The notes beneath the pieces are model-generated. The model worked only from the letters and a program-made list of their open reading frames with translations, was not told where the DNA came from and made no database searches. Positions 1 through 64,000 of a stretch of DNA of 64,000 bases are shown in pieces. Source of the stretch: Halorussus limi (lineage in GTDB: Archaea > Halobacteriota > Halobacteria > Halobacteriales > Haladaptataceae); NCBI RefSeq assembly GCF_023238205.1, contig NZ_CP096659.1:3241626-3305625 (forward strand). The letters are read 5' to 3'. How positions within the stretch are numbered: the first letter of the stretch is position 1; each line of letters starts with the position of its first letter. The position numbers and the translations under genes were made by a program.

Positions 1-42
1 GAAGCACCGAGCGACGCCAGCGGACGCGTGACCGAGCGATAG
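1..42 (+). CDS. 3' tail of an unidentified gene (partial)
   Basis: The first frame of the window is open for 13 codons and ends in TAG at 40-42, reading EAPSDASGRVTER. Composition is plausible for a haloarchaeal C-terminus, but the piece is too short to identify. It could be the end of the gene upstream of tfe or chance. Confidence 0.3.
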   Translation, partial: EAPSDASGRVTER

Positions 43-132
43 TGGCGGTCAGGTCTCCGACCGACGCCATCGCCCGTCGCAAGTCACGACCCACCGGGGC
101 CAGTTCTGCGAGGAATGACGTGTTCCCGATGG

Positions 133-139
133 TTTTAAA
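133..139 (+). promoter_or_regulatory. TATA box for tfe
   Basis: TTTTAAA lies about 26-32 bases before the ATG at 165, in an otherwise GC-rich stretch. This is the spacing expected for a TATA box driving a leaderless transcript that starts at or next to the ATG, and it supports the downstream start over the longer open frame from 42. Confidence 0.55.
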
Positions 140-164
140 CGCTCCAACGCCCCAGTACACGATA

Positions 165-701
165 ATGGCTTTTGAGGACTTACTGGAGGACCCAGTAATT
201 CAGAAATATCTTCACGAATTGGTCGGTCCGAAGGGAATGCCGGTCGCGGCGGCCCCGCCGGACGGCGAAGTCACCGACGAGGAACTCGCCGAGGAGTTGG
301 ACCTCGAACTCAACGACGTGCGCCGCGCGTTGTTCATCCTCTACGAGAACGACCTCGCCACGTACCGACGACTCCGCGACGAGGACTCGGGGTGGCTGAC
401 GTACCTCTGGACGTTCCAGTACGAGAACATCCCGGACAACCTCGAAGAGGAGATGCACCGCCTGCTCGAAGCGCTCGACCAGCGCGAGGACTACGAGCGC
501 CAACACGAGTTCTACCTCTGTGAGGTCTGTTCGATTCGGTTCGAGTTCGGCGAGGCGATGGACTTCGGCTTCGAGTGTCCCGAGTGCGGGTCGCCGCTCG
601 AATCCATGGAGAACAGTCGGCTCATCGACGCGATGGAGCGGCGAATCGCGGACCTCCGCGAGGAACTCAACGTCGAGAAACTCGAAGAGGCCGAGGCATA
701 G
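165..701 (+). CDS. tfe: Transcription initiation factor E subunit alpha (TFE)
   Basis: TFE helps archaeal RNA polymerase open promoters together with TBP and TFB. The 178-residue product has an N-terminal winged helix (about residues 10-95) and a C-terminal zinc ribbon with cysteines at 119, 122, 138 and 141, followed by an acidic helical tail. Length and domain order match haloarchaeal TFE. The frame is open back to 42, but the ATG at 165 begins the family-typical MAFEDLLEDP and sits at leaderless distance from a TATA box. The next gene starts at the following base, so the two are probably co-transcribed. Confidence 0.95.
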   Translation: MAFEDLLEDPVIQKYLHELVGPKGMPVAAAPPDGEVTDEELAEELDLELNDVRRALFILYENDLATYRRLRDEDSGWLTYLWTFQYENIPDNLEEEMHRLLEALDQREDYERQHEFYLCEVCSIRFEFGEAMDFGFECPECGSPLESMENSRLIDAMERRIADLREELNVEKLEEAEA

Positions 702-1379
702 ATGGTCGTACTCGCCACCAAGGTGTACGTCGAAGGCGACGCCCGCGAGCGCTCGCTCGACGCGCTCCGGTCGCTGGTCGCCAACGAAATCGAGGACTTG
801 GACGTGGAGTACACCGTGGGCGTGCGCCGCGACGACTTCGCGGTCGTCACCATCGAAGGAGACGACGAGGTCGTCGCGCGAAACCTCCTCCGCGAGGAGT
901 ACGGCGAGGTCACGCCGGACTTCGAGGCGGGCGAGACGTACGTCGGCACGCTCGAAGCGTGGGACGATGACGGCTTCGTCCTCGACGCGGGCGAGGACGT
1001 TCGCGTGCCCGCCGACGAACTCGGACTCGGGCAGGGGACGCCCGTCCAAATCGTCGAGCGCTTCGGACTCGTCCAGCACATGCCGCTCCGGTTCGTGTAC
1101 GACGACCCCGACACCGAGAGCCACCGCCTCGCCGACGCCGAGCGCGACCGACTCTACGACTGGACGCGCGGGGCCGGTCGGGTCAACGTCAACAGCGCGA
1201 CTCGCGGAGAGGTCCGCGCGACGGTCAACCGCGCCGGCCACGCCCGCGACATCGTCACCGTCGAGCGCCTCGGCCTGCTGGAGCAGAGCATCGTCTGCAA
1301 GGACGAGACCGACCCGCCGGGTCTGCTCGCGGCCATCGGCGACTACCTGCCCGCGGAGATTCGGTGCGTGATTCCGTAA
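702..1379 (+). CDS. DUF2110 family protein
   Basis: A 225-residue acidic soluble protein starting at the base after the tfe stop. The sequence matches my recollection of the DUF2110 family, which in euryarchaea commonly follows tfe. The N-terminal third looks like an alpha/beta fold and the middle (about 85-125) like a small beta-barrel with the phrase VGTLEAWDDDGFVLDAGEDV, reminiscent of an S1/OB-type RNA-binding segment; that reading is inference. Juxtaposition with tfe suggests an information-processing role. No catalytic motif is visible. Confidence 0.8.
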   Translation: MVVLATKVYVEGDARERSLDALRSLVANEIEDLDVEYTVGVRRDDFAVVTIEGDDEVVARNLLREEYGEVTPDFEAGETYVGTLEAWDDDGFVLDAGEDVRVPADELGLGQGTPVQIVERFGLVQHMPLRFVYDDPDTESHRLADAERDRLYDWTRGAGRVNVNSATRGEVRATVNRAGHARDIVTVERLGLLEQSIVCKDETDPPGLLAAIGDYLPAEIRCVIP

Positions 1380-1385
1380 CTCAGC

Positions 1386-2156
1386 ATGAATCGGCGACTC
1401 CTACTCGCGTGCGCGACGCTGGCCGTCTTGGCCGCAACCGCCGGCTGTACCGGTATCTTCGGCGGCGACCAGATAAGCGAGAAGCGACTCGAAGGCGACA
1501 GCAACGCGACCTACGACTGGAACACCACCGCGGAGGTGACGCTCAACGTCACCGGCGGACAGTACCGCGCCATCTACGACTTCTCCAACCGGTCGCAACT
1601 CAAGATATTCCAGCGCGAGTCGCTCGGCGAGGAGGCCCCGGTCGACGTGAAGACGGTTCGGTTCCGCTACCCGAACGGCACCGTCGTCACGCTAGACCAG
1701 TCGCAGGTCCAGCGCAAGGACTCCCGGACGGTGTTCACGCTCCCCTCGCGCGAGGGGAAACTCGCCTACACCGCGCCACACCGCGGGAAGTCGTTCAGCA
1801 CGCCGACGTACGTCGAGGGGTCCTACGAGGTCATCCTGCCGAGCGGAATGCGAGTCGGCACGCCGATTCTGAGTCAGGTCCGTCCCGACGCCGACCAGAA
1901 GCATCAGATCGGCGGCCGGGTCCACCTCTCGTGGGCCGAGGTCACGGCGAAGAACGTCACCGTCCGGTACTACCTCGCGCGCGACCTGCTCATCTTCGGG
2001 GGCATCATCGGCGCGGGCGTCGTCATCGCGCTCCTCGGGTTGGCCTACTTCCGCCTCCAGATTCGACAACTCGAACGCGAGCGCGAGGAGATGGGTCTGA
2101 ACGTCGACACCGACGGCGACGAGTTCGACCAAGGCCCGCCGCCGGGGATGGGGTAA
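1386..2156 (+). CDS. DUF5803-type lipoprotein with C-terminal membrane helix
   Basis: A 256-residue protein with a hydrophobic signal ending in a lipobox (ATAGC at about residues 17-21), so lipid-anchored export is predicted. An extracytoplasmic beta-rich domain follows, then one transmembrane helix (about 203-222) and a charged tail. It resembles the haloarchaeal DUF5803 family from memory. It starts six bases after the preceding stop and is likely the third gene of the tfe operon. Function is unknown; being anchored at both ends is unusual and suggests an envelope role. Confidence 0.75.
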   Translation: MNRRLLLACATLAVLAATAGCTGIFGGDQISEKRLEGDSNATYDWNTTAEVTLNVTGGQYRAIYDFSNRSQLKIFQRESLGEEAPVDVKTVRFRYPNGTVVTLDQSQVQRKDSRTVFTLPSREGKLAYTAPHRGKSFSTPTYVEGSYEVILPSGMRVGTPILSQVRPDADQKHQIGGRVHLSWAEVTAKNVTVRYYLARDLLIFGGIIGAGVVIALLGLAYFRLQIRQLEREREEMGLNVDTDGDEFDQGPPPGMG

Positions 2157-2208
2157 CGGACCGCCGCGGAGCGTCTGGTTTTTACTCGCGCGACACCAAC
2201 CGCTCGCT

Positions 2209-2901
2209 ATGCAGGTTGCCCTCGTCACCGTCGGCGACGAACTGCTGGCGGGCGACACCGTGAACACCAACGCCGCGTGGCTCGGCGAACGACTCGGCGA
2301 GCGCGGCGCGAGCGTCGAGCGCGTGGTCGTGGTCCCCGACCGAGTGGCCGACATCGCCCGCGTCGTCAACGAGTTGCGGGCCAACTACGAGGCCGTCGTC
2401 GTCACCGGCGGTCTCGGGCCGACCCACGACGACATGACGATGGAGGGCGTCGCGGCCGCGGTCGGCGTCCCGGTCGAAGAGCACGACGACGCCGTGTCGT
2501 GGATTACCGACCACACCGACTACGAGCGCGCCGACCTCGTGGAGGGAACGACCCACCTCCCGAAGGGGTCTCGCATGCTCCCGAACGAGCGTGGCGTCGC
2601 GCCCGGGTGCGTCATCGAGGGCATCTACGTCCTGCCGGGCGTGCCCGAGGAGATGAAGGCCATGTTCGAGTCCGTCGCCGGGGAGTTCTCCGGGGAGAAG
2701 CGACACGCGATCGTCGTGGAGGCCGACGAACCAGAGAGCGCGCTCGTCGAGCGATTCGCGGAGCTACGCGACCGGTTCGACGTGACCGTCGGCAGTTACC
2801 CCGGCGACCACGTGCGGGTCAAGTTGCAGAGTACCGACGAGGACGAACTCGAACGCGCGGCGGCGTGGCTTCGCGAACGCGTCGAGGGCGTTCAGCGGTA
2901 G
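2209..2901 (+). CDS. Molybdopterin-binding domain protein, CinA N-terminal type (COG1058)
   Basis: A 230-residue protein of the MoaB/Mog-like fold found at the N-terminus of CinA. It starts with the typical VTVGDELLAGDTVNTNAAWL and carries the GGLGPTHDD substrate-binding loop at about residues 66-74. The C-terminal nicotinamide-nucleotide amidase domain of bacterial CinA is absent, as is usual in archaea. Proposed activities in the family are nucleotide pyrophosphatase (ADP-ribose, NMN-related) or cofactor binding; the exact role here is unknown. Its last bases overlap a small convergent gene. Confidence 0.88.
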   Translation: MQVALVTVGDELLAGDTVNTNAAWLGERLGERGASVERVVVVPDRVADIARVVNELRANYEAVVVTGGLGPTHDDMTMEGVAAAVGVPVEEHDDAVSWITDHTDYERADLVEGTTHLPKGSRMLPNERGVAPGCVIEGIYVLPGVPEEMKAMFESVAGEFSGEKRHAIVVEADEPESALVERFAELRDRFDVTVGSYPGDHVRVKLQSTDEDELERAAAWLRERVEGVQR

Positions 2902-3017
2902 AAGTACGCCAGCCACGCGGCCGTGATAAGGAGTCCGAGGACGCCAGTGACGATACCTGCGGCGTTGGCCGGAATCGACGCCGATTCTGCGAGTACGAAC
3001 ATACGAGTCGGTTCCAT
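2892..3017 (-). CDS. 41-residue single-pass membrane protein
   Basis: On the minus strand an ATG at 3017 opens 41 codons to TGA at 2892. The product begins MEPTRMFVLAESASIP and has one strong hydrophobic helix (about residues 19-38) ending in AYFYR. Small membrane proteins of this shape are common and conserved in haloarchaea. It overlaps the end of the convergent CinA-like gene by ten bases. Codon use is haloarchaeal. Function is unknown. Confidence 0.6.
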   Translation of the reverse strand: MEPTRMFVLAESASIPANAAGIVTGVLGLLITAAWLAYFYR

Positions 3018-3027
3018 GGCCGGTCCC

Positions 3028-3041
3028 TTAACCCTTGTTAA
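3028..3041. promoter_or_regulatory. TTAAC-cctt-GTTAA inverted repeat
   Basis: A perfect 5-bp inverted repeat with a 4-base spacer lies 11 bp upstream of the minus-strand gene starting at 3017, in an AT-rich pocket. It could be a promoter or operator of that gene. Short repeats like this also occur by chance. Confidence 0.25.
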
Positions 3042-3301
3042 GCGCGGCGACGGTTCCCCGTTTCGTCGGGCGAAACCCCGGATTGAATCGGCGAACGGTC
3101 CCGAAACGTCGGCGTAACCCGGCGTTTCTTTCTCCGGAAGAATACGTTTTTTCGACCTCGACGGGCGGGAAACACACCGTTGTCCGATTGAACGATAGCC
3201 AACGGTCGCTCCGGTTTATCTGCGAATCCGGCGAAGGCTCGTTCGCCTGCGGCGCGGCGTCTCGACGCTTAGGAGGCGCCCACGCAGGGGAGTGAACAAC
3301 T

Positions 3302-4036
3302 ATGTCCGAAAAGTATCAACAGTCCACGGGAAGCACAGGTCAGCAGACGCACAGCGGTTCGATGGGCCAACAGACGGGCCAGCAACAGCCGATGCAGTCG
3401 CAGGGAATGGGTATGCAGTCCGGCGGCCAGATGGGCCAGATGGGGACCCAACAGTCCGGCCAGAGCCACCGCACGACACACGAGAACGTCGGCCACCAGT
3501 TCGAGTCAGAGATGACCCCCGAACTGAATCAGGCGCTCGAGTCCTTCGACCGCGTGGTCGAAATCGCCGAGTGGTGCGCCGACAAGTGTATCGAGAGCGG
3601 CCCCCAGATGGCCGAGTGCGCCCGACTCTGCGAGGACCTCGCGGACCTCGCGTCGCTGAACGAGAAACTCATCGCGCGCGACTCCATCAACGGGCCGGAG
3701 GTCGCCGAGGCGTTCCTGCGAGTCGCCCAGCAGGGACTCCCGATTCTCCAGCAGCACCAGCAGTCGCCCCACGTACAGGAGACGTATCAGGCGGTCCAGC
3801 AGGCGCTGGACTCGACGAGCAGACTGCTCGACTCCATCAGCGGCGGCCAGCAGAGCCAGACGATGGGCATCCAAGAGCAGGTCCAGCAGGGCGGACAGAT
3901 GGGCCAACAGGGCGGACAGATGGGCCAACAGGGCGGACAGATGGGCCAACAGGGCGGACAGATTGGCCAGCAGAGCGGGCAGATGGGCCAGCAAGGCGGA
4001 CAGACGGGGTCGTTCTCGGGTTCCCAGTCGTACTGA
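3302..4036 (+). CDS. Four-helix Cys-motif protein with Gly/Gln/Met-rich tails
   Basis: The 244-residue product has three parts: a Q/G/M/S-rich N-terminal tail (1-60), a helical core (about 65-178), and a C-terminal tail built from GQQGGQM heptads (about 195-235). The core has paired cysteines at 92/96 and 106/110 (WCADKC, ECARLC) spaced CxxxC as in DUF326/copper-storage-type four-helix bundles. Cysteines plus about a dozen methionines in the tails suggest Cu(I) handling, but this is inference and no CXXC transporter partner is nearby. There is no signal peptide. A GGGGAG purine stretch precedes the ATG by about 10 bases and could serve as a ribosome binding site. Confidence 0.75.
   Translation: MSEKYQQSTGSTGQQTHSGSMGQQTGQQQPMQSQGMGMQSGGQMGQMGTQQSGQSHRTTHENVGHQFESEMTPELNQALESFDRVVEIAEWCADKCIESGPQMAECARLCEDLADLASLNEKLIARDSINGPEVAEAFLRVAQQGLPILQQHQQSPHVQETYQAVQQALDSTSRLLDSISGGQQSQTMGIQEQVQQGGQMGQQGGQMGQQGGQMGQQGGQIGQQSGQMGQQGGQTGSFSGSQSY
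3887..4012 (+). repeat. Six-unit 21-bp tandem repeat in coding sequence
   Basis: Units at 3887, 3908, 3929, 3950, 3971 and 3992 encode QGGQMGQ-type heptads. The first three units are identical in DNA and later ones diverge, so the array is recent and could vary in copy number by slippage without breaking the frame. Confidence 0.9.
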
Positions 4037-4201
4037 ACTCCGTCCAACCGACGGGTCGCTGACAGTCCATTTCGGTAGTCGATTTCTTTTCGCGTCGATT
4101 CGACTCCGAAGCCGTCGGCTCGCGGTACGGACCGCTCGCACCGCGGTGACCGGGTCCGGGGTATCGGACCGCTTTTGCGCTCGACGCGCGTAGCGACGCC
4201 T

Positions 4202-5290
4202 ATGCGAACTATCGGCGTCGTGGTCAACCCCATCGCGGGGATGGGCGGACGAGTAGGGCTGAAGGGCACCGACGGGAAGGTCGAGGCGGCCCGCGAGCGC
4301 GGCGCGCAACCGCGGGCACCCGAGCGTGGGGTCGCGGCCCTGCGCGCTCTCGCCCAGCGCGCCGGCGGCGCGGACGACTCCGAAGTCGAGATTCTGACCT
4401 ACGGCGGCGAGATGGGCGAGCGCGAGGCCCGGTCGGCCGGGTTCGACCCGAAGGTCGTCGGGTCGTCCGCGGGCGACGAGACCGCCGCTGAGGACACTCG
4501 CGAGGCGGTCCGGCGGTTCGCCGCCGAGGGAGCGGACCTGATTCTGTTCGTCGGCGGCGACGGGACCGCGGTGGACGTGGCCGAGACGCTGGACGAGGCG
4601 GGCGCCGAGATTCCCATCCTCGGCGTGCCGGCGGGCGTGAAGGTCTACTCGGCGGTGTTCGCGGTGACGCCCGAGGCGGCGGGCCGGGTCGCGGCCGACT
4701 TCGACCGGACCGAGCGCCGGGAGGTCAACGACATCGACGAGGACGCCTACCGTGAGGGCGAGGTCCGGGCCGAGTTGAAGGGCGTCGCCGCGGTGCCCGT
4801 GGCCGAGGACCTGCAGTCGAGCAAGCAGGTCGGCGGCGGCACCGTCGAGAGCGTCGCGGCGGGCGTCGCCGCGGACGCGCGGAGCGACGAGGGGGCGACC
4901 TACGTCCTCGGACCGGGCGGTACGGTCGGGGCGGTCAAGTCGGAACTCGGCTTCGAGGGGTCGCCGCTCGGTGTGGACGTGTGGCGCGACGGCGAGGTGC
5001 TGGTCGAGGACGCCAGCGCCGACGATATTCTCTCGCACCTCGGCGACCGGAACATTGTCGTGGTCTCGCCCATCGGCGGGCAGGGGTTCGTCTTCGGCCG
5101 GGGCAACGACCAGATTTCCCCCGACGTGATTCGCCGGTCGGAGGTCGAAGTCGTCGCCTCGAAGGACAAGTTAGACGGCGTGGGCGTCCTCCGAGTCGAC
5201 ACCGGCGACGACGAGGTCGACGACTCCCTGCGCGGGTGGCGGAAGGTCAGGGTCGGCAGATTCGAGCGCCGGATGATGAAGGTCGTTTAA
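4202..5290 (+). CDS. ATP-NAD kinase family protein (AcoX type)
   Basis: A 362-residue protein of the NAD/diacylglycerol-kinase superfamily. The N-terminus MRTIGVVVNPIAGMGG is the family start and GGDGT at 118-122 is the nucleotide-binding signature. Length fits the archaeal/AcoX-type branch rather than canonical NadK (about 280). Predicted activity is phosphorylation of NAD or a related small molecule; the substrate is not certain for this branch. The ATG at 4202 was preferred to an in-frame ATG 27 bases upstream because homologous starts begin at the beta strand. Confidence 0.88.
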   Translation: MRTIGVVVNPIAGMGGRVGLKGTDGKVEAARERGAQPRAPERGVAALRALAQRAGGADDSEVEILTYGGEMGEREARSAGFDPKVVGSSAGDETAAEDTREAVRRFAAEGADLILFVGGDGTAVDVAETLDEAGAEIPILGVPAGVKVYSAVFAVTPEAAGRVAADFDRTERREVNDIDEDAYREGEVRAELKGVAAVPVAEDLQSSKQVGGGTVESVAAGVAADARSDEGATYVLGPGGTVGAVKSELGFEGSPLGVDVWRDGEVLVEDASADDILSHLGDRNIVVVSPIGGQGFVFGRGNDQISPDVIRRSEVEVVASKDKLDGVGVLRVDTGDDEVDDSLRGWRKVRVGRFERRMMKVV

Positions 5291-5347
5291 GGCACAATAA
5301 TTGTCTCCTAGTGAAGTTTAAGGTCATGGGGGGTCGAGGGAACAGAC

Positions 5348-6376
5348 ATGGAAACGCGCAAGGTGCAGCGACTGGGTCCCTCGACGCTGGCGATGACCCT
5401 GCCGGCGGAGTGGGCCAAGGAGAACAACGTCGAGAAGGGTGACGAGGTCTCGCTTCGGATGGGCGGGAAGGGGACGCTGACGGTCCTGCCGGAGTCGGCC
5501 CACACCGAGGAGTCCGAGGCGGTCATCCACGCCGAGAATCTGGACGCCGACGCGGTCGAACGCGCCATCGTCGCCCAGTACGTCCTCGGCCGACGGGTCA
5601 TCCACGTCGAGAGCGAGGACACCCTCGAGAGCGCCCACATCAACGCGGTCTACAAGGCCGAGACGCAACTGATGGGACTGGGCGTGGTCGAGGAGACGCC
5701 CGACAGCATCGCCATCCGGTGTTCGGTCGACCCCGAGGACTTCAGCCTCGACAACCTGCTCGAACGACTGGAGAACACCGGGTCCACGATGCGCGGCGAG
5801 GCGGTCAAGGCCCTGGCGCACGGCAACCCGGACCTCGCACAGCGCGCGCTCAACCGCGAGCGACAGGCGAACAAGATTTTCGTCCTGCTGCTGCGACTCA
5901 TCTTCACGGCGTACCAGAACCCGACGCTGGCCCGCGCGGTTGACTTAGACACCGGGTTCCCGCTCATCGGCTACCGGTCCATCGCCAAGAACCTCGAACT
6001 CATCGCGGACAACGCCGAGGACATCGCCGAAATCACCCTCGAAGCCGAGGGCCACACCCTCGACGTGGACGGCCAGACGATGCGCCGCATCCGGGAGTTC
6101 ACGGACCAAGTGGACGAGATCACCGCGAAGGCGGTGCAGGCCGCCGTCGAACGCGACTACGACAAGACGCTGGAGGTCCGGGCGCTGTTCCACGAGATCG
6201 GCGACCGGGAGAGCGACATCCTCTCGGACCTGCCCGAGATGGACAACGACTCGCTGCTGGCGGTCCGCGAGGTGCTGGTCAGCCTCCAGCAGACCGCCCA
6301 GTACGCGATGCGGAACGCGGAAATCGCGGCGAATCTGGCGCTCAACGAAGAGAGCGAACACACGACTATCAACTGA
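5348..6376 (+). CDS. Phosphate uptake regulator: AbrB domain plus PhoU domains
   Basis: The 342-residue product starts with a SpoVT/AbrB DNA-binding swapped-hairpin (about 1-48: METRKVQRLGPSTLAMTLP) fused to a PhoU-like helical region with two repeats (about 110-205 and 215-325). This fusion is characteristic of archaeal PhoU regulators, which are thought to sense phosphate status and control pst transport genes directly. No pst genes lie in the window. It follows the NAD-kinase-like gene by 57 bp with its own AT-rich leader (AATAATTGTCTCCTAG). Confidence 0.9.
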   Translation: METRKVQRLGPSTLAMTLPAEWAKENNVEKGDEVSLRMGGKGTLTVLPESAHTEESEAVIHAENLDADAVERAIVAQYVLGRRVIHVESEDTLESAHINAVYKAETQLMGLGVVEETPDSIAIRCSVDPEDFSLDNLLERLENTGSTMRGEAVKALAHGNPDLAQRALNRERQANKIFVLLLRLIFTAYQNPTLARAVDLDTGFPLIGYRSIAKNLELIADNAEDIAEITLEAEGHTLDVDGQTMRRIREFTDQVDEITAKAVQAAVERDYDKTLEVRALFHEIGDRESDILSDLPEMDNDSLLAVREVLVSLQQTAQYAMRNAEIAANLALNEESEHTTIN

Positions 6377-6459
6377 CGCGCGGCGGTTCCGAAACCCGCC
6401 GCCGCGAGCGTTCGGGTTCGGAAACAATCGCTTTCCGTTCGTAACCGCTAACGCGTCGC

Positions 6460-6633
6460 ATGGGAGTCGTCGACACTATCAAGGAGTGGGTGATTCCCGA
6501 CGCCGAATCGGGCGTCGAATTGCAGTGTACGAACTGCGGCGAGACGTTCGACGAACCCCTCGAAAACTGTCCCAACTGCGGGTCCGAGGAGACCAAGGAG
6601 GTCGGGGGATTCGACATGCGTCCGGACGAGTGA
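6460..6633 (+). CDS. 57-residue zinc-ribbon protein
   Basis: ATG at 6460 to TGA at 6631-6633. The product starts MGVVDTIKEWVIPDAESGVE and has CxxC pairs at 23/26 and 37/40 (CTNCGE, CPNCGS), a rubredoxin-like zinc knuckle. Short zinc-ribbon proteins with this amphipathic N-terminal helix are widespread in haloarchaea and probably mediate protein or nucleic-acid contacts. A long opposite-strand open frame here is its shadow. Confidence 0.75.
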   Translation: MGVVDTIKEWVIPDAESGVELQCTNCGETFDEPLENCPNCGSEETKEVGGFDMRPDE

Positions 6634-6752
6634 GGAGAATCGAGGAGTGGCCTCGAACGTCGTCTCCCGGAACGAGGGTCGGTCGACCGGACGGAACGGC
6701 GCCTGTCGGGGGTCGAGTTCGAAGCCACTGATAGACGCTTCTAGCAGGTTCA

Positions 6753-6793
6753 AAGAAATATTAGCGTTCTCTAAGGCACGAAAAATATTTCTT
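6753..6793. repeat. AT-rich inverted repeat between genes
   Basis: AAGAAATATT at 6753-6762 is mirrored exactly by AATATTTCTT at 6784-6793, with a 21-base loop. It lies between a plus-strand gene and the end of a minus-strand gene, so a shared terminator is the simplest reading. It is strikingly AT-rich for this genome. Confidence 0.4.
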
Positions 6794-6815
6794 ATACTGG
6801 GCCGGTGGCGGGTCC

Positions 6816-7307
6816 TCAGTCCCCGACGACCACCTCGCCTTCCTCGCTACCGACGGGTTGTTCGCAGGCCGACTCTCCGGTCTTCTCGGCGGTCAGCGGG
6901 TTGCGCCGGGTTATCGTGCAGTCGAAACTGGGATGCTCCGCGAAGTGGCGCACCAGCATGTGGCGGCGCGACCCCGTGATTCCCGTTCGGCCCACGTCGT
7001 CGGCCGAGAACTCGTCGGGCAGTCGGTCGAACATCCGACGCAGCGCCTCGAAGCTCTCGAACACCTTCGAGTTGCCCGCCGAGTCCGCGCCGCGGCGTGA
7101 CACCTCGTAGGTGCCGTCTTCGCGGTGGACGCCCGCGGTCCGGAAGAACTCCCGGCGTTGGGTCAGGGCGTCGCCGACCGCGTCCTGCAGGTCCGCGGCC
7201 TCGTCTCTGGACAGTTCGTAGGCTCGGTCTTCGACCGCCAGTACTATCGACTCGCCGTCGCTCCGTATCGAAACGTCACTCTCATCGCACGAGAAGAACT
7301 CGATCAG
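6816..7307 (-). CDS. Conserved haloarchaeal protein (DUF7528-like), start codon unresolved
   Basis: On the minus strand a good coding frame ends at TGA 6816 and stays open upstream to an in-frame TAG at 7314-7316. Its sequence (AYELSRDEAADLQDAVGDAL early on, later GRTGITGSRRHMLVRHF) resembles a small haloarchaeal family I know as DUF7528. No ATG is available between the TAG and the conserved region, and the only GTG (7103) would remove half the protein. A CTG at 7307 is the first conceivable start. An ATG in another frame at about 7329 suggests either a frameshift or a non-canonical start. Confidence 0.55.
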   Translation of the reverse strand: MIEFFSCDESDVSIRSDGESIVLAVEDRAYELSRDEAADLQDAVGDALTQRREFFRTAGVHREDGTYEVSRRGADSAGNSKVFESFEALRRMFDRLPDEFSADDVGRTGITGSRRHMLVRHFAEHPSFDCTITRRNPLTAEKTGESACEQPVGSEEGEVVVGD

Positions 7308-7503
7308 GAGCGTCTACACTCCGTGTCATGCGTTGGTAGCTCTCTCACCCGAGGTTAAAACTCTACCGGCGACCGGAAATATCTGCGTCGTTCTCCCGGC
7401 GGTGTGGTCTCCGGGTCGCCGTGAACCCGCGCCAGCGGCGAGCGTTCGGGCGTGAGGTCCCGCCGCCGGCAAGCATTCAGGCGCGAAACGTTTCGTCGCC
7501 GCG

Positions 7504-8715
7504 CTATCGGAGTCCGGCCTCGGACAGCGAGAGGAGGCCGTCGTCGGTGGTCGTCGTGTCCTCGCCGGTGGTCGTGCCGTCGTCCGCGGTAGTCGTGGTG
7601 GTGGCGGTAGTGGTGGTAGTGGTAGTATCACCGTCTGCCGTCGTCGTCGCCGAGTCGTCGTTCGCGGTGGTCGCCGAACCGTCGCTCGTCGTCTCTCCGC
7701 CCGACTCCGAGTCGTCGGCAGTTCCCGACTCGCCGGCGCTTGCGGACCCGTCAGACTCGGCCTTGTTGCCGAAGATGTCGGTCTCGACTGTCTTCCGGTA
7801 GGTCAGTTCGTCCAGCGGCACGCGGAACGTCTCGCCCCCGAGTTCGATTTCGGCGTAGAAGTCGATGCGGAGCTGGGTCACTTGGTCGTTTTCGAGGTGC
7901 GAGACCCACCACTCGTCGAGTTTCGCGTTCTCGATAGCCGTCCGAGTCTCGATGGTCTCGGTGCTGTGGCCCTCGATGACGTGGCCGGTCTCGCTCGACC
8001 CGTTGCCGACCGTGATGTTGTTCATCGTGATGGTGTAGCCGAGTTCGGTAATCGCCATCGGGAGCGTCTTGGCGTTGTAGACGGTGAAGCGCATGTCGAT
8101 GGGCGTCTCGGACTCCGTCACCGTACCCCACTGCGCGCTGGTCTCGTTGACGTAGCCGACCGGGTCCGAGACCAGCGGTTGCTCGGCGTTGATGGGCCGC
8201 GGTTCCGAGGAGTTGAACTGCGAGATGACGTCGGTCGAAATCTCGCGCTCGACCGGCGGGGCTTGGAAACTCCGTCCGAGTGTCTGCGAACGAACCGACG
8301 CGTCAACCCGGAGCGCGGTCTTCTCGCCGTTCCGGACGTGGCTGGCCCACCACGCCGGAATCCGGTCGTTGCGCATCTCGGTGCTGAGCGCCACGGTGCT
8401 GTTGCCGGTGCCGACCGAGACGCCCTCCTTGGTGCCGTTGGCCATCGCCACGCCGTTCATCGTCACGTCGTAGGAGACCGACACCCCGCCGAGGTTGACG
8501 CCGACGGGATTGGGATTCCGGACCACGAGGTCGGTCCGAATCTCCGTCGTCTCCTCGGTCACGTTGCCGAAACTGTTGTGGATGCCGCCGACGCTCGGCG
8601 CGCCGAGGAGTCCGAGCGAGAGGCCTCCGCCCCCGACGACGCCGAGGGCCACCACCACCGTGACCAGTACACGAAGCTTGCTTCCGAGTAACGCTGACTT
8701 GATGCTCCCGAGCAT
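7504..8715 (-). CDS. LEA14/WHy-type membrane-anchored protein with Thr-rich tail
   Basis: A 403-residue protein with an N-terminal membrane anchor (about residues 14-36), followed by two tandem late-embryogenesis-abundant type-2/WHy-like domains, each containing the pattern of conjugated NP and WW(V/A)SHxxNxE (WWASHVRNGE, WWVSHLENDQ). The last 60 residues are almost all Thr, Asp, Ser and Gly and look like a glycosylated surface stalk. The ATG at 8715 precedes the hydrophobic anchor; longer open frames upstream are not typical protein. Such proteins are thought to protect against dehydration or salt stress; the role here is inferred. Confidence 0.8.
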   Translation of the reverse strand: MLGSIKSALLGSKLRVLVTVVVALGVVGGGGLSLGLLGAPSVGGIHNSFGNVTEETTEIRTDLVVRNPNPVGVNLGGVSVSYDVTMNGVAMANGTKEGVSVGTGNSTVALSTEMRNDRIPAWWASHVRNGEKTALRVDASVRSQTLGRSFQAPPVEREISTDVISQFNSSEPRPINAEQPLVSDPVGYVNETSAQWGTVTESETPIDMRFTVYNAKTLPMAITELGYTITMNNITVGNGSSETGHVIEGHSTETIETRTAIENAKLDEWWVSHLENDQVTQLRIDFYAEIELGGETFRVPLDELTYRKTVETDIFGNKAESDGSASAGESGTADDSESGGETTSDGSATTANDDSATTTADGDTTTTTTTATTTTTADDGTTTGEDTTTTDDGLLSLSEAGLR

Positions 8716-8805
8716 ACTCGGAAGCCGACACTCCACCCCGTAAAACCCATCGACGTGTACCGCCGAGTAGAATGAACTAAGTTCCGCCCGCCGGAAACGC
8801 CGGGC

Positions 8806-8991
8806 ATGGCCGAACACGAGACTGTCGCGAGCGACAAGGGCATCGGACTCGCCACGCTGTTCACGCTGCTGGCTGCGGGGTCGACGGTAGCGATGTTCGT
8901 GGAACCGGGCAGCGAAATCGCCGCGTGGGGCTTCGCGGCCGCCGTGACCGCGGGCCTCCTCGCGGTCGCCGCAGTTCACCTCTACTGGTAA
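8806..8991 (+). CDS. 61-residue two-helix membrane protein (DUF7525-like)
   Basis: Product MAEHETVASDKGIGLATLF... has two transmembrane segments (about 13-32 and 37-58) and ends HLYW. Small conserved haloarchaeal membrane protein; I recall it as DUF7525 but cannot verify. It is divergently placed from the WHy protein. Function unknown. Confidence 0.7.
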   Translation: MAEHETVASDKGIGLATLFTLLAAGSTVAMFVEPGSEIAAWGFAAAVTAGLLAVAAVHLYW

Positions 8992-9131
8992 TCCCGTCCT
9001 GAACCGATTCCTCCGGTAGTATCCCGGCGAGCGCGGCGCGAATCGCCGGTCTCCGACGGGACCAGTCGCCGAACTGAGCGATTACCCGCGGGAAATCGTT
9101 AAGAGTGACAACGCCCTACTACCGTACAAGG

Positions 9132-9356
9132 ATGACTGACTACAGCGACGAGGAACGGCGCATCCTCGCGTACCTCCGCGAGAGCGTCTCGAAAGGCGAG
9201 CGTTACTTCCGCTCGAAGAACATCGCCGAGCAGCTCGGCCTCTCGTCGAAGCAGGTCGGTGTCCGGCTTCCGGAACTCGCGGAGAAGAGCGAGGAGGTCG
9301 ACATCGAGAAGTGGGGCCGCGCGAAGTCCACGACGTGGAAGGTAACGCTGGGCTAG
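9132..9356 (+). CDS. 74-residue winged-helix protein (DUF7123-like)
   Basis: The product MTDYSDEERRILAYLRESV... folds as a helix-turn-helix: helix 2/3 at about 27-45 (IAEQLGLSSKQVGVRLPELA) and a C-terminal wing (KWGRAKSTTWKVTL). The family is widespread in haloarchaea as a probable DNA-binding protein. The ATG at 9132 is preferred over one nine codons upstream because family members start here. Target genes are unknown. Confidence 0.78.
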   Translation: MTDYSDEERRILAYLRESVSKGERYFRSKNIAEQLGLSSKQVGVRLPELAEKSEEVDIEKWGRAKSTTWKVTLG

Positions 9357-9435
9357 ACCGGCCCGAAGGTCACGGGAGTCGCGGAAGCTACGGGAGGTCC
9401 GGCGGGTTTTTGATACCGCGGCCCGAAATCCAGAT

Positions 9436-9858
9436 ATGACTGTCCGGGTAGAGCGGACCTTCGACCTCGGGGTTTCGCCGGAGAACGTGTGGGAGTTCAT
9501 CGCGGACCCGGAGAAGCGCGCGAGCGTCATCAGCGTCGTAAAGGACTACGAACAGACCGGCGAGAACTCTTCCATCTGGCACATCCGGGTTCCGATTCCG
9601 TTCCTCGACAAGACAGTCCCGGTCCGGACCGAGGACGTGGAGCGCGACCCGCCGCGGTACGTCAAGTTCGTCGGCCGGTCGTCGGCGCTCCGCGTGACGG
9701 GGGAACACGAGATTCAGGAGACCGAGACCGGGAGCCGACTTATCAACCGGTTCACCGTAGAGGGGAAGGTGCCCGGTATCGAGCGCTACTTCAGCAAGAA
9801 TCTGGACGACGAACTCGACAACCTCGAAGCCGCGCTTCGGGAGGAGGCGACGGCGTGA
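9436..9858 (+). CDS. SRPBCC/CoxG-type lipid-transfer domain protein
   Basis: A 140-residue START-like beta-grip protein, beginning VRVERTFDLGVSPENVWEFI, the family's first strand and helix. It matches CoxG/SRPBCC proteins that bind hydrophobic ligands in a deep pocket. The stop overlaps the GTG of the next gene by four bases (GTGA), so the two are translationally coupled and may act in one pathway. Confidence 0.85.
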   Translation: MTVRVERTFDLGVSPENVWEFIADPEKRASVISVVKDYEQTGENSSIWHIRVPIPFLDKTVPVRTEDVERDPPRYVKFVGRSSALRVTGEHEIQETETGSRLINRFTVEGKVPGIERYFSKNLDDELDNLEAALREEATA

Positions 9859-10658
9859 GAGTCGCGCTAGCGCAACTCGAAATCGAAGGTAGCGCGGTCG
9901 AGGCCAATCGCGAGCGCGCCGAGACCGCTATCGCCGAGGCCGCCGACCGCGGCGCGGACCTCGTGGCGCTTCCCGAAATCTTCAACGTCGGCTACTTCGC
10001 GTTCGACGCTTACCAGCGCGCGGCCGAACCCGTGGAGGGGCCGACGCTCGGACGCATCGCGGACGCGGCCCGCGAACACGGCGTGGGCGTCCTCGCGGGG
10101 AGCATCGTGGAGGACCTCGCCGAGACCGAGAGCGTCGAGACTCCCGCCGACGAAGGACTGGCGAACACGTCGGTCCTGTTCGACCGCGACGGCGAGCGCC
10201 TCGCGGTCTACCGCAAGCACCACCTGTTCGGCTACGAGTCGGCTGAGGCCCAGATGCTCGTGCCCGGCGAGACGTTGGGCGTCGCCGAGTTCGACGGCGT
10301 GACGGTCGGAACGACGACCTGCTACGACCTCCGGTTTCCGGAACTCTACCGCGACATCGCCGAGGCGGGCGCGGACCTCGTCCTCGTGCCGAGCGCGTGG
10401 CCCTACCCCCGCGTCGAACACTGGAAGCTGCTACCCCGCGCTCGCGCCGTCGAGAACCAGTTCTTCGTGGCGACCGTCAACGGGTCGGGCGACTTCGAGG
10501 ACGCCTCCCTGCTCGGGCGCTCGACGGCGTACGACCCGTGGGGCACGACGCTGGCCAGCACGGACGACGACCCCGACCTCGTCGTGACCGACGTGGACGT
10601 AGACCAGGTCGAGGCGGTTCGCGATGAGTTCCCCGCGTGGCACGACCGGCGAATCTGA
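9855..10658 (+). CDS. Carbon-nitrogen hydrolase (nitrilase superfamily)
   Basis: A 267-residue enzyme starting at GTG 9855. The nitrilase catalytic triad is visible: Glu41 (ALPEIFNVGY), Lys121 (YRKHHLFGYE) and Cys156 (TTCYDLRFPELYR). It hydrolyses a C-N bond in an amide; candidates are omega-amidase or a deaminated glutathione amidase, since the C-terminal arrangement RARAVENQFFV is typical of that branch. The upstream coupled SRPBCC protein is not a known partner. Confidence 0.92.
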   Translation: MRVALAQLEIEGSAVEANRERAETAIAEAADRGADLVALPEIFNVGYFAFDAYQRAAEPVEGPTLGRIADAAREHGVGVLAGSIVEDLAETESVETPADEGLANTSVLFDRDGERLAVYRKHHLFGYESAEAQMLVPGETLGVAEFDGVTVGTTTCYDLRFPELYRDIAEAGADLVLVPSAWPYPRVEHWKLLPRARAVENQFFVATVNGSGDFEDASLLGRSTAYDPWGTTLASTDDDPDLVVTDVDVDQVEAVRDEFPAWHDRRI

Positions 10659-10747
10659 GGCGGCGCGTATCGCTCGTCCGGTAGTTTCACTTCGACTGCG
10701 GAAACCCACTTTCGCGTGGGTCGGTTAGTCGAGAGCGGGGGAAATAG

Positions 10748-11371
10748 ATGTCCGAAGAGCATCCGTTCGAGAGCGATGTATCGGCGAGTCGTCGAACCTT
10801 CGTCAAGCGGAGCGCCGTCGCGTCGTTAGGCGTCGGACTCGGCGTCCGCGCTCGGAACGACGGCGGTGAGACGGACCGCGAGGGTCTCGGCGTCGGCGCG
10901 CAGGAGGAGTCAGGCATCCAGTACTACCAAGTGGTGGTGCCGAATCGCGGCATCGTGAGAGGCGACTACCTCAACAAGTTCCTCTTCACGACGGCGTTCC
11001 GAGAGCGAATCACCAACCTGCCCTTCAGCGACTGTTTCGAGAAGGCGGAAACGCAGGCCCGGCAAGCGTTCGAGAAGGGGGCGTACGTCTACGACGGGGT
11101 CCTCGTGGACGCGACCGAGGCGTTCCAACTGTTCGGCGGCGACGACGACGCCATCCAGCGACTCCGGTCGGTGCTGGAGTCGCAGGACCTCGATCTCCCC
11201 GATACCCTTACTGGGAGCATCGGTGCTATCGTCGGCACGCGCATCTACGCGCCGGTTTCGGGCGGACGACTCCCGACGACGGGAGGGTATCGAGCGGTCG
11301 GCGGCGAGAGCTGCGACGGGCAATACGCCCGACTTCGGGTCCACGAACTGCCGAACGAAGTCATCGAGTGA
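10748..11371 (+). CDS. Uncharacterised Tat-signal-like protein
   Basis: A 207-residue acidic protein. Residues 14-20 read SRRTFVKRS, close to the twin-arginine motif, followed by a short weak hydrophobic stretch (VASLGVGLGV), so Tat export is possible but not certain. The rest has no motif I recognise; it holds two cysteines (Cys near residue 97, Cys near 194) and an alternating helix/strand pattern. It is flanked by own promoter-like DNA on both sides. No function is proposed. Confidence 0.65.
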   Translation: MSEEHPFESDVSASRRTFVKRSAVASLGVGLGVRARNDGGETDREGLGVGAQEESGIQYYQVVVPNRGIVRGDYLNKFLFTTAFRERITNLPFSDCFEKAETQARQAFEKGAYVYDGVLVDATEAFQLFGGDDDAIQRLRSVLESQDLDLPDTLTGSIGAIVGTRIYAPVSGGRLPTTGGYRAVGGESCDGQYARLRVHELPNEVIE

Positions 11372-11496
11372 GAGATATCCGGAAGAGGAACACCGTGCGA
11401 AGTGAGCGATAATGATCGGACATCTGTCAGACGGCCACAAGAGTAAAAACCCGAATCTTAATTACGGAGCGGCTTCGAACCTACAATAACAGACAG

Positions 11497-12078
11497 ATGG
11501 CCGAAGCGACAACTACGATGAGTGCTTCGAAGAGGGGTGGGGAGGCCGCGCGGGGTCCCTCCCGTGACGTAATGTTCGACCTACTGGGCAACTCCCGGCG
11601 GCGGCGAATCCTCCGCCACCTGTTGGACGAGCGCCAAATCACCCTGACCGACCTGAGCGCGCGCATCGCGGCGTGGGAGAACGACACCCCCGTCGCCGAC
11701 CTGACCTCGCGCGAGCGAAAGCAGGTGTACTCGTCGCTCTACCAGACCCACGTTCCGCGCCTGAGCGAACACGGACTGGTCGAGTACGACTCCGAGGAAC
11801 GACTGGTCTCGCTGACCGGCGACGCCGACCGAATCCGGCGATTCCTCGAAGTCGAGGCGCCCGACCGCACCGGATTCTCCCACCAGTGGAGTCGCTACTT
11901 CCTCTGGACCGCCGTCGTCGGGAGCGCGGTCATCGCGGGCAACTGGCTCGGCACGGCCCCGACGACGCACGTGACGACCGAGAGCCTCTACGGCGTCCTC
12001 ACGGTCGTGTTCATGATGCTCAGCATCTCGTTCGTGATGGCCGTCGAGGGGCCGAAACTGCTCCGCCTCGGGAACTGA
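11497..12078 (+). CDS. Winged-helix (DUF7344-like) regulator with two membrane helices
   Basis: A 193-residue protein. Residues about 25-115 form a winged helix typical of the haloarchaeal DUF7344 group (LLGNSRRRRILRHLLDE, then YQTHVPRLSEHGLVEYD). Two hydrophobic segments follow (about 131-148 and 161-180), so it is probably a membrane-tethered DNA-binding protein. Upstream DNA holds AT-rich promoter-like sequence (AAAACCCGAATCTTAATTACG). Signal and targets are unknown. Confidence 0.78.
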   Translation: MAEATTTMSASKRGGEAARGPSRDVMFDLLGNSRRRRILRHLLDERQITLTDLSARIAAWENDTPVADLTSRERKQVYSSLYQTHVPRLSEHGLVEYDSEERLVSLTGDADRIRRFLEVEAPDRTGFSHQWSRYFLWTAVVGSAVIAGNWLGTAPTTHVTTESLYGVLTVVFMMLSISFVMAVEGPKLLRLGN

Positions 12079-12214
12079 ACACGGATTCTTCTCGGAGGAC
12101 TCTGTCTCCGGTTTCTGACCCGGACAAACGCTAAAAGACGTTCGTCGGCGGTCCGCTCAGTCGTCGGACTCTGCGAGAGCGAGACCGAGTGTTCGGCCCT
12201 GAGGGCCTCTCAGC

Positions 12215-13753
12215 TCAGTCGTCGCTTTCGGTCTTGATGTCCGCGCTCAGACCCTGCGCCATCTCGATGTCCTTGCTGTTGTTCATCGTCCACGCCGTGC
12301 GCTCGGTGACGGCCTCGATGGCCTCCCGGGCGCTCGGGTAGCCGTTGCCGGACTTCTTGACGCCGCCGAACGGCAGTTGGACCTCCGCGCCGATGCACGG
12401 CAGGTTGGCGTAGGCCAGACCGAGTTCCGCCTCGTCGCGGAACTGGTTGATCTGGCGGTAGTCCTCGGAGATGACCGCCCCGGCGAGGCCGTAGGGCGTG
12501 TTGTTGTGAATCTCCATCGCGCGGTCCATGTCGCCGCTGTACTCGATGAGCGCGACGTGGGGACCGAAGACCTCCTCTTGGATGCACCGCAGGTCGTCGT
12601 CGTAGTCGATTTCGTAGACGAACGGACCGACCCAGTAGCCGTCCTCGTGGCCCTCGGGAATCTCGTCGTCGTCCAGTTCCTCGCGGTCCACGAGGACGTT
12701 CGCGCCCTCCTGTCGGGCGAGGTCGTTGTACTTGCCGAACTTCTCGACCTGCTCCTCGTTGACCATCGGACCCATGAAGGTGTCCTCGTCGAGGGGGTCG
12801 CCGACCGAGACCTGCTCGGCGAGTTCGACGTAGCGATCCTTGAACTCGTCGTAGACGTCCTCGTGGACGATGAGTCGCTCACTGGAGACGCACCGCTGGC
12901 CGGTGGTCTTGAACGAGGACATGATGGCCGAGTGGACCGCGATGTCGAGGTCCGCTTCCTCGGTGACGACGATGCCGTTCTTGCCGCCCATCTCACAGGC
13001 CGCGAGTTTGCCGGGTTCGCCGCCGACCTTGCCCGCGATTTTGTGGCCGACCTCGCTGCTCCCGGTGAACAGCACGGTGTCCACGCGGTCGTCCTCGACG
13101 ATGGCGTTGCCGGCGTCGCCGAAGCCCTGCACCATGTTGAAGACGCCCTCGGGAACGCCGGCGTCCTCCAGCATCTCGGCGATTATCTGGCCGCACCACG
13201 GCGTCTGCTCGGCGGGTTTCCAGACGACCGTGTTGCCCTCGACCAGCGCGAGCGCCATGTGCCAGAACGGGATGGCGACCGGGAAGTTCCACGGCGTAAT
13301 ACAACCGATGACGCCGCGGGGCTTGCGGCGCATGTAGGCGTCCTTGCTCCCAATTTCGGAGGGGACCACGTCGCCGTGGGGGTGGCGGGCGTTGCCCGCG
13401 GCCCACTCGACCATGTGCGCGGCCTCGACCACGTCGGCCTTGCCTTCCGAAATCTCCTTACCGCACTCCTTGGTGACGATTTCGCCGAGTTCGTCGGTTC
13501 GGTCCTTGAGTTCGTGGTAGACGTCCCAGAGGTACTCCGCGCGGTCGATGTACGAGAGGGCGGCCCACTCGTCTTCGGCCTCCTTCGCGGCCGCGAGCGC
13601 GGCGTCTACGTCCTCTTCGGTCCCGCGGTGGAACTCGCCGAGGACCTCTTGGTTCGACGGGTCGACGCTCTCGAACGTCTCGTCGCCGTGCCCCTCTGTC
13701 CACTCGCCGCCGATGTAATGTTCGTAAGTTTCCTCGCTGGCTTGCTGGCTCAT
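12215..13753 (-). CDS. NAD(P)-dependent aldehyde dehydrogenase
   Basis: A 512-residue ALDH superfamily enzyme. The general base Glu254 (ACEMGGKNG) and nucleophile Cys288 (TTGQRCVSSERL) are present, as are TPWNFP at 153-158 and FTGSSEVG at 229-236. It oxidises an aldehyde to the acid. It groups by sequence feel with archaeal semialdehyde/glyceraldehyde-type ALDHs, but the substrate cannot be assigned. It stands alone on the minus strand with its own promoter. Confidence 0.93.
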   Translation of the reverse strand: MSQQASEETYEHYIGGEWTEGHGDETFESVDPSNQEVLGEFHRGTEEDVDAALAAAKEAEDEWAALSYIDRAEYLWDVYHELKDRTDELGEIVTKECGKEISEGKADVVEAAHMVEWAAGNARHPHGDVVPSEIGSKDAYMRRKPRGVIGCITPWNFPVAIPFWHMALALVEGNTVVWKPAEQTPWCGQIIAEMLEDAGVPEGVFNMVQGFGDAGNAIVEDDRVDTVLFTGSSEVGHKIAGKVGGEPGKLAACEMGGKNGIVVTEEADLDIAVHSAIMSSFKTTGQRCVSSERLIVHEDVYDEFKDRYVELAEQVSVGDPLDEDTFMGPMVNEEQVEKFGKYNDLARQEGANVLVDREELDDDEIPEGHEDGYWVGPFVYEIDYDDDLRCIQEEVFGPHVALIEYSGDMDRAMEIHNNTPYGLAGAVISEDYRQINQFRDEAELGLAYANLPCIGAEVQLPFGGVKKSGNGYPSAREAIEAVTERTAWTMNNSKDIEMAQGLSADIKTESDD

Positions 13754-13803
13754 GCTCTGGCAAAAACTGTGATGGGCACGGATAAAAAGTCTCCCAATTT
13801 TGG

Positions 13804-14613
13804 CTACTCGCCGTTCGCGTCGGCCAACTTTTCGATTTCGCCCTTGACGCCGACCGCGTCGAAATCGTGGTCCGGTCGGATGTTCACGAAGTCGAGGAAG
13901 TCCCGCGCCGCGAGCAGTTGCTCGGGCGAGTAGTGTTCCGCGGCGGCCGCGACCGCGGCGCGTGCGCCGATTCGCGGTTCAAGCGCGGCGAGCGCGCACG
14001 CGAGGTCGTACGACCGGGCCTCCTCGATGGCGTCCTCGCGGACCGTCGTCGCGTCGATGAAGTACACCTCGCCGTGCTGGACGAGGACGTTCTCCCCCCG
14101 GAGGTCGCCGTGAGCGAGTCGGTGGTCGTGCATCGCGGCCAGCGACTCGAACACCTCCGGAGCGAGCCGTTGCACCTCGTCGGTCGCCACCTCGTCGAGC
14201 GTCCGGAAGTCGGGCAGGTACTCCATTACGAGGACCGCCATGTCCTCTACCTCGAACACCTCCAGCGGGGCCGGAGCGTTCAGGCCGATGTCGGCCATGC
14301 GCTCGGTGGCCGCGAGTTCCTGCTCGGCCATCTCGACCGGCCCGGCCGAGTGTTCGAAGAACCCCTCGGTGCCCGACGAGAAGGCCCCGAGGTTTCGCGC
14401 GCCGGTAAACAGCGCGTGGACCAGCGAGTTCTGGCGGGTGATTATCTTGACGAACCACTCGTCGTTCACCACGCAGGGCGTCGAGAGCCAGTTGTCGGCG
14501 TCGAGGAACTCGACCCGGAGTTCCGACTGGTCGTAGCGCCGAGCCATCTCCTCGAAGACCGCTTCGAGTCGGTCCCACTCGATGGTGCCACGCACCAGCC
14601 GCCGGATACTCAT
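13804..14613 (-). CDS. RIO-like atypical serine/threonine kinase
   Basis: A 269-residue protein with a degenerate kinase fold: a candidate ATP-lysine in FVKIIT (Lys56), the catalytic loop HGDLRGENVLV (168-178) and FIDAT (185-189) where a typical kinase has DFG. The HGDxxxxN loop and ID metal site match RIO1/Bud32-like kinases and archaeal lipopolysaccharide-kinase-like proteins. Tentative role is regulatory protein phosphorylation or ATPase activity in ribosome maturation; the substrate is unknown. Confidence 0.8.
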   Translation of the reverse strand: MSIRRLVRGTIEWDRLEAVFEEMARRYDQSELRVEFLDADNWLSTPCVVNDEWFVKIITRQNSLVHALFTGARNLGAFSSGTEGFFEHSAGPVEMAEQELAATERMADIGLNAPAPLEVFEVEDMAVLVMEYLPDFRTLDEVATDEVQRLAPEVFESLAAMHDHRLAHGDLRGENVLVQHGEVYFIDATTVREDAIEEARSYDLACALAALEPRIGARAAVAAAAEHYSPEQLLAARDFLDFVNIRPDHDFDAVGVKGEIEKLADANGE

Positions 14614-14707
14614 CGGACGCGACTAAGCGTCCGGCCCTCAAAAAGCCACTTGCCCGCGCTCGTGACCGTGGCGAACTCCGAGACGCGACGCGTTTCGCGG
14701 GGAGACG

Positions 14708-15031
14708 CTACTCGGACGCCTCCAACAGCGCCACGGCGGTCTCGAACTCCGGCCCTTCGTCGATTACGCCGTCGGCGAGGTCGGGGTCGTAGTCCACGAT
14801 GCCGGCCTCGGCCAGTATCGGCAGGTGAACGTGATAGAGACTGTCGTGGACTTCACTTCGGAACTCCTCGAAGTCGTCGGCCTCCGCGTCCGCGAACAGC
14901 GAGAGCGCCAGATAGGTCGCGAACGAGGGGACCGGTATCGGCAGATACTCGCTGGTCAGACATCTCATCACCGCTATCCGTCGCGGATGAGCCAACGCCC
15001 CGAGAATCGGGTCCAACCGACTATCCGTCAT
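14708..15031 (-). CDS. Small winged-helix regulator (DUF7344-like)
   Basis: A 107-residue protein starting at ATG 15031 (MTDSRLDPILGALAHPRR). The phrase ILGALAHPRRIAVMRCL and the HLPILAEAGIVDYDPD wing are typical of the ArsR-like haloarchaeal DUF7344 fold. No metal-binding cysteines are seen, so it is not an ArsR metal sensor. It lies between the kinase and the sulfotransferase-like gene with an AT-rich promoter (GTAAATATCTTTATC) on its upstream side. Confidence 0.78.
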   Translation of the reverse strand: MTDSRLDPILGALAHPRRIAVMRCLTSEYLPIPVPSFATYLALSLFADAEADDFEEFRSEVHDSLYHVHLPILAEAGIVDYDPDLADGVIDEGPEFETAVALLEASE

Positions 15032-15126
15032 TCGATACCCTCGATAGCTCAGGCACGAAAAAAAGCCCAACGGCCCACAGTAAATATCTTTATCAAGTCC
15101 GGACCCCGCGGTCGGGTCGCCCCGAC

Positions 15127-16593
15127 TCACAACAGCGACGTGACCACCGAGACGGCGTAGCCGACGACCGCCATCCCGGTCAGCAGGAGGAGCGACCGGA
15201 CCGACGGGAGCGAGTCGAGACTCAGCGGTCGCCCGACCGGCATCGAGACCGACGACCACCGGAGTTCGAGTCCGCCCCAGACCCCGAGGACGGCGACCAA
15301 GCCGAACGTCGCCAGCACGTCGTAGAACCCCATCCACCACGGGAAGAAGTAGCCCAGTAGACCGTTCTGGACTTGGATGGGCACGGCGTCGCGGACCGCC
15401 TCCTCGAACCGCTCGGCGACTCCAGACGGCGGTTCGGCCCGCCTCGATTCGAGGTCGGCCCTCGCGGCGCTCGGTCCGCCCGCGCTCTCGTCGCCGGTGC
15501 CGAGGCGTTCGGCCTCGTAGGCCCGGTCCACCGGCATCTTCCAGACGATGGCTCCGCTCTCGTTCACCTCGAACACCCGGTCGCCGATGGTGTCGGTGAC
15601 GAGCGTGTTCCCGTTCGGCAGGCGGTCGGCGTCGCGGGGCCACTGCATCTGGTCGTCGGTCCAGACCCACGACCGGTTCCACGTCCCGTTCTGGGTCCCG
15701 TTGGCTCCCGTGCGCTGATACTCCACGACCCGGTCGTTCTCGGAGTCGGCGACGACCACTGCGGGGCCGCCCGCCGACTCGGGGATGTAGTCGGGGTTGT
15801 GCTGTTCGCGGAGGACTCCGTAGTCGTCGTCGCTCCCGAGGGTCCAGTTGTCCGCGATGCCGCGTTTCGGATTCACGAACGCGACCTGGTCCTGATTTCG
15901 AAGGTCGACCATGACCCGCCCGTCGTCCAGCAGTTCCACGTCGTTGAGGTGGACCCAGTCCTTGTCGTAGCTACCGCCGCCGGTTATCGGCAGGTCGCTC
16001 TCGGCGGTCCACGTCCACTCCCGGATGCCCGACGTGGTGTTCACGAGGAAGACGGCCTCGTTTCCGATGTCGCCGACGAGAATGTGGCTGTCGTTTATCA
16101 CGTCCACGTCGTGCCACCGACCGCCCTCCATCCGATGGGCGTAGAGTCGGGTGCGCTCGCCCGTGGTCAGGTTCAGGCGCTCGACGACGTTCCGGCGGCA
16201 GTCGCCGCGGTCCGCGAGCAGGGGACCGCCACCGCAGACCGATTCGTTGAGCCACTTCGTCGCGACGTACGTGACGGTGCGCGCACCGTGGGGACTCGGG
16301 TCCACGTCCCAGTAGGAACTGTGCCGTTCGGTCTGATAGAGGACGGTTCCGTTCGGCCGGACGGCGACGAGTTCGCCCGAACGGTCTCGCATATCCCCCT
16401 TCTGGACCGAGACGACGGTGACCCCGCCGCGGGGTTCGACTACCTGCTTTCGTTCACCCGGAGGCACGTCGGACGATCGGTCGTAGCGCTGGTTGGGCGA
16501 GTGGCCGGCGGTCACGAATCCGGCGGCGAGCGAGAGAACCAGACCGACCGTGACGACTCCGAGGACTACTCTTGGCGACGTACGACGGTTCAC
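15127..16593 (-). CDS. Arylsulfotransferase-like beta-propeller membrane protein
   Basis: A 488-residue protein with an N-terminal membrane helix (about 8-30), a large extracellular beta-propeller, and two C-terminal transmembrane helices (about 420-445 and 467-487). Repeated HLNDVELLDDGRVMV, WPRDADRLPNGNTLV and GDRVFEVNESGAIVW phrases match the arylsulfotransferase (ASST) family. In bacteria ASST moves sulfate between phenols; whether the haloarchaeal form does so is unknown. GTG 16593 was chosen over GTG 16635 because it sits just before the anchor. Confidence 0.8.
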   Translation of the reverse strand: MNRRTSPRVVLGVVTVGLVLSLAAGFVTAGHSPNQRYDRSSDVPPGERKQVVEPRGGVTVVSVQKGDMRDRSGELVAVRPNGTVLYQTERHSSYWDVDPSPHGARTVTYVATKWLNESVCGGGPLLADRGDCRRNVVERLNLTTGERTRLYAHRMEGGRWHDVDVINDSHILVGDIGNEAVFLVNTTSGIREWTWTAESDLPITGGGSYDKDWVHLNDVELLDDGRVMVDLRNQDQVAFVNPKRGIADNWTLGSDDDYGVLREQHNPDYIPESAGGPAVVVADSENDRVVEYQRTGANGTQNGTWNRSWVWTDDQMQWPRDADRLPNGNTLVTDTIGDRVFEVNESGAIVWKMPVDRAYEAERLGTGDESAGGPSAARADLESRRAEPPSGVAERFEEAVRDAVPIQVQNGLLGYFFPWWMGFYDVLATFGLVAVLGVWGGLELRWSSVSMPVGRPLSLDSLPSVRSLLLLTGMAVVGYAVSVVTSLL

Positions 16594-16678
16594 GCCAGCG
16601 GGATACGTCGAAGAGCGACAACAGCGTTTCGGCACCCGTGACCGAGCGACTCCGACCGATGGAGCGACCGACTACGGG

Positions 16679-18004
16679 TCAGGCGAACGCCGCGAGAACA
16701 TTGCCGGCCGAGACGAACAGGTCGTCGTCCGCGACGACCGGTTTTCCGGAGTGAGCCAACGAGTCGAAGGTCAGTTTCCAGTTTTCCCGGCCCGTTCTCG
16801 CCTCGAAAGAGTACAGGCTGTCGGGCCGTGCGGAGACGTAGACGGTTCCGTCCGCGACGACCGGGTCGGTCCAAATGCCGTCTACCCGCCGGTGGTTCCG
16901 GTCGCCGAGGAACGTCTCCCACTCGACCGCGCCGCCGGCGGCCGAGAACGTTCGCAGGTGGCCGTCGTCGGTTCCGGCATACACGCTCGCGCCGTCGGTC
17001 GAGACCGTGCCGTATCCTCCGGTCGCCCGCCACCGAACCAACCCGTCGGGGTCGAGCGCAACCACGTCGTCACTCGCGATGGCGAGGATTCGGCAGTCGG
17101 TGACGGCCACGTCGGTGACCAATCGGTCGCTGTCCGAATCGCCTCCGGCGAGCGTCGCGGACCAGCGCTCGCGCCCGTCGGATGCGCGGAGCGCAGTCAG
17201 CGTTCCGTCGGCGGTCCCGACGAAGACGCTCCCGTCGTAGACGGCCGGACGAGCGCTCAGTCGCTCGCCGGCCGAGGCGGTCCACTCCGCGGTGCCGTCG
17301 GACCGGAGCGCAGTCACCGACCCGGAACCGGCGGTAACGTAGATTCGCTCGTCCGTCGGCGTCACCGCCTCCACGCCCTCCTCGGGGTCGAACGTCCAGC
17401 GTCGGGTGCCGTCGGTCCGGCCGACAGCGCTGAGTCGGGACCACGTGGCGACGTGAACGGCGTCGCCCGTCACCGCGAGCGCTCGCGGGGCCTCGTCGCC
17501 CAACGGATACGTCCAGACGCGCTCGCCGGACGCCCTGTCGTAGGCGTGGAGAGCGTTTCCCTCGGGCATCGGTGACTCGGCCCCCGGCAGAAGCCGCTTG
17601 CCGACGAAGAGTCGGTCGCTCGTCACGGCCGGGTCGGTGAACCCGGCTTCGACGTACGCGTCCGTTTCCGGGGGTTCGGCCGTTCGTTGCCACCGGGCCG
17701 ACGGCTTCTCGACCGGGCCGGTCGCCGACGGGGCGTAGTTCGTGTTCGCCGGGTCGCGGTCGGGGAGCGGCCACCCCGTCTCCGGGAGCGACTTCGGCGC
17801 GCACTCGGACGCTTCGGCGGCGGTCGTCGTTTGCTCGGTGGTCGTGGTCGTCTCGGACGTCCTCTGCGCGGTGGTTTCGGTACGTCGCGTCGTAGTCCGG
17901 GTCGCGGCGTCGTCCAGTGAGTCGTCTCGAGCGGTGCAACCGGCCAGGGCGGCCAGACCGACGCCGGAGGCGCGCAGGAGTTCGCGGCGGGAGGGCGGAG
18001 ACAT
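16679..18004 (-). CDS. PQQ-like beta-propeller lipoprotein
   Basis: A 441-residue exported protein. The signal RRELLRASGVGLAALAGC combines a twin-arginine motif with a lipobox, the common haloarchaeal route to lipid-anchored surface proteins. A Thr-rich linker (about 30-65) leads to a WD-like/PQQ-type propeller with repeated V(Y/F)VGTADGTLTALRASDG-style blades. Such domains bind proteins or cofactors; in BamB-type proteins they are scaffolds. No catalytic residues for quinoprotein dehydrogenase are visible. It may cooperate with the neighbouring ASST-like propeller. Confidence 0.85.
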   Translation of the reverse strand: MSPPSRRELLRASGVGLAALAGCTARDDSLDDAATRTTTRRTETTAQRTSETTTTTEQTTTAAEASECAPKSLPETGWPLPDRDPANTNYAPSATGPVEKPSARWQRTAEPPETDAYVEAGFTDPAVTSDRLFVGKRLLPGAESPMPEGNALHAYDRASGERVWTYPLGDEAPRALAVTGDAVHVATWSRLSAVGRTDGTRRWTFDPEEGVEAVTPTDERIYVTAGSGSVTALRSDGTAEWTASAGERLSARPAVYDGSVFVGTADGTLTALRASDGRERWSATLAGGDSDSDRLVTDVAVTDCRILAIASDDVVALDPDGLVRWRATGGYGTVSTDGASVYAGTDDGHLRTFSAAGGAVEWETFLGDRNHRRVDGIWTDPVVADGTVYVSARPDSLYSFEARTGRENWKLTFDSLAHSGKPVVADDDLFVSAGNVLAAFA

Positions 18005-18096
18005 GTCTGAGTAGTCAGACCTCTCCGACAAGTGCTTTCCGGGAACGCCGACGGTGGTCCGCTGTCTTTATACTACCACTCGCGCAAAATTTGCGT

Positions 18097-19239
18097 ATGG
18101 ATTTCAGCCTTCCCGACGAGCACCAGATGATTCGGGACGAGGTGCGCCGGTTCTGCGACGAGGAGATAGAGCCCATAGCGCAGGACATCGAGGACGAACA
18201 CCGCTTCCCCGAGGAAATCTTCGACCAACTCGCGGACCTCGACATGATGGGCGTGCCCGTCAGCGAGGAGTACGGCGGACTCGGCGGCGACCAGTTGATG
18301 TACGCGCTGGTGACCGAGGAACTCGGTCGGGTCTCCGGTTCCATCGGCCTCTCGTACGCCGCGCACGTCTCGCTAGCCTCCAAGCCCATCGAACTGTTCG
18401 GCACGGAGGAGCAGAAGGAACGGTGGCTTCGACCCCTCGCGGAAGGCGAGTATCTCGGCTCGTGGGCGCTGACCGAACCCGGTAGCGGGTCGGACGCCAG
18501 CGACATGGACACGATGGCGGAGAAGCAGGGCGACGAGTGGGTCCTGAACGGCACGAAGCAGTTCATCACCAACGCCAACGTCGCCGGGTCGGTCCTCGTC
18601 AAGGCGGTCACGGACCCTGGCGCGGGCTACGACGGCATCTCGACGTTCATCGTGGACCCCGTGGAGGACGACGGCTTCGAGGTCACGACCGTCTGGGACA
18701 AGATGGGACTGAACGCCTCGCCGACGTGCGAGATAAAGCTGACCGATGTCCGCCTGCCCGAGGACCGCCTGCTCGGCGAGGAGGGCGACGGCTGGGAACA
18801 GACGAAGAAGACGCTGGACGGCGGCCGCATCTCCATCGCGGCGCTCTCGACCGGACTCGCGCAGGGCGCCTTCGAGGCCGCCAAGGAGTACAGCAAGGAG
18901 CGCGAGCAGTTCGGCCAGCCCATCTCGAAGTTCGACGCCATCCGGAACAAGGTCGTCTCGATGGACCGGAAGGTAGAGCGCGCCCGCCTGCTGACCCACA
19001 AGGCGGCGTGGAAGTACGACCAAGGGAACTCGGTCTCCCACGAGAGCGCGCTCGCCAAACTCGACGCCAGCGAGGCCGCCCGCGAAGTCGCCGAGGACGC
19101 GGTCCAGACGCTCGGCGGTTACGGCTACACCGAGGACTTCGCGCCCCAGCGGTTCTTCCGCGACGCGAAGCTGATGGAGATCGGCGAGGGGACCAGCGAG
19201 ATTCAGCACCTCGTCATCGGACGAGAGCTCGGTCTCTGA
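18097..19239 (+). CDS. Acyl-CoA dehydrogenase
   Basis: A 380-residue FAD enzyme of fatty acid or branched-chain acyl-CoA oxidation. It begins MDFSLPDEHQMIRDEVRRF, holds the acyl-CoA/FAD-binding WALTEPGSGSDASD at about 128-141, and the C-terminal GGYGYTEDF with the catalytic-base region EGTSEIQHLVIGREL. ATG 18097 fits the family start. A TATA-like TTTATACTACC lies about 25 bases upstream. A second gene of identical length is at 41387. Confidence 0.95.
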   Translation: MDFSLPDEHQMIRDEVRRFCDEEIEPIAQDIEDEHRFPEEIFDQLADLDMMGVPVSEEYGGLGGDQLMYALVTEELGRVSGSIGLSYAAHVSLASKPIELFGTEEQKERWLRPLAEGEYLGSWALTEPGSGSDASDMDTMAEKQGDEWVLNGTKQFITNANVAGSVLVKAVTDPGAGYDGISTFIVDPVEDDGFEVTTVWDKMGLNASPTCEIKLTDVRLPEDRLLGEEGDGWEQTKKTLDGGRISIAALSTGLAQGAFEAAKEYSKEREQFGQPISKFDAIRNKVVSMDRKVERARLLTHKAAWKYDQGNSVSHESALAKLDASEAAREVAEDAVQTLGGYGYTEDFAPQRFFRDAKLMEIGEGTSEIQHLVIGRELGL

Positions 19240-19513
19240 ACCAGCCGACAACCGACGCGTCCCGGAGTACGTTCTTCTCTTTTCACCGCACTGCTCGGGT
19301 CGAGAGTAGCGGAACTACGTCTCCGAGCGCGCACCCAAGCTCAGACGCTGGAACGGAGCGGCTATCGGGACCAGAGACAGCGACGAGACCGCAGGAGAAG
19401 AGCAAGAAGCCGACGTAGCGCGGTAGTCGAGTCCGAAACCGACACCGACGGGGCGAGCGGTCGCTGACGACACCGCTGGCTACGCGACGGGAGAAACGAG
19501 AGGAAAACGGGGC

Positions 19514-20101
19514 TCAGAGCTGGACTGCTTTCTGACTAGTCAGCGTCTGGGGCACGTTGTGGTGGTAGGTCACTGCACCTGCGGAAGTGACGATCTTGAT
19601 GGTGAACTCCTCGCTCTCGCGGAGGCCGTGGGAGCCGTCGGTGATCGCCGCGGTGTCGAGCGTCACCCGGAACCGGTCGCCCTGGTCCACGAGCACCGGC
19701 GCGGTGCCGCCGATGTCCTTGATGGTCGAGACGCTGAAGTTCCCTTCGTCGGCGGTCTCGTTTGCGGTCAGAATCCTCCCGTGGTCGGGACCGAGCCACT
19801 CGACCGTGGCGGTCGAGAGGTTCACGTCGCCCGACCCGGAACTCTTCATGACGGTCAGGTTCACGGTGTGGATGGATTGGTCGTTGCCCACGATGCCGAC
19901 CGTGCTGACGACCTTCACTCGGTTGGTGACCTGTCCGGTGGCTTCCGTGCCCGTCTGCTCGGATTTGGTCTGGAGGAAGCCCGCGGTGTTGATGAGTACG
20001 CCCGCTGCGATAGCGGCGACCAGTACCATGGCGATGAACACGATGAGCGTCCCGATACCCACCTGTGCCCGGTCGGGCCGCCAGTTGTCGGTGTCGAACA
20101 T
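19514..20101 (-). CDS. Archaellin (archaeal flagellin) of FlaB type, orphan
   Basis: A 195-residue protein with a class III signal: a short charged N-terminus (RPDRAQ) followed by the very conserved [20 protein letters not shown], which also ends with [11 protein letters not shown]. This is the archaellin N-terminus, processed by a prepilin peptidase so that the hydrophobic helix builds the filament core. The C-terminal domain is beta-rich and acidic. No other arl/fla genes are adjacent, so it is an orphan copy; it may be a minor or alternative filament subunit. Confidence 0.85.
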
Positions 20102-20298
20102 AGTTCTCTTCTGGGCAGCTTTTCTCGTACCGAGGACATAAAACCCCGATACCATTATCAGGGATGAAAACAGACGCGGGGAGGGATAAAATACGGCCGT
20201 GAGGCCACCTAAGGCCTATTTTCCGTTTCTCCTTACTCCGACTTGTAATGTGTATTACCTCAGAAGAAAACGGGAATCGGCGACGGACCTGCCGGGTT

Positions 20299-21555
20299 TC
20301 AGGGCCAGTTGCCGCTCTCCTCGTAGGCGTCTACGACGCGCTGGATGGCGACGACGTAGGCGGCGGTCCGCATGTTGGGCGCGCCGGTCTCCTCGTAGGT
20401 CTCGACCAGATTGTCGAAGGCGTCGGTAATGATGCGTTCGAGTTCCTCGTTGACGCGCTTTTCGGTCCAGTGGAACCGCTGGCGGTTCTGGACCCACTCG
20501 AAGTACGAGACGGTGACGCCGCCCGCGTTCGCGAGGATGTCGGGGAAGACGTAGGTGTCCGAGTCGGCCAGCACGTCGTCGGCCTCGGGCGTGAGCGGAC
20601 CGTTTGCGGCCTCCACGATGACGTCGGCCGCAACGTCTTCTGCGAGGTCGCCGTCGATAGCGTTCTCGAGCGCCGCGGGGACCAACAGGTCCACGTCGAG
20701 CGTGAGCAGGTCCTCGTTCGAGAACTCGTCGTCGGCGCCGGGATAGTCCGTGACGCTGCCGGTCTCGTTCTTGTGGCCCTTCACGTCCGCGGGGTCGAAG
20801 CCCTCCTCGCTGTAGATAGCCCCGCTGGAGTCCGAGACCGCGACGACGTTCGCGCCGAGTTCGTCGATGAGGTTCGCCGCTATCCACCCGGCGTTACCGT
20901 ACCCCTGCACCGCGACCGACGCGCCCTCGATGTCCCGGTCGAGGTAGTCGAACGCCTCGCGTGCGGTCAGCATGGTCGAGCGTCCGGTCGCCTCGACGCG
21001 ACCCGCGCTCCCGCCGCTGTCGGGGGACTTGCCCGTGATGACGCCGGGTTCGGTCGTGTTCTCCAGCGTCTCGTAGGTGTCCTTTATCCAGTTCATCTCG
21101 CGCTGGCCCGTGTTCACGTCGGGGGCGGGGATGTCCTTGTCCACGCCGATGAACGGGCGCAGTTCCTTGGCGAACGACCGCGTGATGCGTTCGAGTTCCT
21201 CCTCGCTGTAGTCGTCGGGGTCGATGACGATACCGCCCTTCCCGCCGCCGTAGGGGATGTCCACGACGGCGCACTTGTAGACCATCCACCCGGAGAGCGC
21301 CTTGACCTCGTCGCGGGAGACGTTCGGATGGTAGCGGATGCCGCCCTTGTAGGGACCGCGGTCGCCGTTGAACTCCGAGCGGAACGCCTTGAACACCTCG
21401 ACCGAGTCGTCGTCCATCTCGACCGAGAGGTTGGTCTCCAGCACGCGCTCGGGGTGTTTGAGGCGGTTCAGCACGTCCTCGCCGACGTCCATGTACTCCG
21501 ACGCGTCGTCGATCTGTTCCTGCAGGCTTTCGAAGGGATTTGCTTGCTCGGACAT
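20299..21555 (-). CDS. Glu/Leu/Phe/Val dehydrogenase (glutamate dehydrogenase)
   Basis: A 418-residue enzyme that interconverts glutamate with 2-oxoglutarate and ammonia. The substrate and catalytic lysines are in [11 protein letters not shown] (Lys70), YKCAVVDIP (Lys94) and GGGKGG (Lys106), and the Rossmann GYGNAG motif is at about residues 209-214. The coenzyme (NAD or NADP) is not decided by inspection. It is divergently oriented from a second dehydrogenase, sharing a 286-bp intergenic region. Confidence 0.95.
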
Positions 21556-21841
21556 GAGTGGGAATTTCTGGCGTCAAGTTACAACGTCTCGATAGCGACT
21601 CATACAGTTTCCGGAACGGGAACATTCCACAGACCGTACGCGGGCAGGTCCGACTAACCGCATCCAAATCCGGCGCCGGCCGTAAGTGTGTGTATAAGGA
21701 CCTAAGATGAGACTATAGCATTAATATTTTATACGCCTGCGGGAACGTACGTCTACGATGCGTCGCCGAGGCGACTCGCCGTCGCGGGTCCGAACGGGGT
21801 CGGTCCCCGCCGGGTCGTGCAGTCGACGCGCCGAACAAATC

Positions 21842-23143
21842 ATGCCTGCAGAAACCGTCGAATCCACGGAACAGAAGGGTAGTGACGAGGAAATCGAAGA
21901 ACCCGAGTCCGCGCTCGAAACCGCGCGCCGCCAACTCGAACACGCCACGGCCCATCTCGACGTGGACGAGGGCGTCGTCGAGCGACTCAAGCATCCGACG
22001 AAGGTCCACCGCGTCGCGGTGCCCCTGAAGCGCGACGACGGGAGCGTCGAGGTGTTCACGGGCTACCGCGCCCAGCACGACGACGTGCGCGGCCCGTACA
22101 AGGGCGGCCTGCGCTTCCACCCCCACGTCAGCGAGGAGGAGTGCGTGGGGCTGTCGATGTGGATGACGTGGAAGTGCGCGGTGATGGACCTGCCGTTCGG
22201 CGGCGGGAAGGGCGGCATCGTCGTGGACCCGAAGGACCTGAGCGACGACGAGAAGGAGCGACTCACCCGCCGGTTCGCCGAGGAACTCCGGAAGTTCGTC
22301 GGACCGAAGAAGGACATCCCCGCGCCCGACATGGGCACCGACGCCCAGACGATGGCGTGGTTCATGGACGCCTACTCGATGCAGGAGGGCGAGACGATTC
22401 CCGGCGTCGTCACGGGCAAGCCGCCGGTCGTCGGCGGGAGCGAGGGCCGCCAAGAAGCGCCCGGCCGGTCGGTCGCCATCATCACCCGCGAGGCCGCCGA
22501 GTACTACGACTACGACCTCGAAGAGACCACAGTGGCCGTGCAGGGGTTCGGGAGCGTGGGCGCGAACGCCGCCCGCCTGCTCGACGACTGGGGCGCGAAC
22601 GTCGTCGCCGTCAGCGACGTGAACGGCGCCATCTACGACCCCGACGGACTGGACACCCACGCGGTGCCTTCCCACGAGGAGGAACCCGAGGCCGTGATGC
22701 AGTACGACGCGCCCGAGAAGCTCTCGAACGAGAAGATTCTCGAACTCGACGTGGACGTGTTGGTCCCGGCGGCCATCGGTAACGTCCTCACCGCGGACAA
22801 CGCGAACGACGTGCAGGCCGACGTGGTCGTCGAGGGCGCGAACGGTCCGACGACGTTCTCCGCCGACGCCATACTGGAGGAGAACGGCGTCGAAGTCATC
22901 CCCGACATCCTCGCGAACGCGGGCGGGGTCACCGTCTCGTACTTCGAGTGGTTGCAGGACATCAACCGCCGCCAGTGGTCGCTCGAACGCGTCAACGACG
23001 AACTGGAGAAGCACATGCTCTCGGCGTGGGACGACGTGCGGGCCGAAGTCGAGGCCCGTGACGTGAGTTGGCGCGACGCCGCCTACGTCGTCGCGCTCTC
23101 GCGCATCGCCGAGGCGAAGAGCACCCGCGGTCTCTGGCCCTGA
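21842..23143 (+). CDS. Second glutamate dehydrogenase
   Basis: A 433-residue paralogue of the divergent neighbour with the same [27 protein letters not shown] and GFGSVG motifs, but a longer acidic N-terminus. ATG 21842 matches the start of other family members. A strong TATA-like sequence (ATATTTTATACG, 21724-21735) sits at leaderless distance from an in-frame ATG at 21758, which would add 28 residues of arginine-rich sequence; the 5' part may instead be untranslated. The pair probably splits anabolic and catabolic roles or cofactors. Confidence 0.93.
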
Positions 23144-23170
23144 AGTCCGGACTCCGATTCGGCTATCGGT

Positions 23171-24055
23171 CTACTTCTCGTCGGCCGCCTCGGCGTACGC
23201 CAGCACGCGTTCGGCCTGCGCGACCAGCGGCGCGTCTATCATCTCGCCCTCGACCCGGAAGACGCCCCGACCCTCGGCGTCGGCCTCGGCTTTCGCCGCC
23301 AGCACGCGCTCGGCCCACTCGACGCGGTCGGGGTCGGGCGTGAACGACTCGTTGATGGGCGCGACCTGCGCGGGGTGAATCGCCATCTTGCCGTCGTAGC
23401 CCAGTTCGATGGCGAACTCGGTCTCCTCGCGCAGGCCCTCTCTATCCTCGATGTCGGTGTAAACCGTGTCGATGGCGTCCACGTTCGCCGCGCTGGCCGC
23501 CAGAACGACGTGTTCGCGGGCGTGGAGGACTTCGGTTCCCTCGTCGGTCCGGGTCGCGCCGAGGTCCGCGGCGAGGTCCTCCGCGCCGAAGACGAGCGCG
23601 TCGACCTCTGGCACCTCGGCGACGGACTCGGCCGACAGGATTCCGGCGGCGGTCTCGACCAGCGCGAGAATCGGCACCTCGGCGTCTCGCTCGGCCAACA
23701 GGTCGGCCAGCGCCTCGGCGTCGTCTGCGTCTTCGGTCTTTGGAAGCATCACGGCGTCGAGAGTTTCGGCGGCGTTCGCGGCCGACGCCTCGTCGCCCGT
23801 CGCGCCGCCGAGGACGCCTCGCAGGTCGTCGTCCGCGGCGATGCCCGTCGGGTTGACACGGACGCAGACCTCGCAGTCCGGGTCGAAGTCGGGGTCGGCC
23901 AATACCTCGCGGACCGCCTCGCGCGCGCCGGCCTTGGCGCCAGGGGCCACCGCGTCCTCCAAGTCGAAGACGAGCACGTCGGCCCCCGCGCTCGGCGCTT
24001 TGCGCATCATCTCCGGGCGGTCGCCCGGCGTGAACATGACGCTTCGTCGTGGCAT
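23171..24055 (-). CDS. CitE-type CoA-ester lyase (HpcH/HpaI aldolase family)
   Basis: A 294-residue Mg-dependent lyase. It begins MPRRSVMFTPGDRPEMM with VFDLEDAVAP (the metal/CoA site) at about 33-42 and later VFGAEDLAADLG. Family members cleave citramalyl-, malyl- or methylmalyl-CoA to an acyl-CoA plus pyruvate or glyoxylate. In haloarchaea a beta-methylmalyl-CoA lyase serves the methylaspartate cycle, and in mycobacteria a CitE-MaoC pair serves itaconate/leucine breakdown. The MaoC gene 1.8 kb away supports either. Which substrate is used is not decided here. Confidence 0.88.
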   Translation of the reverse strand: MPRRSVMFTPGDRPEMMRKAPSAGADVLVFDLEDAVAPGAKAGAREAVREVLADPDFDPDCEVCVRVNPTGIAADDDLRGVLGGATGDEASAANAAETLDAVMLPKTEDADDAEALADLLAERDAEVPILALVETAAGILSAESVAEVPEVDALVFGAEDLAADLGATRTDEGTEVLHAREHVVLAASAANVDAIDTVYTDIEDREGLREETEFAIELGYDGKMAIHPAQVAPINESFTPDPDRVEWAERVLAAKAEADAEGRGVFRVEGEMIDAPLVAQAERVLAYAEAADEK

Positions 24056-24147
24056 ACCCGGACCAAAGAGTGCGCGGACTTTCAACCCCGTGGAAACGCG
24101 GCCTGCGAGCCACGAACCGACGCACCCGAGTATTTTAGTCTATATAA

Positions 24148-24155
24148 CTAGAGAA
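24148..24155 (+). promoter_or_regulatory. CTAGAGAA element upstream of Cys-rich peptide 1
   Basis: CTAGAGAA ends 41 bases before the ATG at 24196. The same octamer ends 40 bases before the ATG of the related peptide gene at 26484. Conserved spacing to two similar genes suggests a shared promoter or operator element. Confidence 0.45.
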
Positions 24156-24195
24156 AAGAACTTAGTCAGAAAAGTTAGTTACGTATACTGCAGTC

Positions 24196-24453
24196 ATGAA
24201 ACGACGCACCCTGCTCCGCAACACCGCATCGACCGGCCTGCTGGCGATGGGCGCGACCAGCGTCGCCGCGGCCACGACCAACGAGGGCGACTTTGACCCC
24301 GAAGACCTCCCGGACGACCCGACGGTCTCGGTCCTCGACGATGAGACCGGCGAGCGCGTCGAAAAGCCGCTGTCCGAGACCGACGCGACCCTCTCGGACT
24401 GCTGCGTCGTGAAGGACGGTTGCGACTGCGCGTGCCACTGTTGCATCTGTTGA
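24196..24453 (+). CDS. Tat-exported small peptide with eight-cysteine tail (1)
   Basis: An 85-residue product. Residues 1-25 are a twin-arginine signal (MKRRTLLRN, then a hydrophobic run ending SVAAA). The mature part is acidic, then ends in a cysteine cluster DCCVVKDGCDCACHCCIC with eight Cys and one His. This could be a folded disulfide peptide, a metallothionein-like metal binder or a toxin of halocin type; nothing decides between them. It resembles the gene at 26484 in layout and in signal sequence. It is not halocin C8, whose sequence I recall as different. Confidence 0.7.
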   Translation: MKRRTLLRNTASTGLLAMGATSVAAATTNEGDFDPEDLPDDPTVSVLDDETGERVEKPLSETDATLSDCCVVKDGCDCACHCCIC

Positions 24454-24522
24454 GGCAGTCGCGCGAGGGTCGAATCCGCAGAACGCTCTTCTTTGCCTCG
24501 CTGTCCCGCGACCGAGAGCGCG

Positions 24523-25731
24523 TCAGCGCGGACCGGCGTCGAGCGAAAGCGCAGTGACGGTCCCGCCGCGGTCGGCCACGTACGCCGTCGCGTCGGCGAC
24601 GACGACCGGGGCCACCACGGCGTCCGTCGCCCGGCACCACCACAGTACCGTCCCGTCGTCCCCGTCCAGCGCCCACACGTCCCCCGCGTCGGTCGCCGCG
24701 AGGAGGGCGTCGCCGGCGACCGTCGGCGACGACCAGACGCGCGCCCCGAGGTCGGTCCGCCACACCACGGACCCGTCCTCGGCGTCGAAGGCGTAGACGA
24801 ACCCGTCCCCGCTTCCCGCGAAGACGGTCCCGTCCGCCACCGTCGGCGACGCCCACACCGCACCGCCGGTCTCGGCGCGCCACCGTTCCCTGCCCGTCGT
24901 CGCCGAAACGGCGCACACTCGACCGTCGTCCACCGTTCCGACGTACGCGGTGTCGTCGGTCACCGCGGGCGCACCGCCGACCGCGACGGAGGGCGCGAAC
25001 CGCCAGCGTTCGCGGCCGTCGGTCGGGTCGCGGGCGTACGCCCCACCGTCGAGACTGGCGAGGAGTAGCCGCCGACCGTCGTGGGCCAGCGAACAGAGCG
25101 CCCGCGCCGCGTTCCGAAAGCTCCGGCGTCGGGAGCCGTCTTCGCCGTGGAGAGCGGTGATACGGCCGTCGTCGGCCGCCACGAAGACCTCGCCGTCGGC
25201 GACCGTCGGCGACGCCTGCACGCCGCCGTCGGCAGCGAACTCCCACCGGCGGTCGCCCGTCGCGGCGTCGAAGGCGACGACCGCGCCGCCGTCGGTGCCA
25301 GCGCAGACGACGCCCGCGGAGACCGTCGGTGCCGTGAGTCGACCGCTCGCCCGCCGGGACCACTTCTCGGCGCCGTCGTCGGCGCCGAACGCGTGCACGC
25401 AGCCGTTCGCACAGGCGAGGTAGACCGTCCCGTCGCGGACCGCCGGTGCGGTCTCGGCCGGGCCATCGGCCCGAAACCGGAAGCGAATCCGCGAGTCGTC
25501 CGGAGTCGCGCGCCGGTCGGTGGAGTGCGTCACACGTTCGTCCGAGTCGGTCGGCGTCGGACGCGTACGCGGCCGCCCAGCGGGCGACTCGCGTGCGTCC
25601 GACCCACCGGCCGAGGGCGTCGCGCCCCGCGGCGTCCCTCGCGCCGCTTCGCGTCCGGGGGTCGAGCCGACTCGGTCGCGTTCCCCTGTTCGCGGTCGTA
25701 CCCACTCGAACCGGCTTGCGTCTTCGGACAT
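24523..25731 (-). CDS. Cytoplasmic PQQ-like beta-propeller protein
   Basis: A 402-residue protein with a disordered, Arg/Pro-rich N-terminus (about 1-85) and a seven- to eight-blade propeller made of repeats such as TVADGTVFAGSGDGFVYAFD and GDVWALDGDDGTVLWW. It has no signal peptide or lipobox, unlike the propeller lipoprotein at 16679. Its 3' end converges on the first Cys-rich peptide gene (69 bp apart). Role unknown; scaffolding is the default for this fold. Confidence 0.82.
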   Translation of the reverse strand: MSEDASRFEWVRPRTGERDRVGSTPGREAARGTPRGATPSAGGSDARESPAGRPRTRPTPTDSDERVTHSTDRRATPDDSRIRFRFRADGPAETAPAVRDGTVYLACANGCVHAFGADDGAEKWSRRASGRLTAPTVSAGVVCAGTDGGAVVAFDAATGDRRWEFAADGGVQASPTVADGEVFVAADDGRITALHGEDGSRRRSFRNAARALCSLAHDGRRLLLASLDGGAYARDPTDGRERWRFAPSVAVGGAPAVTDDTAYVGTVDDGRVCAVSATTGRERWRAETGGAVWASPTVADGTVFAGSGDGFVYAFDAEDGSVVWRTDLGARVWSSPTVAGDALLAATDAGDVWALDGDDGTVLWWCRATDAVVAPVVVADATAYVADRGGTVTALSLDAGPR

Positions 25732-25892
25732 GGTAAGCCTCGACTGTGACTGACTGCGACCCGATTTATTCGGGACTTATCCTTTGTTATGCACCGCTTA
25801 CCGGCGCGTAGGCGGTCCCTGAAACGGTCCGCAACCGTCGGCGGCGACCGGAACCGGCGGGATTTTTGCCGGGACGCGCCGACCGTTCAGCC

Positions 25893-26399
25893 ATGACGGG
25901 CCTCTACTACGAGGAGTTCGAGGTCGGCGAGACCTACGAACACGAGAAGCGCCGAACGATAAGCGAGTCCGACAACCAACAGTTCTGCGACATGACGATG
26001 AACCAGCAACCGCTCCACCTCGACGCCGACTTCGCCGAGGACACCCAGTTCGGCGAGCGGTTGGTCAACGGCCTCTACACCATGAGTCTCGCGGTCGGAC
26101 TCTCCATCCCGGACACCACCGACGGCACCATCGTCGCCAACCTCTCGTACGACGGCGTCGAGCATCCGAACCCCGTGTTCCACGGCGACACCATCCGCGC
26201 TCAATCCACCGTGACCGACAAGCGCGAGACCAGCGACGGCGAACGCGGCGTCGTGACGATGCACGTCGAGGCGTTCAAGGTCAACGGCGGGCGGGGAGAC
26301 GACGATGGAGACGGAGGCGACAACGGAGACGACGACGGCGAGACGCTGGTCTGCGAGTTCGACCGGACCGTGCTGTCGCTGAAGCGAGAGAATCAGTAG
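25893..26399 (+). CDS. MaoC family (R)-specific enoyl-CoA hydratase
   Basis: A 168-residue hot-dog fold enzyme. The active site is the segment MTMNQQPLHLDADFA (about 33-47) with the Asn-His arrangement of hydratase 2, followed by ERLVNGLYTMSLAVGL. It hydrates an enoyl-CoA such as mesaconyl-, itaconyl- or crotonyl-CoA. A Gly/Asp-rich insert (GGRGDDDGDGGDNGDDDGE, about 135-153) sits near the C-terminus in place of a loop. The start ATG 25893 fits family members; the frame is open 27 bases further up. Confidence 0.85.
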   Translation: MTGLYYEEFEVGETYEHEKRRTISESDNQQFCDMTMNQQPLHLDADFAEDTQFGERLVNGLYTMSLAVGLSIPDTTDGTIVANLSYDGVEHPNPVFHGDTIRAQSTVTDKRETSDGERGVVTMHVEAFKVNGGRGDDDGDGGDNGDDDGETLVCEFDRTVLSLKRENQ

Positions 26400-26436
26400 C
26401 CGACCGTCGTCGGCGCACCTATTTATTTCTAGAACT

Positions 26437-26444
26437 CTAGAGAA
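26437..26444 (+). promoter_or_regulatory. CTAGAGAA element upstream of Cys-rich peptide 2
   Basis: The octamer ends 40 bases before the ATG at 26484 and is embedded in an AT-rich block (TCTAGAACTCTAGAG). A TAATTTA stretch immediately downstream is a possible TATA box. See the matching element at 24148. Confidence 0.45.
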
Positions 26445-26483
26445 TAATTTATCTGCGTTGTTACACTATACCACGACTGCGCC

Positions 26484-26786
26484 ATGAAACGCAGACAACT
26501 CCTCAAAGGCGTCGGAGCGAGCGGAGTAGCGAGTCTGGCCGTCGGTAGCGCCGCGGCCCGACGACCGAACAGCCGAGTGACCGACGACGACCTCGACGTT
26601 CTCCGCGTGGTTCGGGACGGCGACGTCGTCCGGACGTTCGAAGACCCCTCGGTCGAGGACTTAGACCGCATCCACGAGCAGGTCGAGGACGACGACCGAC
26701 TCGTCAACCAGGACGACTGCTGTATCGCGAAGTGTGAGTCCGACTGCTGTGCCCACCGGTGTTGTCTCACCGGCGGCACTTGTTAG
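26484..26786 (+). CDS. Tat-exported small peptide with eight-cysteine tail (2)
   Basis: A 100-residue relative of the product at 24196. It starts MKRRQLLKG with a Tat-type signal to about residue 26 (GSAAA), then an acidic region, and ends with QDDCCIAKCESDCCAHRCC plus LTGGTC: again eight cysteines and one histidine, but with different spacing. The conserved number of Cys and the shared signal suggest common function with variable specificity. It sits 84 bp after the MaoC stop, in the same direction, with its own promoter. Confidence 0.7.
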   Translation: MKRRQLLKGVGASGVASLAVGSAAARRPNSRVTDDDLDVLRVVRDGDVVRTFEDPSVEDLDRIHEQVEDDDRLVNQDDCCIAKCESDCCAHRCCLTGGTC

Positions 26787-26856
26787 ACCTCGGAGCGCGT
26801 CCGCGGTCTCGCCGACCGCAAATCACGTTTTTCGGTGCCCCGAGGAGAGCGCGACC

Positions 26857-27234
26857 CTACGCGAGAACCATCGCGTACAGCGCGAGGTTGACTAAAACCG
26901 CCCCGGTCCACGGCACCGCCAGTCCCGCGGGCACGAGCAGGCCGTGCTTGTCGGGGAGGAGTCGCCGACACCCGACCCCGACGCCGACCGCGAACAGTTT
27001 CAGACCCACCATCGCCGCGAAACCGAATCGCTCTATCGCGGTCCGAGCCACCGGGTTCGACTCGGTGAGGCCCATTTGGAGGCCGTAGTAGGTCGTGAGC
27101 AGGTCGCCGACCAGCGCGACGCCGACGAGTATCCAGAGCGTCCGCTCCCACCCGTCGACTCGGGCCAGCGGAGCGGTCAGGCGTCGCGGACCCTCGCGGG
27201 CGGACGTCGGCCAGTGAAGTCGGTCCGAACTCAT
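26857..27234 (-). CDS. DUF5658-like membrane protein
   Basis: A 125-residue protein with about four hydrophobic segments in residues 32-125 (WILVGVALVGDLLTTYYGLQ, then two more pairs). The motif GDLLTTYYGLxxGLxExNPVAR is typical of a small haloarchaeal/bacterial DUF5658 membrane family. Start at ATG 27234 was preferred over one 29 codons earlier. Function unknown. Confidence 0.75.
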   Translation of the reverse strand: MSSDRLHWPTSAREGPRRLTAPLARVDGWERTLWILVGVALVGDLLTTYYGLQMGLTESNPVARTAIERFGFAAMVGLKLFAVGVGVGCRRLLPDKHGLLVPAGLAVPWTGAVLVNLALYAMVLA

Positions 27235-27567
27235 GATGAAATCCGGCGCTGAGTGCGCCTCGTCACGAGCGAACGAACGACGCACCGGCCAATTGTTATA
27301 CGGCTCCTTAGCTACTGACACGCCGGATTAACCCGTCGTGCGACTCGACGACGCACGGAGCGGCGGAGCGTCGAGACGCGACTTCTCAGCCCTCGAAACC
27401 GGCGAAACGCGATGTTACGAAGTCGGTACGTCGCGACAGCGGCCCGCTACCTCGGCGGCGTTGGCGCTCGGCGGTCGGTGGACGGAGTTTACGGACGTGG
27501 TTCCAGACGGAATCCGGGCGAGAAGTAGACGCGGCGGTGAGGCGCGAAGCGACGGTTCGTCGGCCGA
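27235..27567. other. Intergenic stretch, no gene seen
   Basis: About 330 bases between two minus-strand genes. Short open frames here lack haloarchaeal codon bias consistency and known protein features. An AT-rich pocket at about 27290-27310 (CCAATTGTTATACGGCTCC) could be the promoter of the DUF5658-like gene. I see no RNA gene or repeat. Confidence 0.5.
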
Positions 27568-29349
27568 CTACAGAATCGTGCCGTGCTTCTTGTCCGGCAG
27601 GTCCTTCTCGACGCCCTCGTAGAATTCGAACCGGTTCTCCAGTTCGGTCCGGAGGGTACTCGGCGGGACGATTTCGTCCACCACGACTTCGCTCGCCATG
27701 CGGTGGATGTCGATGTCCTCGCGGTACTCCTCGCGGAGTTCCTGCTCCATCTGTGCGCGCTCCTCCTCGTCGTCGATTTCGGAGAGTTTACGGGCGTACA
27801 CCGCGTTGATAGCTGCCTCCGGCCCCATTATCGCGATTTCGCCCGAGGGGAGTCCGATGATGCTCTCGGGGTCGTAGGCCGGGCCGCCCATCGCGTAGAT
27901 GCCGGCGCCGTAGGCCTTCCGGACGACGACGGTTTGCTTGGGCACCGTGGCCGACGAGGTGGCGTAGATGAACTTCTTGCCCTTCTCGAGGATGGCGTCC
28001 TCTTCGACCTGCGACCCGGCCATGAATCCGGGCGTGTCACACAGGTAGAGCAGGGGAATCTCGTAGGCGTCGCAGGTCCAGATGAACTCCGCGGCCTTCT
28101 CGGCGGCGTCGGGGAAGATGGCCCCCGCGCGGTGGGCCGGTTGGTTGGCGACGATGCCGACCGGCCGACCGTCGATGCGGGCGAACGCGGTGATTATCTC
28201 CTCGCCGTACTCGGGCTTGAGTTCGAAGTAGGAGTCCTCGTCCACGACTCGGTCGATGACGTCGGTCATGTCGTAGCCCTTGTTCGGTTCTTGGGGGACC
28301 ACCGAGTCGATTCCCTCCGGGGACTTGACGGGGGGCTTGCCCTCGGTCCGCGGGGGTTTCTCGTCGGCGCTGTCTGGCAGATAGGAGACGAGGTCTGCGA
28401 CCAGTTGCCGGGCGTGTTCCTCGTCGTCGGCAACGAGGTCGGCGCTCCCCGACTTCTTGGCGTGAACGTCGGGGCCGCCCAGTTCTTCGAGTTCGATGTC
28501 CTCGCCCGTGACCATCTTGACCATCCGCGGCGAGGCGATGGCCATCGCGGACATGTCCCGGACCATGATGGTGAAGTCGGCGAAGACGGGGGTGTAGGCC
28601 GCTCCGGCGATGCAGGGACCGTAGAGGACACAGATTTGCGGGACGGCACCCGAGAGCATCGAGTGGTTGTAGTAGTACTTCCCGATGCCCTCGCGGTTGG
28701 CGAAGAAGCCGGTCTGCTGGTCGATGCGGCCGCCCGAGGAGTCCATCAGGTACAGGACCGGTTTCCCGTTCTTGAGCGCGCGCTGTTGCATCCGGAGGAA
28801 CTTCTCGACGCCCTTCTCGGCCATCGACCCGGCCTTGACGGTGAAGTCGTTCGCCATGAAGTGCAACTCGCGGCCCTCGAACTCGGCCGCGCCGGTCAGC
28901 AGGCCGTCGCCCGGCAGTCGGTCGCCGTTCTCCTCCGCGTCCACCTCCGGGCTATCGGGGTGCCACGCGTCGAAGTTGGCGAACTTCCCGTCCTCGAACA
29001 GCAGGCCGTCCTCCCCGAACCAGAGGTCGAGTCGGTCGCGGACGAACAGTTTGCCCTGCTCTTCGAGGCGCTGTTTGTACTTCTCGGGACCGCCCAACTC
29101 GATGTCCTCGATTTCGTCCCAGAGCGCCGCCTCGCGCTCGGTCGGCCCGAGGTCGTCGGACTCGGCGATGGCCTCGGCGGTCGCCTCGGCCGCCGGTCCC
29201 GGGGCCCCGGCGGGCGCCTCGCGGACCACCGCGGGCGCGTCGGCGTCGCCCACGAACACTTCCACTTCGTCGCGAACGTGTTGGGCGAGCGCCTCCGCGA
29301 TGGCGGAGGCCTCCTCGTCGGTCGCACCGTCGCTGACGCGGACTCTCAT
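27568..29349 (-). CDS. Acyl-CoA carboxylase carboxyltransferase subunit (beta) with N-terminal extension
   Basis: A 593-residue carboxyltransferase of the propionyl/acetyl/methylcrotonyl-CoA carboxylase type, which transfers carboxyl from biotin to an acyl-CoA. The core starts near residue 75 and shows the two crotonase-like halves, e.g. LYLMDSSGGRIDQQ, GPCIAGAAYTPVF and KAYGAGIYAMGGPAYDP. The first 50 residues (MRVRVSDGATDEEASAIAEAL) resemble small epsilon/PccX-type accessory subunits, so this may be a natural fusion; that is inference. The biotin-carboxylase partner is not in the window. Confidence 0.9.
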   Translation of the reverse strand: MRVRVSDGATDEEASAIAEALAQHVRDEVEVFVGDADAPAVVREAPAGAPGPAAEATAEAIAESDDLGPTEREAALWDEIEDIELGGPEKYKQRLEEQGKLFVRDRLDLWFGEDGLLFEDGKFANFDAWHPDSPEVDAEENGDRLPGDGLLTGAAEFEGRELHFMANDFTVKAGSMAEKGVEKFLRMQQRALKNGKPVLYLMDSSGGRIDQQTGFFANREGIGKYYYNHSMLSGAVPQICVLYGPCIAGAAYTPVFADFTIMVRDMSAMAIASPRMVKMVTGEDIELEELGGPDVHAKKSGSADLVADDEEHARQLVADLVSYLPDSADEKPPRTEGKPPVKSPEGIDSVVPQEPNKGYDMTDVIDRVVDEDSYFELKPEYGEEIITAFARIDGRPVGIVANQPAHRAGAIFPDAAEKAAEFIWTCDAYEIPLLYLCDTPGFMAGSQVEEDAILEKGKKFIYATSSATVPKQTVVVRKAYGAGIYAMGGPAYDPESIIGLPSGEIAIMGPEAAINAVYARKLSEIDDEEERAQMEQELREEYREDIDIHRMASEVVVDEIVPPSTLRTELENRFEFYEGVEKDLPDKKHGTIL

Positions 29350-29436
29350 ACGGTTGAATCCGGCCAGCGATTTCAAACAGTTTTCCCTTTCGATTCGCCG
29401 GAATCTTGCCGCGGTCCGCCGCCGACCCGACGCTGC

Positions 29437-30312
29437 TCACCCGAACGCGATGAGCGAGATGCCGACGATAGCGACCGCCCCGGCGGCGAGTCGGAGCGCG
29501 AAGCGGTCCTCGCCCAACAGCAGACCGCCGAGGACGACGGCGACGATGGCCTGCGTGTTCAGAATCGGCGAGACGACGCTCGCCGGGAGGACTGCGAACG
29601 CCCGTGTCATGGTGTGGGTCGCCACCGCGACGACCGCGCCAAGCGCGACGAACTTCGGCACGGCCGGGGCGAACTCGTCGGGCCACCGGCGGGCCGCGAC
29701 CGGCAGGAGGACGGCCCCGACCCCGCCGGTGTAGACGAGGACCCACACGTCCGCGCGGATGCCCACGCCCTGCAACAGAACGCGAGTCCCCACGTCCACC
29801 CCGCCGTAGAGCGCGGCGCTCCCGAGCGCGAGTTGCGCGGGGCGGTGGGTCGCCGCGCGGCGAATCGGCGCGAGCGGGCCGGTGCGCTGGTAGTTGGCGA
29901 GGTAGACCGCGAGCGTGGCGAACCCGACGCCGACGACTTGGGGGAGAGTGAGACGCTCGCCGACGAGCAGGACCTCCAGCGGGAGCGTGAACACCGGGAC
30001 GAGTTTCCCGAGCGGTGCGACGTAGGACACGTCTCCGGCCGAGAGCGCGTAGAGGAGCGCGAGGTACGCCGCGGCGCTGGCGACCAGCACGAGGGCGACC
30101 AGCGCGAGCGCCGGGAGGGTCAACTCGCCGAACGCGGGACCGTCGGCGGGCGCGAACAGGACGACCGGGAGGTACCACGCGACCCCGGCCGCGTTGGCCG
30201 CGACGATGACGACCGCGGGCGAGAACTCCGAGAAGTACCGCTTGAGGCCGAAGAGGTAGCCGCCCCAGAGGAGCGCCGAGACCGTCGCGTACCAGATGCC
30301 GGAACCTACCAC
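29437..30312 (-). CDS. EamA/DMT-family transporter
   Basis: A 291-residue membrane protein with about ten helices and the two tandem EamA halves (WGGYLFGLKRYFSEFSP near the start; SPILNTQAIVAVVLGGLLLGE near the end). It is predicted to export or import a small metabolite such as an amino acid or nucleotide sugar. GTG 30312 (VVGSGIWYATVSALLWG) was chosen because it falls just before the first helix; the frame is open further up. Substrate unknown. Confidence 0.85.
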   Translation of the reverse strand: MVGSGIWYATVSALLWGGYLFGLKRYFSEFSPAVVIVAANAAGVAWYLPVVLFAPADGPAFGELTLPALALVALVLVASAAAYLALLYALSAGDVSYVAPLGKLVPVFTLPLEVLLVGERLTLPQVVGVGFATLAVYLANYQRTGPLAPIRRAATHRPAQLALGSAALYGGVDVGTRVLLQGVGIRADVWVLVYTGGVGAVLLPVAARRWPDEFAPAVPKFVALGAVVAVATHTMTRAFAVLPASVVSPILNTQAIVAVVLGGLLLGEDRFALRLAAGAVAIVGISLIAFG

Positions 30313-30537
30313 GGCGCACCGTTCTCGGTCGCCGGGCAAGAAACGTCCGGCCGAGGCAAGCGTGTCGGGAGTTCGTAGGCGGGATTCGCGGACAGAGATT
30401 CGTTGGCGAGAGTTCGTAGGCAGGAGTTCGAAACGAGTCAAGACACCAATGGGTAATTACCACCTGAGACGAATTTTAGATTGTGCGACCGTTTTCTGCT
30501 GACGTATAACTATCTAATCCCCGATACATAAGCGAGT

Positions 30538-31563
30538 GTGCAACGACGAAAGCTAATCGCGGCCCTCGGTGCCGGACTGTTCGCCGGGTGTACCGGTTCC
30601 GAATCGACGACTCCGACCACGGACGGGACGTCCGCGACCCCGACGACGGCGGCCGAGGAGGCCGGAACGGACGCGACGACCGGAAGCGAATCCGCGACCG
30701 AGACCGACTCGGCGAGCGCGAAGGCGATACGGGTCGGCGAACGAGTGGACGACGAGCAGATGAGCATGGTGGTCCGCGGCGTGGAGAAGACCGAGCAGCT
30801 CGGCGAGTTCTCGAAGGCGTCGAGCGGGAACACGTTCGTCGTGGTGCGTCTCGCGGTCAAGAACACGACGACGGACGCTTATCTCGATTTCAGCGGCTTC
30901 CTCCAGACCCGACTGAAAGACGGGTCGGACTACACCTACGACCAGACCATCACCGCGAGCGGTCGGACCTTCACCGGCGGGCAACTCGTCCCCGGCGAGG
31001 TCGCTCGCGGCGACCTCGTCTACGAGGTTCCGAAGGACGCCTCGGGGCTGACCCTCCAGTTCGACTTCCAAGCGGTCTCGTTCCTGACGCTGGACCGAGT
31101 GAGCGTGGACCTCGAATCGGCGGCGAGTTCGGCCGACGACCTGAAGCAGAATCTACAGGTCGACGTACACAGCGAAGGCGACGCCGTCAGCAACGGCGGC
31201 GTCGAGGTGATGGTCAACGGCGTGGAGTTCACCGAACAACTCGGCGACCTCACCTCGGCCGGGGAGGGCAAGGAGTTCGCCGTGGTCGACATCGCCACGA
31301 CGAACGGGACGGGGAAGGCCCAGAACATCTCGACGGCGCTCCAGATGCTCGCCAAGGACGGCCGGGGTCGAACCTACCCGATGAGCGTCGGCGCGGCCGC
31401 GTCGCTCGACCGGTCGTACGACCAGACCTCGGCGCTGGCCGACGGCGAGACCCGACGCGGGAAGGTCGCCTACGAGGTCCCGAAAGGTGTCAGTCCGCTC
31501 TACTGGGCTTTCGAGTTCTCGCTCTGGACGAACGGCGACAAGACGTTCTGGAAGTTGCGGTAG
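30538..31563 (+). CDS. DUF4352-type surface lipoprotein, two tandem domains
   Basis: A 341-residue protein starting at GTG 30538, with a lipobox (GLFAGC) and a Thr/Ser/Glu-rich linker. Two tandem Ig-like DUF4352 (telomeric-repeat-factor-like) domains follow, each with a VEKTEQLGEF / VEFTEQLGDL strand, a FVVVRLAVKN / FAVVDIATTN strand and a YEVPKxxxxL end strand. Such domains are extracellular binding modules. TATA-like TATAACTATC at 30505 supports the start. Confidence 0.82.
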   Translation: MQRRKLIAALGAGLFAGCTGSESTTPTTDGTSATPTTAAEEAGTDATTGSESATETDSASAKAIRVGERVDDEQMSMVVRGVEKTEQLGEFSKASSGNTFVVVRLAVKNTTTDAYLDFSGFLQTRLKDGSDYTYDQTITASGRTFTGGQLVPGEVARGDLVYEVPKDASGLTLQFDFQAVSFLTLDRVSVDLESAASSADDLKQNLQVDVHSEGDAVSNGGVEVMVNGVEFTEQLGDLTSAGEGKEFAVVDIATTNGTGKAQNISTALQMLAKDGRGRTYPMSVGAAASLDRSYDQTSALADGETRRGKVAYEVPKGVSPLYWAFEFSLWTNGDKTFWKLR

Positions 31564-31617
31564 TCGGCGTCTCCTCGGGCCGGTACGCTTTCCGGCGTCC
31601 GGGGCGACGAGACGGAC

Positions 31618-32721
31618 ATGGACCTCGACGCTCACTTCGAGGAGTTCGCGGCCCGCGACTGGCAGACCGCCGAGGAGGGGACGGTCCGGGTGGCGTTGGT
31701 CGGTCTCGGCGAGTTCGCGCGCGACCACGTCCTGCCCGCGGTGGCGGGCGACGCGGGCGGCCCGACCGACCGCACGTCCTTCTGCGAAGTCACGGCGCTG
31801 GTCAGCGGGTCGCCCGAGAAAGCCGAGTCGGTCGCCGACGAGTACGGCGTGGAGACCGTCCTCGACTACGACGAGTTCGAGGCGGGCGAGGGCGTAGACG
31901 CCTTCGACGCCGTCTACGTCGCAGGGCCGAACGCGCTCCACCTCGACTACGCCCGGACCGCGGCCGACCACGGCAAGCACGTCCTCTGCGAGAAACCCAT
32001 CGAGGCGAGCGCCGACCGCGCCCGGGAGATGGTCCGGGCCTGCGAGGACGCGGGCGTGACGCTGATGGTCGGCTACCGGCCGCAGGTCGAACCCGCGACG
32101 CGCCGGCTTCGGGGCCTGATTCGGGACGGCGCGCTCGGCGACCCGGTGGCGTTCCACGGCTGGTTCACCGGCCACATCCTCGAACAGGGCGGTCCCGACC
32201 AGTGGCGACTCGACCCGGACCTCGCGGGCGGCGGCGCGCTGATGGACGTGGGCGTCTACCCGCTCAACGCGGTCCGGTTCCTGTTCGGGTCGGACCCGGT
32301 CGCGGCGCAGGCGACGACCAGCACGCCCGACGCCGAGTTCGAGGGCGTGGACGAACACGTCGCCTTCCAGTTGGAGTTCCCGGAGGGCGAGACCGCCTCC
32401 TGCACCGCCAGTTACCGCGCGCAGGACGACGACCGCCTCCGCGTCGTCGGCACCGAGGGGCAGGCCGCGCTGAACCCGGCGTTCAACTCCGAAATCAATC
32501 CGACGCTGACGCTCGAAGTCGGCGACGAGCGCGTCGAGTACACCGGGCCGTACGTCAACGAGGTCGCCGAGGAGTTCGACTACTTCGCCCACTGCGTCCT
32601 CACCGATACCCGGCCGGAACCCGACGGCCGCGACAGCGTGGCCGACATGGAAGCGGTCGAGGCCATCTACGAGTCGGCAGAGACAGGGCGACAGGTCGAA
32701 GTCGGCGAGACGGAGAGTTGA
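31618..32721 (+). CDS. gfo6: Gfo/Idh/MocA oxidoreductase, xylose-dehydrogenase-like
   Basis: A 367-residue NAD(P) enzyme. The Rossmann motif GLGEFARDH is near residue 30 and EKPIEA (about 123-128) is the conserved dinucleotide/substrate signature of the family. The N-terminus MDLDAHFEEFAARDWQTAEE closely resembles haloarchaeal D-xylose 1-dehydrogenase (gfo6) by memory. It would oxidise D-xylose or another aldose to its lactone. No other pentose-degradation genes are adjacent, so the substrate should be tested. Confidence 0.85.
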   Translation: MDLDAHFEEFAARDWQTAEEGTVRVALVGLGEFARDHVLPAVAGDAGGPTDRTSFCEVTALVSGSPEKAESVADEYGVETVLDYDEFEAGEGVDAFDAVYVAGPNALHLDYARTAADHGKHVLCEKPIEASADRAREMVRACEDAGVTLMVGYRPQVEPATRRLRGLIRDGALGDPVAFHGWFTGHILEQGGPDQWRLDPDLAGGGALMDVGVYPLNAVRFLFGSDPVAAQATTSTPDAEFEGVDEHVAFQLEFPEGETASCTASYRAQDDDRLRVVGTEGQAALNPAFNSEINPTLTLEVGDERVEYTGPYVNEVAEEFDYFAHCVLTDTRPEPDGRDSVADMEAVEAIYESAETGRQVEVGETES

Positions 32722-32828
32722 CGCACGGCAGGTACTCGACGCCCGGCGGACAATCGGTGGCGCGTCAGGACGAAAGACAGCTTCTCGTGTCTCAAAAGCT
32801 GGTATATATTTCTGAAACGTGACTACAG

Positions 32829-33284
32829 TTAGTTGTCGGAACGCTCGGACCCGTGCCAGACAACCGACCAGTCGGCCGGACTCGGGAGGCCGCACCCCGT
32901 CAGCGCGACGAGCGCGACGGTCCCGAGGTGGTCGCCGGCCGCGACCGGGTTCGGCAGGACGCCCGCCGCGACCAGCGCGAACGGCAGGGCCAGCGCGAGC
33001 GGAAGGACTGCGGCCCCGCGGACCACCCACTCGGGCGTCGTCCGCGGGAGGTGGGTAATCTCGACGCGGACGAGACCGCCGGTCAGCGCGGTCTGGAGCG
33101 TGGTCCACGCGGTGTGCCGACGCGCGTCGGCCGCCGACTCGTCCGACGGGAGGAGGCGGACCGCGTACTCGGCGTCGGTGAACGAGAGCGGGACGACGTG
33201 GAGGAGTTCGTGGACGCAGACGCCGACCGCGAGGGTGGCGAGCAGGACGACTCCGACCGAAAGCAAGTGGAGGGGACTGTGCAT
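32829..33284 (-). CDS. DUF3267-like membrane protein with HExxH motif
   Basis: A 151-residue protein with about four membrane segments. Residues 25-29 form HELLH, the zinc-binding motif of M50-like/DUF3267 putative metallopeptidases. No clear downstream third zinc ligand (such as NPDG) is visible, so activity is uncertain. It stands alone between an intergenic region and the fructose-bisphosphatase gene. Confidence 0.65.
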   Translation of the reverse strand: MHSPLHLLSVGVVLLATLAVGVCVHELLHVVPLSFTDAEYAVRLLPSDESAADARRHTAWTTLQTALTGGLVRVEITHLPRTTPEWVVRGAAVLPLALALPFALVAAGVLPNPVAAGDHLGTVALVALTGCGLPSPADWSVVWHGSERSDN

Positions 33285-33427
33285 CCGGCCGACGGTGTTC
33301 AGCGCGGGGACTCAACTGTTTCGGAATCCGCGAGACTCCGCAGTCCCGACTCGAACCCACCCGTACCGTCGGGAAAACGTACACGTTCCGAGAAACGGCC
33401 GACCGAAAAATCGCCGCGACCGACGGC

Positions 33428-34375
33428 TCAGAATCCGGCTTCCAGTCGCTCGATGAGTTCCTCGTTGCCGACGTAGACCGGCGTGCGCTGGTGGAGTTCC
33501 GCCACGTCGGCGTCCAGTAGCGAGGTTTCGCCGTTCGAGGACGCGCCGCCCGCCGACTCCACGATGTACGCGATGGGGTTGCCCTCGAACTGGAGGCGCA
33601 ACTTGCCCTCGGGTCGCGACCGGAGTTCCGGGTAGGCGAAGACGCCGCCGTAGGTCACGACCTGATTCACGTCGCCTATCATCGCCCCGCCGTAGCGGAG
33701 TTTGAGTTCGTCCTCGATTTCTCGGGCGTAGTCGGCGAACCGGTCGGTCCAGTCGGGCACGCGCCCGCCGAACCCGTAGACCGTCGGGTCCTCGGGCAAG
33801 GTCACGTCCTCGCGGACCGCGCGCCGGCGGACCTCGCCGTCCTCTCGCGCCTCCGCTGTCTGCTCGCGGCTATCGCCGCTCGAACGGTCCGAGGCGCTTC
33901 GCGCCTCGCTCTCTATCACGTACTCCGTGACCTCGCCGTCGCGGGCGGCCACCATCGTCGTGATGGGACCGTAGAGGACGTACGCCGCGGCCACGAGGTC
34001 CCGGCCCGACGCCGGGAGTTCGGCGTCGTAGACCCCGAGGATGGTCCCCATCGAGTTGTTCGACCGGAGGTTCGACGACCCGTCGAGAGGGTCGACGGCG
34101 ACGGCGTACTCCCCGTCGCCCGCGTCCACGACTTCGTCGCGCTCCTCGCTGGCGAACTGGCCGACGCCCTCGATGGCGGTCAGACGCTCGGCGAGCAACT
34201 CGTCGGCCCACACGTCGGCCGCCAGTTGGGTCTCGCCGGAGGCGTTCTCGCCGCCGGTCTTCGTGCGTCGCCCCGCGAGTCCGCCCCGGATTTCCGGGGC
34301 CGACCGGGCGACGACCGCGAGGGCCTCACCGATAGCGTCGTCGGTCTCCGCGGTCGGCGATTCGGGGCCGCTCAT
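33428..34375 (-). CDS. fbp: Class I fructose-1,6-bisphosphatase
   Basis: A 315-residue FBPase-fold phosphatase that converts fructose 1,6-bisphosphate to fructose 6-phosphate in gluconeogenesis. The metal/catalytic motif VDPLDGSSNL lies near residue 93 and the second metal site is reflected in GGVFAYPE. An unusually charged insert (about residues 152-190, with REQTAEAREDG) interrupts the fold. Its ATG overlaps the aldolase stop by four bases, so the two gluconeogenic genes form an operon transcribed aldolase first. Confidence 0.92.
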   Translation of the reverse strand: MSGPESPTAETDDAIGEALAVVARSAPEIRGGLAGRRTKTGGENASGETQLAADVWADELLAERLTAIEGVGQFASEERDEVVDAGDGEYAVAVDPLDGSSNLRSNNSMGTILGVYDAELPASGRDLVAAAYVLYGPITTMVAARDGEVTEYVIESEARSASDRSSGDSREQTAEAREDGEVRRRAVREDVTLPEDPTVYGFGGRVPDWTDRFADYAREIEDELKLRYGGAMIGDVNQVVTYGGVFAYPELRSRPEGKLRLQFEGNPIAYIVESAGGASSNGETSLLDADVAELHQRTPVYVGNEELIERLEAGF

Positions 34376-35166
34376 TCGTCGAGCGCTTCGTCGGCGGTGG
34401 CGTCCTCGAAGATGACTCGTTCGAGCGCGTCGAGGATTCGCTCGGGGTCGTCGCGCTGCCAGACGTTGCGGCCGACCGCGAGACCCGAGCCACCGGCGTC
34501 CATCACGGCCTCGACGCTGGAGAGGAACTCGTAGTCGCTGACCTTCGACCCGCCTGACATCACGACCGGCATGTCGCCCGCGGACTGGACCGCCCACTCC
34601 ATCGACTCCCGCGTGCCGGGGTACTTGACCTTCGCCATGTCCGCGCCGATTTCGAGCGCGATGCGGGTCGCGTAGGCGATGACGCTCTCCTTGGTGTCGT
34701 TCTTGAGTCCCTGTCCGCGCGGGTACGACCACATGACGACCGGCAGGTCGTACTCGCTGTGGGCCTCCTCCTGCACCTGTCGGAAGTCCTCGTACATCTC
34801 CGTCTCGTGGTTCGACCCGGAGTAGACGGTGTAGCCGACCGCGTCCGCGCCGATTTCGGCGGCGTACTCGACCGTCCAGTTCTGGGGCGAGTAGGGTTCG
34901 CCCGTCCAGAGGTTGCTGGTGCCGTTGAGTTTCGCCAGCAGATTGACCGAGTCGTCGTAGGAGGGGTAGTACGTCTCGGCGACCCCCTTCTGAACCGCCA
35001 GCGACGTGACCGCGTCGTGGGTGCCGATGTCGAAAATCTGCTCGGGGTCGAGCGTCTCCGGCACCGAACTGAAGTCCGCGGAGGGACCGTGTTCGAGACC
35101 GTGGTCGTATGCGAGGATGAGCGCCTTGCCGTCGCGCGTTACCGGGGAGTCTTCGAGTGGTATCAT
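34372..35166 (-). CDS. Class I fructose-bisphosphate aldolase (archaeal DhnA type)
   Basis: A 264-residue Schiff-base aldolase. It begins MIPLEDSPVTRDGKALILAY followed by DHGLEHGP, the archaeal class I signature, and contains MAKVKYPG with the likely Schiff-base lysine (about 183-190) and SGGSKV. It condenses DHAP and glyceraldehyde 3-phosphate. It is immediately upstream of the bisphosphatase with a four-base overlap, coupling the two steps that make fructose 6-phosphate. ATG 35166 follows a weak start-like ATG 27 bases further up. Confidence 0.93.
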   Translation of the reverse strand: MIPLEDSPVTRDGKALILAYDHGLEHGPSADFSSVPETLDPEQIFDIGTHDAVTSLAVQKGVAETYYPSYDDSVNLLAKLNGTSNLWTGEPYSPQNWTVEYAAEIGADAVGYTVYSGSNHETEMYEDFRQVQEEAHSEYDLPVVMWSYPRGQGLKNDTKESVIAYATRIALEIGADMAKVKYPGTRESMEWAVQSAGDMPVVMSGGSKVSDYEFLSSVEAVMDAGGSGLAVGRNVWQRDDPERILDALERVIFEDATADEALDE

Positions 35167-35291
35167 CCGTTTCAATCTCCGGTAACATCGCATAAGAGTC
35201 TAATGGTCGGGTGCGTCGCCTGCCACTCTGTCGCAGAGAGAGGTACCGGGCGCGAGAAGCGCCGTGAGCGCCGTTCCCCCACCAGAGTTAC

Positions 35292-35309
35292 TTACTACTC
35301 AGATAGTAA
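35292..35309. repeat. Inverted repeat TTACTA-6-TAGTAA
   Basis: A perfect 6-bp inverted repeat with a CTCAGA spacer, 5 bases beyond the stop of the helix-hairpin-helix gene and with an A-run beside it. On the minus strand it could terminate that gene. Confidence 0.3.
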
Positions 35310-35313
35310 AAAC

Positions 35314-35961
35314 TCAGGCGAGGTCGCGGGCGGCGTCGCGCCACTCGGCGACCAGTTCGGCGTCGAGTTCCAGCGAGTCGGCGACGTGTTCGGGGTCGGC
35401 GGTGGCGAGACTCCGGACCGAAGTGATGCCGCCGTTCGCGAGTATCTCGGCGATTCGCTCGTCCACGCCCGGCACGTCGGTCACCGGGTCGGGCCTGCTC
35501 CGCTCTCGCCACGCCGCCTCGGCGGCCTCTGCGGCACCGCTCCCGTCGGTGGAGGCCTGCACGGGCGAGGAGTCGTCTCCGGTCGGGGTCCAGTCGCCGC
35601 CGGTCGTGGCGGTTTCGGGTTCGGCGTCCTCCCAGTCGCCGTTGCTGGCCGCGACCCACGCGCGCTCGCCGTCCTGAAGGCCTCGCACCTTCTCGGAGCG
35701 CCGTTCGAGCGAGTCGTCGTTCTCCTCCTCGCCGCCGAACGACCAAGGGAGGGAGTGTTTCTTGCGCAGGCGAGTGGCGACGCCGGGGTTCACGCCCGCG
35801 TCCATCAGCATCTGGTACGATACCGTCTTGTCCGGGATGCCGGTCGCGTCGAACTCCGCGCGTGCCAACACCTCCGCAGTCGCCGGGCCGACGAAGTGGA
35901 CGTCGGTGAGTCTCTCGACCGCGTTCGGGTCTGAATCGTCGAGGGCGTCGTCTTTGCTCAC
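35314..35961 (-). CDS. Helix-hairpin-helix DNA-binding protein
   Basis: A 215-residue acidic protein with two helix-hairpin-helix-like regions: an N-terminal one (about 14-60, VERLTDVHFVGPATAEVLAR) and a C-terminal one (about 160-205, VTDVPGVDERIAEILANGGI then TADPEHVADSLELDA). They are joined by a low-complexity Gly/Thr/Asp linker. Two such HhH domains suggest sequence-independent DNA binding, for example in repair or transcription. No catalytic domain. Confidence 0.78.
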   Translation of the reverse strand: MSKDDALDDSDPNAVERLTDVHFVGPATAEVLARAEFDATGIPDKTVSYQMLMDAGVNPGVATRLRKKHSLPWSFGGEEENDDSLERRSEKVRGLQDGERAWVAASNGDWEDAEPETATTGGDWTPTGDDSSPVQASTDGSGAAEAAEAAWRERSRPDPVTDVPGVDERIAEILANGGITSVRSLATADPEHVADSLELDAELVAEWRDAARDLA

Positions 35962-36209
35962 GGGGCGTCACCGATTTGTTTCGGACTCACGCCGACAGGG
36001 CTTGAATGTTTTGCATAGCATGGTTGACGCTAAACAGATACGGCTAGCGACCGGTTGCGACCGCCGACGGGGCTGGCGCTCGCACAGATGCGGGGCGAAC
36101 TCGCTCACCCGTCGGCGAACTGGACGCCGACGGACTCGGAACGTCCGTCTGCAGCGAATCGACCCGGAACTTCGGTAGGCTTACGGCCCGACCGCAAGAA
36201 TTGCCGACC

Positions 36210-37070
36210 ATGGTACGTACGCTCGACAGCATCGAGAGTATCGGCGTCGTCGGCGCGGGAACGATGGGGAGCGGCATCGCGCAGGTCGCCGCCCAGTCGG
36301 GATACGACGTGGTGATGCGGGACATCGAGGAGGAGTTCGTCCAGAACGGCTTCGACTCCATCGAGAGCAGTCTCGACCGGTTCACGAGCAAGGAGAAAAT
36401 GTCGGAGGACGAGGCCGAGGCGGCCCTCGACCGAATCGAGGGCACCACCGAACTCTCGGACCTCGCGGACTGCGACCTCGTGGTCGAGGCCGCGGTCGAA
36501 GACATGGACATCAAGCAGGACATCTTCGAGGACTTGGACGAGGAGATTCCCGAGGACGTGATTCTCGCCACGAACACCTCCACGCTCTCCATCACGACCA
36601 TCGCGTCCGTGACCGACCGCGAGGACCGAATCGTCGGCCTCCACTTCATGAACCCCGTGCCGGTCATGAAGGGCGTCGAAGTCGTCGTCGGCGAGAAGAC
36701 CGACGAGGACGTGGTCGAGTTCGCCCACGCGCTCGCCGAGGCCCTCGGCAAGGAGACGTGGGAGTCCGACGACAAGCCCGGGTTCGTCACCAACCGCATC
36801 CTGATGCCGTGGATAAACGAGGGCGTCCGGGCCTACGACGAGGGCGTCGCCTCCAAGGAGGACATCGACAAGGGGATGAAACTCGGCACGAACGTCCCGA
36901 TGGGTCCGCTCGAACTCGCCGACCACATCGGACTCGACATCTGTCTGGACGCGAGCGAGACGCTGTTCGAGGAGTTGGGCGACCGCTACAAGCCCGCCTA
37001 CCTGCTCAAGCGCAAGGTCGACGCGGGCGATTTGGGCAAGAAGACGGGGAAGGGATTCTACGAGTACTGA
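36210..37070 (+). CDS. 3-hydroxyacyl-CoA dehydrogenase
   Basis: A 286-residue enzyme of beta-oxidation or polyhydroxyalkanoate-type metabolism. The NAD-binding motif [18 protein letters not shown] is at 14-31 and the catalytic His is in FMNPVP after LHF, with Glu in the following helix. C-terminal domain ends [20 protein letters not shown]. It oxidises (S)-3-hydroxyacyl-CoA. ATG 36210 is preferred over a TTG three codons upstream. Confidence 0.95.
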
Positions 37071-37114
37071 GACGTCGAGCGAGTTGGCTCGGTCCCGAGA
37101 AGGCAGGGGTTCGG

Positions 37115-37489
37115 TTACGAGAGGTGGGCGGTGACGTCTGTCGAGGAGACCATCCCGACGTAGCCGTCGTCGACCACCGGGAGGTGTTTGATACCGTAGG
37201 TCGTCATCATCGCGGCGACCTCCTCCATGTAGAGGTCGGGCGTGGCGGTCTCGACGTCGGTCGTCATCACGTCCGCCACCTGTAGCTCTGCGGTGTCTCG
37301 CCCCTCGGCGACGGCGTCGAGAACGTCCGTGCTGCTGATAATCGCCCGCGGCGTCGTTTTGACGACCAACGCGTTGATGTCCTTCTCTCGCATCTGCTGG
37401 GTGGCTTCCCTGACCGTCGCGTCCTTCGAAATCGTCTCCAGCGGCGCGGACATCACGTCTTCGACGGTCGGCCTGTCGGTAGAACTCAT
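37115..37489 (-). CDS. CBS-domain pair protein
   Basis: A 124-residue protein consisting of two CBS motifs (about 8-65 and 72-124; VMSAPLETISKDATVREATQ and VMTTDVETATPDLYMEEVAA). A CBS pair binds adenine nucleotides (AMP, ATP, SAM) and acts as an energy or ligand sensor. No enzyme domain is attached, so it likely regulates another protein. It converges on the 3-hydroxyacyl-CoA dehydrogenase gene, 44 bp away. Confidence 0.88.
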   Translation of the reverse strand: MSSTDRPTVEDVMSAPLETISKDATVREATQQMREKDINALVVKTTPRAIISSTDVLDAVAEGRDTAELQVADVMTTDVETATPDLYMEEVAAMMTTYGIKHLPVVDDGYVGMVSSTDVTAHLS

Positions 37490-37657
37490 ACCACAAAAAC
37501 GCACGCGGGGGTTATGGGGTTTGCCCTCGGAACCGCCGGGGCCGACGGTTGCATCGAACGTCGGCCGGCCCGACGAGTCGTCGTCCGCACGGAGGCGTCA
37601 CTGCGGCGTCCTGCTTTCGGGCGTTGTTTGACTCGACCGGTCGTTCAGTTCGAGGCT

Positions 37658-37897
37658 TCAATCGTCGAAGTCGTCGTCGTGCCGTTCGTAGGTGATAGTC
37701 AGTCTCCCCGGTGACGGACTCTTCACCTCCTCCCGAAGCGTTCTGAACTCCTGCAGTAACGCGCTCGCGTCGTCCGTACCCTCTCGGACGCTGCGCGACT
37801 CCTCCCGGATGGTGTCGTACACCCGTTCCAAGATGCGTCTCGCGGCGTACGAATCGGTCTTCGAGTCTATTTCGAAGGAAGCCTCGTACCGTTCCAT
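37658..37897 (-). CDS. 79-residue conserved haloarchaeal protein
   Basis: The product MERYEASFEIDSKTDSYAAR... is highly charged, soluble and helical with a C-terminal beta strand (PGRLTITYERHDDDFDD). No motif is recognised. ATG 37897 is the first good start. Small size and acidity fit a haloarchaeal protein-binding or regulatory factor. Function unknown. Confidence 0.65.
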   Translation of the reverse strand: MERYEASFEIDSKTDSYAARRILERVYDTIREESRSVREGTDDASALLQEFRTLREEVKSPSPGRLTITYERHDDDFDD

Positions 37898-38012
37898 ACC
37901 CGTATTCGGTTCCGTACCGGGATAAGACGTTCTCCGATTGCCAGCAGTCCGGGGTCGGAGGTCGTCTCGGACGGCGTTCGAGAGCACGACCGACCGATAC
38001 GCCGTCCGGGTC

Positions 38013-39098
38013 TCATGACGACGAGAACGGCTCGTCCTCCAACTGCGACCGCAACTCGCCGATTCGCTCGCGCTCGACATTGCCCGACTTGAACAGTTGA
38101 ATCAGCCCCATGACCTCGGCGCGCGAGACCTTCACGCCGCCCTCCTCGACGACGTCCTCGGGGCGTTCGAGCAACTCGCGGCTGGTGCCGACCGCCAGCA
38201 GGAAGGGGATGGCCCACGCTTCGACGGTGTTGCCCTGCGACTCGGGGAGGGCTTCGAGGTAGCGCTGGGCGTCGTCCATGTAGCCCCGGGCGTGGCGGGT
38301 CACGCGCTGGATGACCCCGGCGACCGCGGTGTGGTTCTCCGGGTCGGTGACGTTGGCGGGGCTGACGCCGCGTTCGCGGAGCCACGAGGCCGGGAGGTAG
38401 ACGTTGTTCTCCTCGCGGAAGTCGTCGGACACGTCCTTGGCGACGTTGACCAGTTGGAGCAGGAGCGCGAACCCGCGGGCGTTGGCCCGCATGATTTCGG
38501 CCCGCCGGTCGTCAACGTCTTGGGCGAGCAGGTTGGTGATTAGTTCGCCGACCGTTCCGGCGGCGTACCAGCAGTACTCCTCGAGTTCGTCGATGGTGCC
38601 GATGCGGAGGCCGCCGTCGTCGGCGTACCGGTCCACGAACTCGGCCATCCCGGTGACGAGTTCGCTGACCGGCGGGTAGATGGCCGACTGGGCGTCCTCG
38701 CCGAGCGACCGGAAGGTGGCGACGACTCGGGGCGACCGGGCGACTACCTCCCAGTCCGCCTCGTCGCCGACCTCGTCTGCGGACACCTCCTCGGCGTTTT
38801 CGGGGAGCCACGGCCCGACCTCGCGTCGGAACTCCTCGATGCCGGTCGAGTCCTCGGGGTCGAGCGCCCGGTCGTAGAGCGCGAGGAGGCGCGACTGCTC
38901 GTCGGGCGGGATGTGCCCGGCGTCTTCGACCGTGTCGGCGACGCGACAGAGTAGGTAGCCGACGCAGATGTAGGAGGCCATCGGCTCCTCCAGCACGTCG
39001 ATAGTGATGGCGAACGTTCTCGAAACGCCCTGCACAGCGTCGAAACACCAGTCGATATCGCTGTCCGCGAGGCGTTCGGTGGGCGGCTCCGTGTCCAT
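38013..39098 (-). CDS. crtB: Squalene/phytoene synthase
   Basis: A 361-residue head-to-head prenyl synthase. The first Asp-rich motif is CRVADTVEDAG (about 59-69) and the second VAKDVSDDFREENNVYLP (about 222-239), the signature of phytoene/squalene synthases, which condense two C20 or C15 diphosphates. In haloarchaea this gene usually makes phytoene for carotenoids. An 11-base palindrome (GTCCTAAGGAC) lies 11 bases upstream of the start and may be an operator. Phytoene versus squalene cannot be told from the sequence alone. Confidence 0.92.
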   Translation of the reverse strand: MDTEPPTERLADSDIDWCFDAVQGVSRTFAITIDVLEEPMASYICVGYLLCRVADTVEDAGHIPPDEQSRLLALYDRALDPEDSTGIEEFRREVGPWLPENAEEVSADEVGDEADWEVVARSPRVVATFRSLGEDAQSAIYPPVSELVTGMAEFVDRYADDGGLRIGTIDELEEYCWYAAGTVGELITNLLAQDVDDRRAEIMRANARGFALLLQLVNVAKDVSDDFREENNVYLPASWLRERGVSPANVTDPENHTAVAGVIQRVTRHARGYMDDAQRYLEALPESQGNTVEAWAIPFLLAVGTSRELLERPEDVVEEGGVKVSRAEVMGLIQLFKSGNVERERIGELRSQLEDEPFSSS

Positions 39099-39108
39099 TG
39101 ACTTTTGG

Positions 39109-39119
39109 GTCCTAAGGAC
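39109..39119. promoter_or_regulatory. Palindrome upstream of squalene/phytoene synthase
   Basis: GTCCT-A-AGGAC is a perfect 5-bp inverted repeat with one base between, 11 bases before the ATG at 39098. Its position is close to where the transcript of a leaderless gene would start, so it could be an operator. Chance occurrence cannot be excluded. Confidence 0.3.
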
Positions 39120-39318
39120 GCGATAGTGAAAAGCTTGAGCAAATACCTTAGAATTTACCGCCGATGCGGCGGGCGGTAGTCCCGACGCGGACCCGAGAGG
39201 CCCCGATTCGCCCCTGACCGCCCCCGATTCTCCGGGGCGGCTTCCGGACTCGCCGCCGTCCGAAACGACACAGGTCGGCCACCCAACGTTTATTCTCGCC
39301 GAGCGCGTCGAATTAGAT

Positions 39319-39558
39319 ATGATTCCGACCCCGAGAGACGCCGCGAAGGTCCTCGTCGGCAAGCCGCTGAAGTTCCAGAAGAACCGGTTGAACGTCGCGT
39401 CGTTCGTCCTGCAAGCCGCGCTCGCGCTGCGAAACGGCAAGCCGAAGCGGGCGTTCCTGCTGCTCGGTGCGGCCAGCGTCGCGCCGAAACACCCCGCGGC
39501 GTCGTGGCTGTTGCAGGGTGCGATTACGGCCGACGACATCCGACGAAAGCTGTTTTAG
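39319..39558 (+). CDS. 79-residue basic protein, uncharacterised
   Basis: Product MIPTPRDAAKVLVGKPLKFQ... is unusually basic for this genome and rich in Lys/Arg (15 of 79), with a hydrophobic stretch around residues 28-52. It resembles small haloarchaeal membrane-associated proteins. TATA-like TTTATTC lies 27 bases before the ATG. Its last four bases overlap the convergent transporter gene. Function unknown. Confidence 0.65.
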   Translation: MIPTPRDAAKVLVGKPLKFQKNRLNVASFVLQAALALRNGKPKRAFLLLGAASVAPKHPAASWLLQGAITADDIRRKLF

Positions 39559-40853
39559 ACCGTCTCCGACCCGCCGAACTCGCCGGACGACACCGCGTTC
39601 GGCGGGCCGAAGGTCCGGAGCGAGGGGACGGCCGCCCAGTACGCCGCCAGCAGGACCGACCCGACCCCGCTGGCGAGCATCACCGTTCGGCTTCCGAGTC
39701 GCGCGCCGAGGACCCCGCCGAGCAACATCCCCGCGGGGAGGACGAGACTCGACGCGCTCCCGACGAGGGCGGTCACGCGACCGAGGAGTTCGTCGGGCAC
39801 GCCGGTCTGAAGCGTCGCCGACGCCGAGACGTTGTAGACGCCGACGGGCACGCGAGATGTCGCGAACAGCGCAACCGTGGCGGTTCTCCCCGGGAGGGCG
39901 ACCGCGCCGACCCACGCGAGTCCCGCGGCGACGAAACCGACCACGACCGTCTGACCGAGCGGAACCCCGTCCACCGCGGCCGCCAGCATCGACCCGACGA
40001 CGCCGCCGACGGTCATCCCGGCGAGGAGCAGGCCGTAGGTCTCGGCTCCGCCGACCGCGTCCGCGAAGGCGGGGAGGACGGCGAGCGCGACGCCCGTCAG
40101 GAAGTTCGCCAGCATACTCCCCGCGAGCATGAGACCGACGACGGACCCAGAGACGACGCCGAACCCCTCGCGCAGGTCGGCGAGATAACCGTCGAGGTCG
40201 AGCGCGGACTCGGCGCTCTCGGCCCCCTCGTCCGGTCCTCGCCCGCGCTCGGGAATCGACAGCGAGGCGAAGACGCTCCCCGCGAGAACGAACGTCGCGG
40301 CGTCCACCACGTAGAGCGCGACGGCGCTGGTCGCGGCCACGACCGCACCGGCGACGGCACGGGCCGCGGCGTCCGCGGTCTTGCCGACCACCTTCGCGAC
40401 CGAGTTGGCTCGGACCATCCGCTCGTCGGAGACGAGGCGCGGCACCGCGGCGTTCTGGGCGGGTCCCGAGAACAGGTTCGCCAGCGCGAGCAGGGGCATG
40501 GCGACCAACACGACCCAGACCGACGGGCGTCCCGCCGCGGCCGCGAGCGGTACGACGAGGACGAGCAGGGCCTGCGCGACTTCAGAGAGGGTGATGGTCC
40601 GGCCGAGCGGGAACCGGTCTACCAGCGGACCGACGAGGACCTTCAGGACGCCCGGAGCACGCGTCAGGAACCCGGCGAGACCCGTGTACGCGGTCGAACC
40701 GGTCAGGTCGTAGACCAACCACATCGCGGCGACGGCGTAGAACCCGTCGCCGAGGACGCTCACGGTTCGGCCGGCGAGGAGTCGGCGGAACGGGCGATTC
40801 CGAAGGACGGCGACCCGACGCCCGACCGCGGCGCGGAACTCGAATTCGGTCAC
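39555..40853 (-). CDS. MFS transporter
   Basis: A 432-residue transporter with about twelve helices. It starts after GTG 40853 and has the MFS layout with a loop AVPRLVSDERMVRANSVAK typical of the multidrug/MFS_3 branch. Gly/Ala/Val-rich helices and a cytoplasmic central loop (about 190-225) fit. It is probably an exporter; the substrate is unknown. It converges with the small gene at 39319 with four-base overlap. Confidence 0.85.
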   Translation of the reverse strand: MTEFEFRAAVGRRVAVLRNRPFRRLLAGRTVSVLGDGFYAVAAMWLVYDLTGSTAYTGLAGFLTRAPGVLKVLVGPLVDRFPLGRTITLSEVAQALLVLVVPLAAAAGRPSVWVVLVAMPLLALANLFSGPAQNAAVPRLVSDERMVRANSVAKVVGKTADAAARAVAGAVVAATSAVALYVVDAATFVLAGSVFASLSIPERGRGPDEGAESAESALDLDGYLADLREGFGVVSGSVVGLMLAGSMLANFLTGVALAVLPAFADAVGGAETYGLLLAGMTVGGVVGSMLAAAVDGVPLGQTVVVGFVAAGLAWVGAVALPGRTATVALFATSRVPVGVYNVSASATLQTGVPDELLGRVTALVGSASSLVLPAGMLLGGVLGARLGSRTVMLASGVGSVLLAAYWAAVPSLRTFGPPNAVSSGEFGGSETV

Positions 40854-40962
40854 GGCCGGGAGCGACGACCGGCGACGCCTTCAGCGTTCGGCGAAGCGCA
40901 GTTCTGTAACAAATCGTATGTCTTTCGGGAAATTGATTGTCGTGGCCCGAGCAACGACTCGC

Positions 40963-41328
40963 ATGGCCGACTCGCCAGACGTGACCGACGCGCTCGACGT
41001 TCTCGGCAACGAGATTCGGGTCGCCATCCTGCGCGAACTCGCGGAGGCCGACGGCCCGCTGTCGTTCACCGAACTGCGCGAGCGGACGGGGATTCGGGAC
41101 ACGGGAAAGTTCAACTACCACCTGACGAAGCTCTGCTCGTACTTCGTCCGGGAGGCGGACGGCGGTTACGAACTCGGTCACGCCGGGTCGCGGGTCGTCT
41201 CGGCGGTGGACCCCCGCGCCTCGGCCGAAGAGTCCGGCGAAGTCGCACCCGAGGAGACCTGTCCGGTCTGTGGCGACGAGGACTGCGAGAAACTCTTCCA
41301 CGTCCACCTGACGCCGCCGTGGCGGTGA
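40963..41328 (+). CDS. Winged-helix regulator with C-terminal cysteine knuckle
   Basis: A 121-residue ArsR-like protein. The helix-turn-helix reads ALDVLGNEIRVAILRELAEA then LSFTELRERTGIRDTGKFNY. The C-terminus has a four-residue metal knuckle, CPVCGDEDCEKLFHVHLTP, with three Cys and two His, so a metal- or redox-responsive function is plausible. It is 58 bp upstream of the acyl-CoA dehydrogenase gene in the same direction and may regulate it. Confidence 0.75.
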   Translation: MADSPDVTDALDVLGNEIRVAILRELAEADGPLSFTELRERTGIRDTGKFNYHLTKLCSYFVREADGGYELGHAGSRVVSAVDPRASAEESGEVAPEETCPVCGDEDCEKLFHVHLTPPWR

Positions 41329-41386
41329 GTCGGCGGCCCCGCTCGGAAGGGAAAACTAAAGGGTAGCGTGGCCGCAACTTTTGCGC

Positions 41387-42529
41387 ATGGACTTCAGTCT
41401 CTCCGCCGAGCAAAAGCAGATACGCGACATGGTCGCGGAGTTCACAGACGAGGAGATAAAGCCTCGTGCCGCCGAAATAGACGAGGCCGACGAGTTCCCG
41501 CAGGACCTCGTCGACAAGATGGCCGACCTCGGCCTGATGGGGATGCCGTTCCCAGAGGAGTACGGCGGGGCGGGCCTCGACTACCACTCCTACGCCATCG
41601 GACTGGAGGAGATTTCGCGCGGGTCGGGCGGCCTCGGCACCGTCGTCGCGGCCCACACTAGCCTCGCGGGCAACATGCTCTACGAGTTCGGCGACGAGGA
41701 CCAGAAACAGGAGTATCTGACGCCGCTGAACCGCGGCGAGGACATCGGCGCGTTCGCGCTCTCGGAGGCCGGTGCGGGGTCGGACGTGCCCGCGATGGAC
41801 ACCACCGCCGAGAAGGACGGCGACGAGTACGTGATAAACGGCGGGAAGCTCTGGATTTCCAACGGCTCGGTCGCGGACACGGTCACGCTGTTCGCCAAGA
41901 CCGACCCGGAGGCGGGCAACAAGGGCATCTCGTCGTTCGTCGTCCGACCCGAGGAGGACGACGGCTTCCACGTCGAGGGCACCGAGGACAAACTCGGCGA
42001 CAAGGGCTGTCCGACCGCCGAGTTGCGGTTCGACGACATGCGCATCCCCGAAGACCGCCTGCTCGGCGAGGAGGGCCGCGGCTTCGTCCACGCGCTCAAG
42101 ACGCTGAACGGCGGCCGCATCACCATCGCGGCCCGGTCCATCGGACTCGCGCGCGCCGCTCTCGAAGACGCCCTCGAGTACTCGCAGGACCGCGAGCAGT
42201 TCGACCAGCCGATTTCGGAGTTCCAGACCATCCAGCACAAACTGGCCGACATGGACACGAAGGTGCAGGCCGCCAAGATGCTGATGCACCGAGCGGCCGA
42301 CCGGAAGATGCGCGGCGAGGACTACATCAAGCAGGCCGCGCAGGCGAAGCTATACGCCTCGGAAATCTCCCGTGAGGTCGCCAACGAGGGCATCCAGATT
42401 CACGGCGGCTACGGCTACACCAAGGACTTCCCGGCCGAGCGCTACTACCGGGACTCGAAACTGAACGAAATCTACGAGGGGACGAGCGAAGTGCTTCGGA
42501 ACACCATCGCGAACGAACTGCTGGACTGA
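41387..42529 (+). CDS. Acyl-CoA dehydrogenase (paralogue)
   Basis: A 380-residue enzyme, the same length as that at 18097, with MDFSLSAEQKQIRDMVAEF, FALSEAGAGSDVPAMD and the C-terminal GGYGYTKDFPAERYYRDSK then EGTSEVLRNTIANEL. It oxidises an acyl-CoA at C2-C3. The preceding regulator and the promoter TAAAGGG region suggest controlled expression. A partial copy of its 3' end lies 120 bp downstream. Confidence 0.95.
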   Translation: MDFSLSAEQKQIRDMVAEFTDEEIKPRAAEIDEADEFPQDLVDKMADLGLMGMPFPEEYGGAGLDYHSYAIGLEEISRGSGGLGTVVAAHTSLAGNMLYEFGDEDQKQEYLTPLNRGEDIGAFALSEAGAGSDVPAMDTTAEKDGDEYVINGGKLWISNGSVADTVTLFAKTDPEAGNKGISSFVVRPEEDDGFHVEGTEDKLGDKGCPTAELRFDDMRIPEDRLLGEEGRGFVHALKTLNGGRITIAARSIGLARAALEDALEYSQDREQFDQPISEFQTIQHKLADMDTKVQAAKMLMHRAADRKMRGEDYIKQAAQAKLYASEISREVANEGIQIHGGYGYTKDFPAERYYRDSKLNEIYEGTSEVLRNTIANELLD

Positions 42530-42545
42530 GCGAACTGGCTCCAAA

Positions 42546-42560
42546 CCACCGCCTCGGTGG
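42546..42560 (+). terminator. Candidate hairpin after acyl-CoA dehydrogenase
   Basis: CCACCG-CCT-CGGTGG is a perfect 6-bp stem with a 3-base loop, 17 bases after the stop codon. No T-run follows. It may act as a terminator or mRNA-end structure. Confidence 0.35.
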
Positions 42561-42604
42561 ACCTGGAAAGGGCGAGCGAGCGTCGGCGTGGACGCGCCGA
42601 CGCC

Positions 42605-42650
42605 GCGAAGGCTTTCCGGAGCACGATCGCGAACGAACTGCTGGCCTGAG
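42605..42650 (+). pseudogene. Degenerate copy of the acyl-CoA dehydrogenase 3' end
   Basis: The stretch matches 42486-42530, the last 14 codons and stop of the preceding gene, including an identical 19-base core at exactly 120 bp distance, with substitutions and one indel. It would read FRSTIANELLA before a stop. It looks like a partial duplication or remnant of a lost tandem copy. Confidence 0.5.
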
Positions 42651-42720
42651 GACGAACGTCTCCGACCGATTAGCGCGGGAAGATTTATCTTCTCGCCGCC
42701 AGAATTGACATTCGTCCAAC

Positions 42721-43329
42721 GTGAATCGCCCTGCGCTCCACGCGACGCTCGCGCTCCTGTTCGTCTTCGCCGGATGTACTGCACCGACAGCGACACGACT
42801 CGATACCGATAGCGGCCGAGCGACCGCCAACTACGTGTTCAACAACCACTACGACGAGGCGTTCGAGGTCACGGTCTACGTGGTCGAACTCCCGCCGAAC
42901 CAATCGACCGTCCCCGTGACGTTCACGCTCCAGAACGGAACGACGCGGACGTTCGACGGTGCCGGCGGTCCGCCGATTCCGGGGTGGGCCATCGTGAACG
43001 CCACGGCAGTCGAACCGGCCGACGGCGCGATTACGACCGCCACCCACCGCGTTCCGGCCCGCTCGACGCTCCGCTTGTCGATTCGGAACGTCGAAGAAGA
43101 CGCTGCGACCATCGAGGTCGTCAGCACCGGCCAGTCGTCTCCCCGCCTCGAACACCTCGGTATCGACAACAGTGGATTCTGTACCCGGGCTTCCGCGGAA
43201 ATCATCACCTTCGCACCCGACCGCTCGCAGAGCGTCGCCTGCGGCGAGACCACCGACGCGTCGTTTCCGGATTCGGTCGTTCGCCACGAGGTCGCTGTCG
43301 AGGACGAGAACTCCGAGGAGTCGGAGTGA
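42721..43329 (+). CDS. Uncharacterised lipoprotein
   Basis: A 202-residue product starting at GTG 42721. The signal ends in a lipobox (FVFAGC), so it is predicted to be lipid-anchored outside. The mature part is beta-rich and has a CxnC pair near its end (SGFCTRASAEI...SVACGETTD), perhaps a disulfide. Upstream AAGATTTATC may be a TATA box about 32 bases before the start. It is followed with TGATG overlap by a small membrane-protein gene. Function unknown. Confidence 0.75.
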   Translation: MNRPALHATLALLFVFAGCTAPTATRLDTDSGRATANYVFNNHYDEAFEVTVYVVELPPNQSTVPVTFTLQNGTTRTFDGAGGPPIPGWAIVNATAVEPADGAITTATHRVPARSTLRLSIRNVEEDAATIEVVSTGQSSPRLEHLGIDNSGFCTRASAEIITFAPDRSQSVACGETTDASFPDSVVRHEVAVEDENSEESE

Positions 43330-43511
43330 TGTACGGGTCGCTCCTTCGGGCTCGCTTCGTCTGGCTTCCCACGGTCGGTCTGCTGTTCGGCGCGGTGCTG
43401 GTCGGCGTCGGCTGGCTTCCGATTGGCGGCGGGCTCGGAATCGTCGTCGCCGGCCTGCTGACGGTGTTCGCGGTGCTGGCGGTCGGAACGCAGTACGGGC
43501 TATTTCGGTGA
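43329..43511 (+). CDS. 60-residue two-helix membrane protein
   Basis: ATG 43329 overlaps the lipoprotein stop (TGATG), so the two are translationally coupled. The product MYGSLLRARFVWLPTVG... has two transmembrane helices (about 10-28 and 33-52). It probably partners with the lipoprotein. Its 3' end overlaps the convergent regulator gene by 12 bases. Confidence 0.65.
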   Translation: MYGSLLRARFVWLPTVGLLFGAVLVGVGWLPIGGGLGIVVAGLLTVFAVLAVGTQYGLFR

Positions 43512-43793
43512 GTGGTCCTCTCCGACTTTCTCACGCATCCACTCGAAATGCTCCTCGACCCGCCGCTCGCCCGCCTCGGTCAGCGCGTACACCTCGTGAA
43601 TCCCCTCGGTGCGCTTCTCCACGAACCCCTGCTGAATCAACCAGTCGAGCGCGCCGTAGAACGACTTCGAGTCGAAGTGGCCGTCGTAGTGCGATTCGAG
43701 TCGGGTCTTGAGCGACTGGCCGCGGAGTCCCTCGGCGTCGTACAGCAGGACGCAGAGGTCGCGCCGTCGCCCGCTCTGGAGCCATCGGGTCAC
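43500..43793 (-). CDS. PadR-like winged-helix regulator
   Basis: A 97-residue protein read from GTG 43793. It has the PadR/helix-turn-helix arrangement (RRRDLCVLLYDAEGLRGQSLK) followed by FYGALDWLIQQGFVEKRTEG and a dimerisation helix ending EHFEWMREKVGEDHS. It likely represses a nearby gene. No earlier start is supported by a protein-like N-terminus. Confidence 0.75.
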   Translation of the reverse strand: MTRWLQSGRRRDLCVLLYDAEGLRGQSLKTRLESHYDGHFDSKSFYGALDWLIQQGFVEKRTEGIHEVYALTEAGERRVEEHFEWMREKVGEDHSPK

Positions 43794-43892
43794 GGTCGAG
43801 CAATCCGGCCGAGCGACCACGACGTTTGCGCTTCCGGGACGCCCGAGGACCGAACCGGTAGCTTCGACTATCGCCGACTCGAACCGCCAGCC

Positions 43893-44168
43893 ATGACCGA
43901 CCACGAGACCGCCGACCACGGCATCACCGCGCGCTACTACGAGACCGACGACGAGCGCGTCCTCGAATTCGAGTCCGACCGCTCGACCGCCGCGGTGGCC
44001 CAGAACGTCGAGGGCTACGCGATGCTGAAGGTCCGGCCGAGCGCCGACGGCGACGAACTCGAACGCTACTACGGGTTCGACATGGCGCTCGACCACGTCG
44101 CGGAACTACTCGGCGTCTCGCCCCACGACCTGCCGGTGCCCGAGGACGCCGAGGACATGGGAATGTGA
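43893..44168 (+). CDS. 91-residue conserved haloarchaeal protein (DUF7111-like)
   Basis: Product MTDHETADHGITARYYETDD... is soluble, strongly acidic and has the repeating strand pattern of a small beta-rich fold (RVLEFESDR, GYAMLKVRPS). I associate it with the haloarchaeal DUF7111 family, unverified. ATG 43893 follows the divergent regulator start at 43793 by 100 bp. Function unknown. Confidence 0.65.
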   Translation: MTDHETADHGITARYYETDDERVLEFESDRSTAAVAQNVEGYAMLKVRPSADGDELERYYGFDMALDHVAELLGVSPHDLPVPEDAEDMGM

Positions 44169-44257
44169 GGCGTCGGCCGACCGGAGGGCGCGCCCGCCTC
44201 GGCACCGCGACCGACCGGAGGACAACATCTATCCCGCGGGCGGCCCCAGTTGCCCCC

Positions 44258-44467
44258 ATGACCGAGTACACCACCGTCTCGATTCCGAAGGACCTCGCCG
44301 ACCGCGTCGAAGGAACCATCGAAGGCACGAGTTTCTCCAGCACGAGCGACCTCGTGCGCTTTCTGCTCCGGAGCATCGTCATCCAGCACCAGAAAGAGGG
44401 TCAACTCACGGAGGCGGAGTTCGAGGAGATAACCGGGCAACTCCGAGAACTGGGCTATCTGGAGTAG
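44258..44467 (+). CDS. Ribbon-helix-helix (CopG-like) DNA-binding protein
   Basis: A 69-residue protein. The N-terminal strand TTVSIPKDLADRVEGTIEGT and following helix FSSTSDLVRFLLRSIVIQHQ match ribbon-helix-helix regulators or antitoxins; the C-terminal helix is acidic. No toxin gene is adjacent, so a plain regulator is as likely. Its 3' end abuts the next gene on the opposite strand. Confidence 0.78.
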   Translation: MTEYTTVSIPKDLADRVEGTIEGTSFSSTSDLVRFLLRSIVIQHQKEGQLTEAEFEEITGQLRELGYLE

Positions 44468-44881
44468 CTACGACAGCGATTCGGTCGGCGGTCGGGCGTC
44501 CACGACCTCCAGCGGTTGCTTTCGGCCAGACCGGTCGAACGCGGCCAGCGACGCCTCGTCCCACGGCGGCACCGCGACCAGAATCGCCTCGTGGAGGTCG
44601 TCGGTCTTGTCCACTTCGAGGTTGCCCCGCGGATGGGAGATAAACCGGCCCTGCGTCTGCCCGGCGGGGACCGATAGGTCGACGCCGAATACCGCGGTAA
44701 TCGACTTGCCGGCGTCGGGCGGATAGAAGTGCGTGAACACCGGGGCGTCCGGCGGGACGCCCTCGGTACCCTCTAAGTCGGCCGCGGGAGTGACTGCGAG
44801 CGACACCGTCAGTTCCTCGGGTTCGGCGTCTGCCGCGAAGCCCAGTAGCACGTCCACCAACCCCCGAGTTACGTAGACCAC
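44468..44881 (-). CDS. Conserved haloarchaeal protein, uncharacterised
   Basis: A 137-residue protein beginning MVYVTRGLVDVLLGFAADAE with FTHFYPPDAGKSITAVFGVD in the middle. The alternating strand/helix pattern and His-containing phrase suggest an alpha/beta enzyme-like fold, possibly JAB/MPN-like, but I cannot assign a family. Its start lies 229 bp from the CHAT-module peptide gene and is divergent from it. Function unknown. Confidence 0.6.
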   Translation of the reverse strand: MVYVTRGLVDVLLGFAADAEPEELTVSLAVTPAADLEGTEGVPPDAPVFTHFYPPDAGKSITAVFGVDLSVPAGQTQGRFISHPRGNLEVDKTDDLHEAILVAVPPWDEASLAAFDRSGRKQPLEVVDARPPTESLS

Positions 44882-45029
44882 ACCTCCCTTTTGGGCCGTC
44901 CCCGTATAACCATACTGCCCCGAGCGGCGACCCGACCGAGCCGCCGGCGGTCACCGACGAAACTGGGGGACAGCCTCGAACGAGACAGCTGGAAGACAAG
45001 TGAGAACGTATTTCACGGAGTACGCCGTC

Positions 45030-45049
45030 CGTCTGACTTACGTCAGACG
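45030..45049. promoter_or_regulatory. Perfect palindrome upstream of CHAT-module peptide 1
   Basis: CGTCTGAC-TTAC-GTCAGACG is a perfect 8-bp inverted repeat about 61 bases before the ATG at 45111. Placed between divergent genes it is a good operator candidate. A different palindrome sits at the matching place before the second peptide gene. Confidence 0.45.
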
Positions 45050-45082
45050 CCTTCATGTCTTGAAAAATATAGAATATTTTAT

Positions 45083-45090
45083 ATTACCAT
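45083..45090 (+). promoter_or_regulatory. ATTACCAT promoter element, module 1
   Basis: ATTACCAT lies inside the AT-rich block AATATTTTATATTACCATAG, 21 bases before the ATG at 45111. The same octamer precedes the second module's peptide gene (49459). The upstream TATTTTATA is a TATA box at leaderless distance. Confidence 0.45.
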
Positions 45091-45110
45091 AGCTATTAGA
45101 GGTTGTTGCA

Positions 45111-45245
45111 ATGTCCGAATCCAACATCACGTCGTACCTCGCAGAGAATCCCCGGAAAATGGGCGTCCTGTTCACGATGCTGCTCCTGCTCACGCAGGCC
45201 GGAAACGCGTCCGCCGGAATCGCAGTGACCTGCTACGGTCCGTAA
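45111..45245 (+). CDS. 44-residue hydrophobic peptide of CHAT module 1 (DUF7503-like)
   Basis: ATG 45111 to TAA 45243-45245. The product begins MSESNITSYLAENPRKMGVL, has a hydrophobic core LFTMLLLLTQAGN and ends AGIAVTCYGP. It resembles the peptide at 49513: both share YL...PR.MG.LFTM.LLL.QAGN and end in Gly-Pro. The hydrophobic part looks like a signal or membrane segment. It ends 3 bp before the stop of the convergent CHAT protease gene. Function unknown; substrate, toxin or signal of the protease is possible. Confidence 0.75.
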   Translation: MSESNITSYLAENPRKMGVLFTMLLLLTQAGNASAGIAVTCYGP

Positions 45246-45248
45246 AAA

Positions 45249-47342
45249 TCAGATTTCGTCCGCGTCGAACGCGTTACTCCACGTAAATTCGCCGTCTACT
45301 TTCATCGGTAAGTTCTCCATCGCCAACGTCGTCCCTAGTTCCTCGCGAGTCATCGTGAACGGGCCGTGGTCGCCAGAAGTCAAGCGGTAGTCGTCGGACT
45401 CCCCGAACCGCGGCCTGAAGAACCCGCCAATGCCGCCGTCCCCCGAGACGTAACTCCGGAGCGTCACCTCGAACTCGTCGTCGCTTCGCTTCTCACCGTC
45501 GCCGTCGCCGGTCTCCACCACGCAGAGGAACGCCGACCCGCTCTCGGTTTGAACCACGTCGAGGTTCCCGTCGCCGACGACGATGTACTGGTTGCCCACG
45601 ATGCTCCGACTCTGGGCGATGGAGAGCGCGGCCCGGAGCGGGAACCCGCGGTTCAGCAGGCGAACCATCGTCTTGCCGACCCGGACCGCGCCGCTGTTTA
45701 TCACGTCGCTGAGCGTGACGACGCCGCCCACGCTTCCGGCGTCGATGAGTTCCATCCCCTGGTCGTACGACTGGCAAGCGTTCAACACGAACGCCTCGAC
45801 GCCGACCGACTCCACGTCGGCCGCGTCGAGGTGTCCGTCCGCGCACTCGAACCCCGAGTCGTCGATGTGGCCGATGTAGTGGAGGAACGCCGTCTCCTCG
45901 GCCAGTACCTCGCGGAGTTCGTCGGTGCGCAGGTCGCGGTGAACCGTCACGTCGAACGGCAGACTCTCCCGAGAGCCGTACACCTCGGCGGCGATGTCGC
46001 GCTCCTCGTCCATCGCGGTGTCGTTGCAGACCACCGAGATTTCGATGTCGCCGGCGTCAGTCTCCTGTGCGAGGCGGTTGCGGAACGCCGTGGGCGTGGC
46101 CTTGCTGGCGTCCACGGGCGCGTGGTCGCCGAGCCACGCCTGTTCGACCGAGTCGGTGCCCTCCGGTTCGACCACCGGCCGGGTTCCGCCCGACTCCGAG
46201 GAACTCCGGGTGAAGTCGCCGTCGCGCGTGAGTTCGCCGGACGACGCGACCGCGCGGTGGGTCGTCTGCCGGGCCGCGGGCGTCCGGACGACCGCGAGGT
46301 CGTCGACCAAGAACGGCACCGACGCGACGTTCTCGGGCGTGGGTTCGACGTGAGTGGTCAGTTTCCACGTCGGAACGTACTCCTCGACCACCTCGAAGGG
46401 CACCGAGAGGTACGCTTCGAGTCGCTCGGCCAGCGACCGGTCGTAGAGGTCCGCGAAGTCCAACTCCACCGCGGGTTCGATTGCCTCGCGCTCGTGCAAC
46501 GTCACCGGGTAGTACCCCTCGGTCCGAGTCACGCAGTCGAGGAAGAACGTCTGCTTGAGCGTCCGCGCGACCTCCTCCTCGAACCCTCTCGGCCCGTCGA
46601 GGTCGTACGCGAACCCCTCGTCGGTGACGATTCGGGGCGCGCTCCCGTCGTCGACCGGCACCTGTCGCGCCCCGAGGTAGAACGCGAGGGGCGCGGCGAC
46701 GCAGGCGTGGCCCCGGTCGGGCGGCAACTCGATGCGGACGCCGGTCTCCGGAACGTCGAGCGCGTCGGGAATCGCCAACTCGTCGCCCAACTCCACGAGC
46801 GGCGGGTGGCCCCGCAGGGTCGGGAACGAGCGCTCGGGACTAGTCGTCTTGAGCGCCGAACCGAGCGTCGAGAACGCGGCCATCACGTCCCGGGGGTCCT
46901 CGGTGGTGGTGACGGTCACCGCCGGGCGCTCGTGGTGAGACCGCGCGCCGACCCGCACCGTGGTCGCCGACTCGAACGCGAATCGGATTCCGTCGTCGGT
47001 GGCCGTCACCGTCATCGGCCCCTCGACGGCGAGGTACAACTTCATCGGCGCGCACAACTCGACGTCGTAGCGCCCCGACGGAAGCCGTCGGTCGGTCTCG
47101 TTGCCGACTTCGAGTTGCATCCGGCCCGCCGCGCCCCGGACGTACGTCGCGACGAACGTCGGGAGCGTGACGGTCTCGGTGGTGACGGCGACCGCGGCAT
47201 CTACCGGAAATCTGAACTCGTCGGTGTCGGCGGGCGTCGGCGACACCGGCCCGGACGTTCCGACGGTGTACGTGCGCCGCTCGATTCGGTCCCGGATTTC
47301 GACGCCGGGCCGCTCCGATGCGGCCTCGAACGACAGCGTCAC
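45249..47342 (-). CDS. CHAT-domain (caspase-like) protease, module 1
   Basis: A 697-residue protein from GTG 47342. The C-terminal CHAT domain has the catalytic dyad: His492 in FLHYIGHIDD and Cys523 in VLNACQSYDQG, with the following GGVVTLSD. The N-terminal about 430 residues form a beta-rich region of unknown fold that is conserved in the second copy, including an exact block GSALKTTSPERSFPTLRGHP. The GTG start aligns with the ATG start of the paralogue. CHAT proteases cut proteins, often on command from a sensor; here no sensor domain is recognised. Confidence 0.85.
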   Translation of the reverse strand: MTLSFEAASERPGVEIRDRIERRTYTVGTSGPVSPTPADTDEFRFPVDAAVAVTTETVTLPTFVATYVRGAAGRMQLEVGNETDRRLPSGRYDVELCAPMKLYLAVEGPMTVTATDDGIRFAFESATTVRVGARSHHERPAVTVTTTEDPRDVMAAFSTLGSALKTTSPERSFPTLRGHPPLVELGDELAIPDALDVPETGVRIELPPDRGHACVAAPLAFYLGARQVPVDDGSAPRIVTDEGFAYDLDGPRGFEEEVARTLKQTFFLDCVTRTEGYYPVTLHEREAIEPAVELDFADLYDRSLAERLEAYLSVPFEVVEEYVPTWKLTTHVEPTPENVASVPFLVDDLAVVRTPAARQTTHRAVASSGELTRDGDFTRSSSESGGTRPVVEPEGTDSVEQAWLGDHAPVDASKATPTAFRNRLAQETDAGDIEISVVCNDTAMDEERDIAAEVYGSRESLPFDVTVHRDLRTDELREVLAEETAFLHYIGHIDDSGFECADGHLDAADVESVGVEAFVLNACQSYDQGMELIDAGSVGGVVTLSDVINSGAVRVGKTMVRLLNRGFPLRAALSIAQSRSIVGNQYIVVGDGNLDVVQTESGSAFLCVVETGDGDGEKRSDDEFEVTLRSYVSGDGGIGGFFRPRFGESDDYRLTSGDHGPFTMTREELGTTLAMENLPMKVDGEFTWSNAFDADEI

Positions 47343-47466
47343 GGGCGCACCCCCTGCTTTTTCTGGCGCGTTTCTACCCCTCGGAGAGAACTCATGTTTT
47401 TCACAATATGACCGGTAAAGCAAAAAAATTATCGGCGGACTCGACACCTGTCTGTCGCTTCGACTG

Positions 47467-48141
47467 TCAACGCAGTAGCATGCGCAGGTTTTCGGCGTAG
47501 AGTTTGGGCGTCTGTCGTCGCGCGCCGTCCAGCGCGTCTTCGAGGGCGCGCGCCGCGTCGTCCGACACGCCGCGGCCGTGACTGACCAGCACGCGCTCGG
47601 GTCGGAGTCCGCGCAGGGCCGACGGCGGCGTGAGTCGCACCATCGGATGGACGCCGATGCGCTCGCCGGGCGTGGTGAAGTACGGCGCATTACCGACGCT
47701 CTCGGCGACTACCAGCGTTCCGCCGTCCTCGTCGTAGAGCGCCGCTTCCTCCCACCCGAAAGTGTCGGTGACCGTCAGCACTCGGTAGTCGGTGCCCGGA
47801 AGCGTCGCGTCGAACCGCCGAATCGGGGCCTCCATCTCGGGGACCTTGTCGAACCACGCCGGAACGTAGACCGGCACGTCGTGGCGGCGAGCGAACGCGT
47901 CGGCGTCGCGGTAGTGGCGGTTCAGGAGGACGACGACGCCCGCCACGTCGCCGAACTCCTCGAGTAGGTCGTCCACTCCCGGCGCGTCCACGGGGTCGAC
48001 GACCCAGACCCCCGCCGCCGTGTCGAGCGCGTGGCTGGCCCGCAACATCGTCTCGTCGGGGTGAGCTATCCACCCGACGCCCTCGTCCCACCGGTCTATC
48101 TCCTCGTACTCGGTCGCGGGCTCTGTCTTCTTCAGCGGCAT
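47467..48141 (-). CDS. Uncharacterised protein, possible metallo-beta-lactamase-like fold
   Basis: A 224-residue protein beginning MPLKKTEPATEYEEIDRWDE. Phrases such as VGWIAHPDETMLRASHALD, LLNRHYRDADAFARRHDVPV and RVLVSHGRGV suggest a degenerate metallo-beta-lactamase-type fold, but the HxHxDH core is absent. It is 124 bp upstream of CHAT protease 1 in the same direction; an AT-rich promoter-like block between them argues for separate transcription. Confidence 0.6.
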   Translation of the reverse strand: MPLKKTEPATEYEEIDRWDEGVGWIAHPDETMLRASHALDTAAGVWVVDPVDAPGVDDLLEEFGDVAGVVVLLNRHYRDADAFARRHDVPVYVPAWFDKVPEMEAPIRRFDATLPGTDYRVLTVTDTFGWEEAALYDEDGGTLVVAESVGNAPYFTTPGERIGVHPMVRLTPPSALRGLRPERVLVSHGRGVSDDAARALEDALDGARRQTPKLYAENLRMLLR

Positions 48142-48257
48142 GTCCGGACCTACGGACTGAACCCACAAAACGCTCCTGTACGCTCGCAGGGTCTCGATAC
48201 GGTCCTCGCGCGGCGCGCCCGCGAGGGTTTAAGCGCCGTGCGCGAGTACACGAACCC

Positions 48258-48941
48258 ATGCTCTCGGGGTTGCGCTGGTTGGCGCTCGAAGCGAAGTATC
48301 TGGACCGCGCCCGCGAGTTTTACACGACCCACCTCGACCTGTCGGTGGTCCGCGAGAGCGACGGCGAAGTCGTCTTGGACGCGGGCGGGGCGAACCTCGT
48401 CCTCCGGGAACCCGGCGCGGTGCCCCGCGGCGGCGTTCACACTCACTTCGCTTTCGCCGCGCCCCCGGACCGGTACGACGAGTGGCACGACCGCCTCGCG
48501 GAGTCGTTCGACCTCGCGGAGTTCGACTTCGGCGGCGCGAAGTCGCTGTACTTCTACGACCCGGACGGCAACTGCGTCGAAATCGGCGGCGTCGGCGACG
48601 GCGACGCCGCCATCACCGACGTCTTCGAAATCGTGCTGGAGGTCGAGGACCTCGCGCGCGCCGAGTCGTTCTACCGGTCGCTGGACTTCGAAGTCGTGGA
48701 CCGCGGCGAGCAGCGTCGCCGACTCCGACTCGGCGGACCGGTGGACCTCGAACTCTGGGAACCGCAACTCGGCATCGCCGACGCGCGCGGCGGACTCCAC
48801 GTCGACGTCGGATTCGCGGCCGAGGACCCTGCGGCCGCGGCCGACGCGGTCCGCGACGACGCCTGTGCGGTCGCCGAGGTGGACGGCGGGACGCGAGTTC
48901 GGGACCCAGACGGCCACTACCTCACGTTCCGTCGCACCTGA
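48258..48941 (+). CDS. VOC-superfamily protein, two glyoxalase-fold halves
   Basis: A 227-residue protein with two VOC beta-alpha-beta modules (about 1-112 and 122-227), as in extradiol dioxygenase or glyoxalase/bleomycin-resistance proteins. The first shows GLRWLALEAKYLDRAREFYT and YDPDGNCVEIGGV, the second VFEIVLEVEDLARAESFYR and DPDGHYLTFRR. Metal-ligand residues (His, Glu) are partly present. Substrate unknown; catechol dioxygenase or antibiotic-binding are both possible. Confidence 0.8.
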   Translation: MLSGLRWLALEAKYLDRAREFYTTHLDLSVVRESDGEVVLDAGGANLVLREPGAVPRGGVHTHFAFAAPPDRYDEWHDRLAESFDLAEFDFGGAKSLYFYDPDGNCVEIGGVGDGDAAITDVFEIVLEVEDLARAESFYRSLDFEVVDRGEQRRRLRLGGPVDLELWEPQLGIADARGGLHVDVGFAAEDPAAAADAVRDDACAVAEVDGGTRVRDPDGHYLTFRRT

Positions 48942-49048
48942 CGCTAGCTCCCGACGGTCACGGCCCGCCCCCGATAACGACGGTTGGGTTCCGGCACGGG
49001 CCGAATCGGTGCCGACAGAACCCGTTCCGGCGCCCGAGAATCACCGTT

Positions 49049-49354
49049 TCAAAGTCGCTCGGTGTCCACGCTCACGTCGTCGGGCGTCACGATGAGGAAC
49101 TTCCGGAAGTGAATCAGGTTTCCGCCCCGCTCTTTGACCCGCGGCGCGAGGTCGGCCGCCAGCTCCGACAGTTCGCCCTCGACCGCCAACACGAGGACGT
49201 TGCCGCGGTCGATGACCTCGAACCACTCGCGCTCGTCGGTCTCCCCGTCCAGTTCACCGAGGACGATTCGTCGGTCGATGCCCTCCGTGTCGTCGTCGCC
49301 GTTCGTTATCTCCTGTTCGACCGTTTGGAGGTCGAGGTCGAAACCACTGGTCAT
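49049..49354 (-). CDS. DUF5779-like protein
   Basis: A 101-residue protein starting at ATG 49354. The phrases RIVLGELDGETDEREWFEV and NVLVLAVEGELSELAADLAP and HFRKFLIVTPDDVSVDTERL match the haloarchaeal DUF5779 family as I recall it. Small alpha/beta fold; no catalytic motif. Its promoter region lies in the intergenic space with the second CHAT module. Function unknown. Confidence 0.78.
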   Translation of the reverse strand: MTSGFDLDLQTVEQEITNGDDDTEGIDRRIVLGELDGETDEREWFEVIDRGNVLVLAVEGELSELAADLAPRVKERGGNLIHFRKFLIVTPDDVSVDTERL

Positions 49355-49403
49355 ACCCGCTCGCTCTCGCTCCCCCGGCAAAATCCTTGCCCCCTGAGAG
49401 CCG

Positions 49404-49418
49404 TTCGATAATCGAACA
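49404..49418. promoter_or_regulatory. Perfect palindrome upstream of CHAT-module peptide 2
   Basis: GTTCGAT-A-ATCGAAC is a perfect 7-bp inverted repeat. It is nested in a wider repeat, GCCGTTC...GAACGGC. It lies about 65 bases before the ATG at 49483 and 95 before 49513, placed like the palindrome of module 1. Confidence 0.5.
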
Positions 49419-49458
49419 TTTTAAATGAACGGCAGTAACCTTTTTCAAGAAATTTTCT

Positions 49459-49466
49459 ATTACCAT
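49459..49466 (+). promoter_or_regulatory. ATTACCAT promoter element, module 2
   Basis: The same ATTACCAT octamer as in module 1 lies in AATTTTCTATTACCATTC, 17 bases before the ATG at 49483 and 47 before 49513. Confidence 0.45.
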
Positions 49467-49512
49467 TCTTTAAACAGATTCAATGCGTAGGGCGTGCTTG
49501 CCACGAGTGGTC

Positions 49513-49659
49513 ATGGCACAAACCACGGCGCACGAAAGTCTGGCAGCGTACCTCGAATCGCATCCCCGGATGATGGGCGCACTGTTCACAATGTGTCTGC
49601 TGTTGATGCAGGCCGGAAACGTGGCGGCGAACGGTGCAAGTACGAATGCAGGACCGTAA
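49513..49659 (+). CDS. 48-residue hydrophobic peptide of CHAT module 2 (DUF7503-like)
   Basis: Reads MAQTTAHESLAAYLESHPRM then MGALFTMCLLLMQAGN and ends STNAGP. It shares with the 45111 peptide YLE/A...PR.MG.LFTM.LLL.QAGN and the final Gly-Pro. An in-frame ATG at 49483 would add ten residues and sits at leaderless distance from the shared promoter element, so the start is uncertain. The stop is one base from the stop of the convergent CHAT gene. Confidence 0.75.
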   Translation: MAQTTAHESLAAYLESHPRMMGALFTMCLLLMQAGNVAANGASTNAGP

Positions 49660-49660
49660 A

Positions 49661-51784
49661 CTACAGTTCGTCCGGGGAAATATCGTCGCTCCAGCGGAGA
49701 TTGCCGTTTAACTCTACAGGGAGAACCTCCAATTGGAGAAAGTCGGCGAGTTCCGCAGCACTAAGCTCGTACGTATCAACGACACCTGACGCAAGATACC
49801 GAGTTTTCACTCTAGGCAGATTCGGCTTCTGCATCGAGCCGAGTCCGTGACTCGGGCTTGGATAGGTCCGGAAGTCAACCTCGTAATTACCAGAATCCAG
49901 TGCTTCGATTTGCAAGTGAAGTGGCGTTCCGCTCTCGCTCTGACACAGCGTCAATCCGCCGTCGCCGACGGTGGTGTACTGATACGCCGGTCCGATGGCA
50001 TCTTTCACCACCGAGAGTGCGACCCGGAGCGGAAACCCGCAGTTGAGCAGTCGCGCCAGCGTCCGACCGACGTCGGTGGCGACGCTGTTGGCGACCTCCG
50101 ACAGCGTCACGACACCGCCGTAGCTCCCGGCTTCCACCAAGGCCTCGCCCTGAGCGTACGACCGGCAGGCGTTGAGAACGAACGCCTTCACGTGTACCTC
50201 CGAGAGCGTCCGGGCGTCGAGGTGACCGTCGGGACACCGCATCCCGTCGCCGTCGACGTGGCCGATGTAGTGGAGGAAGTCGGCGGACTCAGCCAACAGG
50301 TCGCGGAGTTCGTCGGTCGTGAGTTCGTAGTGGACCGACACGTCGAACTGAAGGAGGTCCCGAAGCCCGTAGAACTCCTCGACGACGCCCTCCTCTTTCA
50401 TGCGCTCGTCGTTGCAGACGACGTGAATCTCGATGCTGGTCTTGTCGGAGTCCGACCGACGGGCGCGCCGTCGGTAGGATTCGACGGTGGCCTTGTTCGC
50501 GCCGACGGGGAACCCCTCACCGACCCACGCGTGTCCGACCGTCTCGACCGGTTCCGGGGTGAAGATATCGCCCTGCTCGACCGGGGCGGCGCTGTCGTCT
50601 GTCGCGCTTCGCGTGAACTCCGTTTGCGTCGAGGCGTCGCTCGCCGCCGCGCCGTCCGCGTCGCTCCGGAAGAACTCGCCGAGCGGTTTCGGCGTCTGAC
50701 TGACCGAGGCGCCCGTCGGTTCGCCGGGACACCGGACCAGCGCGAGGTCGGCGGCGACGAACGGTAACACCTCGACGTTGTTCGGAGTGGCCATCACGTC
50801 GGTCGTCAGGTTCCAGTCGGGGACGTACTCGGCGACTTCCCCGAACGGCACCGAGAGGTACGCTTCGAGTCGTTCGGCCGGCGTCCGGTCGTAGAGCGCC
50901 GCGAAGTCCAACTCGACGTCGGGTTCGACCGCCTCGCGCTCGTGGAGGTCCACCCGATAGTAGCCCTCTGTTCGGGTCACGCAGTCGAAGAAGAACGTCT
51001 GGCGGAGGACGCGCCCGACTGTCGTCTCGTAGCCCCGCGGACCGTCGAGGTCGTACTCGAAGCCCGCGTCAGTGACGAGTCTCGGGCGGTCGTTCGGGAC
51101 CACCTCCGCTCCGAGGTAGTACGCCAGCGGCGCTGCGGGGTAGACGTACTGGTAGTCGGCGGGGAGTTCGAGGCGGACCTCCGTGTCGGGGCGTTCGATG
51201 GCGTCGGGGGCGTCGAACTCGTCGCCCAACTCCACGAGCGGCGGGTGGCCCCGCAGGGTCGGGAACGAGCGCTCGGGACTGGTCGTCTTGAGCGCCGACC
51301 CGAGGAGCGAAATCGCGTCCATCGCGCCCACGGGGTCGGGCGTGGTCGTGACCGTGGCGGCGGGGTGGTCGTGGAACGAGCGCGCGCCGACCGCCACCTC
51401 GGTCGGGCCGCCGAAGTCGACGGTGACGGCCGCCTCGTCGTGGCGCACGTCGAGGGCGCTTTCGACCGAGAGGTAGAGCTTCATGGGCGCTGTGCTGAGT
51501 TCGATAGCGTACGCTCCGGGGTCGAGCGACCGGTCGACGTGGTCGGCGTTGTCGGCCACGAGTTCGCCCGACTGGGTGCGGACGAGGACGTTGGCCAGTT
51601 TCGGCACCCCGACGGCGCTGGTCTCGACGGCGACTGCGGAGTCGACGGGGAAGTAGAATCGGTCGGTCGACACGGGCGAGGGGTCGACCGGGGACGGCGT
51701 GTGGAGTTCGAAGCGGGCGTTCTCGATGGGGTCAGCTATCTCGACGCCGTTGCGTTCAGCGTGTACCGTAAACGTCGGGTCCAT
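49661..51784 (-). CDS. CHAT-domain (caspase-like) protease, module 2
   Basis: A 707-residue paralogue of the gene at 45249. CHAT catalytic residues are His509 (FLHYIGHVDGD) and Cys540 (VLNACRSYAQG). The N-terminal domain is conserved, including the block GSALKTTSPERSFPTLRGHP at about 162-181. A variable, Asp/Thr/Ser-rich linker (about 355-405) precedes the C-terminal half and differs from copy 1. Its ATG is 8 bp after the stop of the upstream DUF7504-like gene, so the two are probably co-transcribed. Confidence 0.85.
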   Translation of the reverse strand: MDPTFTVHAERNGVEIADPIENARFELHTPSPVDPSPVSTDRFYFPVDSAVAVETSAVGVPKLANVLVRTQSGELVADNADHVDRSLDPGAYAIELSTAPMKLYLSVESALDVRHDEAAVTVDFGGPTEVAVGARSFHDHPAATVTTTPDPVGAMDAISLLGSALKTTSPERSFPTLRGHPPLVELGDEFDAPDAIERPDTEVRLELPADYQYVYPAAPLAYYLGAEVVPNDRPRLVTDAGFEYDLDGPRGYETTVGRVLRQTFFFDCVTRTEGYYRVDLHEREAVEPDVELDFAALYDRTPAERLEAYLSVPFGEVAEYVPDWNLTTDVMATPNNVEVLPFVAADLALVRCPGEPTGASVSQTPKPLGEFFRSDADGAAASDASTQTEFTRSATDDSAAPVEQGDIFTPEPVETVGHAWVGEGFPVGANKATVESYRRRARRSDSDKTSIEIHVVCNDERMKEEGVVEEFYGLRDLLQFDVSVHYELTTDELRDLLAESADFLHYIGHVDGDGMRCPDGHLDARTLSEVHVKAFVLNACRSYAQGEALVEAGSYGGVVTLSEVANSVATDVGRTLARLLNCGFPLRVALSVVKDAIGPAYQYTTVGDGGLTLCQSESGTPLHLQIEALDSGNYEVDFRTYPSPSHGLGSMQKPNLPRVKTRYLASGVVDTYELSAAELADFLQLEVLPVELNGNLRWSDDISPDEL

Positions 51785-51792
51785 GGATCACC

Positions 51793-52497
51793 TCACAGAC
51801 GCACCCATTCGGTCGTCTGGTCGTGTTCGGGGACGTGCCACCGCTGTTCGGTCGGGAGACCGTCGCGCTTCCGGAGTTCGATACGGGCGTCGAACAGCGG
51901 CGAGAGCCGTTCGACCACCCCGTCGTCGTCGGGTCGGGGCAGGTGGTAGTGGGCCATCCCGTGAACCCCGCGAACCATCGCCGAGACCGAGCGCACGAAT
52001 CGAGCGACGCGGTCGGGGTCGTGTTCGTGTGCCATGCGGGCGAGCGACGAGACGGAGAGGCGGAGTTCCGCGGGTTCGAGTCCGCCGTCGGCGTCTGAGA
52101 AGTAGTCGATGGCGGCGATTATCTCCTCGCGCAGACGGCCGAGCGCGCTCTGACCGGCGTCGGCGGACGGGATCGTCACCGCGGCGCTCTCGACGGCCTT
52201 CGGCACCGACCGCTGGCGGGCGTCTTGGTCGATTAACCACACGTTCGGGTCGTCGGACTCGACGCCCGGCGGCAGTCGTTCGCGGACGGTCTCCGTTCGG
52301 GAGTCGGCCAGCGCGACGACCCGCTTGCGCTCGGCGTTCGACGCGCCGAGCAGCGTCCGAGTCGCCTTGACGGTCACGTCCTCTGATACGGCACCGGTGA
52401 CGAGGAGATTGCACCCGTCGTGCTTCAGCCGTTTCAACACCTCCTGAAACTCGTCGGTCGAGCAGTCCCCGCGAAATCGCGCCCGCTGGAGTGACAT
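51793..52497 (-). CDS. DUF7504-like protein upstream of CHAT protease 2
   Basis: A 234-residue protein beginning MSLQRARFRGDCSTDEFQEV. An early strand-loop reads DGCNLLVTGAVSEDVTVKAT, resembling a degenerate RecA/KaiC-like nucleotide loop without the Lys-Ser/Thr of a real P-loop. The rest is a helix-rich domain with a histidine-rich loop (ARMAHEHDPDR). It precedes the protease with 8 bp spacing, so a role in the same system, for example as regulator, is plausible. AT-rich promoter AAATAAAATTTTGTATT lies upstream. Confidence 0.75.
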   Translation of the reverse strand: MSLQRARFRGDCSTDEFQEVLKRLKHDGCNLLVTGAVSEDVTVKATRTLLGASNAERKRVVALADSRTETVRERLPPGVESDDPNVWLIDQDARQRSVPKAVESAAVTIPSADAGQSALGRLREEIIAAIDYFSDADGGLEPAELRLSVSSLARMAHEHDPDRVARFVRSVSAMVRGVHGMAHYHLPRPDDDGVVERLSPLFDARIELRKRDGLPTEQRWHVPEHDQTTEWVRL

Positions 52498-52745
52498 CTC
52501 GTCTCATACGACAGAGGGGCCGGAAATAAAATTTTGTATTCCTCCAGGTGCGAATAGATGACTCTCCCTGACTACGTGTGCGAACGATGAGCAACGTAGC
52601 GATTCCGCGATATACGTGCAATGAGAATGAGTGCCAATCAGTTAAAGCGTGACGGCTGAAACGCGAGTGCGGTCAGCGACCGAACGCGCGATGGTGTTTC
52701 GGACCCGTCGCGGGGCGACCCGGCGGTGCGGACGACGCCGCGGCC

Positions 52746-53195
52746 TCACTCGTCGTACTCGCGCTTGAACCCGCGGAACTCGGTCCGGTGGGCCTCCTCG
52801 TCGGCGAGGATGGTGACTGCGATGTCTTCGGTCACGGGGTCCTCGTCGCCGGCGGCCGAGATGAGCGAGCGGTACGTCTCGATGGCGTCCTCCTCGGCGT
52901 CGAGGACGCCGTTGATGACCGACAGCACGTCGGTGCTGTTCTCGGGCGGTTGGAGACTCTCCTGGCGCGCCTCGAAGTCGTAGGAGGCGGGCGGACGCTC
53001 GTCGAGTTGCTTGAGTCGCTGGCCGAGCATCTCGGCGTGGTTGAGTTCCTCCTGAATGTCGGTTTCGAGGCTCTCTTTGACCTCCTCCGCGCTCACGCCG
53101 TCGAGGATGATCGAGTTCGTCAGGTAGTTCATCACGGTCTCGATTTCGTCGCTGTACGCCTTCTTAAGCAGGTCCGTGACCTCTTGGTTCGTCAT
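52746..53195 (-). CDS. Ferritin-like domain protein (rubrerythrin/bacterioferritin type)
   Basis: A 149-residue four-helix di-iron-type protein. Iron ligands are the Glu/His pairs in DEIETVMNYL (helix 1), EELNHAEML (helix 2, ExxH), EEDAIETYRSL (helix 3) and DEEAHRTEF (helix 4, ExxH). Such proteins oxidise or store iron or reduce peroxide. It stands alone, with AT-rich DNA upstream. Substrate unknown. Confidence 0.88.
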   Translation of the reverse strand: MTNQEVTDLLKKAYSDEIETVMNYLTNSIILDGVSAEEVKESLETDIQEELNHAEMLGQRLKQLDERPPASYDFEARQESLQPPENSTDVLSVINGVLDAEEDAIETYRSLISAAGDEDPVTEDIAVTILADEEAHRTEFRGFKREYDE

Positions 53196-53470
53196 ACGCC
53201 CGAGGATACGTTCGCCAGCCTTCTTACTGTTCCGGCGGTGACAGTCTGCGCGCGGTCATCGCACGACCGGGGCGTCCGCGAGCGACAGGCACCGTCGTTT
53301 CGGCGCGCCCGAGAATATTCTGGACTCGAATTTTGAAAATCAACCATTTTGATAGCGATTACAATTCTGGTTAGCGAGCGTGATATAAGGAGGGTTAAGG
53401 AATCCCCGATAGTTACAGGACGTTTCCCTCGGGCGATTTCGGTCTCGGCCGTCCGCGAGCGAATATGTAA

Positions 53471-53485
53471 GTCGAGATACTCGAC
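53471..53485. promoter_or_regulatory. Perfect palindrome upstream of leuA
   Basis: GTCGAG-ATA-CTCGAC is a perfect 6-bp inverted repeat with a 3-base centre, 17 bases upstream of the leuA TATA box. This is where an activator or Lrp-type regulator would bind in an archaeal promoter. Confidence 0.5.
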
Positions 53486-53501
53486 CTGTTACAGCGGTAG
53501 G

Positions 53502-53509
53502 CTTAAATA
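53502..53509 (+). promoter_or_regulatory. TATA box for leuA transcript
   Basis: CTTAAATA lies about 27 bases before the ATG at 53536, the spacing of a leaderless haloarchaeal promoter. Together with the palindrome it defines the leuA promoter. Confidence 0.5.
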
Positions 53510-53535
53510 CGGGAAGCGCTCCATGACGGAGTACA

Positions 53536-53599
53536 ATGTCTGACAACGACATGCACTCGTCCGATACCAGTCGGGCGGGTCGAGTTCTTCGACGGTACG

Positions 53600-53610
<11 letters not shown>
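53536..53610 (+). CDS. 24-residue ORF at the leuA 5' end (uORF or shifted leuA start)
   Basis: ATG 53536 opens MSDNDMHSSDTSRAGRVLRR and ends in TAA at 53608-53610, overlapping the leuA frame. It sits at leaderless distance from the TATA box. In the leuA frame the DNA just upstream reads GRVEFFDGTL, a natural LeuA N-terminus, so translation starting at 53536 would need a +1 shift near 53572-53580 (GGGCGGG). It may be a regulatory uORF, a true frameshift or a sequencing error. Confidence 0.5.
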
Positions 53611-54763
<1,153 letters not shown>

Positions 54764-54916
54764 TGGCGTCCCCCGGGTTCGCCTCGCACTGCCAGCCGCG
54801 CGCGGCGGGTCCGACGGGGCCCCCAAGCGGGCGTGTGACACTCCCGCGACCTTCGCGCAATGGTTGCGCCACGGGAAAGGGTTATGAACGTCGGGGTCGG
54901 TACGTTCCCAGTAACG

Positions 54917-55045
54917 ATGCGACAGTCACCGACTGCCACCGGCACGAGACGCCTCGCGTCTCGGCGCACGCTCGCGGCGGACGCAGCGGGCGCACCGGCC
55001 GCCAGCAGTGCGACTGTCGAGCGCGCGATTATTGTAGGGGCCTGA
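54917..55045 (+). CDS. 42-residue leader peptide upstream of ilvB
   Basis: ATG 54917 to TGA 55043-55045. It encodes MRQSPTATGTRRLASRRTLA and ends TVERAIIVGA. The final codons include Ile-Ile-Val, the end products of the downstream pathway, and the stop codon lies in the loop of a perfect hairpin. This is the arrangement expected of a leader peptide controlling the ilv operon by attenuation. A start 19 codons upstream (ATG 54860) is also in frame. Whether archaea use such a mechanism here is inference. Confidence 0.5.
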   Translation: MRQSPTATGTRRLASRRTLAADAAGAPAASSATVERAIIVGA

Positions 55046-55053
55046 GCCCCTAC
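55034..55053 (+). promoter_or_regulatory. Hairpin overlapping the ilv leader stop codon
   Basis: GTAGGGGC-CTGA-GCCCCTAC: a perfect 8-bp stem with a four-base loop, and the leader ORF stop TGA (55043-55045) lies in the loop. No T-run follows, so a plain terminator is less likely than a ribosome-responsive structure. Confidence 0.65.
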
Positions 55054-55204
55054 AACACCACTTCTCTGACCCGACGTTCCGCATCGTTTTCGAACCGACC
55101 AGTACGCGCTCGACCATCAGTGACACGGAATCGCACGACACCGAGAAACCCAGCGGCACCGCCAGCTAACGACGCCAGACGAACCTCTCCGGGGGTCGGT
55201 TGGC

Positions 55205-56950
55205 GTGAGTGAACACGCACCGCCGAAGTCCGACGCGGCCGACGACGCCGAGACCGACACCGGCGTCGAAACCGGCGCGGAGGCGGTCGTCGCCGCCCTC
55301 GAAAGCGCCGGCGCCGAGACGCTGTTCGGCGTGCAGGGCGGCGCGATAATGCCCGTCTACGACGCGCTGTACGACTCGGACCTCCAGCACGTCACGATGG
55401 CCCACGAGCAGGGCGCTGCCCACGCCGCCGACGCCTACGGCGTGGTGTCGGGCGAACCCGGCGTCTGTCTCGCCACGTCCGGCCCCGGTGCGACCAACCT
55501 CGTCACCGGCATCGCCGACGCCGACATGGACTCGGACGCGATGGTCGCGCTGACCGGGCAGGTCCCCTCGCACATGGTCGGCTCCGACGCGTTCCAGGAG
55601 ACCGACACGACCGGCGTCACCGCGCCGATTACGAAGCACAACTACTTCGCGGGCGACGCCGACACGGTCGGCGACACGGTCGGCGAGGCGTTCGCGCTGT
55701 CGGCCGAGGGCCGACCCGGCCCGACGCTCGTGGACCTGCCGAAGGACACGACCCTCGCCGAGACCGACGCCGAACCCGGTCCGGCCGAGACACCCGAGAC
55801 CTACTCGGTCGAGGAGGACCCCGACGACGAACAGGTCGAGGCCGCGGCCCGCGCCATCGAACGCGCGGAGAAACCGCTGCTCCTGTTCGGCGGCGGCGTC
55901 GTCAAGAGCGACGCCTGCAAGGAGGCCCGCGGGTTCGCGATGGAACACGGCATCCCGGTGGCGACGACGATGCCCGCTATCGGTTCGATGCCCGAGGACC
56001 ACGAACTCTGCCTGTCGTGGGCCGGGATGCACGGCACCGGCTACGCGAACATGGCCATCACGCACACCGACTGCCTGATAGCCGTCGGCACCCGGTTCGA
56101 CGACCGACTCACGGGCGGCGTCGAGACGTTCGCGCCCGAGGCCGAGGTCGTTCACGTCGACATCGACCCCGCGGAAATCTCGAAGAACGTCCACGCCGAC
56201 TACCCCGTCGTCGGCGACGCGGCGACGGCCATCGAACGCCTCGACGCCGAGATGGACCGCTCGCCCCAGACGCGTGAGTGGCGCAGTCAGTGCCGAGCGT
56301 GGAAAGACGAGTACCCGCTGGCCTACGCGACGCCCGACGACGAACCGCTCAAGCCACAGTTCGTGGTGGAAGCGTTCGACGAGGCGACCGACGACGACGC
56401 CGTCGTGACGACCGGCGTCGGCCAGCACCAGATGTGGGCCGCCCAGTTCTGGACCTACCGGAGTCCCCGGACGTGGGTCTCCTCGCACGGTCTGGGCACG
56501 ATGGGTTACGGCGTTCCGGCCGCCATCGGCGCGCGAATCGCGGCCGACGACGACCAGCAGGTCGTCTGCTTCGACGGCGACGGGTCGTTCCTGATGACGA
56601 TGCAGGAGATTTCGGTCGCGGTCCGGGAGGACTTGGACATCACCGTCGCGGTCCTCAACAACCGCTACATCGGGATGGTCCGCCAGTGGCAGGACGCCTT
56701 CTTCGACGGCCGACAGATGGCCGCCGACTACGACTGGTGTCCGGAGTTCGACAAACTGGCCGAGGCGTTCGGCGCCAAGGGCCTGCGCGTCGACGACTAC
56801 GACGAAGTCGCCGACGCCGTCGAGGAGGCGCTGGAGTACGACGGTCCGGCGGTCGTCGACTTCCACATCGACCCCGCGGAGAACGTCTATCCGATGGTTC
56901 CCAGCGGCGGAGCAAACGGGAAGTTCGCCCTCTCGGAGGACCAACTATGA
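55205..56950 (+). CDS. ilvB: Acetolactate synthase large subunit
   Basis: A 581-residue ThDP enzyme from GTG 55205 that makes acetolactate and acetohydroxybutyrate. Catalytic Glu is in MAHEQGAAHAADAYG, CoA/FAD-type region GPGATNLVTGIADA, and the ThDP motif GDGSFLMTMQEISVAVREDL with NNRYIGMV is at about 458-495. Its final codons overlap ilvN (ATGA). The gene lies 150 bp after the leader hairpin. Confidence 0.95.
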   Translation: MSEHAPPKSDAADDAETDTGVETGAEAVVAALESAGAETLFGVQGGAIMPVYDALYDSDLQHVTMAHEQGAAHAADAYGVVSGEPGVCLATSGPGATNLVTGIADADMDSDAMVALTGQVPSHMVGSDAFQETDTTGVTAPITKHNYFAGDADTVGDTVGEAFALSAEGRPGPTLVDLPKDTTLAETDAEPGPAETPETYSVEEDPDDEQVEAAARAIERAEKPLLLFGGGVVKSDACKEARGFAMEHGIPVATTMPAIGSMPEDHELCLSWAGMHGTGYANMAITHTDCLIAVGTRFDDRLTGGVETFAPEAEVVHVDIDPAEISKNVHADYPVVGDAATAIERLDAEMDRSPQTREWRSQCRAWKDEYPLAYATPDDEPLKPQFVVEAFDEATDDDAVVTTGVGQHQMWAAQFWTYRSPRTWVSSHGLGTMGYGVPAAIGARIAADDDQQVVCFDGDGSFLMTMQEISVAVREDLDITVAVLNNRYIGMVRQWQDAFFDGRQMAADYDWCPEFDKLAEAFGAKGLRVDDYDEVADAVEEALEYDGPAVVDFHIDPAENVYPMVPSGGANGKFALSEDQL

Positions 56951-57663
56951 GCAGCGACGACGCGTCCGACGAGGGGAGCGAACCGCACCCCGAGATTCCC
57001 CGGAACGGGATGCCGGGGCCCTCGCCGGACGAGCGACCGCATCCGGAGGGGCGGCGCAACGCCAAGGGCATCCGCATCGACCCCGAGGCCGAGGCCGAAC
57101 CCGAGCACCGGACCGCGGTCGTCTCGGCGCTGGTCGAACACGAACCCGGCGTCCTCTCGCGGGTGTCGGGGCTGTTCTCCCGGCGGCAGTTCAACATCGA
57201 GAGCCTGACGGTCGGTCCGACCACCGTCGAGGGCCACGCCCGAATCACGCTGGTGGTCGAGGAGACCGACCCCGGCATCGACCAAGTGAAGAAGCAACTC
57301 GCGAAGCTGAAGCCCGTGATTCAGGTGGGCGAACTGGACGACGACGCGGTTCGGGCCGAACTCGTCGTCCTGAAAGTCCGGGGCGAGGAACCCGACAAGG
57401 TCCAAGCCATCACCGAGATGTACGAGGGCCGGACCCTCGACGCCGGGCCGCGGACCATCACGGTCCAGATTACGGGCGACCAGCAGAAGATAGACGACGC
57501 CATCGACGCGTTCCGGCAGTTCGGCATCATCGAAATCGCCCGAACCGGCCAGACCGCGCTGGCGCGAGGCGACACCCCGACCACGCCCGGCGAGGAACCG
57601 GGCCACGCGAAAGACACCGACGAGCAATCAGACGAAGTCAAAACGGGAACATACGATGACTGA
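56947..57663 (+). CDS. ilvN: Acetolactate synthase small (regulatory) subunit
   Basis: A 238-residue partner of IlvB for valine feedback. After a disordered charged N-terminus (1-55) comes an ACT domain ([20 protein letters not shown], about 59-78) and a C-terminal IlvN domain. The ACT site binds valine or isoleucine. ATG overlaps the ilvB stop, and the 3' end overlaps ilvC by eight bases, giving tight operon coupling. The long acidic tail after residue 205 is unusual. Confidence 0.93.
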
Positions 57664-58717
57664 CGAATTCGACACCGAGATTTACTACGACGACGACGCG
57701 GACAGTTCGCACATCGAAGACGAGACCGTAGCCGTCCTCGGCTACGGGAGTCAGGGCCACGCTCACGCCCAGAACCTCGCGGACAGCGGGGTGGACGTAG
57801 TCGTGGGCCTGCGCGAGGACTCCTCGTCGCGGGAGGCCGCCGAGGCCGACGGCCTGCGCGTGGCGACTCCGGTCGAGGCCGCGAGCGAGGCGAGCGTCGT
57901 CTCGGTCCTCGTGCCCGACACGGTCCAACCCGCGGTGTACGCCGACATCGAGGACGAACTGGAGGCCGGCGACACCCTCCAGTTCGCCCACGGGTTCAAC
58001 GTCCACTACGGACAGATCGAACCGTCCGCGGACGTGGACGTGACGATGATAGCGCCGAAGTCGCCGGGCCACCTCGTCCGGCGGAACTACGAGAGCGGCG
58101 AGGGGACGCCCGGCCTGCTCGCGGTGTATCAGGACGCCACGGGCGACGCCAAACAGCAGGCGCTGGCGTACGCGGAGGCCATCGGCTGTACGCGCGCGGG
58201 CGTAGTCGAAACCACGTTCCGGGAAGAGACCGAGACCGACCTGTTCGGCGAGCAGGCGGTCCTCTGTGGCGGCGTGACCGAACTCATCAAGGCGGGCTAC
58301 GAGACCCTCGTGGACGCGGGCTACAGCCCCGAGATGGCCTACTTCGAGTGCCTGAACGAGATGAAGCTCATCGTGGACCTCATGTACGAGGGCGGGATGG
58401 GCGCGATGTGGGACTCGGTCTCTGACACCGCCGAGTACGGCGGCCTGACCCGCGGTGAGGCGGTCGTCGACGAGACCGCTCGCGAGAACATGGAGGCGGT
58501 TCTGGAGCAGGTACAGAACGGCGAGTTCGCCCGCGAGTGGATAGCCGAGAATCAGGCGGGCCGGCCGTCCTACCGCCAGCGCCGCATCGCCGAGAAGAAC
58601 CACGACATCGAGGACGTCGGCGAACGCCTCCGCGACCTGTTCGCGTGGGCGGAAGAGACCGATGACGAATCGACCGAGAACGACAGCGAATCCGAGAAAG
58701 TTACCGCGGACGACTGA
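57656..58717 (+). CDS. ilvC: Ketol-acid reductoisomerase
   Basis: A 353-residue NAD(P)H enzyme that converts acetolactate to dihydroxyisovalerate. The Rossmann motif is [18 protein letters not shown] (about 30-47), and metal-binding Asp/Glu occur in [14 protein letters not shown] and in [14 protein letters not shown]. Length is that of class I KARI. The unusual Glu/Asp/Ser-rich last 25 residues are disordered. It is followed directly by a small gene that is part of the operon. Confidence 0.95.
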
Positions 58718-58719
58718 CC

Positions 58720-59100
58720 ATGACCCGACCCGACCGACACACCCAGACCCGAGACGACTCGACGACCGACCAGACCGCCGACGACACCCCGATGCGCGAC
58801 GTGAGTCACACTCATCCCCACGCCGCGCGCGGCACCGTCAACCGACCGTTCCAGCGCGGACCGGTCGTCGCGGCGGACGGCGGCGAGAGAGACGCCGTCT
58901 CTCGAACGTCGGAGGACGAGCGGAGCGAGTCCTCCGAAAGTGAACGAGAAGCGCGCGACGCCGACGCTCGCGAGGAGGACGACGAGGAATCGCGCGCCGA
59001 CCGGATGAAAGACGTGGCGCACACGCCGCCCTACGGCGAGGGCGCGGACCGCGTCTTCGAGCGCGGCGGCGAGCGCGAACCCGTCGAATCCGAAGAGTAA
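58720..59100 (+). CDS. 126-residue protein between ilvC and leuC, internal repeat
   Basis: Starts two bases after ilvC. A low-complexity acidic protein that carries two related segments: RDVSHTHPHAARGTVNRPFQ near the N-terminus (26-45) and KDVAHTPPYGEGADRVFERG near the C-terminus (95-114). The conserved Asp-Val-x-His-Thr-x-P pattern suggests a short binding motif. From memory a small protein at this place is typical of haloarchaeal ilv-leu operons. No enzymatic feature; perhaps a chaperone or regulator of LeuC/IlvC. Confidence 0.65.
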   Translation: MTRPDRHTQTRDDSTTDQTADDTPMRDVSHTHPHAARGTVNRPFQRGPVVAADGGERDAVSRTSEDERSESSESEREARDADAREEDDEESRADRMKDVAHTPPYGEGADRVFERGGEREPVESEE

Positions 59101-59218
59101 GCCAGCGATGAACGTACGTACGGATTTTTCCGACGCTGAAACGCGTAGCGGACGGTCCGTCGTGCCGTCGTCCGTACCGTCTTCGACCATCTACAGCGGC
59201 CCTAAAGAAAGATAGACA

Positions 59219-59317
59219 ATGCCAAAAGAAACACGAAGAAGCCCGATAACTACCAGCGGCGTACCGTATCCGACCACTGCGACCGACGCGACCAGTGCCG
59301 GAGGGCGGTTCGCGTGA
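59219..59317 (+). CDS. 32-residue short ORF overlapping the leuC start
   Basis: ATG 59219 opens MPKETRRSPITTSGVPYPTT and the stop TGA (59315-59317) overlaps the leuC GTG (GTGA). This geometry would couple leuC translation to the short ORF. No pathway amino acids are enriched, and a promoter is not obvious. It may be a coupling uORF or a chance ORF. Confidence 0.35.
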   Translation: MPKETRRSPITTSGVPYPTTATDATSAGGRFA

Positions 59318-60765
59318 GCGAGCGTACCCTGTACGACAAGGTCTGGGACCGCCACAAGGTGACCGAACTCCCGACCGGACAGGACCAGTTGTTCGTGGGT
59401 CTCCACCTCGTCCACGAGGTGACGAGTCCGCAGGCCTTCGGGATGCTCCGCGAGCGAGACTTGGAAGTCGCCTACCCCGAGCGCACTCACGCCACCGTGG
59501 ACCATATCGTCCCGACCGCGGACCGCGACCGGCCCTACGAGGGCGCGGCCGAGGAGATGATGGCCGAACTGGAGGAGAACGTCCGCGAGGCGGGCATCGA
59601 CTTCTCCAGCCCCGACACCGGGAATCAGGGCATCGTCCACGTCATCGGCCCGGAGCAGGGACTCACCCAACCCGGCATGACGGTGGTCTGTGGCGACAGC
59701 CACACCTCGACCCACGGCGCGTTCGGCGCGCTGGCGTTCGGCATCGGCACGTCCCAGATTCGGGACGTGCTGGCGACCGGCACCGTGGCGATGGAGAAGA
59801 AGGACGTGCGCCGGGTTCGCGTCACGGGCGAACTCGGCGAGTGCGTCGAGGCCAAGGACGTGATTCTCCAGATAATCCGGCGACTCGGCACCGACGGTGG
59901 CGTCGGCTACGTCTACGAGTACGCGGGCGAGGCCATCGAGAGCCTCGACGTCGAGGGCCGGATGAGCATCTGCAACATGTCCATCGAGGGCGGCGCTCGC
60001 GCCGGGTACGTCAACCCCGACGAGACCACCTTCGAGTGGCTGAAGCAGACCGACGCGTTCCGGGACGACCCCGAGAAGTTCGAGCGACTGAAGCCCTACT
60101 GGGAGTCCATCGCCTCGGACGACGACGCCGAGTACGACGACGAGGTGGTCATCGACGGCGACGCGCTCGAACCCATGGTCACGTGGGGCACCACGCCCGG
60201 ACAGGGCGTCGGCGTCACCGAACCGATTCCGGACCCCGAGGACCTGCCCGCGGACAAGCGGGACACCGCCCGGCGCGCGCAGGAACACATGGGCGTCGAA
60301 CCCGGCGACACGATGGAGGGCTACCCCATCGACGTTGCCTTCCTCGGTTCCTGCACGAACGCCCGCCTGCCGGACCTCCGGCGGGCGGCCCGCCTCGTCG
60401 CGGGCCGAGAGGTCCACGACGACGTGCGCGCGATGGTGGTCCCCGGAAGCCAGCGAGTCGCGGCCGCCGCCGAGGCGGAAGGACTGGACGAAATCTTCGA
60501 GGACGCGGGCTTCGACTGGCGCGAGGCCGGATGCTCGATGTGCCTCGGGATGAACGACGACCAACTGGAGGGCGACGAGGCGAGCGCCTCGTCCTCGAAC
60601 CGGAACTTCGTCGGGCGACAGGGGAGCAAGGACGGCAAGACCGTGCTGATGAACCCCCGGATGGTCGCGGCCGCCGCGATTCGCGGCGAAGTGACCGACG
60701 CCCGTGAGTTGGACGAGACCGACCTCCCGAACGCCGACGCGACCGACTCGGAGGTGGAGGCATGA
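59314..60765 (+). CDS. leuC: 3-isopropylmalate dehydratase large subunit
   Basis: A 483-residue aconitase-family enzyme from GTG 59314. The 4Fe-4S ligands are in LGSCTNARLPDLRRA and CSMCLGMNDDQLEG, and the active-site regions GDSHTSTHGAFGALAFGIGT and VDHIVPTADRDRP are intact. It interconverts 2- and 3-isopropylmalate together with LeuD. Stop overlaps the leuD start by four bases. Confidence 0.95.
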   Translation: MSERTLYDKVWDRHKVTELPTGQDQLFVGLHLVHEVTSPQAFGMLRERDLEVAYPERTHATVDHIVPTADRDRPYEGAAEEMMAELEENVREAGIDFSSPDTGNQGIVHVIGPEQGLTQPGMTVVCGDSHTSTHGAFGALAFGIGTSQIRDVLATGTVAMEKKDVRRVRVTGELGECVEAKDVILQIIRRLGTDGGVGYVYEYAGEAIESLDVEGRMSICNMSIEGGARAGYVNPDETTFEWLKQTDAFRDDPEKFERLKPYWESIASDDDAEYDDEVVIDGDALEPMVTWGTTPGQGVGVTEPIPDPEDLPADKRDTARRAQEHMGVEPGDTMEGYPIDVAFLGSCTNARLPDLRRAARLVAGREVHDDVRAMVVPGSQRVAAAAEAEGLDEIFEDAGFDWREAGCSMCLGMNDDQLEGDEASASSSNRNFVGRQGSKDGKTVLMNPRMVAAAAIRGEVTDARELDETDLPNADATDSEVEA

Positions 60766-61409
60766 CGACCGACGAGACCGAAATCGAGACGGTCGAACGC
60801 GTCTCCGGCACGGGAATCCCGGTCCGGGGCAACGACGTCGACACCGACCAGATAATCCCGGCGCGGTTCATGAAGGTCGTGACCTTCGACGGACTCGGCC
60901 AGTTCGCGTTCCACGACCAGCGGTTCACCGACGAGGACGAACCGAAAGACCACCCGTTCAACGAGGAGCAGTTCCGCGACGCCTCGGTCATGGTCGTCAA
61001 TTCGAACTTCGGGTGCGGGTCCTCGCGCGAACACGCCCCGCAGGCGCTCGTGCGCTGGGGCATCGACGCCATCGTCGGCGAGAGTTTCGCCGAAATCTTC
61101 GCGGGGAACTGCCTCGCACTCGGCGTCCCGACGGTCACGGCGAGTCAGGAGGACATCGAGACGCTGCAGAACTACGTCGAGGAGAACCCCGACGCCGAAA
61201 TCGAGGTGGACGTGGCGGCCGAGACGGTCCGGTACGACGGGAGCGAAATCGACGCCACCGTGGACGACGCCCAGCGCAAGGCGCTGGTCGAAGGCGTCTG
61301 GGACACCACGGCGCTGCTGAAGTCGAACGCCGAGGCGGTCGCTCGGACCGCCAGCGACCTGCCCTACGTGGAGACGGGGACCGCCGGCGACGGCGAGGAG
61401 GCCGAGTGA
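60762..61409 (+). CDS. leuD: 3-isopropylmalate dehydratase small subunit
   Basis: A 215-residue partner of LeuC with the swivelling domain: [17 protein letters not shown] (about 24-40) and the catalytic segment [17 protein letters not shown] (about 80-96). Overlaps leuC by four bases and is one base from leuB, so the three enzymes are co-made. The C-terminal tail (about 195-215) is acidic and longer than in many LeuD proteins. Confidence 0.93.
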
Positions 61410-61410
61410 G

Positions 61411-62397
61411 ATGGCCGACGACCCCGAGCGAATCGCGGTGATTCCCGGCGACGGAATCGGTCGAGAAGTCGTTCCGGCCGCCCGCGAGGTGCTGGAAGCC
61501 GTCGGTCCGGACTTCGAGTTCACCGAGGCCGACGCGGGCGACGCGGTGAAGGAGGAAACCGGCGAGGCGCTCCCCGAGGAGACCCGCGAACTCGCCGCGA
61601 ACGCCGACGCCACCCTGTTCGGCGCGGCGGGCGACACCGCGGCCGACGTGATTCTCCCGCTCCGGAGCGCGGTCGAATCGTTCGCCAACGTCCGGCCGGT
61701 CCGGGCCTACCCCGGCGTCGACGCGCCCAACCCCGAGACCGACCTCGTCTTCGTGCGAGAGAACACGGAGGGCGTCTACGCGGGCCACGAGTCCGAGATT
61801 GCGCCGGGCGTAACCACGCTGACACGGGTCGTTACCGAGGCCGCGTCCGAGGAAATCGCGCGTTACGGCTTCGAGTACGCCGCGGAACGCGACGCGAGGG
61901 TGACGATAGCTCACAAGGCGAACGTGATGCGGACCACCGACGGCCTGTTTCTGGAGACCGCGCGGTCGGTCGCCGAGGAGTTCGACGTGGCGTACGACGA
62001 CGCGCTGATGGACGCGCTGGCGATGCACCTCGTCCAGCGCCCCGAGGACTACGACGTGGTGGTCTGCCCGAACCTCGCCGGCGACGTGCTGTCGGACCTC
62101 GCGGCGGGTCTCGTCGGCGGACTGGGTCTCCTGCCCAGCGCGAACGTCGGCGACGAGCGCGCGCTGTTCGAACCGGTTCACGGTACCGCGCCGGACATCG
62201 CGGGCGAGGGCGTCGCCAACCCGAGCGCGGCGATGCTGTCGACCGCGATGCTGTTGGAGTACTTGGGCTACGACGACGCCGGCCAGCGCGTGCGCTCTGC
62301 GGTCACTGAGACGCTCGCGTCGGGTCCCCGAACGCCGGACCTCGGCGGCGACGCGACGACGAGAGACTCGACTGACGCGGTGCTGTCGAGGCTCTGA
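61411..62397 (+). CDS. leuB: 3-isopropylmalate dehydrogenase
   Basis: A 328-residue decarboxylating dehydrogenase that turns 3-isopropylmalate into 2-oxoisocaproate. It begins with [20 protein letters not shown] and holds [23 protein letters not shown] and [19 protein letters not shown] (metal-binding Asp). This is the last enzyme in the cluster; it ends 59 bp before a convergent gene. An isocitrate-like branch cannot be excluded, but the operon decides for LeuB. Confidence 0.93.
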
Positions 62398-62456
62398 GAA
62401 CGTACCGTCGAGACGCTACTTCGGAGAACTCTGATTCAGGGTCCGTTCCCGAACGA

Positions 62457-62690
62457 TTATCGAAGCGGGTCGCGGCCGCCGATGAGGTTGGTCGTGTCCA
62501 CCTCGTCTGCGCGCGCTCCTCCTTTCTTGACCTCCGTCGCGGTCATGCACTCCAGACAGCCGAATACCTCGTTGTGGTTGTTCCCGAAGACGCGTGCGAA
62601 GTCCCGGGTGACGAAAGAGCCACAGCTCTGGCAGCGGTTCTCGGCCATCGTGTCGTCGCCGTTGGTGAGTCTGTTGTCGGTCGTGGTCAT
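62457..62690 (-). CDS. Small zinc-finger protein (DUF7563-like)
   Basis: A 77-residue protein starting at ATG 62690; an inner ATG at 62648 is an alternative. CQSCGSFVTRDFARVFGNNH and CLECMTATE contain the CxxC...CxxC pair of a zinc ribbon. Such haloarchaeal proteins (DUF7563 as I recall) are of unknown role, perhaps transcription-related. The promoter lies in the AT-rich interval upstream (ATAGATACACACAATCC). Confidence 0.7.
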   Translation of the reverse strand: MTTTDNRLTNGDDTMAENRCQSCGSFVTRDFARVFGNNHNEVFGCLECMTATEVKKGGARADEVDTTNLIGGRDPLR

Positions 62691-62913
62691 GAGTGCGCGA
62701 TAGATACACACAATCCTATCCACTTTGTTATCCAGTACCTACACCCCCGTAATCAACCATTAGCGGCCTCAGTAAGCGGTTGTTACGCGGGGTATTGGAA
62801 CCCCGTTAATTCCGAAATCGTACCGCTAATTTAAGTCACCGGCGCGCCAAAGCCGCGCGGCCGGTCGTCGGTGCCCCGTCGCTTAAGAGGATTGACCGCT
62901 TACTCGGGAGGTG

Positions 62914-63069
62914 ATGCCCAAGATAGAACTCGACGAGGAGACCATCGAGCGCTTGGACAGTCTCCGGGTGGAGGACGAGTCCTACGACGAAATCGTCGAG
63001 GAACTCATCAACATCTACGAGGCCGAGGAGCGCACGCTGTTCCACGGCGGCGACTACAGCGGCGACTAG
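62914..63069 (+). CDS. 51-residue small protein, RHH/antitoxin-like (DUF7557-like)
   Basis: ATG 62914 preceded by GGGAGG. The product MPKIELDEETIERLDSLRVE has the strand-helix-helix look of a ribbon-helix-helix antitoxin (ELDEETIERLDSLRVEDESY). A toxin is not adjacent: the convergent neighbour is a phospholipid enzyme. Its last four bases overlap that gene. It may be a stand-alone regulator. Confidence 0.65.
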   Translation: MPKIELDEETIERLDSLRVEDESYDEIVEELINIYEAEERTLFHGGDYSGD

Positions 63070-63746
63070 CGCTCGACCAGTCTCGTCTCGCCGGCCCGAA
63101 CCGTCTGGCCGCGCTCCACCGCCACGTCCGCGAGGGCCACCTCGGGCGGTAGCAGTACGTCCGCCCGACTCCCGAACGAGATGTGGCCGAGTCGCTCGCC
63201 CCGTTCGAGTTCGTCGCCGGGTTCGACGTAGGGGTGGATGCGCCGCGCGAACGCCCCGGCGACCAGCGTCACCTCGTGGTCGGCGAACCGGACGTGGAGT
63301 TTCTCGTTGTTGTCCGACTCCTTCGAGAAGGCGGGCCGGTGAGTGCCGGGTTCGTGTTCGACCGCCCGGACCCGACCGCCGAGGGGTGCCCGGTTGACGT
63401 GAACGTCGGTGACGTTCATGAACACGCCGACCCGGACGCGGGTCTCGGTTTCGTTCCCGTCGTCCGTCTCGTGGCGCTCCTCTCGAACCACCGATACCCG
63501 ACCGTCCGCGGGCGCGAGGACGCCCGACTCCGGCGGCGTCCGGTCTGGGTCCCGGTGGAACAGCAGCGCGCCGGCGCTCAGAAGCGGCGCCGCGAGGCCC
63601 CACCGTCTGGTCCACTCCTTCGACCGCGCGAGTACGGCCGCGGGAACTGCCAGCGCGAGCGCCAGCAGGGCGTAGCGCCACGCGCCGGGCGCGAATCGGT
63701 TCCCGGAGTCCGGCCCCTGCCGACCGTCGGGTCGCTCTCCGGCCAT
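63066..63746 (-). CDS. asd: Archaetidylserine/phosphatidylserine decarboxylase
   Basis: A 226-residue membrane-associated pyruvoyl enzyme that makes archaetidylethanolamine. Two N-terminal hydrophobic segments (about 27-45, 50-65) are followed by the catalytic domain: VLAPADGRVSVV, FMNVTDVHVNRAP and HISFGSRADVLLPPE, where Gly-Ser is the self-cleavage site. ATG 63746 overlaps the stop of the upstream gene (ATGA), coupling the two. Length fits the short archaeal type. Confidence 0.88.
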   Translation of the reverse strand: MAGERPDGRQGPDSGNRFAPGAWRYALLALALAVPAAVLARSKEWTRRWGLAAPLLSAGALLFHRDPDRTPPESGVLAPADGRVSVVREERHETDDGNETETRVRVGVFMNVTDVHVNRAPLGGRVRAVEHEPGTHRPAFSKESDNNEKLHVRFADHEVTLVAGAFARRIHPYVEPGDELERGERLGHISFGSRADVLLPPEVALADVAVERGQTVRAGETRLVER

Positions 63747-64000
63747 CACTCGCTGGCGGCCTGGCGCACTCTCGACCACTTCCCCTGCGATTCGAGGCGC
63801 TGCTGAAGTTCGCCCGCGTACTCCTGTGCGAGTCGGTTGGCCGCTTCGAGGCGGTCCCGGTCCACGCCGCTGCCGCCGCCACCGAGGCCGAGGGCGTCCT
63901 TCACGGAGTCGAAGACGCCGCCACCGCCGCTCTGCTTGCCGCCGCCCCCGCCGCCGCCCGCGACGGAGTTCATCTGGTTGCGGATGTTCTCGAGTTCGGG
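63746..64000 (-). CDS. Partial gene running off the window end, Gly-rich
   Basis: The frame enters from beyond position 64000 (reading PELENIRNQMNSVAGG) and ends TGA 63746. The visible part is a Gly-rich linker (GGGGGGGKQSGGGG), a short segment and a helical C-terminus (DRDRLEAANRLAQEYAGELQ) ending RQAASE. It overlaps the decarboxylase start by three bases. Identity is unknown; the acidic helix and glycine linkers resemble small haloarchaeal coiled-coil proteins. Confidence 0.6.
   Translation of the reverse strand, partial: PELENIRNQMNSVAGGGGGGGKQSGGGGVFDSVKDALGLGGGGSGVDRDRLEAANRLAQEYAGELQQRLESQGKWSRVRQAASE

Follow-up and report, generated by a model that had tools for sequence, protein, structure and literature searches.

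Gene control by leader-peptide attenuation is known from bacteria and requires a ribosome following close behind RNA polymerase. In the enterobacterial ilv, leu, pheST and trp attenuators, cognate codons are placed in a leader peptide encoded ahead of the operon for biosynthesis or the gene for the tRNA synthetase, and the E. coli pheST leader is Phe-rich. A ribosome-mediated leader-peptide attenuator of ilvBNC has been described in Actinobacteria, including the ilvB leader of Corynebacterium glutamicum (PMC11857589, PMC10272879, PMC1262725). In the archaeon Haloferax volcanii, 16 short uORFs were found by TSS mapping, and those listed include a 26-aa uORF before pheS (HVO_2948); 5' UTRs of 150-250 nt were examined, the table given there holds no ilvB entry, its account of the uORFs proposes no sensing mechanism, and structured-leader control is called untypical of haloarchaea (PMC4983044). 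Transcription-translation coupling has been reported in H. volcanii (PMC8576121). No report of archaeal leader-peptide attenuation was found in the open-licence literature.

The leader described here, upstream of ilvB in Halorussus limi, resembles the Actinobacterial ilvBNC attenuator in having a short uORF with Ile/Val codons before ilvB and hairpins in the leader RNA, but differs from it in that the stop codon is located in a conserved hairpin beside the proposed sensor codons, and in that leader sequence and organism are unrelated. Two bacterial loci (L112 and L114) carry VVVVGAWRR-type leaders before ilvB with, by eye, an obvious GC hairpin and U-run terminator (GGAGGCCTCCC...GGGAGGCCTTTTT), whereas the archaeal leader is without one. 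The cognate-codon logic is that of the enterobacterial attenuators, from which the archaeal leader differs by its near-leaderless start, by having two or three sensor codons only, and by offering at most a candidate terminator/antiterminator pair. With the uORFs listed for H. volcanii (PMC4983044) it shares a short uORF within a 5' UTR, one of those listed preceding pheS. Apparently new, as judged from the open-licence literature, is a leader of this kind that is archaeal, near-leaderless, has its stop codon in a hairpin and is without an intrinsic terminator.

The window analyzed is a 64,000-nucleotide stretch of the H. limi genome (contig NZ_CP096659.1, positions 3,241,626 to 3,305,625), and the leader and operon features given below are on its + strand. 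The leader ORF (54917-55045; ATG at 54917-54919, TGA at 55043-55045) consists of 42 codons plus stop, and its product, MRQSPTATGTRRLASRRTLAADAAGAPAASSATVERAIIVGA, ends ...AIIVGA; the Ile-Ile-Val codons ATT ATT GTA at 55028-55036 are the proposed sensor codons. A TATA-like box of the leader promoter, TTATGA (54882-54887), lies about 30 nt 5' of the leader ATG, and two further in-frame ATGs 5' of the start (54884 and 54860) overlap or precede this box. The stop codon is enclosed by a hairpin (55032-55055) with loop CTGA, in which the exact stem GTAGGGGC (55034-55041) / GCCCCTAC (55046-55053) is lengthened by two further A-U pairs to 10 bp, so that 55032-55041 pairs with 55046-55055. ilvB (55205-56950; acetolactate synthase large subunit, GTG start, TPP-enzyme domains) begins 159 nt after the leader stop, and the gene order was read as ilvB-ilvN-ilvC-(small protein)-leuC-leuD-leuB. 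The original prediction, made from the letters of this locus, was that a 42-codon ORF at leaderless distance from a TATA-like sequence and ending ...RAIIVGA precedes ilvB, encodes end products of the operon, and has its TGA in the loop of a perfect hairpin. Each of these points was borne out in the window, the loop being 4 nt long and the stem longer than first seen, and the position before ilvB, the promoter-proximal start and the Ile-Val end recur across the order as detailed below. The comparison that it had proposed, of leader ORF and hairpin in other haloarchaea, found both conserved order-wide.

An inverted repeat, GCAA-TGG-TTGC (54857-54867), is located 5' of the TATA-like box and is a possible transcription-factor site. 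A GCAA-N3/4-TTGC repeat was observed upstream of the leader in 30/91 loci, other sequence being present in its place in Halorubrum and Natrinema; it may be an operator for a transcription factor.

For comparison across the order, the regions upstream of about 100 ilvB loci were extracted, 91 of which were aligned, and the element was searched for with a covariance model of 59 positions. The model matched 352/392 Halobacteriales genomes (321/345 good-quality genomes) in 83/95 genera; none of the matches listed from a 345-genome phylum-wide sample lay outside Halobacteriales. At nearly every haloarchaeal ilvB locus, a short ORF begins with ATG and ends I-V-G-(A/V)(X)-stop: the end Ile-Val-Gly-(Ala/Val/Pro), plus or minus one codon, then stop, was found in 91/91 aligned loci and, by pattern, in 19 of 20 additional loci from other genera, the remaining one (L279) being a model match only. 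The leader stop and the ilvB start are separated by a median of 142 nt across loci.

Leader length ranges between lineages from about 16 to more than 60 codons, and the start is tied to the promoter. In the loci in which a TATA-like box was matched (n = 78), the first ATG located 19-36 nt past the box shares the reading frame of IVG, with no intervening stop, in all but one (77/78). Box end and leader ATG are 23-30 nt apart in these loci, from which a 5' UTR of about 0-7 nt is predicted; the window leader, with a predicted 5' UTR of roughly this length, would likewise be near-leaderless. So short a 5' UTR is the usual case in haloarchaea; in H. volcanii, 72% of transcripts are leaderless (PMC4983044).

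Conservation within the ORF is concentrated at its end. The last Ile codon is Ile in 91/91 aligned loci with synonymous change only (ATT 66, ATC 25), the Val codon is GTA and the Gly codon GGG in 91/91 each, and the stop is TAG in 40, TAA in 26 and TGA in 25; in the operon genes of the window, GTA accounts for 3.5% of Val codons and ATT for 14% of Ile codons. Among 28 Halorubrum-type leaders, all of 24 codons, the middle codons are free in amino acid and codon 21 is Ile in 28/28 with its third base free, which argues that the constraint is on frame, length and the Ile/Val end and not on the whole peptide. The 8 residues preceding the conserved Ile-Val are enriched in Ile (10.7% vs 0.8% in the rest of the leader) and Val (18.5% vs 4.5%), and with the Ile-Val present in every aligned locus, codons for the operon's end products thus occupy the position at which an attenuator would read them. 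Taken as a comparative coding signature of the leader ORF, this pattern appears strong. The invariant codons are one Ile and one Val only, which is few for a starvation sensor. As a separate observation, codons 15-18 of Halorubrum-type leaders (e.g., L041 and L050) read GGAGCCGTCGC nearly invariantly, wobble positions included; selection on the peptide alone does not explain such wobble invariance ahead of the Ile/Val codons.

Two alternatives place the function in the peptide itself. In one, the leader would encode a functional microprotein acting in trans and would be close to ilvB by chance, as retention of the C-terminal I-V-G-(A/V) over the whole order might suggest; given that neither sequence nor length is conserved in the remainder of the peptide, and that nucleotide conservation runs past the stop into untranslated RNA, this is extremely improbable. 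In the other, nascent ...IVG(A/V) would act as an arrest peptide that halts the ribosome at the stop when free Ile/Val or a metabolite is sensed, in place of stalling at the codons by uncharged tRNA, and the small number of cognate codons, together with the conserved Gly-Ala/Val after Ile-Val and the conserved stop placement, is consistent with it. Gly-Ala/Val, however, is accounted for by the GGGG arm and a pyrimidine, and several lineages allow one more, variable codon ahead of the stop (VGAA, VGAF, VGAL and others), with VGPA in one lineage; we consider arrest improbable.

The second conserved component is the hairpin. In the 91 loci the stop is always inside the loop, of 4-12 nt, of a stem of the GGGG/CCCC type, which is GGGC/GCCC in one lineage. 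A stem with at least 4 G-C pairs around the stop was found in 91/91 loci compared with 40% of controls in which the 60 nt downstream of the stop were shuffled, and a stem with at least 5 G-C pairs in 72.5% compared with 7.8%. The stop-in-hairpin element is not due to chance, given this excess over shuffled controls and its recurrence in the 352 genomes. At the level of single pairs, each of the 4 core pairs is a standard one in 87-94 of 94 sequences, and the outer G-C and U-A pairs are retained in half to three quarters of them, the outer U-A pairs falling to 49-66%. Compensatory changes are few (five cells with a change on both sides) and include GGGG/CCCC to GGGC/GCCC in L095/L096 and a loop-closing C-G to U-A in Haladaptatus-type leaders; covariation at the level of pairs is weak, the core stem being nearly constant. 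With the Rfam 15 covariance models, no match was obtained up to E 1 in window positions 52500-56000, nor up to E 0.5 in loci L109 and L145.

A near-invariant palindrome just downstream of a promoter could also be read as DNA, with GTAGGGG...CCCCTAC bound by a transcription factor and the ORF incidental. Consistent with this, GTA and GGG are fixed even at wobble positions, and GTA remains unchanged even in loci whose 3' arm has lost its pairing with it, a sign of an extra codon- or sequence-level constraint. Against it, the half-sites are separated by anything from 4 to 12 nt where a palindromic operator would have fixed spacing and symmetric half-sites, the second half-site is degenerate (as in the outer U-A pairs above), promoter distance varies widely, and the Ile codon is kept with its wobble free. 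Variable spacing and a stop codon ever-present between the arms argue for an element acting as RNA, and a DNA operator is accordingly rated highly improbable.

In the Halorussus group the hairpin is enclosed by a second pairing. In the window, the 5' arm GTCGAGCGCG (55016-55025, within Val-Glu-Arg codons) pairs with the 3' arm CGCGCTCGAC (55105-55114); this outer helix is 10-12 bp long in 17/17 Halorussus-group loci, where GTCGAGCGCG, in the codons directly ahead of Ile-Ile-Val, pairs perfectly with CGCGCTCGAC at a distance of 57-73 nt from the stop. An equivalent helix of 11 bp with unrelated sequence is found in Halobacterium, and swapping 3' regions between clades abolishes the outer helices of both Halorussus and Halobacterium. 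As a universal feature the outer helix was rejected, since in Natrinema, Halogranum and several others it did not rise above the swapped controls. On examination for mutually exclusive pairings, the inner hairpin was present everywhere and the outer helix clear only in some clades.

Between the hairpin and the 3' arm of the outer helix lies a C-rich, G-poor pyrimidine tract (55056-55104), a putative landing site for a termination factor. Across the 91 loci, the 60 nt after the hairpin's 3' arm have a mean C content of 0.43 and G content of 0.21, being C-rich and G-poor relative to the leader ORF, and a CUUCYYC...CGAC...CGCAYCG trend is conserved in this RNA. A conserved U-run is absent after the hairpin, TTTT occurring within 20 nt of it in 4/91 loci, and a terminator-like pattern anywhere was found in 11/91 loci; the leader does not therefore have the features of an intrinsic terminator. 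A terminal T-run (CGTTTTC) was also considered as terminator and rejected, TTTT occurring anywhere in the spacer in just 16/91. The combination of C-rich, G-poor RNA with no conserved U-tract makes factor-dependent termination or translational control possible.

On the ORF, its codons, the hairpin, the stop position, the promoter spacing, the distribution and the re-use at a second locus described below, the best reading of these comparisons is a ribosome-sensed leader peptide, responsive to branched-chain amino acids and working like bacterial attenuation; we put the probability that it is a cis-acting, translation-sensed switch reporting charged Ile-/Val-tRNA to the ilv-leu operon at roughly three in four. 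Transcription would start at the leader ATG or a few nt before it, so that a ribosome could load at once on the leaderless or near-leaderless RNA behind RNA polymerase. With sufficient Ile/Val, the ribosome would read AUU-AUU-GUA-GGG-GCC, reach the stop in the hairpin and leave, after which the hairpin would re-form, enclosed in Halorussus by the second long helix; untranslated C-rich RNA would then be exposed, and most transcripts would give no ilvB output. Under shortage of Ile or Val, the ribosome would stall on the Ile/Val codons and cover the 5' arms of the hairpin and the outer helix, keeping the leader open for transcription or translation into ilvB. As the arms would be covered with an Ile or Val codon in the A site and free after release, starvation would correspond to an open leader and sufficiency to a closed one, the same sense of control as in bacterial attenuation. 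Ribosome stalling, the direction of control and premature termination as the off-step are what we infer from this layout; the off-step would perhaps depend on an archaeal termination factor and not on an intrinsic U-tract terminator. Of the resemblance to bacterial attenuation that had been claimed originally, the attenuator-like layout is well supported by comparison, whereas, with U-runs scarce and an alternative pairing convincing in some clades only, classical transcription attenuation is at most a candidate mechanism.

The termination step is less certain than the translation-sensed switch as a whole, and here premature termination on the exposed C-rich RNA is our first choice, followed by translational control, in which the leader ribosome would change how the 5' RNA folds, how stable it is or how translation re-initiates on it, so that translation or decay of ilvB would differ and no transcript would end early. 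Such control overlaps the main reading in its sensing part, and the missing U-tract terminator, the distance from leader stop to ilvB start, the SD-like motif found before ilvB in 45/90 loci and the outer helix of some clades are in keeping with it; no conserved structure over the ilvB start was seen, however, and the conserved block adjoins the leader stop, far from that start. On balance it is unlikely, if worth serious weighing. A TATA-like box between leader and ilvB was found in 0/90 loci.

The IVG element also appears away from ilvB. The operon of the window contains, downstream of ilvC as in other haloarchaea, a gene for a small unknown protein (58720-59100) with two D-V-x-H-T-x-P repeats and no Pfam match; its motifs are D-V-(S/A/D/N)-H-T-x-P and VFERG. 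In Haladaptatus-type genomes this gene lies outside the ilvB operon with its own IVG leader: these genomes have a second copy of the element, which precedes the small-protein homologue in 7/7 inspected loci (L145, L170-L173, L175 and L176; at 2144-2404 in L145). The leader thus accompanies the small operon gene even when it is detached from ilvB. At the second locus of L145, the GCAA-N3-TTGC repeat is present together with the IVG leader.

A leader with other codons was found before pheS. Of 28 pheS loci from across the order (L187-L210 among them), about 19 have a short upstream ORF with a Phe-rich end, typically GFGFFFA(A/S/R/G), which recalls the E. coli pheST leader; that of H. limi itself (L198) is MPSEPPLGGSARQPRHQRAGFGFFFAS. 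Phe is encoded by TTT at 17/70 positions in pheS leaders vs 1/73 in the operon genes of the window. Downstream, a conserved GGYGGA...GAAACCG pairing is hairpin-like and unrelated to the ilv hairpin, and the element gave no Rfam match up to E 0.5 in L198 and L206. Upstream regions of tyrS and trpS were used as negative controls, and no leader with cognate codons was found in 27 tyrS loci or in 20 loci of chromosomal trpS. Two independent leaders with matching codons make sensing much likelier than ilvB alone would. It is conceivable, at slightly under even odds, that haloarchaea have a general, domain-specific leader-peptide attenuation, serving ilv-leu, the detached operon gene and pheS, in which translation of a near-leaderless short ORF controls factor-dependent termination in place of an intrinsic terminator, as an independently evolved archaeal counterpart of the bacterial systems. 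If the proposed switch is correct, it would be in vivo evidence that gene control in archaea draws on transcription-translation coupling, and would reveal the way in which branched-chain amino acids are sensed by an archaeon; the proposal can be put directly to the test in Haloferax volcanii.

A further anomaly was observed beside the operon, at the start of leuA (53579-54763 in the window), where a short ORF in another frame (53536-53610) encodes MSDNDMHSSDTSRAGRVLRRYVEN. An ATG 34-46 nt upstream opens such an out-of-frame short ORF in 65/65 haloarchaeal leuA loci, overlapping a conserved VEFF-x-GTL in the leuA frame, and in 53/65 loci the leuA frame has no ATG, GTG or TTG before R(V/I)FDTTLRDG. 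Programmed +1 slippage at GGT/GAT-CGA may account for this arrangement, as may an unusual start. For H. volcanii HVO_1510 the start problem is already on record, and ribosomal slippage and control by leucine have been proposed for it (PMC8305020); the out-of-frame start extends beyond that gene and across the order.
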